From a virus, in the IMG/VR virus record IMGVR_UViG_3300020188_000049, positions 1 to 24,960 of that record: a DNA stretch of 24,960 bases, one strand, 5' to 3'. Positions 1-24,960 of the stretch are shown here, piece by piece. The translations under genes were made by a program, and so were the position numbers. Positions within the stretch are counted from its first letter, which is position 1, and each line of letters opens with the position of its first letter. The notes below the pieces were generated by a model. That model was not told the origin of the DNA, did not search any database, and saw nothing but the letters and a program-made list of their open reading frames with translations.

Positions 1-2850
1 ATCAGTTGTAGCGAACGAAGTGCCATTAAAAACCAGTGCTGAGGCCTGCACGGTTGCTGAGTTATCCTCTGATGTATTATTTTCTGTGTCATTCTTAGTA
101 GCCAAAAAGTTTTTAATCAGGCTGGTTCTTGAGGTATTGCGGGCACGAGTATCATTAATGCCAGCAGCCCCAACAGCAAGAGATGGGGCTTGCAGCGTAG
201 GGTCAATAAGGTAGTTGAACTCCATATCGCAGCCACGAACGTTATCGTTTGAAGACCAGTGGCTAGATAGTCCAGCACTGTGATAAACAATTGGAGTGTC
301 AAACTGGCCCCTGCCGTGCTTGGCTACCTCTCCGTTTTTCAAAAAAGTAACTCCATTAATAACTTCATAGTTTGGCTCTGCGTATACCCTTACTAAACCA
401 GTAGGATACATTTTTCCATTAAATGGAATTTTGGAAAAATATTTAGAGTAGTCTCTTACGCTAGTAATCCATACGTTATCACCTTCTACATTAGGATCAT
501 TTGGGTCCACGTTAGATAGACCAGGGACACTAAACTGTACTGCATCATATTTAATAATTTCACCGTTGGCATAGAGGTATCCGTTATATCTAGTAATCCA
601 ATAAATGCCATCTCCCATATTCATAACATTGTCTACAATTTTTCTATTTTTAACTGACGGAACAGTATCGGAAAAATCTGAGTTTAATGGGATAGCAGAT
701 AAAACATATGCTGACTGAGAGCTTACCTCATCATTAATCGGCTTAAGCTGTTCAGATGGGGCGACTTCCCAGAGTAGCGATGGCTTATAAGACCATGTTT
801 TATCTCGGTCTAGCATCATGGCTTGCTTCATGCTACCAAAGGACCTCTGGATATATCTAGTAGTATAATTAATTGACCCAGCATTAAAAACCTGCTTGTC
901 CTGAGAAGCGATTTCTATAATGTTAGCTAAAGAAGATTGAGTCTGTTGATTTTTAACCTCATTATTTTTAACAAAATCTTTTGTCCCATAGAGAACAAGA
1001 TCAACGTCCCTGTCTCCCTCATCGGGCAAAATATATGAGCTAGACATAACAACAAGATTGTTATACTCGTCAAAAAATATTGCTGATTGCGTAGACATTG
1101 CCAGCTGGCTCAGTACCTCTGCTACTGTGGTATCTGGCTCAATAAAAAAGAAAGGAATTTCTGGGTCGGACTCGTCGGATATTCTCTTAAAGTAATAGTT
1201 TGAAAAACCAATTGCATCCATAAGCAATGAAACCGCATAGCTTAAAGAAACATTTGGGACCAGCATTTGTGGGGCAGTCTGTGACTCCAACAGATAGAAC
1301 AAATCTCTTAGCTCAATAGAGACTGATCTGTTCGTAGACTTAGCAGTTGGGAAGCCTTCCGAGTACATGGTTTTAATTGGAACAATAAAATTTTCGCCCT
1401 CGACATCGTAAATGCCCTCATAAAATTTATACTGCACATTTTGTGTCATGTGGCCGTACAGCAAACTATTATTATTTTCTGGGAAAAATGCTTGGTCATA
1501 GTCAAACAGCGTGAGTGATCCCGTAGCGGCAAGTAGCTGTGACACTGGCATTCCGCTTACGCCAAGATCAGCTGAGGTTTTTTTAATTGAAAAGTCACTC
1601 GTCTTATCCGATAAATCAATAGCCAGCCTAGGGGATAGCTCAATGAGATCGAAAGTAGAGTCGTACTTATTCATAGTTTCAACGACTATCCTTAAGCCAT
1701 TAATATTTTGAAACTCTCTGAAAACAGTTTGGCCATTAGCTGTATTTATATATGAAGGTTTGTCAACTAGCTCAGTTACAAAAGGAGTTTGATCTGAAAT
1801 ACCTTCTTCCATAACCTGCCACCCATATTGAGCTGGAAATGTTTTTATGGTTTCATTTACAACAATATAATAGCTGCCCGCAACATCTTCAGAATAAGAA
1901 ATAAAGTATGCATCTCCTTCATTAAGAGATTCTGTAGGGGGCACAAGGCTTGGGTGAGTTAATGCTTTAACAAAATTAAAAGAGTTTTTGTATTCTTGTG
2001 GAATGATAGGTCCGTAACCAATTTCAACGTACCCGTCAGCCCCTACTACTGGGGAGCCGTCGGCACGTACAGAGTTTTCATCAAATGAGGTAGCATCTAC
2101 CCACGTCTGAGTTTCATCCAAATACTGAATCTTCCATCTAGTTGGAGTAGTCTGGTTTTCTGTTCCATGAAATGGGTCTGGAACTCCAACAGAATTATTA
2201 TTAAAAACTCCCAGGTCAACGGACCCCACGTTTGTTTGCATTTTTACAACAACTCTGTTTGCCGCAACAGTGTTTTTATACACAACGTATGGGGCTGCGT
2301 CTGTAATGTAATACTTATTATTCTGAACCTTGTTGGCTACACCATGCTCTACGCCAGACTCTTTACGATATGAGGTCCAGTATTTAAAAATATCATCTCT
2401 GCTTGCAGCATAATACCTCGGCCTTTCTGCCATCTGAACATTGTCAAAATGAGAAAAAAACTTTCCAGGGGTAGAGCTCATAAACCTAACTTTATTGATG
2501 CCAGACCTGGGCCTATTTCGCTGAAAGCATTCTTCTAAAGAATATAGCTGACCCTCTTTTTGTTGTTTGCTTAAAAATATAGTTGGGACATCGCTATTGT
2601 CAAGGCCGCCGTCAATTTTAATATCCGAATAGGTGGCATTAGTATAGTAGTTTCCTTCATCAGATAAACTAAAAGACTGTAGTGGAATTTGATACTGTGA
2701 TCCAAGACTATCTGTTGGCCTATATCTATAGTTACCTACTTGCAGAATATTGTTGGCCTCATTCATGTTCCATTCTGCAATAACTTTCGACTGAAGTTTA
2801 ACAGCTGAAGAAGTATTTAAGTGGCTTTGTAATTTTTCATTAACAAACAT
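1..2850 (-). CDS. Tail hub / minor tail protein (Tal-like), 3' end outside window
   Basis: An uninterrupted frame runs from an ATG at 2850 to the left edge: 950 codons with no stop. The ATG overlaps the stop of the upstream gene in a TAATG junction and has AGAGGT just upstream as ribosome binding site. Position directly after the tape-measure and Dit-like genes is that of the tail-tip hub or tail-associated protein of siphoviruses. Around residues 535-607 lies a stretch (SYAVSLLMDAIGFSNYYF, then TVAEVLSQLAMSTQSAIFFD) of the kind I associate with hub-type minor tail proteins of actinobacteriophages. The rest is beta-rich, with many Asn, Tyr, Asp and Ser. I see no lysin or peptidase motif in the visible part, but the C-terminus is missing. 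The tail location is fairly certain; the hub role is inferred from order and general resemblance. Confidence 0.8.
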   Translation of the reverse strand, partial: MFVNEKLQSHLNTSSAVKLQSKVIAEWNMNEANNILQVGNYRYRPTDSLGSQYQIPLQSFSLSDEGNYYTNATYSDIKIDGGLDNSDVPTIFLSKQQKEGQLYSLEECFQRNRPRSGINKVRFMSSTPGKFFSHFDNVQMAERPRYYAASRDDIFKYWTSYRKESGVEHGVANKVQNNKYYITDAAPYVVYKNTVAANRVVVKMQTNVGSVDLGVFNNNSVGVPDPFHGTENQTTPTRWKIQYLDETQTWVDATSFDENSVRADGSPVVGADGYVEIGYGPIIPQEYKNSFNFVKALTHPSLVPPTESLNEGDAYFISYSEDVAGSYYIVVNETIKTFPAQYGWQVMEEGISDQTPFVTELVDKPSYINTANGQTVFREFQNINGLRIVVETMNKYDSTFDLIELSPRLAIDLSDKTSDFSIKKTSADLGVSGMPVSQLLAATGSLTLFDYDQAFFPENNNSLLYGHMTQNVQYKFYEGIYDVEGENFIVPIKTMYSEGFPTAKSTNRSVSIELRDLFYLLESQTAPQMLVPNVSLSYAVSLLMDAIGFSNYYFKRISDESDPEIPFFFIEPDTTVAEVLSQLAMSTQSAIFFDEYNNLVVMSSSYILPDEGDRDVDLVLYGTKDFVKNNEVKNQQTQSSLANIIEIASQDKQVFNAGSINYTTRYIQRSFGSMKQAMMLDRDKTWSYKPSLLWEVAPSEQLKPINDEVSSQSAYVLSAIPLNSDFSDTVPSVKNRKIVDNVMNMGDGIYWITRYNGYLYANGEIIKYDAVQFSVPGLSNVDPNDPNVEGDNVWITSVRDYSKYFSKIPFNGKMYPTGLVRVYAEPNYEVINGVTFLKNGEVAKHGRGQFDTPIVYHSAGLSSHWSSNDNVRGCDMEFNYLIDPTLQAPSLAVGAAGINDTRARNTSRTSLIKNFLATKNDTENNTSEDNSATVQASALVFNGTSFATTD

Positions 2851-3497
2851 TATACCTCTTCTAGATCTATGTCAATATTCCAATAATCATGGGTTAGGGT
2901 TCCTCGTTTTTCTACAGTGTATGAAAAATCATTAAACAAGACTTCAACGACTTCGTTATATTGAGCCAGCCTGGATCTTGGATCAACGCTGTAGTTGGTG
3001 TCAAAGTTTTCATAATTATCATAAGCCAGATAAACCCAAAAGGATCCAACGTTATTGTTATACCAATTTAAAAGGTCTACGCCCCCAGCACCACCATCGG
3101 TAGTAAAAAATTGTTTTGGCAGGGTTACGTATTCGCCGTCATCAAATACACGTATGCCAGAAGATGTGTTTAGCTCAGACACGCCGCCCTGACCAAAGTC
3201 TGGCGATGCGGCATACGATCTAGATGGTAGATTTTTCCAGCCTGTAGAAATTTTTAGTTTGTCGGCAATATGATATGAACGCATACGCCCATTAATCATT
3301 CTTTCTCTATTTTCAATTCTATCAATTGAAAATGAAATTGGATCCCTATTGTCGTCAGACAGGATAATAAAATCTTCAAACTCAGTTCCGTCTGGAACAA
3401 TCTTGCCATCAATAACTGTGCCAGGATTATTAGCAAACAACATGGCCTGTGGTCTGCCATACTTTTGCCTACCAGACATATAATTAGAAGTTGCCAT
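2850..3497 (-). CDS. Distal tail (Dit-like) protein
   Basis: 215 aa. It starts at an ATG overlapping the tape-measure stop (TAATG) and ends in a TAATG overlap with the hub gene, so the three are translationally coupled. It is the first gene after the tape measure, the usual place of the distal tail protein that caps the tube and anchors the hub. The sequence is soluble and beta-rich, with many aromatic residues. Notable segments are RSYHIADKLKISTGWKNLPS near the middle and WYNNNVGSFWVYLAYDNY in the C-terminal third. No signal peptide, membrane segment or catalytic motif is visible. The Dit label rests mostly on gene order and size; 'minor tail protein' is the safe call. Confidence 0.7.
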   Translation of the reverse strand: MATSNYMSGRQKYGRPQAMLFANNPGTVIDGKIVPDGTEFEDFIILSDDNRDPISFSIDRIENRERMINGRMRSYHIADKLKISTGWKNLPSRSYAASPDFGQGGVSELNTSSGIRVFDDGEYVTLPKQFFTTDGGAGGVDLLNWYNNNVGSFWVYLAYDNYENFDTNYSVDPRSRLAQYNEVVEVLFNDFSYTVEKRGTLTHDYWNIDIDLEEV

Positions 3498-6400
3498 TAG
3501 ATCCTATTTCCCCTTACCCTCTGCGAATCAACGCGTTTAATCTGTTTCATTACGACTCTAGCAATTCTGTCTGGGTCTGCATCAGACTTGACGTTAACTG
3601 CCAAGTTATAATTATACACCGAACCGCCAGAGTATGTTCCATTATTTATAGCTTCTAGGTTTTTGGTTCCAAAATCTTGCACTGCACGTTTACGGACTAC
3701 ATACTCTCCTGGGCTTAGCATAGCTGGAACATTGTCTGATCCCATGGAGGTGAACATTCCCCCTACGGAATAGCCCTTTACATTTCCGCCAATGCTATAT
3801 CCTGGAACCGAGCCACCTTGGTTATAATAAATTTTTTGTCCACCAACAGTGATGAACCTCTTGGTGGTGGTTGTCTTCTTGGGAGCCAAGTTTTTAAACT
3901 TGTTGTCTGAACTATCGGTCTTTGGTTTTGGTGCTGAACTCTTTGAAGGAATAGGAGTCGTTCTGCTGCTTGTAGAGCTTGAAGATGACTTTTGCTTGTT
4001 CAATGCTGCGGCCTGACCACCAGAAGGAGTTGATGATTTTGGCGTTAAGTTAGCACCTGCGGATGTTGCTACTGCCTTAAGTGCCCACGACTTTGTATAT
4101 GCCGCATCGGCTTTTTGCTTAACCATGGCATCAACGATGCTCTTATTTCCTGGCATGCTGCTGCCACTAAGTGCTTCTATAGTCTTATTAGCAGAGGCAA
4201 TATCTTTATTGGCCTGAACAACCGTTGGGTCTTTGGTCTCTGCTTCACGAAGTGCCTCCAAAACTGTTTTTGATCCCCCAGAGCCATTATCACTCTTAGT
4301 TGGGGTTGGAGTAGGGGCTGGAGTTGGCTTTTGAGGACCGTAGTCGACCCTATCTCCGCTAACGACCCCAGTATCAACTAGCTCTTGAATTTCGTCTGCC
4401 CCAAACAAAGATGCATCCAAGTCTTTTCCATTGACAAAATATTCGAACAATGCTAGTGCTTGCTGAATCTTCTTATTAAAGTCATCCATATTTACAGAAG
4501 CTAGGTCTACTGCATTTGCAATCTGATCCCACTCATCTCTGGTCTTGCCAGCAATTTCCAAACCTTCAATGTCTAGATTCTTTTGGTATTCTGCCAACCT
4601 AATGCGTTCTTGGGCTGGCTCTAGCTGCCCCTCTTCAATTGTAAAAATTTCATCTTGCTTGTTTTTGATTGCAGACTCAATCTCTTCTCTGGATTGACCA
4701 GAAGCAGACCTAAGCCTTGCAATTTCTGCAGCCTGCTGCTTTTCTAGCATCTCTCTTTCGGTTTGTGCACGATTTTCTGCTTCCGTAGCCCTAAGCTGTT
4801 GCTGTGCTCTAGCCGCTGCTGCAATGTCACCACGAGAAAGTGCATCTGCAATGTCTAGCTCTGCAGATCTAATTCTAGAAATACGCTCATTAGCTGCGGC
4901 CACCTGCTCTAATGCTTCATACCTATCATTGTACTTGTCGTTAATAACCTCTTCTTGGTCTTGAATGCCTTTGAGCTGTGCCTGATAGTCATCAATTTCA
5001 TACTGAATTGCTGCAATTTGTTGCTGTGCTTGGCTAACAATGTCTGAGTCTCCACTAGTTGCTGCCTTAAAATCAAGTTCTATTTCAGTTGCTTGCCTAT
5101 TAAACTGAGTCTGAATGTCTCCCATTAGGCTATCGAATAGGCCCTTCTTTCCTTCTTCAGTTGATACTGAAATCTGCAGCTCTAGATCAGCAGCTGCCTT
5201 AGCTTGCTGAAGTGCCCTGGAAAGCTCTGTTGGGCTAATTGATGGATTTAGGTATAGCTTTGTCAGATTAGGGTCATTCATAATCGCACTAATTTGCTCA
5301 TCGCTATACTTGCCCTGCTCAGAGGCTAGCTTTCTAATTGCTCTTGCACGCTCCATAAACTGATCATTGGTTCTCTTTAAAGCTTCAGCAGCTTGCTTTT
5401 CTTCAGACAGCCTGTCTGACTTTTCCTGTAGCCTATTGAGACGCTCAATAATGTCAATAATTTCTTCGACTTCTTCTTTGGTCGCTGCCATTGCAATAGC
5501 CGTAGCAATTGCCTGATCCTGAACTAGTTCGTAGGCATCCACAAATGATAGCCCAGCTGCAGTAAGCATTTGCATTGCAGTAAACTGATTCTTAGTATTT
5601 TCAATAAATGCTTGCTGAGAATTGATGTATTCTCCAATAGCAACCTTGTTCATAGCTAGACCAAGATTATTTAGCTTTTCAGTTACCCCGACAATGTTGC
5701 CATTCTTATCAAATACAAATAGCTCATCCTTGCGTTCTGCATATTCATCTGGATCCATTCCGACAATACGCTCAATTAGGTTTTCGCCAACGCCGATGGA
5801 TCGCATTTGATTAGCCAAACCACTAAATCCATTAATGCCAGAGTCTAGGAATTCTTTGATTGACTGGTTCATTCCGTCCCAGCCCTTACGCATACTGATA
5901 GTAGCCTGTCTTACATCCCTTATCTTTTTAAGAAGGCTATCTAGCTGTGGAGCAGCACCAGCACCAGTTCCTTCTCCCTCTCCCTCTCCTGAGGGGTCAT
6001 TGGTATCTGTGGTTACTGGCATAGTTTGACCAAGGTTCCAGACTGCAGCTGCTGTACCATACTTAGACATATCAGCTGATGACGGGGCATTTGTAGTAAC
6101 AGTTCTACCCCTACGACTTCTAGAACGCGTGCCAGTCATAGCGATTCCCTGATCTGCCATATATGCTCGAACTAGGTCTGGGTCCGCTTGTGATGTTCTA
6201 GTAATAAAGTCAATTACAAACTGCCTGCTAACATTATCTGTTAGGTTTAGGTCTTCCCAATTATCTAGTAGCTTGGTAAGGTTTGCGTCGCCTGCAGCAG
6301 TTTCAATAAATGCTTCTTTGGTAATTACGTCTGGCAAGCCTTGGTATTTTCCAATAATTTCAGCAACCTCTTGTAGCTGCTCTTCACCATTAGTTGATAG

Positions 6401-9400
6401 GTCAAACTCAAATCCGTACCTTGTTCCTAGGCTTGAAATAACACCAAGAGCTTCAAGCATGTTGTCAAATTCACCCCCAGAGTTTACAACAAAATCAAAC
6501 ATTACTGGGAATGCATTGTTAGATACGTTATTCTGAGTTAGCAGTGTCATTAGCTGATTGGTCTGGGCACTGCCCTGAGTTTTCATTGATGTTTCAAATG
6601 AGACCTGGAACGACTCGTTATTTTCCCCCACCTCAATCAATTTAAGAACAGAGATTGGACTTAGCTCTCCAGTAGCCATCTGAAGAGACAGTGTCATAGC
6701 AAAATCTTGATTATCTACTTCAGCAAGCTGCTTAAGTGCTTCTTCTGAGAATACCTTCATTGGTCCTTCAGAATATCTCTGCCTAATGGACTCTGCCATA
6801 GCGTCTTGATACAACCCAATGTCATCAAATGCCTTGGCCTGCTCAAGTATTTGTGCAGTTGTCTCTGCGTTTGCCTCATTAATTTCTTGAATAGCCGTTC
6901 TACGTTCTGCCTGTAACCTGTTAATTTCTTCTTCTGTAGTGGCCTGAGCTACTAGCATGTCATATCTTTGATTAACTGAGTCTAGAAGCATTTGGTTTTG
7001 TGAAAGCTGTTCTACCCCAAGCTGCACAGCAGCTGCAGTAACCTCTTTGTTTTCTTTAGTTCTGTTAAAGAACTCAATCGGCACGGCAAACATGTTGACA
7101 AAAGGCAAATTCTGCCAGCCGCCAACCTTTTCGGAGTTATCTGAAATAACAGACAAAGCATTTTCAAATATATCTACTTGCTCTTGTATAGAATCTTCTT
7201 TAATCCTAATTGCAACCTCTAGCGGATTTTGAGTTAAATCATTTCCATCTACGCCAAGCAATTCTGTGAGCTTTCCAGAAATATTTGTCGACAAGGTATA
7301 ATCACCAAGCTCTGTACCAAGAGCAACGGCAATTGATCGTGCTTGATCAACTGACACAGCACCTTGAGTGATAGCCATAGCAAGCTGGCGGCCCATATTT
7401 TCGCCAACCTGTTCTACTGAAGAGCCGCTCGTAAACTGTTTTTCAATATCGGCAAGCATTGCCTTGCCCTGCTCAGAATCTTGCACAAATCCAAGACCAA
7501 ATGAGTTAAACTCTGGACCAGAAGCTGTGAGCTGAGCCTGCTGTTGCTGTTGTCTAAGCTCGGTAGCACTGACAGTTCCAGTTACTTCAGAGATGCTCTT
7601 TAGTTTGTCTGCTGTCATAGACAATGCTTGGCCAGCATCAATTCCTGATTTTGTAGCATCCTTTAGTTTTTTATGCAACATAAAAATGCCAACACCAAGG
7701 GCTGCCACGGCTGCGATTGCAAGAACAATTGGATTCTTAAGAAGTGGCAAAATTGTTGGCAGCATCATCAAAGGCAAGATCAGCTGTTGTGCAACCTCTC
7801 CAACCTTTCCAGGAGCAAAAGATGCAGCCATCGCACCTACAGAAGCTATAGCTGCCATACCACCAAGTCCTAGTCTGGACTTAGCAGCTGCACCAGCGGC
7901 ATCGGGCTTAGCGGCTGGGGAAGCTGGAGCTGAAGCTTTGTTTGCTGCCCTAGTCTGAGCTGCCTTTTGTGCTGCCTCTGATCTTTTAACTGCGGCAGTA
8001 CCCTTTTCGTTAGTGATTCTCTTGCCATCTTGGTAGAAGCGAACATTGCCATTCTTATCAACTGTAGACACTACCTGCCCAGGTTTTTTAGCTGCAACGG
8101 CATTGGTAGCTTTTTCGACAGCCTTAGCGTTCTTTGTTTTGGCAGCTGTCTCTTTCTTAGTTGCTGCAGCTGCCTTCTTAGTTTCCTTAGCAGCCTTATC
8201 TGTTTCTTTAACTAATGTCCCGCCAGACTTTGCAATCTTTGCCTGAACTTCTGCAACGCTTGAACCACGCTTTACGGTAACAGAACGCTTGTTGCCTTCT
8301 GTATCTTTATAAGTTACCCTATCAACACCGCTTTTAAGTCTAGCTTTTGCATCAGATGCCTCTTTTGAAAGATTAGAAACTTTAGATAGGTCTAGTTGCT
8401 TTGATCCAGTCATGTGGCTCAAATGCTGACCAACAAATGCTTGAGCCTTTCCACCTAGAGCAGTTATTGCAGAAGTATAGTTTCTTCTATAGCCTGGGAC
8501 ACCAGCCCTGACCTGCCCCCTGCCCTGCAGATCTAGCTTGCCGTTTGACCTTATTCTCTTATTTGTGGGGTCTTGGAACATTGTTTGCTGAGTAAGAACA
8601 CCGCGGCCAGCTTTTTGGAATTCTTTGCTATACCCACCAGTCTTTAGCTCCTTATCAATTGCAGCTGTAGCAATTTTTTGGAATTGGGGATCTGCAATCT
8701 TTCCAGATTTTGGCAAAGCCTGAGCAATGCCCTTATTAACATTATTAGCGAACTTCTTGAACTCTGGGTTATTTTGAATTTGCTGTGCAATTTGTTTAGA
8801 GTTAGAGGTCTTACCTAGTGCTCTAGCAATACTATCCACCATTGGGGCCTGGGCCGCTGCACTACCAGCTGCCATAGGCTTATTTGCACCCTGATATCCT
8901 AGTGCTGACCTGAGGTCTTTGACATCCGCCCCGCCACTATTGAGTCTTAGATTTTCTCTGCCAGGCAAGTACATTACAGCATTTGTGTATCCAGCAACTC
9001 TTGCAGGTGTCGCTGGCCTTTGTCCTCTAGTTGTAGTAGCCTTTGTTTCTTCAGCCTTTAGGCCTTGCTCGTACCCTGGAATCTTGCCACTAATCATCTG
9101 GTTAATTACAGGGGCATACCTCTTAGCCATGTCTGCTGGAATAACAGCTTCTCCTGGAGAAAGCATAGCTGGAACAACATCTCCAGCACCTCTAGGTCCT
9201 GGAACCGAAACAACACCTGCAGCATACTTCTTGGTTCCGCCAGCACCACCTCGTGCTACCGCACTTCCCTGGAAAGTTCTTTGAGCAGCAACAGCTCTAC
9301 TATATGCTGCTGTCAGCCTGTCAACGGCAGTTGCCTCAGCACTAAATGTTTGTATCAGGGTTGCGTGTGACTGATTAAGTGAGGATGCAACAGCGGCTGC

Positions 9401-11218
9401 TTCTATTTGCTGTTGAGTCATATACTCTGTAGAAAGCCCAAGCCCCTTGCTTTGACCAGTTATCCTTTGATAAAATATGCCAAGGTTGGCGAACATCTTA
9501 ATTAGGTTTGCTACACCGTTAGCTAACAAACCAAATGACATCAGGGCTACTGGACCAATAGCACCAAGAACGGCTGCCATAACTACAACGAACTGTTTGG
9601 CACCATCGCCCATTTCGTTAAACTTATTAAGAATTTTAGTTCCAAACTCAACCAGCGGGGTAACTGCTTTGAGGAATGCCTCTCCCAAAGGTGCCAGGGT
9701 TGCTTTGAAGTCTTCTAGGCTCTTATTAAACTTATAAGCTACAGAGTCTTCAACCCTGCTCATTTCTCGATCTGCTAGAATGCCAAGCTCTTGCACTGAA
9801 TTACCAGTTAGCTGTAGCACCTTGTTTGCTTGGCTTCCACTATCTACAATGTTGTTAAACATTGTGGACATTCTCGCAAACTGGAACTTACCGAACAACT
9901 GTTCGATAGCTCTTGATTTTTGTAGTGGGTCTAGTGTATCTAGAGCTTGGGCAAGAGCCATTACTGTTCCGCGTAGATTGCCAGCATTTGCTTCTACAAT
10001 ACCAACAACATCAATTCCAAGATTTGCCAGCCTCTTCCTTGCCTCTTCAGTCGGATTAATTAAGCGACCGAGGGACGACTTCAGGGCGTTAGCACCTTGG
10101 CTAGCCGAGATGCCTCCTTCTCGCATGGCGGTCAGGAAGAAGGCGAGGTCTTCTACGTCTCCACCCAAAGCTTTAACAACAGAACCAGCTTTTGGAATAG
10201 CTTCGTTAAAGTCTTCAATGGATAGGATGGTTTGGTTTTCTGCAGCATTTAGAAAGTTAACTTTATCTGCCAGCTCATCTACAGAAACACCAAAAGCATT
10301 AGTTAGCGAGATTGTGGTGTCTAGTGCTTCTTCCTGCTCCAATCCGCCCAAAACAGAAAGCCTTGTAGCCTGACGAACCTGAGCATCTAGGGCATCACCC
10401 ATGTTTCCCATCTGGGCTACCCTAGCTGCCAAGCCAACCGTCTTTTCTACGGCAATGCCATACTTAGTAAACTCTGAGGCCAGCTCTCTAACATTTTCTA
10501 GTGCTCTTTCAGTTTGACCAGTAGTAGTGAACATGTCACCATAGACACGTCTAAACTTAATAGCTTGCTCTTCTAGCTTTTGGAATTCTCTAGCAGCAGC
10601 AGTACCAAAAATTGCTAGTGGAATTGTAAAACCAACCATAAGCTGTCTACCAGCCCACTGGGTGTTCTTACCAAAGTTTAGAAGATTTGTAGAACCTTGC
10701 TTTAGTACCTGGTTGAATAGCTGCTGCTTTTGAGCAGCCATCATAGTTCTTGTAGACAAGCTCTCCATGTCAAGGGCGAGTGGTCTTACTTTAATTGCTT
10801 GCAGTGCACCATTAGCATCTCTACCCATGCTAATGTATTGTGTTTGTAGGTCTTTTACTCTTTCAGTTGCAACACGATTAATTGTGTCAAACTCTCTGGT
10901 AAAAAGCTTTCCGAAAGTCTTAGTGGATGCCCCAGCGTACTTGAAGTACTGGCCCATTGAGAATTTATTTCTCTCAAGGGAGTTTGTAAAGCTCTCGGTG
11001 CTGGAGCTGATCTGAGTCATTCTGGCAGAAAACTTGCCAGTCTCATTAATATTATTTATAAGCCCCTGACGCATTCGCAGGGACTCGGCGGCGACGTTAG
11101 CACCGCCCTTTGCCATGAGAGTGTGGAAGACTGATATCTCTCGCTGCAGCTGTCGAATAGCTGCGAGGGCTTGGGTAGTATCAATACCTATGCCAATATT
11201 GGCCTGAGCATCAGCCAT
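3497..11218 (-). CDS. Tail tape-measure protein (TP901 core type), 2573 aa
   Basis: This protein sets tail length and helps DNA passage. I start it at the ATG at 11218, seven bases after AAGGAG (11226-11231); a TTG six bases upstream is too close to that site. Residues about 190-460 match the TP901 tape-measure core in style (EFQKLEEQAIKFRRVYGD, later MREGGISASQGANALKSSLG). Hydrophobic stretches lie near 540-578 and 1116-1180, and a Lys/Ala-rich linker near 1000-1045. Long coiled coils occupy about 1910-1980 and 2060-2230, followed by a Ser/Thr/Lys/Pro-rich linker. The Gly-rich C-terminus carries VPAMLSPGEYVV near 2490, and a near-copy VPAMLSPGEAVI sits near 678. It follows the chaperone genes and precedes tail-tip genes, as expected. 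The length is far above phage lambda's tape measure (853 aa). Confidence 0.95.
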   Translation of the reverse strand: MADAQANIGIGIDTTQALAAIRQLQREISVFHTLMAKGGANVAAESLRMRQGLINNINETGKFSARMTQISSSTESFTNSLERNKFSMGQYFKYAGASTKTFGKLFTREFDTINRVATERVKDLQTQYISMGRDANGALQAIKVRPLALDMESLSTRTMMAAQKQQLFNQVLKQGSTNLLNFGKNTQWAGRQLMVGFTIPLAIFGTAAAREFQKLEEQAIKFRRVYGDMFTTTGQTERALENVRELASEFTKYGIAVEKTVGLAARVAQMGNMGDALDAQVRQATRLSVLGGLEQEEALDTTISLTNAFGVSVDELADKVNFLNAAENQTILSIEDFNEAIPKAGSVVKALGGDVEDLAFFLTAMREGGISASQGANALKSSLGRLINPTEEARKRLANLGIDVVGIVEANAGNLRGTVMALAQALDTLDPLQKSRAIEQLFGKFQFARMSTMFNNIVDSGSQANKVLQLTGNSVQELGILADREMSRVEDSVAYKFNKSLEDFKATLAPLGEAFLKAVTPLVEFGTKILNKFNEMGDGAKQFVVVMAAVLGAIGPVALMSFGLLANGVANLIKMFANLGIFYQRITGQSKGLGLSTEYMTQQQIEAAAVASSLNQSHATLIQTFSAEATAVDRLTAAYSRAVAAQRTFQGSAVARGGAGGTKKYAAGVVSVPGPRGAGDVVPAMLSPGEAVIPADMAKRYAPVINQMISGKIPGYEQGLKAEETKATTTRGQRPATPARVAGYTNAVMYLPGRENLRLNSGGADVKDLRSALGYQGANKPMAAGSAAAQAPMVDSIARALGKTSNSKQIAQQIQNNPEFKKFANNVNKGIAQALPKSGKIADPQFQKIATAAIDKELKTGGYSKEFQKAGRGVLTQQTMFQDPTNKRIRSNGKLDLQGRGQVRAGVPGYRRNYTSAITALGGKAQAFVGQHLSHMTGSKQLDLSKVSNLSKEASDAKARLKSGVDRVTYKDTEGNKRSVTVKRGSSVAEVQAKIAKSGGTLVKETDKAAKETKKAAAATKKETAAKTKNAKAVEKATNAVAAKKPGQVVSTVDKNGNVRFYQDGKRITNEKGTAAVKRSEAAQKAAQTRAANKASAPASPAAKPDAAGAAAKSRLGLGGMAAIASVGAMAASFAPGKVGEVAQQLILPLMMLPTILPLLKNPIVLAIAAVAALGVGIFMLHKKLKDATKSGIDAGQALSMTADKLKSISEVTGTVSATELRQQQQQAQLTASGPEFNSFGLGFVQDSEQGKAMLADIEKQFTSGSSVEQVGENMGRQLAMAITQGAVSVDQARSIAVALGTELGDYTLSTNISGKLTELLGVDGNDLTQNPLEVAIRIKEDSIQEQVDIFENALSVISDNSEKVGGWQNLPFVNMFAVPIEFFNRTKENKEVTAAAVQLGVEQLSQNQMLLDSVNQRYDMLVAQATTEEEINRLQAERRTAIQEINEANAETTAQILEQAKAFDDIGLYQDAMAESIRQRYSEGPMKVFSEEALKQLAEVDNQDFAMTLSLQMATGELSPISVLKLIEVGENNESFQVSFETSMKTQGSAQTNQLMTLLTQNNVSNNAFPVMFDFVVNSGGEFDNMLEALGVISSLGTRYGFEFDLSTNGEEQLQEVAEIIGKYQGLPDVITKEAFIETAAGDANLTKLLDNWEDLNLTDNVSRQFVIDFITRTSQADPDLVRAYMADQGIAMTGTRSRSRRGRTVTTNAPSSADMSKYGTAAAVWNLGQTMPVTTDTNDPSGEGEGEGTGAGAAPQLDSLLKKIRDVRQATISMRKGWDGMNQSIKEFLDSGINGFSGLANQMRSIGVGENLIERIVGMDPDEYAERKDELFVFDKNGNIVGVTEKLNNLGLAMNKVAIGEYINSQQAFIENTKNQFTAMQMLTAAGLSFVDAYELVQDQAIATAIAMAATKEEVEEIIDIIERLNRLQEKSDRLSEEKQAAEALKRTNDQFMERARAIRKLASEQGKYSDEQISAIMNDPNLTKLYLNPSISPTELSRALQQAKAAADLELQISVSTEEGKKGLFDSLMGDIQTQFNRQATEIELDFKAATSGDSDIVSQAQQQIAAIQYEIDDYQAQLKGIQDQEEVINDKYNDRYEALEQVAAANERISRIRSAELDIADALSRGDIAAAARAQQQLRATEAENRAQTEREMLEKQQAAEIARLRSASGQSREEIESAIKNKQDEIFTIEEGQLEPAQERIRLAEYQKNLDIEGLEIAGKTRDEWDQIANAVDLASVNMDDFNKKIQQALALFEYFVNGKDLDASLFGADEIQELVDTGVVSGDRVDYGPQKPTPAPTPTPTKSDNGSGGSKTVLEALREAETKDPTVVQANKDIASANKTIEALSGSSMPGNKSIVDAMVKQKADAAYTKSWALKAVATSAGANLTPKSSTPSGGQAAALNKQKSSSSSTSSRTTPIPSKSSAPKPKTDSSDNKFKNLAPKKTTTTKRFITVGGQKIYYNQGGSVPGYSIGGNVKGYSVGGMFTSMGSDNVPAMLSPGEYVVRKRAVQDFGTKNLEAINNGTYSGGSVYNYNLAVNVKSDADPDRIARVVMKQIKRVDSQRVRGNRI

Positions 11219-11225
11219 CCACAAA

Positions 11226-11231
11226 CTCCTT
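11226..11231 (-). promoter_or_regulatory. Shine-Dalgarno fixing the tape-measure start
   Basis: AAGGAG on the minus strand lies seven bases before the ATG at 11218. The alternative in-frame TTG at 11224 has only one base of spacing, so the ATG is preferred. The 22-base gap holds no promoter-like sequence, so the tape measure is probably read from the chaperone transcript. Confidence 0.75.
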
Positions 11232-11240
11232 GTTTGTTAA

Positions 11241-11552
11241 CTAGTTCATAAGATTGGCGACTTCACCAAGCTTTACGCCCGAAGCCTCCTCGACAATTTT
11301 ATAGACAGTGGGGAGATCAATATTCTCTTCCAATGCCTTGACATCTTTTGCTAGCTCAGGGTTGTATTGCTGCATGGCAATTTGAACACATTCCATGAGT
11401 AGGTTCATAGACTTGTCGTTGTCATTCGCTACGTTAGCAATACCCTCAAACTTTTTCATAAATGGACGAAGCAGTGAAATCTTTAGGGGACGCACACTAA
11501 TCTTTGTTCCATCAATGAGAGTAAGTTCCTTCTCTTCATTTACAGTAGCCAT
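11241..11552 (-). CDS. Short tail-assembly chaperone (G-type, N-domain only)
   Basis: 103 aa, ATG at 11552 with AAGGA five bases upstream. It lies immediately before the tape-measure gene, where tail-assembly chaperones sit. It aligns over its whole length with the first ~95 residues of the 231-aa gene just upstream: IDGTKISVRPLKISLLRPFMKKFE against VDGTEIYIKPLKIKYL-type sequence, and IDLPTVYKIVEEASGVKL against VDMPNVYKILDLAAGIKI. It is thus a diverged paralogue lacking the C-terminal domain. In lambda-like phages the short (G) and long (GT) forms come from one gene by -1 frameshifting; here two genes encode the two sizes. Only 22 bases separate its stop from the tape-measure start, so no frameshifted T domain can follow. 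It has its own promoter-like sequence upstream. Confidence 0.8.
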   Translation of the reverse strand: MATVNEEKELTLIDGTKISVRPLKISLLRPFMKKFEGIANVANDNDKSMNLLMECVQIAMQQYNPELAKDVKALEENIDLPTVYKIVEEASGVKLGEVANLMN

Positions 11553-11557
11553 TTATT

Positions 11558-11595
11558 TCCTTCCATATACGTATATAAACGGTATCTCAATTATA
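11558..11595 (-). promoter_or_regulatory. Promoter and leader of the short chaperone gene
   Basis: An extended -10 element, TGT followed by TATAAT (hexamer at 11590-11595), lies in the 56-base gap between the chaperone genes; I see no convincing -35. The predicted leader is about 30 bases and ends in the AAGGA site at 11558-11562. Between them sits a 12-base perfect palindrome. The promoter would boost the short chaperone and tape measure relative to the long chaperone. Confidence 0.5.
11565..11576. repeat. 12-base perfect palindrome in chaperone leader
   Basis: ATATACGTATAT reads the same on both strands and lies between the predicted transcription start and the ribosome binding site of the short chaperone gene. 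It could be an operator half-site pair or a small RNA hairpin, or chance in an AT-rich leader. I do not recognise a known binding site. Confidence 0.35.
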
Positions 11596-11608
11596 ACACA
11601 ATGCAATA

Positions 11609-12304
11609 CTATTTTTTGGTTAAATCCTCGTAGCCTAGGCCCATTCCCAAGCCAAATCCAGCCTGTGCGGCCTTCGTACCCTGGAAGGATGTAATGTCAT
11701 TTGGATCGGAAGTTTTGCCCTTGCTGAATACTCTAGCTTTCATGGCCTCCCATTCGTTCTGTGAGGCCTTTCCAGATTGCTTATCTAAATCTACCCCCTG
11801 AATTGCAGCTAAGAATTTCTTTTCTTGATAGTCTAAATCTCTTTTAGAAGATAATGTTGCAACTAATTCTGGCATAGATAATGATGTTTCTAGATCTTCG
11901 TAGTCTTTCCAAATGCCCAATAAAAATAACTCTGCCTCTAGCTCAGCTAGGTCTAGCTCATCCCAGGTGCTAGCCTTACTATCTTCTGCTTGTTTTTTAA
12001 CAGAATCCTCTGATTTTTCATTAATTTTAATTCCTGCAGCAAGATCTAAAATTTTATAAACGTTTGGCATATCTACTTGATCTTCGAACTCTTCGATTGT
12101 TTGTATTAGAGGGTACTGTGATTTAAGAGCTATCATTGCACAGTATGAAAGAATATTTATAGAGTCTTCATCGTTTTTAGAAATGTCCAACAGTTCAAAG
12201 GCGGACATGAACTCCCTCAGGTATTTTATCTTTAGTGGCTTTATATATATTTCTGTGCCGTCAACGAGTTTAATATACCCCGCATCGTAAACTGTAGTTG
12301 CCAT
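11609..12304 (-). CDS. Long tail-assembly chaperone (fused G+T type)
   Basis: 231 aa. Residues 1-95 form a small domain shared with the 103-aa gene that follows. After an acidic Lys/Glu/Ser linker (about 96-115), residues about 116-180 form a helical second domain (WDELDLAELEAELFLLGIWK, then SMPELVATLSSKRDLDYQEK) with a Gly-rich tail. This two-domain form corresponds to the GT fusion chaperone of other siphoviruses, which binds the tape measure and recruits tail-tube subunits. Here it is encoded in one frame without a shift. It lies between the tail-tube and tape-measure genes, the canonical position. Its ATG at 12304 is only six bases after a -10 element and has no Shine-Dalgarno, so the message is probably leaderless. 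The gene ends in six A residues directly before TAG. Confidence 0.82.
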   Translation of the reverse strand: MATTVYDAGYIKLVDGTEIYIKPLKIKYLREFMSAFELLDISKNDEDSINILSYCAMIALKSQYPLIQTIEEFEDQVDMPNVYKILDLAAGIKINEKSEDSVKKQAEDSKASTWDELDLAELEAELFLLGIWKDYEDLETSLSMPELVATLSSKRDLDYQEKKFLAAIQGVDLDKQSGKASQNEWEAMKARVFSKGKTSDPNDITSFQGTKAAQAGFGLGMGLGYEDLTKK

Positions 12305-12319
12305 CTAATAAGTATACCA
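12305..12319 (-). promoter_or_regulatory. Leaderless extended -10 promoter for the long chaperone
   Basis: TGGTATACT, an extended -10 element (hexamer at 12311-12316), ends six bases before the ATG at 12304. With usual spacing, transcription would begin at or next to the start codon. No purine-rich ribosome binding site is present. The same nine bases occur before the small gene that precedes the portal. It directly follows the tail-tube terminator, so it restarts transcription. Confidence 0.6.
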
Positions 12320-12360
12320 AAAGAGTAAAGCCCAGGAGTAAATATCTCCTGGGCTTTACT
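12317..12360 (-). terminator. Intrinsic terminator after the tail-tube gene
   Basis: A perfect 15-base-pair stem, AGTAAAGCCCAGGAG pairing with CTCCTGGGCTTTACT (12346-12360 with 12324-12338), closes a seven-base loop. It begins 11 bases after the tail-tube stop. The descending arm contains TTTACT and runs on into CTTTT, giving a short T-rich tail. The stem is symmetrical, so it could also act on the other strand. It would end most of the tail-tube message and insulate the chaperone promoter. Confidence 0.8.
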
Positions 12361-12371
12361 TTGGATTAAAC

Positions 12372-13007
12372 CTAGCTGGAAAGTCCGCCAGCTGGAATAA
12401 TGCGGTCTACAATCTTACCATAAGATGCTACGTCGTTTGGCAGAAGACGGAAGGAGACCTCGAACATCGAAGGCTCGTCACGCTTTGCAGAAACGGTAAC
12501 ATTCTCAATGGAAAGAGCACGGTATGCAACGTAGACACGTTCGATCTCGTCACCAATTGCACAGTCACCAGTACCAGGACCAACTGCAACCAAACCACGC
12601 TCGACGGGGCACTCACCAATGTCACCAGCGGACATGTTTAGAGTGTCGTTTCCGTCTACAGAAGTTAGGTCTGAGTCAGTACCAGCAATAGCGAACAATA
12701 GGTTTTCGAGTGTGGCCTCGGCAAATGCGGTGTTTAGGTTAACCTGCATGCCCTGCTTATAAAGCTTGGCTACGTCAAGAACCTGGTCTACCTGTACTTC
12801 ACCGAAGTCTGGCTGGAATACAACTTCCAAACCATTCATCGTGTATCCAACATTACGGAATGACGAGGTATCGCTTAGAGTGTCTCTAAATGATACGTTG
12901 TCAACGTAATCTGGAAGGTCTACATCACTAAGCTCACCCTGTTCGTATGTGAACAGAGCTGCAGCACCAACGATAATGTTAGCACTTGTACCACGTGTGT
13001 ATGCCAT
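12372..13007 (-). CDS. Major tail tube protein
   Basis: 211 aa, a normal size for a siphovirus tail-tube subunit, which polymerises into hexameric rings around the tape measure. The protein is rich in beta-strand, Val, Asp and Gly, with a typical C-terminal strand pattern (VSAKRDEPSMFEVSFRLLPN near residues 173-192) and no membrane or coiled-coil segments. The ATG at 13007 has GAGGTGA six bases upstream, one of the strongest ribosome binding sites in the window. It has its own promoter-like sequence and is followed by a strong terminator, fitting very high expression. It lies between the tail-terminator gene and the chaperones, the canonical order. I identify it by order, size and regulation more than by a named motif. 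Confidence 0.85.
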   Translation of the reverse strand: MAYTRGTSANIIVGAAALFTYEQGELSDVDLPDYVDNVSFRDTLSDTSSFRNVGYTMNGLEVVFQPDFGEVQVDQVLDVAKLYKQGMQVNLNTAFAEATLENLLFAIAGTDSDLTSVDGNDTLNMSAGDIGECPVERGLVAVGPGTGDCAIGDEIERVYVAYRALSIENVTVSAKRDEPSMFEVSFRLLPNDVASYGKIVDRIIPAGGLSS

Positions 13008-13013
13008 ATTGTT

Positions 13014-13074
13014 TCACCTCTTCTTTCTTAAGAAATTAGCAGGCTTCGTTTCCTCAGTTACAATTATACTAGCT
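13014..13074 (-). promoter_or_regulatory. Promoter, leader and strong RBS of the tail-tube gene
   Basis: TATAAT at 13063-13068 lies in the 77-base gap upstream of the tail-tube gene, without a TGN extension or a clear -35. It would give a leader of roughly 50 bases containing the palindrome TTTCTTAAGAAA and ending with GAGGTGA at 13014-13020. The long leader contrasts with the leaderless promoters nearby and may help message stability or translation. Confidence 0.5.
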
Positions 13075-13084
13075 TTTTATAACT

Positions 13085-13648
13085 TTACGAAGAATGCCAT
13101 TCGTAGTCAATAATGATCTTATTGCCAGCCCAGGTTCTAGCTGTTCCAAAATCGATAATGTCTCTGGACTCTTCTAGCTGAAAAATCTTAATTTCATGAA
13201 AATATGGTAGCAAAAATGATTCTCCAGCAAATTTAACCACATCATGTGTTTCTTCTAATCCAGTAACAATGTCAACGCCTGTCTCCTGAATCTTGCCTCC
13301 CTCTACCCACTTATCATAAATCCAAGCATTAAGATCCTGTGCAGACTCGTCCCCTCTGTCCAAGAGGTCTTGAGTGAGCTGCTGGGTTCTGTATAAGTCT
13401 GCAATGTTATCACTAGTCCTATAAAGGTAATACATAATTTGCTCACACTTAATATGTGGAAAAGGTTTTCTACGCATTTTAAACATGCGGTCGTATACGG
13501 CAAAAGCACCATCTGGGAATTGTTCCGTCAGGTCATCGATGTTTGTTGGTGATGTAGGAATGAAAGGCATATTAAAGTTAAGATACAGACCAATCTTATC
13601 CTGCAGATAGTGATTAATAAAAACCTGTGGTGCGTGAATAGCAGTCAT
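13085..13648 (-). CDS. Tail terminator / tail completion protein
   Basis: 187 aa, starting in a TAATG overlap with the preceding neck gene and lying just before the tail-tube gene. That is the standard place of the tail terminator, which forms a ring on top of the tail tube and joins it to the neck. The visible sequence is mixed alpha/beta: an N-terminal segment with INHYLQDKIGLYLNF, a middle with basic stretch FKMRRKPFPHIKCEQIMYYL, and a C-terminal strand pair ending IIIDYEWHSS. No enzymatic motif is seen. The assignment rests on order and size. Confidence 0.65.
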   Translation of the reverse strand: MTAIHAPQVFINHYLQDKIGLYLNFNMPFIPTSPTNIDDLTEQFPDGAFAVYDRMFKMRRKPFPHIKCEQIMYYLYRTSDNIADLYRTQQLTQDLLDRGDESAQDLNAWIYDKWVEGGKIQETGVDIVTGLEETHDVVKFAGESFLLPYFHEIKIFQLEESRDIIDFGTARTWAGNKIIIDYEWHSS

Positions 13649-14322
13649 TACATACCAACCTTTCCAGCAATCCAGCGGTAGCCAACTTGATTACCATATG
13701 CCTTACCCAGAGACTTGCCCCTGCCAAATCCTTGGACAAATGCAGTAGTGTTTCTTATTCTCTGGTCTAGGCCACTAGTTACCATAAATGATTGCGTAAA
13801 ATATCTTTCGAAAAACTCTCGGAAAACTTTTTCAAAGGCTCCGACAACTTGCTTACCTCCAGGGTTTTCAATAGTTACGGGCTGCCTAGTAAAAACCTGT
13901 TCTCCGTTGTCTTCAAAGACTAGCACCTCAGATGATCTTGGAGACACTGTCACGGAAATGCCTCTTTCCATTACGGTAGCTTTATTATAAAACGGCACCT
14001 TTGATCCGTTCTTTACAGTAGTAGACTGCCTAAAGGTTGCATTCATAGACAGGGATCCTGCAGCAGCACTGTAATTGATATCAAAAAGCCTAGCCTCTGG
14101 GCTACCAGTTTGGTACCATTCATAGACGTGGTGTAAAAGATCTGGGCTTACCCTAGCACTCGCATCCAAGTATTGCTCAAGAATTTCCTTGGTCTTAATG
14201 CCAACTTCTTTGAGCAGCTCAACCTTGCCCCGCTTTGCTCCTTCTAGAAAGCCAACAGAGTAGTTCATAAGGTTATTCATTTCCTTCATAAACTGTTTGT
14301 CATTAATCCTTGGGGCAATCAT
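13648..14322 (-). CDS. Neck protein (HK97 gp10-like position)
   Basis: 224 aa, coupled by TAATG overlaps to the genes on both sides. It begins with a helical segment (residues about 1-55, EMNNLMNYSVGFLEGAKRGK) and continues into a beta-rich middle with RGISVTVSPRSSEVLVFEDN. Near the end FREFFERYFTQSFMVTSGL resembles the C-terminal helix of HK97-gp10-type neck proteins. It is followed by a Gly- and basic-rich tail. Proteins in this slot bridge the head-closure ring and the tail terminator. The family label is an inference from order and this secondary-structure pattern. Confidence 0.6.
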   Translation of the reverse strand: MIAPRINDKQFMKEMNNLMNYSVGFLEGAKRGKVELLKEVGIKTKEILEQYLDASARVSPDLLHHVYEWYQTGSPEARLFDINYSAAAGSLSMNATFRQSTTVKNGSKVPFYNKATVMERGISVTVSPRSSEVLVFEDNGEQVFTRQPVTIENPGGKQVVGAFEKVFREFFERYFTQSFMVTSGLDQRIRNTTAFVQGFGRGKSLGKAYGNQVGYRWIAGKVGM

Positions 14323-14768
14323 TATACCGTTGTCCCCTGATTCTCTGATCTTCTTAAAATAACCTTGTAGTACTCAATCTTTCCAAATGGGTTGCTGAAT
14401 GGCTGTATAGTTGCAATTTCAAAGATGGTCGACTTTCCTTTACGTGGCCCAGCAGTCTCTATATAAATCTCATTACCAGCACTGTCTGTAATGTTTGAGA
14501 TTACCACGTTAGTTACAGAGTTTTGCTCATTCAAAGAAGAGATTCTAAGGTCCTGCCTAGCCCTACCCAGTAGCAATGAGTCTTGGCTAATATCTACGTT
14601 GGGGTTAACTTCTTCTTTAATTGCTGTGCCAGCTGGTGCAAAGCTGCAAGCAAACTTACGATCTAGCTTCCAAGTTTTGGTAACGTTACCATATGCAGAC
14701 TGCTCTACGTCTGGGTAAAACACCTCTGCTTGCATTGGAAACATGAAGTCGTTTGCATCGCATTCCAT
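14322..14768 (-). CDS. Head closure (stopper-type) protein
   Basis: 148 aa, in TAATG overlap with the adaptor gene before it and the neck gene after it; GAGGTG precedes its ATG. Its size and position, second after the adaptor-type gene, match the head-closure protein that plugs the connector after DNA packaging. The sequence is a small beta-barrel-like pattern, including YGNVTKTWKLDRKFACSFAP near residues 26-45 and KIEYYKVILRR near the end. Two cysteines are present (near residues 3 and 41). I see no diagnostic catalytic motif. The role is inferred from neighbourhood. Confidence 0.6.
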   Translation of the reverse strand: MECDANDFMFPMQAEVFYPDVEQSAYGNVTKTWKLDRKFACSFAPAGTAIKEEVNPNVDISQDSLLLGRARQDLRISSLNEQNSVTNVVISNITDSAGNEIYIETAGPRKGKSTIFEIATIQPFSNPFGKIEYYKVILRRSENQGTTV

Positions 14769-15646
14769 TACAACACCTCAATAGTTCTTATAGACTTGTA
14801 ATACTTGGAAAGTATTTTATCTACAATAATGTTCCCTGTCCCCTCAAACATTTCTCTTGAAAACTTAATCTTAAACTGATCAGTATTATAGTCTGTGATA
14901 TACCTGCTGTAATACTCTAGCCTTCCGCAGGAAATATCTTCTACGATAAGCTCTGTTGCTCTAACAATGTCAGATGGTATCGCTGGGTATCCTACTTCTA
15001 GCAAGACAGAGTAATCGAATCCTTGTGGGAAACCGTGATACCCAAAAGTCATATCTAGCAGGTCGGACTCTGCCTGTGGCAAAATATTTGGCTTCTGCTC
15101 TGCAAAGTTTACCTCTTCAGAGTAGTCCATCATAATTGCTGTTTTATCTCCAGAAATTCTATACTTTGGGCTGTACGAGTCTGGGTTTTCTGCATCAAAG
15201 ACTAGGACATTATTCTCATAAAGCTTTAGTAGCTTTTTTGCATCGTCCCAGATTGGCAAGTAGTCTGATCCAAGGCCAACTCTTTGTACCAGCTTTTTCT
15301 TGTAATAAAAACCTTCTGTAATAACAGAATCAATAATTGCTCTAGCAATTTCTTCATTACGTGCATATTCTTCAATTTCAGATGCCACGCTAAATTTTGA
15401 CGTAGCATCCACATAGGGCCTGACAACATCGAAGTTATACTCTTGACCATCTACAGTGACTTCATATGAGCCGTCGTATCTTGTAGGAAAGTCTAAAGTA
15501 AGGTTACCGTCTGCATCAGAGGTTTCTGAGCCAGTCCTCACAGAGTGGTCGGAAAGATCTACAATCTTGTACTCATACTCTGTATTTGGGGATGTCACTG
15601 CAACCGTAGTTGTTGGTACGGTGTGAGGGACTCTGGCTATTTCCAT
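14768..15646 (-). CDS. Head-tail adaptor with N-terminal Ig-like domain
   Basis: 292 aa, ATG at 15646 one base after the previous stop, with CGGAG upstream. Residues about 1-80 read as a small Ig-like beta-sandwich (TPN-type start, then SDADGNLTLDFPTRYDGSYE and a VTVDG turn), ending in VVRPYVD. The remainder is mostly helical and matches head-tail connector proteins in style, with IPSDIVRATELIVEDISCGR near residue 227 and FSREMFEGTGNIIVDKILSK near the end. Such proteins bind the portal's lower face as a ring and extend the channel. The Ig-like extension may decorate the neck or stabilise the ring. The adaptor role is supported by its place after the capsid gene and before the head-closure gene. 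Confidence 0.7.
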   Translation of the reverse strand: MEIARVPHTVPTTTVAVTSPNTEYEYKIVDLSDHSVRTGSETSDADGNLTLDFPTRYDGSYEVTVDGQEYNFDVVRPYVDATSKFSVASEIEEYARNEEIARAIIDSVITEGFYYKKKLVQRVGLGSDYLPIWDDAKKLLKLYENNVLVFDAENPDSYSPKYRISGDKTAIMMDYSEEVNFAEQKPNILPQAESDLLDMTFGYHGFPQGFDYSVLLEVGYPAIPSDIVRATELIVEDISCGRLEYYSRYITDYNTDQFKIKFSREMFEGTGNIIVDKILSKYYKSIRTIEVL

Positions 15647-15647
15647 T

Positions 15648-15995
15648 TTATGCTCCGTATTCTCTTGCCACTTCTTCTGGCGTTGCTAGACGAATGTGTG
15701 ATCTCGTTACCCATTTATCTGCCTGAGCCTTCGTCACAATGTTGTACCCCTTTTCTACCTTGCCAACACCTTCCCAAACTACATTCTTGGTTGAGTGAAT
15801 AGCTACAGTAGCCTTTCTCTGAGCTGCTGGTGCTGATGTTTCTTTTGGTGCAGTTACTGGAATGTTAGATCCAATAATATCATCAGACAGCTGCTTCTTA
15901 GCAGTAGTTGGCTTTTTCTTTGCTGCCGCCTTTGGTTCTGGCGAAGCAATAATGCCTTCTTTTGCCGTGCTTGTCTTCTTTTTTGTGTTTGACAT
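15648..15995 (-). CDS. Small Lys/Ala-rich protein downstream of capsid
   Basis: 115 aa, ATG at 15995 with AGGAGG (16003-16008) seven bases upstream. The first ~60 residues are low-complexity Lys, Ala, Ser, Thr and Pro, and look disordered and strongly basic (SNTKKKTSTAKEG, AAAKKKPTTAKKQ). The last ~45 residues look folded (YNIVTKAQADKWVTRSHIRL) and end in EEVAREYGA. Short proteins with this kind of C-terminus occur just after the capsid gene in many actinobacteriophages, usually without assigned function. The basic arm could touch DNA or the acidic scaffold; this is speculation. It is the first gene of the unit restarted after the capsid terminator. Confidence 0.7.
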   Translation of the reverse strand: MSNTKKKTSTAKEGIIASPEPKAAAKKKPTTAKKQLSDDIIGSNIPVTAPKETSAPAAQRKATVAIHSTKNVVWEGVGKVEKGYNIVTKAQADKWVTRSHIRLATPEEVAREYGA

Positions 15996-16002
15996 GCTTG
16001 TG

Positions 16003-16024
16003 CCTCCTATCTAATATTATACCA
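16003..16024 (-). promoter_or_regulatory. Extended -10 promoter and RBS after the capsid terminator
   Basis: TGG followed by TATAAT (hexamer at 16016-16021) lies just after the capsid terminator's T-rich tail. Predicted transcription starts about 13 bases before the ATG, so AGGAGG at 16003-16008 would sit almost at the 5' end of the message. It restarts transcription for the neck genes at a level independent of the capsid gene. Confidence 0.6.
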
Positions 16025-16027
16025 GAT

Positions 16028-16068
16028 TAAAACAATAAAATAAAGGGCAGGGACCGAAGTCCCTGCCC
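16028..16068 (-). terminator. Strong intrinsic terminator after the capsid gene
   Basis: A perfect ten-base-pair GC-rich stem, GGGCAGGGAC (16059-16068) with GTCCCTGCCC (16045-16054), closes a TTCG loop on a C-G pair, the extra-stable UUCG tetraloop type. It is followed at once by TTTATTTTATTGTTTT. It begins 22 bases after the capsid stop and is the clearest terminator in the window. Confidence 0.92.
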
Positions 16069-16090
16069 CTCATTTATGGTTGACTATGGA

Positions 16091-17221
16091 TTAGGAGTCA
16101 GCTGCTGCGTCAGCGTATGATACAGCATCCTCTTCCTCCCACTGAATACCGAAACGTACGAATACGGTGTACTCAATGGTGTCCTTCTTAGCAACGTACT
16201 CACGGTTTACTGTGATGTCACGCTGGAAGCCCCATACACGGTTAGCTGGGAATGTAAGGTCTACATATCCAGCTGGGTAGTAAGGTACTTCCTGAACTTC
16301 GATACCCAGAACGCGAGTTGAACGTGCAGTACCCAGAGTCTGGGCCTGTCCGTCAAGGTAAGCCTGACGGTTACGCTCGGTTCCAGCTGGTGTACCAGCA
16401 AATGCCTCAGCAATAGCGTCAGCAAGTGTACCGTTGTTCTTTACAATGCCCTGGAATGCATCAGTACCAGCGTAGAACTTAAGGTTATTCTTAAGTGCAC
16501 GGTACTTACGTGGCATAGCAAGGAGCAGTCCCTGCATAACCTCTGTAGTCCAGGCGTTGTCTGTGACAGTAGTAACGTACTCGTGTGCGTCACCGTTTGT
16601 CTTGACTCTGTTGACGAATCCGTCCATGATGGACAAGAAGTCTCCAGTAGAACCATCGCCATTAATGGCTAGGTCCTCAATGTCATTAGCGAATGCATTG
16701 GTCATTAGGCGTACTAGGTGGTCTTCAAGGGCAGCACCCTCGACACCATCTTCTAGGGCCTCAGCTGAGACCTCCCAGTCGAGACGAATCTTCTTTGTAG
16801 TCAATTCGACCTTGCTGAAAGTTGCTCCAGTATTGTTATAGTTACCAATACCCTGTGCAGCCGCACGAATTACACGCTCACCAACGTTAACTTTTTCAAG
16901 TTCCATTGAGTTTGCACGCATAGTTACGCGACGACCATCCTTGGCGAGAACTGTGCCATCCCACACGTAGTCAATAAAACGACGTGCTTGCTCGGGACGG
17001 AGAATACCACTAGCCGCATCACCCGAAGGGTTAACTGCGTTTGGACCAGTAGTTACACCGAACTCGGCGTTAGGAATGTTACCAAGTGTGTCAGCACCAG
17101 GGTCAGTTACTCCTCCAATTCCACCAGATGCAAATGCACCTTGTGCTTGGAAGTTACCTGGAGTGGTGCCACCAAGCTCACCAGCCTCACCAGGCTGGTT
17201 TTTCTTGATCTCTTCCGACAT
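16091..17221 (-). CDS. Major capsid protein (HK97 fold)
   Basis: 376 aa. The first ~70 residues are a flexible Gly/Pro/Ala-rich arm. From residue about 72 the sequence becomes typical of a large capsid family in tailed phages, with SGILRPEQARRFIDYVWDGT, MRANSMELEKVNVGERVIRA, IRLDWEVSAEALEDGVEGAA and ANDIEDLAINGDGSTGDF. These mark the N-terminal arm, E-loop and spine-helix regions. The ATG at 17221 has a near-perfect ribosome binding site, AGGAGGTGA. It follows the protease/scaffold gene, as usual, and ends in a very strong terminator, fitting the most abundant virion protein. The N-terminal arm might be trimmed by the protease encoded just upstream, but no cut site can be recognised. Confidence 0.92.
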   Translation of the reverse strand: MSEEIKKNQPGEAGELGGTTPGNFQAQGAFASGGIGGVTDPGADTLGNIPNAEFGVTTGPNAVNPSGDAASGILRPEQARRFIDYVWDGTVLAKDGRRVTMRANSMELEKVNVGERVIRAAAQGIGNYNNTGATFSKVELTTKKIRLDWEVSAEALEDGVEGAALEDHLVRLMTNAFANDIEDLAINGDGSTGDFLSIMDGFVNRVKTNGDAHEYVTTVTDNAWTTEVMQGLLLAMPRKYRALKNNLKFYAGTDAFQGIVKNNGTLADAIAEAFAGTPAGTERNRQAYLDGQAQTLGTARSTRVLGIEVQEVPYYPAGYVDLTFPANRVWGFQRDITVNREYVAKKDTIEYTVFVRFGIQWEEEDAVSYADAAADS

Positions 17222-17224
17222 ATG

Positions 17225-17233
17225 TCACCTCCT
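17225..17233 (-). promoter_or_regulatory. Near-consensus Shine-Dalgarno of the capsid gene
   Basis: AGGAGGTGA complements the 3' end of 16S rRNA over nine bases and lies close before the ATG at 17221. It is among the strongest translation signals in the window. The 24-base gap contains no -10-like sequence, so capsid is read from the protease/scaffold promoter or from one further upstream. Confidence 0.8.
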
Positions 17234-17245
17234 AAGTGATTTTAC

Positions 17246-17839
17246 TTATTTAAATAAGTCGGCAGTTTTGAGGAAACGACCGCCCCATAGGGATTTTTCA
17301 ACCAATTCAGGTTGTTCCTGCACGATCTCGCCAAGATCGCCAGATTTGCGGAAAGCGGTATCTTGCTCTACAGCATCTACCCTCTTTCCAAACTCATCAA
17401 ACTGGCCCTTTGTTTCTGAAATTTCCTGCTTGGCTGCAGAAACTTCCTCGGATACGCCAGTAATTGATTTCTTTAGTGCATCTACCTCGGCATGTAGTGC
17501 CTTAACGGTATCTGCAAGATCGCTAAAGGCTGATGTAATTGTGTCTTTGATTTCGGCAACTGCATCAACAGCAACGTCATCTGACTTCGACACCTCAGCA
17601 GCCTCTTCGACAACCTCGTCAGCCTTTTCGACTGCTTCGGCCTCATCAGTAGCCTCGGCCTCTTCGACCTCGACCTCTGCTTCAGCATCGTCGGCCTTCT
17701 CTACCTCAACCTCTTCATCGGCCTTGGTTTCGACGGCAACTTCGCTTTCAGCTGCGGCATCTGCCTCTGGAGCGACCTCATCTGATTTTTCTACTACCTC
17801 GTCAACAACGTCAACGAGTTCTGTGGTTTCATCAGTCAT
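17246..17839 (-). CDS. Nested scaffold protein by in-frame internal start
   Basis: An ATG at 17839 lies in frame inside the protease gene (its codon 253). It is preceded by AAAGGAGG (17848-17855) at eight-base spacing, a near-perfect ribosome binding site in the middle of a coding region. Initiation there would give a separate 197-aa protein, MTDETTELVDVV onwards, containing exactly the acidic region, coiled coil and C-terminal WGGRFLKTADLF but none of the protease. This mirrors lambda, where the Nu3 scaffold is the in-frame 3' part of the protease gene C. It would yield many scaffold chains per protease. The parent gene has no Shine-Dalgarno of its own, which favours an excess of the short product. 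Shown by sequence: frame, site and spacing. Actual use is inferred. Confidence 0.65.
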   Translation of the reverse strand: MTDETTELVDVVDEVVEKSDEVAPEADAAAESEVAVETKADEEVEVEKADDAEAEVEVEEAEATDEAEAVEKADEVVEEAAEVSKSDDVAVDAVAEIKDTITSAFSDLADTVKALHAEVDALKKSITGVSEEVSAAKQEISETKGQFDEFGKRVDAVEQDTAFRKSGDLGEIVQEQPELVEKSLWGGRFLKTADLFK

Positions 17840-18595
17840 AGGACTAACCTCCTTTGTTATCTCAGTTCCAATGCCTTTAGCACTATCAACCAAGAACTTT
17901 ATTAAATCTTTCTTATCTTCATCATTCTTTTCAACAAAACCAATGTTCTTCATGCTCACTCCAGTTGTTGGGCTAACAACTTCTTCATCGGAGGATAGCA
18001 TTACTAGTCCGTTATCTGCATCCCAGAAAACGTTTTCAATCTCTGCTTCCATAGACTCTCCCTTAAGAACGTCAACGCCGTCTACCTTTTCTACAGAAAG
18101 AATGCTGGCAAACTGATTAGCTGGATTATCCACAAGGGATAGCTCTACTAGGTCGTATTCTTTAATTACCCTAATCTGCAGATCTGCTTTCTCATCGTAT
18201 GCGTCGTCCCACTTATTCATTCTACCACCAATTGAGAAACCTGTGTAAGTTCCGTCAATTACCTTCTCCCAAGTGTTCTGAGCACCTTTAGAAATGTACG
18301 CGGAAACATAGACACCAGAGTAGAATTTCTTGGTCTCGGGATCAAAATACTTGTCCTCTTTGAAGGAGACCATCTTGCCTACTGCAGAAGGCTGGTGCAT
18401 TTCGCGTATGTTCCCGCGAAACTTAGAAAATGCCTTCATGGAGGCATCTGTGGTTACGATATCGTTTTGCTTGTCAATGTTATCAAGCGTGGCAAAGCCA
18501 GAGACAATACGTCTCTGAACGTCAACTTTACTGAAGGGCATTGAAAGACGAACAGCGTCGCCTTCCGTATCCCAGTGTGCCTTAAACATAGTCAT
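17246..18595 (-). CDS. Prohead protease (XkdF-type) fused to scaffold domain
   Basis: 449 aa from the ATG at 18595. Residues 17-165 match the XkdF-like phage serine protease family: FSKVDVQRRIVSGFATLDNI, GNIREMHQPSAVG with probable catalytic His67, GTYTGFSIGG with probable nucleophile Ser121, and VELSLVDNPAN supplying the acidic third residue. A variable linker follows, then from about 253 a very acidic Glu/Ala/Val repeat-like region. After that come a coiled coil (about 350-425) and a conserved-looking end, WGGRFLKTADLF. The C-terminal half looks like a scaffold for prohead assembly, degraded by the protease half during maturation. A TTG 18 bases upstream lies inside the -10 box and is rejected as start. 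A nested internal start is listed separately. It sits between the portal and capsid genes, as expected. Confidence 0.88.
   Translation of the reverse strand: MTMFKAHWDTEGDAVRLSMPFSKVDVQRRIVSGFATLDNIDKQNDIVTTDASMKAFSKFRGNIREMHQPSAVGKMVSFKEDKYFDPETKKFYSGVYVSAYISKGAQNTWEKVIDGTYTGFSIGGRMNKWDDAYDEKADLQIRVIKEYDLVELSLVDNPANQFASILSVEKVDGVDVLKGESMEAEIENVFWDADNGLVMLSSDEEVVSPTTGVSMKNIGFVEKNDEDKKDLIKFLVDSAKGIGTEITKEVSPMTDETTELVDVVDEVVEKSDEVAPEADAAAESEVAVETKADEEVEVEKADDAEAEVEVEEAEATDEAEAVEKADEVVEEAAEVSKSDDVAVDAVAEIKDTITSAFSDLADTVKALHAEVDALKKSITGVSEEVSAAKQEISETKGQFDEFGKRVDAVEQDTAFRKSGDLGEIVQEQPELVEKSLWGGRFLKTADLFK
17848..17855 (-). promoter_or_regulatory. Internal Shine-Dalgarno for nested scaffold start
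   Basis: AAAGGAGG encodes part of Thr-Lys-Glu-Val in the protease frame and stands eight bases before an in-frame ATG. Codons such as AAG GAG are not rare, so chance is possible, but site, spacing and domain boundary coincide. Confidence 0.6.
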
Positions 18596-18634
18596 ACTAG
18601 ATCCATTATACAATACTTTTTATCAAATTGTTAA
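18596..18634 (-). promoter_or_regulatory. Promoter for the protease/scaffold-capsid unit
   Basis: TTAACA (18629-18634) and a perfect TATAAT (18605-18610) are separated by 18 bases, a good sigma-70-type pair and the only one here with a recognisable -35. The -10 ends nine bases before the ATG at 18595, so the message would have at most a few bases of leader. No Shine-Dalgarno is present. It lies in the 64-base gap after the portal gene. Confidence 0.68.
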
Positions 18635-18659
18635 AAAAACGATATAATTAAAGTTTTCG

Positions 18660-20300
18660 TTAACTAGATGATCTTCCCTCTCCCTGTGCATTTCTGCCAG
18701 AGATAGTTGCTGGGCTATCAGACTGATTGTTTGCTCTCTCGGCATCTCTCTGTCTGTTACCTGCTGAGTTTGCCCTTGCGTCAGTTGCCTGTCTTGGGGA
18801 CATTACAAATGGGTCATCGCCATCTGGTCTTTGCGGCAATCCCAATGCTTCTCTTGCCTCATTAGGAACCATAATCTGGTTCTTAACGTAACGCTCAAGA
18901 ATTTGCGACTGTGCAATTTCATCTGTTAGAGTTAGCTCATTAAACTTAAACTCTAAGACATCTGTTTCTTCTTTAATGATTTTGTTAATCATCTTAGCTA
19001 GGTTATTTTGTGCTGGTCTAGATACCTGCTCTTTAAATGTCCTATCCTGAGATAGAGCATTAGCGATAGAGGTTGTATCCCCGCCACCAATTTTTGATAG
19101 CGGAACTTGGTGAGCAATCAGAATGTCGTCTCGGTTTTGTTTACGATACTCTTTGAATGATGCCTCCTGAACTCCATTTTCAATTGGCTCCATCTTAAAC
19201 TCTACCTTGCTATTATCGCTATCTCCAGGTAGTGGGATATATAGAGTGCGGTGGTTCTGCCCCTTAAGGCTGCTCTGCAAGAACCTAAACATCTTGTCTT
19301 CTGCGTCAGCTGACAGCTGTGCCCCCTTAAGAGTTACTACATATCGTGGGACACCCTTGTTTCCAAAGTAGTCAATGTTGTACTGAGATGCTAGCTGATC
19401 TCCGTGAAGCGATGTAATAGCAGACATGATATCTGGTACACCATAAAATGTATTTAGTGGTGAGTATTCTTTATAGTGAACAATTTCATTAGGCCTTGGG
19501 TCAGTTGTAATTGGGTTCTTGTTCGTTGCCCCGAAGTTTCGGAAGTAAACAACCTTGTTGCCAATAATCTGGACATAGCCATCTCGAAGTCTACGAGCAC
19601 GCATTGTCGTTGCTGGAATGTGTCCAATATAACCAATCTTGCCCTTAGTAGTTCTACCAATTTCAAGATAGCCATTTCCAGTTGCCTGCACATCTGTGTA
19701 AAACTTAGTCAAGGTGTGGGTAAAAGACTCTTCGTCATTTAAGTTTTCAAGCCAGTCTCGCATCTCGATCTTTAGTCGTTCAATTCTGTTTCTTGCTCTT
19801 TCTACTGCAGCCTTATCTCCATTAGACTCTAGCCTTGCCATTGTTCTTGGAGAAATTTCAAGGTCGTAGCCCAGGCCCACAATATTTTCAACCTTGGCAT
19901 CGATAGCTGCGTGGTTAGCAAAAGAAGTGTCGTAGTAGTTAGCAAGCTCATATAGATTCCAGGGAGGTGTAATTACGTCAAACATGCCGTAGCCATTACG
20001 GAAGACCTGCCCTGGATTAATTTCTTTAGACTTTGCATCATCTAGGCCAGATGCCACAGCAAGAGCACTGCTCATGTATTGCTGGCTGGGGTCGTTTGCC
20101 AGAGAGTTGTCTGTTCTTGTCTCGTAGCCGTACGCCATATTTTTGGCAAGCCTAGTAGCCCTACGCTTAAAGTTTGTGTCTAAACCATTGAGGCCTTTAA
20201 TATCGTCCCACGATTTGTTAAATGGGTCCTGGTTTTTAAAAACATCTGGTGTGTCCACAATGTCATCGATTCGGGCTCCCACTGTCCACTGCTCTGCCAT
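18660..20300 (-). CDS. Portal protein
   Basis: 546 aa, a normal size for a portal, the dodecameric ring through which DNA enters and leaves the head. The ATG overlaps the previous stop (TAATG) and has GGAG plus GAGGGA upstream. The sequence has the features of PBSX/HK97-type portals. PPWNLYELANYYDTSFANHA leads into AIDAKVENIVGLGY near residues 113-146, and GNGYLEIGR and HIPATTMRARR follow near 215-240. Then come NEIVHYKEYSPLNTFYGVPD, NIDYFGNKGVPRYVV and, near 400, ILIAHQVPLSKIGGG with the basic/aromatic stretch before it. The last ~50 residues are Asn/Arg/Ser-rich and probably disordered. It is followed by protease and capsid genes in the usual order. Confidence 0.93.
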   Translation of the reverse strand: MAEQWTVGARIDDIVDTPDVFKNQDPFNKSWDDIKGLNGLDTNFKRRATRLAKNMAYGYETRTDNSLANDPSQQYMSSALAVASGLDDAKSKEINPGQVFRNGYGMFDVITPPWNLYELANYYDTSFANHAAIDAKVENIVGLGYDLEISPRTMARLESNGDKAAVERARNRIERLKIEMRDWLENLNDEESFTHTLTKFYTDVQATGNGYLEIGRTTKGKIGYIGHIPATTMRARRLRDGYVQIIGNKVVYFRNFGATNKNPITTDPRPNEIVHYKEYSPLNTFYGVPDIMSAITSLHGDQLASQYNIDYFGNKGVPRYVVTLKGAQLSADAEDKMFRFLQSSLKGQNHRTLYIPLPGDSDNSKVEFKMEPIENGVQEASFKEYRKQNRDDILIAHQVPLSKIGGGDTTSIANALSQDRTFKEQVSRPAQNNLAKMINKIIKEETDVLEFKFNELTLTDEIAQSQILERYVKNQIMVPNEAREALGLPQRPDGDDPFVMSPRQATDARANSAGNRQRDAERANNQSDSPATISGRNAQGEGRSSS

Positions 20301-20680
20301 TATCCCTCGTCTCCGTAAGCTTCTAGAGTATTCTTAGCTGCAATAACTGCACCAAGGTCATTCATGCTTGGAATAAGGCCCTGATTCATTCTGTCAAGCT
20401 GCTCGCTGTGCTCTTCTTCAGAGATCTTACGCATGTTTGGGTAGAACTTTGCGGTTCCTTCTGGGCACCCCCAATATCTAGCAGCATTTTCTAGTTCTTG
20501 AACTCTAGTAAGGTCGCCCTTCATGGCTTCGATAGACAGGGCATTTCCATTTCCGTCAGTAAATGCTTTTCCGTTGGCCTTGTGCCATACGTAAGTTCCA
20601 AAATTAGAGAAGTTTTCTTCTATAACCTGGACCTTCGTGTCACCGACTTGACCAGGAAAGCGTGGTTTTTTGTTTTCCAT
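20300..20680 (-). CDS. Small protein of unknown function before the portal
   Basis: 126 aa from the ATG at 20680; a GTG six bases upstream is possible but lies one base from the -10 element. It ends in a TAATG overlap with the portal gene. The protein is hydrophilic, with an N-terminal basic stretch (MENKKPRFPGQVGDTKVQVI), an aromatic middle (NFGTYVWHKANGKAF) and a charged C-terminal helix pair. Two features stand out: a Trp-Gly-Cys-Pro segment (AARYWGCPEGTAKFYP) with a single cysteine, and the absence of any terminase or nuclease motif. Coupling to the portal suggests a packaging or portal-assembly accessory. I do not recognise the family, and it is too short and unlike a small terminase for that name. 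Confidence 0.75.
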   Translation of the reverse strand: MENKKPRFPGQVGDTKVQVIEENFSNFGTYVWHKANGKAFTDGNGNALSIEAMKGDLTRVQELENAARYWGCPEGTAKFYPNMRKISEEEHSEQLDRMNQGLIPSMNDLGAVIAAKNTLEAYGDEG

Positions 20681-20696
20681 AGCCACTAGTATACCA
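20681..20696 (-). promoter_or_regulatory. Leaderless extended -10 promoter before the portal unit
   Basis: TGGTATACT (hexamer at 20688-20693) ends seven bases before the ATG at 20680, in an 18-base gap. It is the same nine-base sequence that precedes the long chaperone gene. No Shine-Dalgarno is visible between it and the ATG. It would start a message at the first codon of the unknown gene and read into the portal gene. Confidence 0.58.
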
Positions 20697-20698
20697 CA

Positions 20699-23600
20699 TT
20701 ATACTGGAGTACTGGAAGAAGTGGACCAAGAAATATCTTTTAGGACAGAAGATTCGTAGCCAGATAGCCTAAGGCTAGACTCTGAGTCTACAATTACGCT
20801 GGCTGTTCCAGTATATTGACGATAGACATTTGCTGCATCTGGAACTGTTGGATCTGTCTCTGCCAAAAACAGAACTTCTTGCCAACTAAATCCATCAGAA
20901 ACCTCGTATACCTCCCCCTCTAGTGTCTGATCCTTTCCAGACCAATAGCTCCAATCTAGTGGGTTATCAATTCCAGACCTAACTGCCGACCACTTACGGT
21001 ATGCAAATCGTTGAACTTCGTCTAGCTGAGTAGTTTGATAATACGAAATGTGATTAAACAAAGTAGGGCTAGTAATTCTTAATGCACCAGGATAGTAGTC
21101 GAAGGATAGCGGTTCATTAAAGGATACGGAGAGAGCCGTCCAAGCATTAAGATTTAGTATTGGACGCTTTACTACCTTACCATCTATATGATAAACGACT
21201 CCAGAGACTAGTCTACTAGTGGACTGATCAATTGCATAAATCTGCCCCCTTTGTCTGGTATTAGAGTCTGCTACTAAGAAAAATTGAATAAGAGATTCTC
21301 CAGATTGTATTTCAAATAAATGCTTTGGTGCTGTTGCAAAATCCTCTTCTGAATACCTCATAAATAACTGAAACATATTAACCCTAAAAAAGCTAGACTT
21401 TGTAGAATTAATTGGTATGCTTAACCCATTTCTATCTGAGGCAGAATACTCGCCCCTCATTCTAACCCCACTATTTTTTGTTAAATATAAATATGGCTGC
21501 TGCCTTTTTTGAATTGTGTATGGATCTACATTTTTATACTCAAAATATTGGCCTGATTTTCTAAATGGAATAATTGGTGTGCCAAACCTTGTATTAATTT
21601 TATTAGGAGACTGGCCTAGTGCTTGAGAAGCTAGTTCAAGAGATGTGATAGATAGATTATCTGATGCTACGCCGCCAGACTGAAATTCCATAGAAATAAC
21701 AATAGCCAAGCTATTAATTGATGCTCCGATAGGTAGCTTAATCACTGAGTCATTCAGCACTTCATATCTTGTAGTTAGCCAGTCTTCTCCAGGAGACACC
21801 ACACTTGTTTTAGATAATGGTAATGTTTTTGTAAAATAATTAGGATCGGCATTGGCCCCGTCAGCAAGGTATTGAAAAGATACATATGTTTTAATTGGTA
21901 AGCCAGAGGTATCATACGAGTCTTCAGCGAACCTACTTAGTTTTATGTAATCGACGTTAAACTGCAGAAAGTCAAGAGCAAAGAGCTTGTTCCCCTGGTA
22001 ATCTTCTACATAGGAACCAAAGTAACTAAGCGGAAGATAGTCTTCCCAATATGAATCTACAGCGACATCTAACATAAACTTTGAGATTGGCCTAGTGGCT
22101 ACTAGCGTATAGGTAGCAATATGGGTTTCTTTATTAGAAGAAGCTATCTGTCCGTCAGAATAGTCTGTCGGAACGCCAAGTTCATTAAAAAGATTAATTG
22201 CTTTTTGTAGATTTCTTGTGCCACAGAAACCAACACGCAAGATCTTGCCACTAAAGGTATTGCTAAAGCTTTCGTTTCCGCCAATGTAAAGTTTTGCGGA
22301 TTGGATTGTTTGTAAAAATGTAGAAACTTCTGAAGAAAAAGACTCTGAGGCTGCTGAAATATCTATGCCAACTAAAAACCTATCTCCAACAATATTTCCA
22401 GATGCTTCATAAAAAATATCCTCGACTGTTTGGTTTTCATCATTAAGATAGGACAGACTATAAAATATTTTTGAATCTTTTAAATAAATATCTAATGAAG
22501 AGTTACTTAGATCATTTTTAAATCTTAATAGCATTTGCTTAGACATGTTGTCGGAAGGAGTTTCAAACACTGCATAAAATGCTGACATAGACTCTTTCAA
22601 AAAGCCCAGGTTATCAAAATATAAATATGCACCTTCGTCGGACCAATCACTGTTGGGTCTTAGGCTAAAGTATTTATCTAACTCACTAAAGTTATCAGTA
22701 TTAGCCTCTACCCACTCGTTATATGTTTTAGAGCTTAAATATAAATCTGGGCTTGTGTAAGAAGGCAGAGATAGAGACGATGTAGAAACCTGTAGATTAT
22801 CTGAATACCCAGATGACCACCGATTAGTCTGTGGATATAGTACATTTTTATCGTAGTTAGACATAGAGTAGTCTACCGACACAACTGTACTATTGTCTAG
22901 GCCCTGCAGCGATAGCGGGAAGTCAACTCCTTGACCATATACAAATCTGCGTTTTTGTACAATTGCTGGAACCTCATATGGATAAACTGCTACCGCTTCA
23001 ATTTGAACTATTGGCACATCGTCATATGCATAAAAACCAAGCCAGTCCATACTATTGCCGTCAGCGAACTCGTCGGGATAGGAGACTAGGTTTTGGTCAA
23101 GCTCTAGGGAGATAACCTCTTCTCCGTTTATAAGAAGTGAGGCAAAGTTATACCTTAGCCTGATAGAAAGTAGCATTGGCCTGCCCCACTCTTTTACTGA
23201 ATGTGATCCAACGTAATCTCCAACTTTTAGTTTTAAAAGATGCTTGTCCACATAAATACCATCATCGGATCCTATTGGGCCAAAAATCCTATAAGGCTCT
23301 ATAGCATTTGAGTGGATATTTGCCCAGAACTCTAAGGTTAGTGGCTTATATTTACCAGAATTGTTCAAAAAGCCTTCGCCAGGAACTATTAGAGATGGTT
23401 TGCCATTTTCATTTGGGGTAATTCTTGTACAATTATCAGAGCCAAAGACAAGTGGCACACCAGAATTTTTTGCATAAAGATTTGTTTCGGATGCTAGGTA
23501 ATAACCAGATCTACCCTGAAGACCATAGGGGCGGGCCTCAACAGCCTTTGCATCAATTGGAATATCCGATGGTAGGTCTATTGCTGTAACCCCCAAAGAC

Positions 23601-24199
23601 TCCGTATGGAACTCTTCTGACCATTGACCGATACTAATGCCATTAATAGCAATTTCATAAGACAGCTCTGTCTCTGTATAGAAAAATTCAATAATTGGTT
23701 TTATTTGCGAGACGTTTGGGGGAAGCGGGATCGTTTCTGCTACAAAAGCCCAGGCCCTATTGGCTGGAATATTTACAAGCCTAATTAACTCTACATCTTC
23801 TTGGGTTTCTGAATTCACATAAGCAAATCCAATCCTTGCCTGGACAGTTCTGTCGTAAGTAAAAGCATAAAAACCAATTGCAATAGACCCTAGTCCTAGA
23901 TCAATCTTGCTATCTGAAATTACATCTGATGCTTCTATTGTGATCAGGCCCCCGTTGCCAGCAGCTTCAACAATTCCGCTAGCATACTCTTCATCAAATG
24001 GGAATGACGAAGGCACTTCAGAAAAGGCCAGGGAGTCTCTGGCGTTTACTATTGTTGCCCCCGAAACATTCCAGTTGGCCAAATTCTGATCTGCTTCTGA
24101 GGTAAGTCTAATATACCCAACCTGCTCATCCAATGCCCACATTGAAATTGGGTGCTCTCCAAAAACTTTAGTTGCATAAAGGTTTAGCGGCTTAGCCAT
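20699..24199 (-). CDS. Large LamG-like multi-domain tail/adhesion protein
   Basis: 1166 aa. The ATG at 24199 overlaps the preceding fibre gene by eight bases, with AGAGGA upstream. The protein looks like a chain of beta-sandwich (LamG/concanavalin-like) modules, the fold used for binding sugars or surface proteins. An N-terminal module covers about 1-215. The clearest LamG-like module spans about 250-400 (LTLEFWANIHSN, then RIFGPIGSDDGIYVDKHLLK and LLINGEEVISLEL). A further module occupies about 520-665 (YLYFDNLGFLKESM to FSGKILRVGF), and another about 930-1050 (SSFFRVNMFQLFMRY to PGALRITS). It is Ser-, Tyr- and Asn-rich with no membrane segment or hydrolase motif. The context with a fibre gene argues for a host-binding side fibre or baseplate decoration. 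Confidence 0.78.
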   Translation of the reverse strand: MAKPLNLYATKVFGEHPISMWALDEQVGYIRLTSEADQNLANWNVSGATIVNARDSLAFSEVPSSFPFDEEYASGIVEAAGNGGLITIEASDVISDSKIDLGLGSIAIGFYAFTYDRTVQARIGFAYVNSETQEDVELIRLVNIPANRAWAFVAETIPLPPNVSQIKPIIEFFYTETELSYEIAINGISIGQWSEEFHTESLGVTAIDLPSDIPIDAKAVEARPYGLQGRSGYYLASETNLYAKNSGVPLVFGSDNCTRITPNENGKPSLIVPGEGFLNNSGKYKPLTLEFWANIHSNAIEPYRIFGPIGSDDGIYVDKHLLKLKVGDYVGSHSVKEWGRPMLLSIRLRYNFASLLINGEEVISLELDQNLVSYPDEFADGNSMDWLGFYAYDDVPIVQIEAVAVYPYEVPAIVQKRRFVYGQGVDFPLSLQGLDNSTVVSVDYSMSNYDKNVLYPQTNRWSSGYSDNLQVSTSSLSLPSYTSPDLYLSSKTYNEWVEANTDNFSELDKYFSLRPNSDWSDEGAYLYFDNLGFLKESMSAFYAVFETPSDNMSKQMLLRFKNDLSNSSLDIYLKDSKIFYSLSYLNDENQTVEDIFYEASGNIVGDRFLVGIDISAASESFSSEVSTFLQTIQSAKLYIGGNESFSNTFSGKILRVGFCGTRNLQKAINLFNELGVPTDYSDGQIASSNKETHIATYTLVATRPISKFMLDVAVDSYWEDYLPLSYFGSYVEDYQGNKLFALDFLQFNVDYIKLSRFAEDSYDTSGLPIKTYVSFQYLADGANADPNYFTKTLPLSKTSVVSPGEDWLTTRYEVLNDSVIKLPIGASINSLAIVISMEFQSGGVASDNLSITSLELASQALGQSPNKINTRFGTPIIPFRKSGQYFEYKNVDPYTIQKRQQPYLYLTKNSGVRMRGEYSASDRNGLSIPINSTKSSFFRVNMFQLFMRYSEEDFATAPKHLFEIQSGESLIQFFLVADSNTRQRGQIYAIDQSTSRLVSGVVYHIDGKVVKRPILNLNAWTALSVSFNEPLSFDYYPGALRITSPTLFNHISYYQTTQLDEVQRFAYRKWSAVRSGIDNPLDWSYWSGKDQTLEGEVYEVSDGFSWQEVLFLAETDPTVPDAANVYRQYTGTASVIVDSESSLRLSGYESSVLKDISWSTSSSTPV

Positions 24200-24960
24200 C
24201 TTGTTCCTCTTGGCCTTCTACCTTTTTTCCAAAAGTGTGCCTGTAGAATCTTGGAGAATAGCTAAATCTTGGTGGGAAGTGAGGTGGGAAATGTGGAGGG
24301 AAATGTGGAGGGAAATGTGGAGGAAAGTGTGGCGGGAAATGCGGTGGGAAGTGTGGAGGGAAGTGTGGAGGAAAGTGTGGGGGGAAGTGCGGGGGGAAGT
24401 GGGGTGGGAAGTGTGGGAAGAACGGGAAGAACGGGAAGAACGGTGCAACGGTAGTAACTTGAGAAGAGTCGTCCGACCATGGGCCCCATCCTACTGAGTT
24501 ACGTGCTCTAACCCTATACGTCTGAGATGTGTTTTCAACTTGTGGCACGGTTACACCGAGGGAAGTAGTTGTCCCCTCGTTTCCATCGCTGGCCTCCCAG
24601 CCGTACTCAATAATTTGAGATCCATTATCATTAACTGCTGACCACTTTACCGTGTCAAAAAGAATGTTTGGAGTAGCCGTTGGTTTAGCTGGCTTGTCTG
24701 GAACTTGTGGGTTAGAAAATCCTGTCGTTGGGGAGATTGGGTATGCAAAAATAACAACACCATTTTGACCTACAATTCCTGGATTCATTGCTTGGTCTGC
24801 AAATCCAGCCTTTTCGGCACGTGCACCAGCACCGCCTCCACCAGATCCAAATTCAGCTGGGGAGAAACCGTATATTCCAAAATTTGGAGAGACGCTAGTA
24901 TTAAAGTCGCCACCGTCTCCGCCAATAGCGTAGGTAGCTGATGGCCCTCCTATGCTAGAA
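24192..24960 (-). CDS. Tail fibre with Gly-rich, Fn3 and HFPP-repeat regions, 5' end outside window
   Basis: The frame is open from the right edge (first full codon at 24959) for 255 codons, so the gene begins outside the window; the ATG at 24788 is internal. In order: a Gly-rich segment with GSGGGGAGARAEKAG leading to GQNGVVIFAYP, a pattern seen at the ends of phage fibre and adhesin Gly-rich domains; an Fn3-like domain (about 85 residues, VPDKPAKPTATPN to RVRARNSVGWGPWSDDSS); three FFP units; twelve HFPP units; and a short tail FSYSPRFYRHTFGKKVEGQ. The protein is most likely a receptor-binding or virion-surface fibre. It overlaps the next gene by eight bases. Metal binding or a stiff polyproline stalk are possible roles for the repeat. 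Confidence 0.78.
   Translation of the reverse strand, partial: SSIGGPSATYAIGGDGGDFNTSVSPNFGIYGFSPAEFGSGGGGAGARAEKAGFADQAMNPGIVGQNGVVIFAYPISPTTGFSNPQVPDKPAKPTATPNILFDTVKWSAVNDNGSQIIEYGWEASDGNEGTTTSLGVTVPQVENTSQTYRVRARNSVGWGPWSDDSSQVTTVAPFFPFFPFFPHFPPHFPPHFPPHFPPHFPPHFPPHFPPHFPPHFPPHFPPHFPPHFPPRFSYSPRFYRHTFGKKVEGQEEQDG
24271..24441. repeat. Tandem repeat encoding (FFP)3-(HFPP)12
   Basis: Twelve 12-base units (24271-24414) each encode His-Phe-Pro-Pro on the minus strand. They are preceded in translation by three identical nine-base units encoding Phe-Phe-Pro (24415-24441). Among the 12-base units nearly all differences fall in third codon positions (CAC/CAT, TTC/TTT, all four CCN), so protein is held constant while DNA varies. 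The nine-base units are identical and look younger. Confidence 0.95.

Follow-up and report, generated by a model that had tools for sequence, protein, structure and literature searches.

A tail assembly chaperone pair in a relative of Stanwilliamsviridae: probable replacement of a programmed frameshift by two separately started genes

Few recoding events in tailed phages are as widely conserved as the G/GT frameshift, which is usually explained as a device that fixes the ratio of two tail chaperones. How, then, are the two chaperones supplied in a virus whose long chaperone gene carries both of its domains in one frame, and whose short chaperone has a gene of its own? Such a locus is found in the window analysed here, that is, the whole stretch of 24,960 nucleotides of the IMG/VR record IMGVR_UViG_3300020188_000049. 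We consider it likely that this pair represents the G and GT chaperones of a long-tailed relative of Stanwilliamsviridae, which are expressed from two promoters and whose frameshift was lost via duplication. The conserved start signals of the two separate genes now probably set the amount of each protein.

The gene pair and its identity

The structural genes of the window form a compact array on one strand, and the pair lies within it with the major tail protein gene upstream and the tape measure gene downstream, as in annotated Streptomyces phages. The genes and domains concerned, named after their proposed roles, are the following.

12372..13007, minus strand: major tail protein gene (PHROG 2175, 5.5e-30; PHROG 885 major tail protein, 6e-4)
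11609..12304, minus strand: GT, the longer of the two chaperone genes (231 aa), in which the N and T domains share a frame
12014..12304, minus strand: N (G-like) domain of the long gene, residues 1-97 (BLASTP)
11609..11968, minus strand: T domain of the long gene, from about residue 113 to the stop (PHROG 10474)
11241..11552, minus strand: G, the short tail assembly chaperone gene, 103 aa
3497..11218, minus strand: tape measure protein gene, about 2573 aa from the ATG at 11218 (by its position in annotated Streptomyces phages)

The initial annotation had described the 103-aa protein as a paralogue of the first domain of the 231-aa protein, and the long gene as carrying the second domain in frame. 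Both descriptions hold. BLASTP aligns residues 3-97 of the 103 in the short protein with residues 4-96 of the 231 in the long one, with 38% identity and 67% positives over 95 aa (E 7e-23). In profile comparison both proteins match PHROG 10504, which corresponds to the N domain; PHROG 10474, which corresponds to the T domain, is matched by the long protein alone, at residues 131-200. The T domain of the long gene has its homologue in the T ORF that Streptomyces phages carry in the -1 frame. Both chaperones presumably have the tape measure protein as their client, and the T domain the major tail protein. At about 2570 aa in the window, compared with roughly 2100 aa in the Streptomyces relatives, the tape measure protein is large, and a very long tail is therefore to be expected.

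What marks the two products as probable tail assembly chaperones? In addition to their position between the major tail protein and tape measure genes, they comprise a short and a long product with a common N-terminal domain, and the homologous genes of Streptomyces phages are annotated as tail assembly chaperones. The chaperone families of PHROG gave weak matches from single members. AlphaFold2 models of moderate confidence (pLDDT 72.7 and 72.2) show for both proteins an N-domain made of two strands followed by helices, and the order of elements, E-E-H-H-H-H, is common to them. In BFVD, the model of the long protein matched by fold an entry named 'Tail assembly chaperone' at E 3e-4 and one named 'tape measure chaperone frameshift protein' at E 0.024, and two unnamed entries were closer to it than the named ones. 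Nothing in the PDB matched the folds of the models at E <= 0.001, and its sequences yielded no match in a profile search either. The Pfam family PF12322 (T4_baseplate) matched weakly (8e-4) one of 81 N-domain relatives and neither protein of the window. We infer that the pair would function in tail assembly.

Two arrangements among relatives and the direction of change

A tblastn search of 50,697 phage records with either protein found 127 Streptomyces phage records only, with one place in each; where the family is given in these records, it is Stanwilliamsviridae. Six of these Streptomyces phages were examined, and in every one T has an ORF apart from that of G, shifted to the -1 frame. Two scans of bacterial genomes, which sought a host or prophage, found no relative. 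Judging from its relatedness to the Streptomyces phages, the window's virus may have an actinobacterial host. The records of three Streptomyces phages, Anedea, Faust and EGole (L002, L003 and L004), give the T frame as a separate hypothetical protein or as a 20-codon fragment; in these phages that frame is nevertheless the -1 continuation of G, and the records carry no annotation of the frameshift product.

Four scans of environmental viral contigs yielded at least 320 loci, which are best-first matches and not prevalences, and a six-frame search was carried out on all 328 sequences. Among the matches listed, at least 183 loci, the window included, have a fused in-frame GT followed by a short G, and about 80 of the 183 are distinct below 92% identity. 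At least 137 loci (134 complete, 3 cut by the contig end) have a single G with T always in the -1 frame; they come from Streptomyces phages, Stanwilliamsviridae where classified, and from environmental viruses. Six further loci show GT without G, apparently because the contig breaks off shortly after the GT match. Since the same order recurs in at least 183 loci, the arrangement of GT and then G does not come from chance, and the inverted order that had been pointed out for the window, with the long gene before the short one in transcription, is the rule of the whole group. Sequencing error as a cause of the fusion was also considered, and it is ruled out by the same in-frame gene in these 183 or more loci. 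In one locus of this group, L064, a 0.7-kb insert lies between GT (4001-4693) and G (5473-5799); the insert carries a reading frame that looks like a methyltransferase when read by eye, and behind it the short G keeps its own -10 and Shine-Dalgarno.

Recoding signals divide the two groups. An in-phase slippery heptamer of the form XXXYYYZ lies in the overlap of G and T in 42 of 52 frameshift representatives, mostly as CCCAAAC, CCCAAAT or CCCAAAA and in two of them as GGGAAAC, and the other ten, all Streptomyces phages or their close kin, have CCCGGAA. The lambda type, with T in another frame and a slippery site, is not what the window shows: its T is in frame with N. A slippery heptamer is absent from the GT linker in 69 of 80 GT+G representatives, and the linker of the window has none. 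A frameshift within the long gene that would yield the short product was also considered as a candidate, and was rejected, no in-phase heptamer being conserved in the linker. Each GT+G locus has only one T-like segment, so that there is no second T for the short gene to shift into.

Two observations may be added on these genes. Six frameshift viruses (L299-L301, L303, L304 and L324) have a single G of the short type together with the heptamer GGGAAAC, seemingly at the codon pair where others have CCCAAAY, which might be a replacement or a re-evolution of the slippery site. Start codons are TTG or GTG in 36 of 50 single G genes of frameshift viruses, and ATG in nearly all GT and short G genes.

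In which direction did the change go? The GT+G viruses form one clade both in a tree of T (support 81/87) and in a tree of the major tail protein together with T (93/85, and 94% of bootstrap trees), with supports of 81/87 and 93/85 that lie below the strict threshold. If the root is assumed on the side of the Streptomyces phages, this clade is nested among frameshift viruses, and therefore the frameshift is most simply the ancestral state. On these trees, a single switch away from frameshifting is most likely, and the proposal of the initial annotation that a duplicate has taken the place of a programmed frameshift gains support from the frameshift relatives that surround a two-gene clade. It could be argued instead that two genes are the original state, or that they evolved repeatedly, and that frameshift viruses such as L299 and L324 are reversions. 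A quick tree of T indeed placed these two inside the GT+G clade, and their heptamer GGGAAAC differs from the usual CCCAAAY. However, that placement was not repeated in the careful trees, which put both viruses outside the clade and need a single change of state; when the translations are inspected, their heptamer stands at the same codon pair as CCCAAAY, and other frameshift viruses surround the clade. We therefore regard an ancestral or repeated split with reversion as unlikely, and a single loss of the frameshift as the better account.

The N-domains themselves may record how the two copies came about. In their tree, the long copies form one clade (100/98), and the long copies, the short copies and the single G of three short-type frameshift viruses (L284, L299 and L324) together form another (100/97). 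A constrained tree that keeps the long and short copies together was not rejected (p-AU 0.627), and its likelihood was even higher. Mean pairwise identity is 0.53 for the long N-domain, 0.70 for the short protein and 0.68 for T. These results fit one duplication near the base of the GT+G clade, which may have been followed by faster change of the long N-domain, although the exact branching of the long N-domain is unsure because of its long branch. Pairwise dN/dS has medians of 0.097 for the long N-domain, 0.043 for T and 0.053 for the short G, and these low values mean that all three are kept by purifying selection.

Might the short paralogue nevertheless have taken up a new role, no longer as gpG, and left tail assembly to the long protein alone? 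The two N-domains of the window are only 38% identical, and the copies fall into separate clades. Yet it is the short copy that has been the more conserved (0.70 against 0.53 for the long N-domain), that keeps the ancestral leader and adjoins the tape measure gene, and that groups with the single G of the frameshift viruses L299 and L324. A new role for it seems very improbable to us, and we continue to treat the short gene as G.

Start signals and the balance of the two proteins

If no frameshift sets the two products apart, their amounts could be governed by signals in front of each gene. The following were located in the window.

12324..12360, minus strand: intrinsic terminator after the major tail protein gene (AGTAAAGCCCAGGAGATATTTACTCCTGGGCTTTACT, then CTTTTGG)
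12311..12319, minus strand: predicted extended -10 of the GT gene, TGGTATACT, ending 6 nt before the ATG
11590..11598, minus strand: extended -10 of the short gene, TGTTATAAT, 37 nt before the ATG
11559..11564, minus strand: Shine-Dalgarno of the short gene, GGAAGG

The evidence for these promoters is conservation across loci. An extended -10 was scored as a match of at least 5/6 plus TG, with dinucleotide shuffles as background. The promoter-like sequence that the initial annotation had noticed before each gene proved to be conserved: an extended -10 stands before GT in 66 of 78 representatives (4.9% in shuffles) and before the short gene in 79 of 80, compared with about 5-6% in shuffles for the pair. 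A generic sigma-70 promoter scan of the window listed neither of the two chaperone promoters, because they have no -35 match.

The two signals differ in kind. Among 70 loci with an extended -10 of GT, the spacing to the ATG is 6 nt in 54 and 9 nt in 11, and a Shine-Dalgarno motif is absent before GT in 75 of 78 representatives. With the -10 hexamer at -12 to -7, the predicted +1 falls on the A of the GT ATG, and the GT mRNA is therefore predicted to be leaderless. A -10 at 6-7 nt before the start and no Shine-Dalgarno are the marks of leaderless genes of the actinobacterial type, and GT has both. The -10 of the short gene is mostly 23-37 nt before the ATG, and an SD-like motif precedes essentially every one of the 80 short genes, 54 of which have GGAGG and 1 no more than GGA. 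The -10 is perfect, TGNTATAAT, or TATAAT with TG, in 76 of 80 short genes vs 13 of 78 GT genes (Fisher p 7e-26).

Within the window, GT is the sole structural gene with a -10 at 6 nt and no Shine-Dalgarno, with the possible exception of a 128-aa gene (20300-20686, minus strand); there TGGTATACT stands 7 nt ahead of an ATG that lies two codons inside the ORF, and this gene too may be leaderless. Upstream of 15995 (minus strand), before a 115-aa gene that follows the major capsid gene, TGGTATAAT and an AGGAGG Shine-Dalgarno are arranged like the leader of the short chaperone gene, which makes another likely promoter in the structural array.

A terminator hairpin with a T-run lies upstream of GT in 76 of 78 GT+G loci, with 57 different 5' arms, and under a stricter hairpin rule in 73 of 78, compared with 1.3% of shuffles. 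Frameshift loci have a hairpin before G in 47 of 49 cases, and the leader of their G is built like that of the short gene: terminator, -10, 24-28 nt, SD. Between GT and G, a terminator is found in only 1 of 78 loci.

How could such an arrangement have come about and work? In the ancestor, GT would have been made from one gene via -1 ribosomal frameshifting. In one descendant clade G would have been duplicated, one copy being joined in frame to T, and this GT copy would have come to lie downstream of the terminator of the major-tail-protein transcript and upstream of the old promoter of G. GT would then be transcribed from its own extended -10 abutting the ATG, as a leaderless mRNA. G would be transcribed from its consensus extended -10 and also by read-through from GT, which is suggested by the lack of a terminator between the genes, and would be translated from its Shine-Dalgarno. 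G should exceed GT, because its -10 is the stronger by consensus, because it may receive read-through from GT, and because it has a Shine-Dalgarno. On the lambda model, the tape measure protein would be covered by a large number of G and a small number of GT molecules, and the major tail protein would be brought in by the T domain.

We lean towards the view that duplication replaced the frameshift and that the G:GT ratio is held by a leaderless, off-consensus GT on one side and a G with a consensus promoter and a Shine-Dalgarno on the other. The ends of the transcripts and the relative output of G and GT are what we infer from these signals. Transcription would then set the ratio, as had been suggested for the window, and translation initiation may share in setting it. 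Leaderless mRNAs in actinobacteria are not necessarily poorly translated, and a weak output of GT is therefore an assumption. By analogy, findings from Mycobacterium tuberculosis may apply to these viruses: there, a TGN-extended -10 raises promoter activity, and a quarter of the genes are leaderless (PMC3898074).

It might also be supposed that the separate chaperone genes share one operon transcript, in which the -10 boxes are of minor importance and translation alone sets the ratio, through the missing Shine-Dalgarno of GT and the strong one of G. For such an operon speak the compact same-strand array of the window's other structural genes and a Shine-Dalgarno contrast that is as strong as the promoter contrast. 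But in 76 of 78 loci the major tail protein gene is cut off from GT by an intrinsic terminator, an extended -10 at a constant 6 nt from the ATG makes little sense unless transcription starts there, and in L064 both the promoter and the Shine-Dalgarno of G are intact despite the 0.7-kb insert. A single operon transcript is thus an improbable solution, and we prefer two promoters.

Comparison with known systems

The nearest systems are those of the Stanwilliamsviridae Streptomyces phages such as Faust, EGole, Mildred21 and Stanimal. They are like the window in the homology of N and T, in gene position, and in the succession of terminator, -10 and SD in the leader before G. Unlike the window, they have a single G whose overlap with T, read in the -1 frame, carries CCCAAAY or CCCGGAA, and they have neither a fused gene nor a second copy of G.

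In lambda, gpG outnumbers gpGT by 30:1; together they cover the tape measure protein, to which T draws the major tail protein (PMC5009743). The window resembles lambda in having short and long products with a common N-domain, the excess of the short one being presumed here, and differs from it in having two genes and no frameshift; this likeness is one of architecture.

A clade without the frameshift, together with near relatives that have it, raises a question: is it the ratio or the frameshift itself that is under selection? We predict that a pair of promoters, combined with two ways of starting translation, is able to fix the ratio. If this is true, the sister frameshift viruses offer a natural before-and-after comparison. 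Gene finders and frameshift predictors should also expect both architectures within one virus family.

The two-gene solution has a precedent, which the initial annotation did not mention. In some T4-like phages, according to the authors of PRFect, a short chaperone gene and a long fusion gene replace the frameshift (PMC10885494). On that account the window is like the T4-like phages in having a separate short gene and a separate long fusion gene with no frameshift, and this kind of two-gene system is therefore already known. The work that the PRFect authors cite for the T4-like chaperone genes is that of Vladimirov, Gautam and Davidson in Virology 566:9, from 2022. The present viruses belong to a different group from the T4-like phages, and in their case the frameshift relatives, the promoters and the predicted leaderless start are visible. 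What appears to be new, as far as the literature was searched, is a large clade of related viruses of this kind, for which frameshift relatives give the change a direction and in which both the promoters and the translation starts are conserved and asymmetric.
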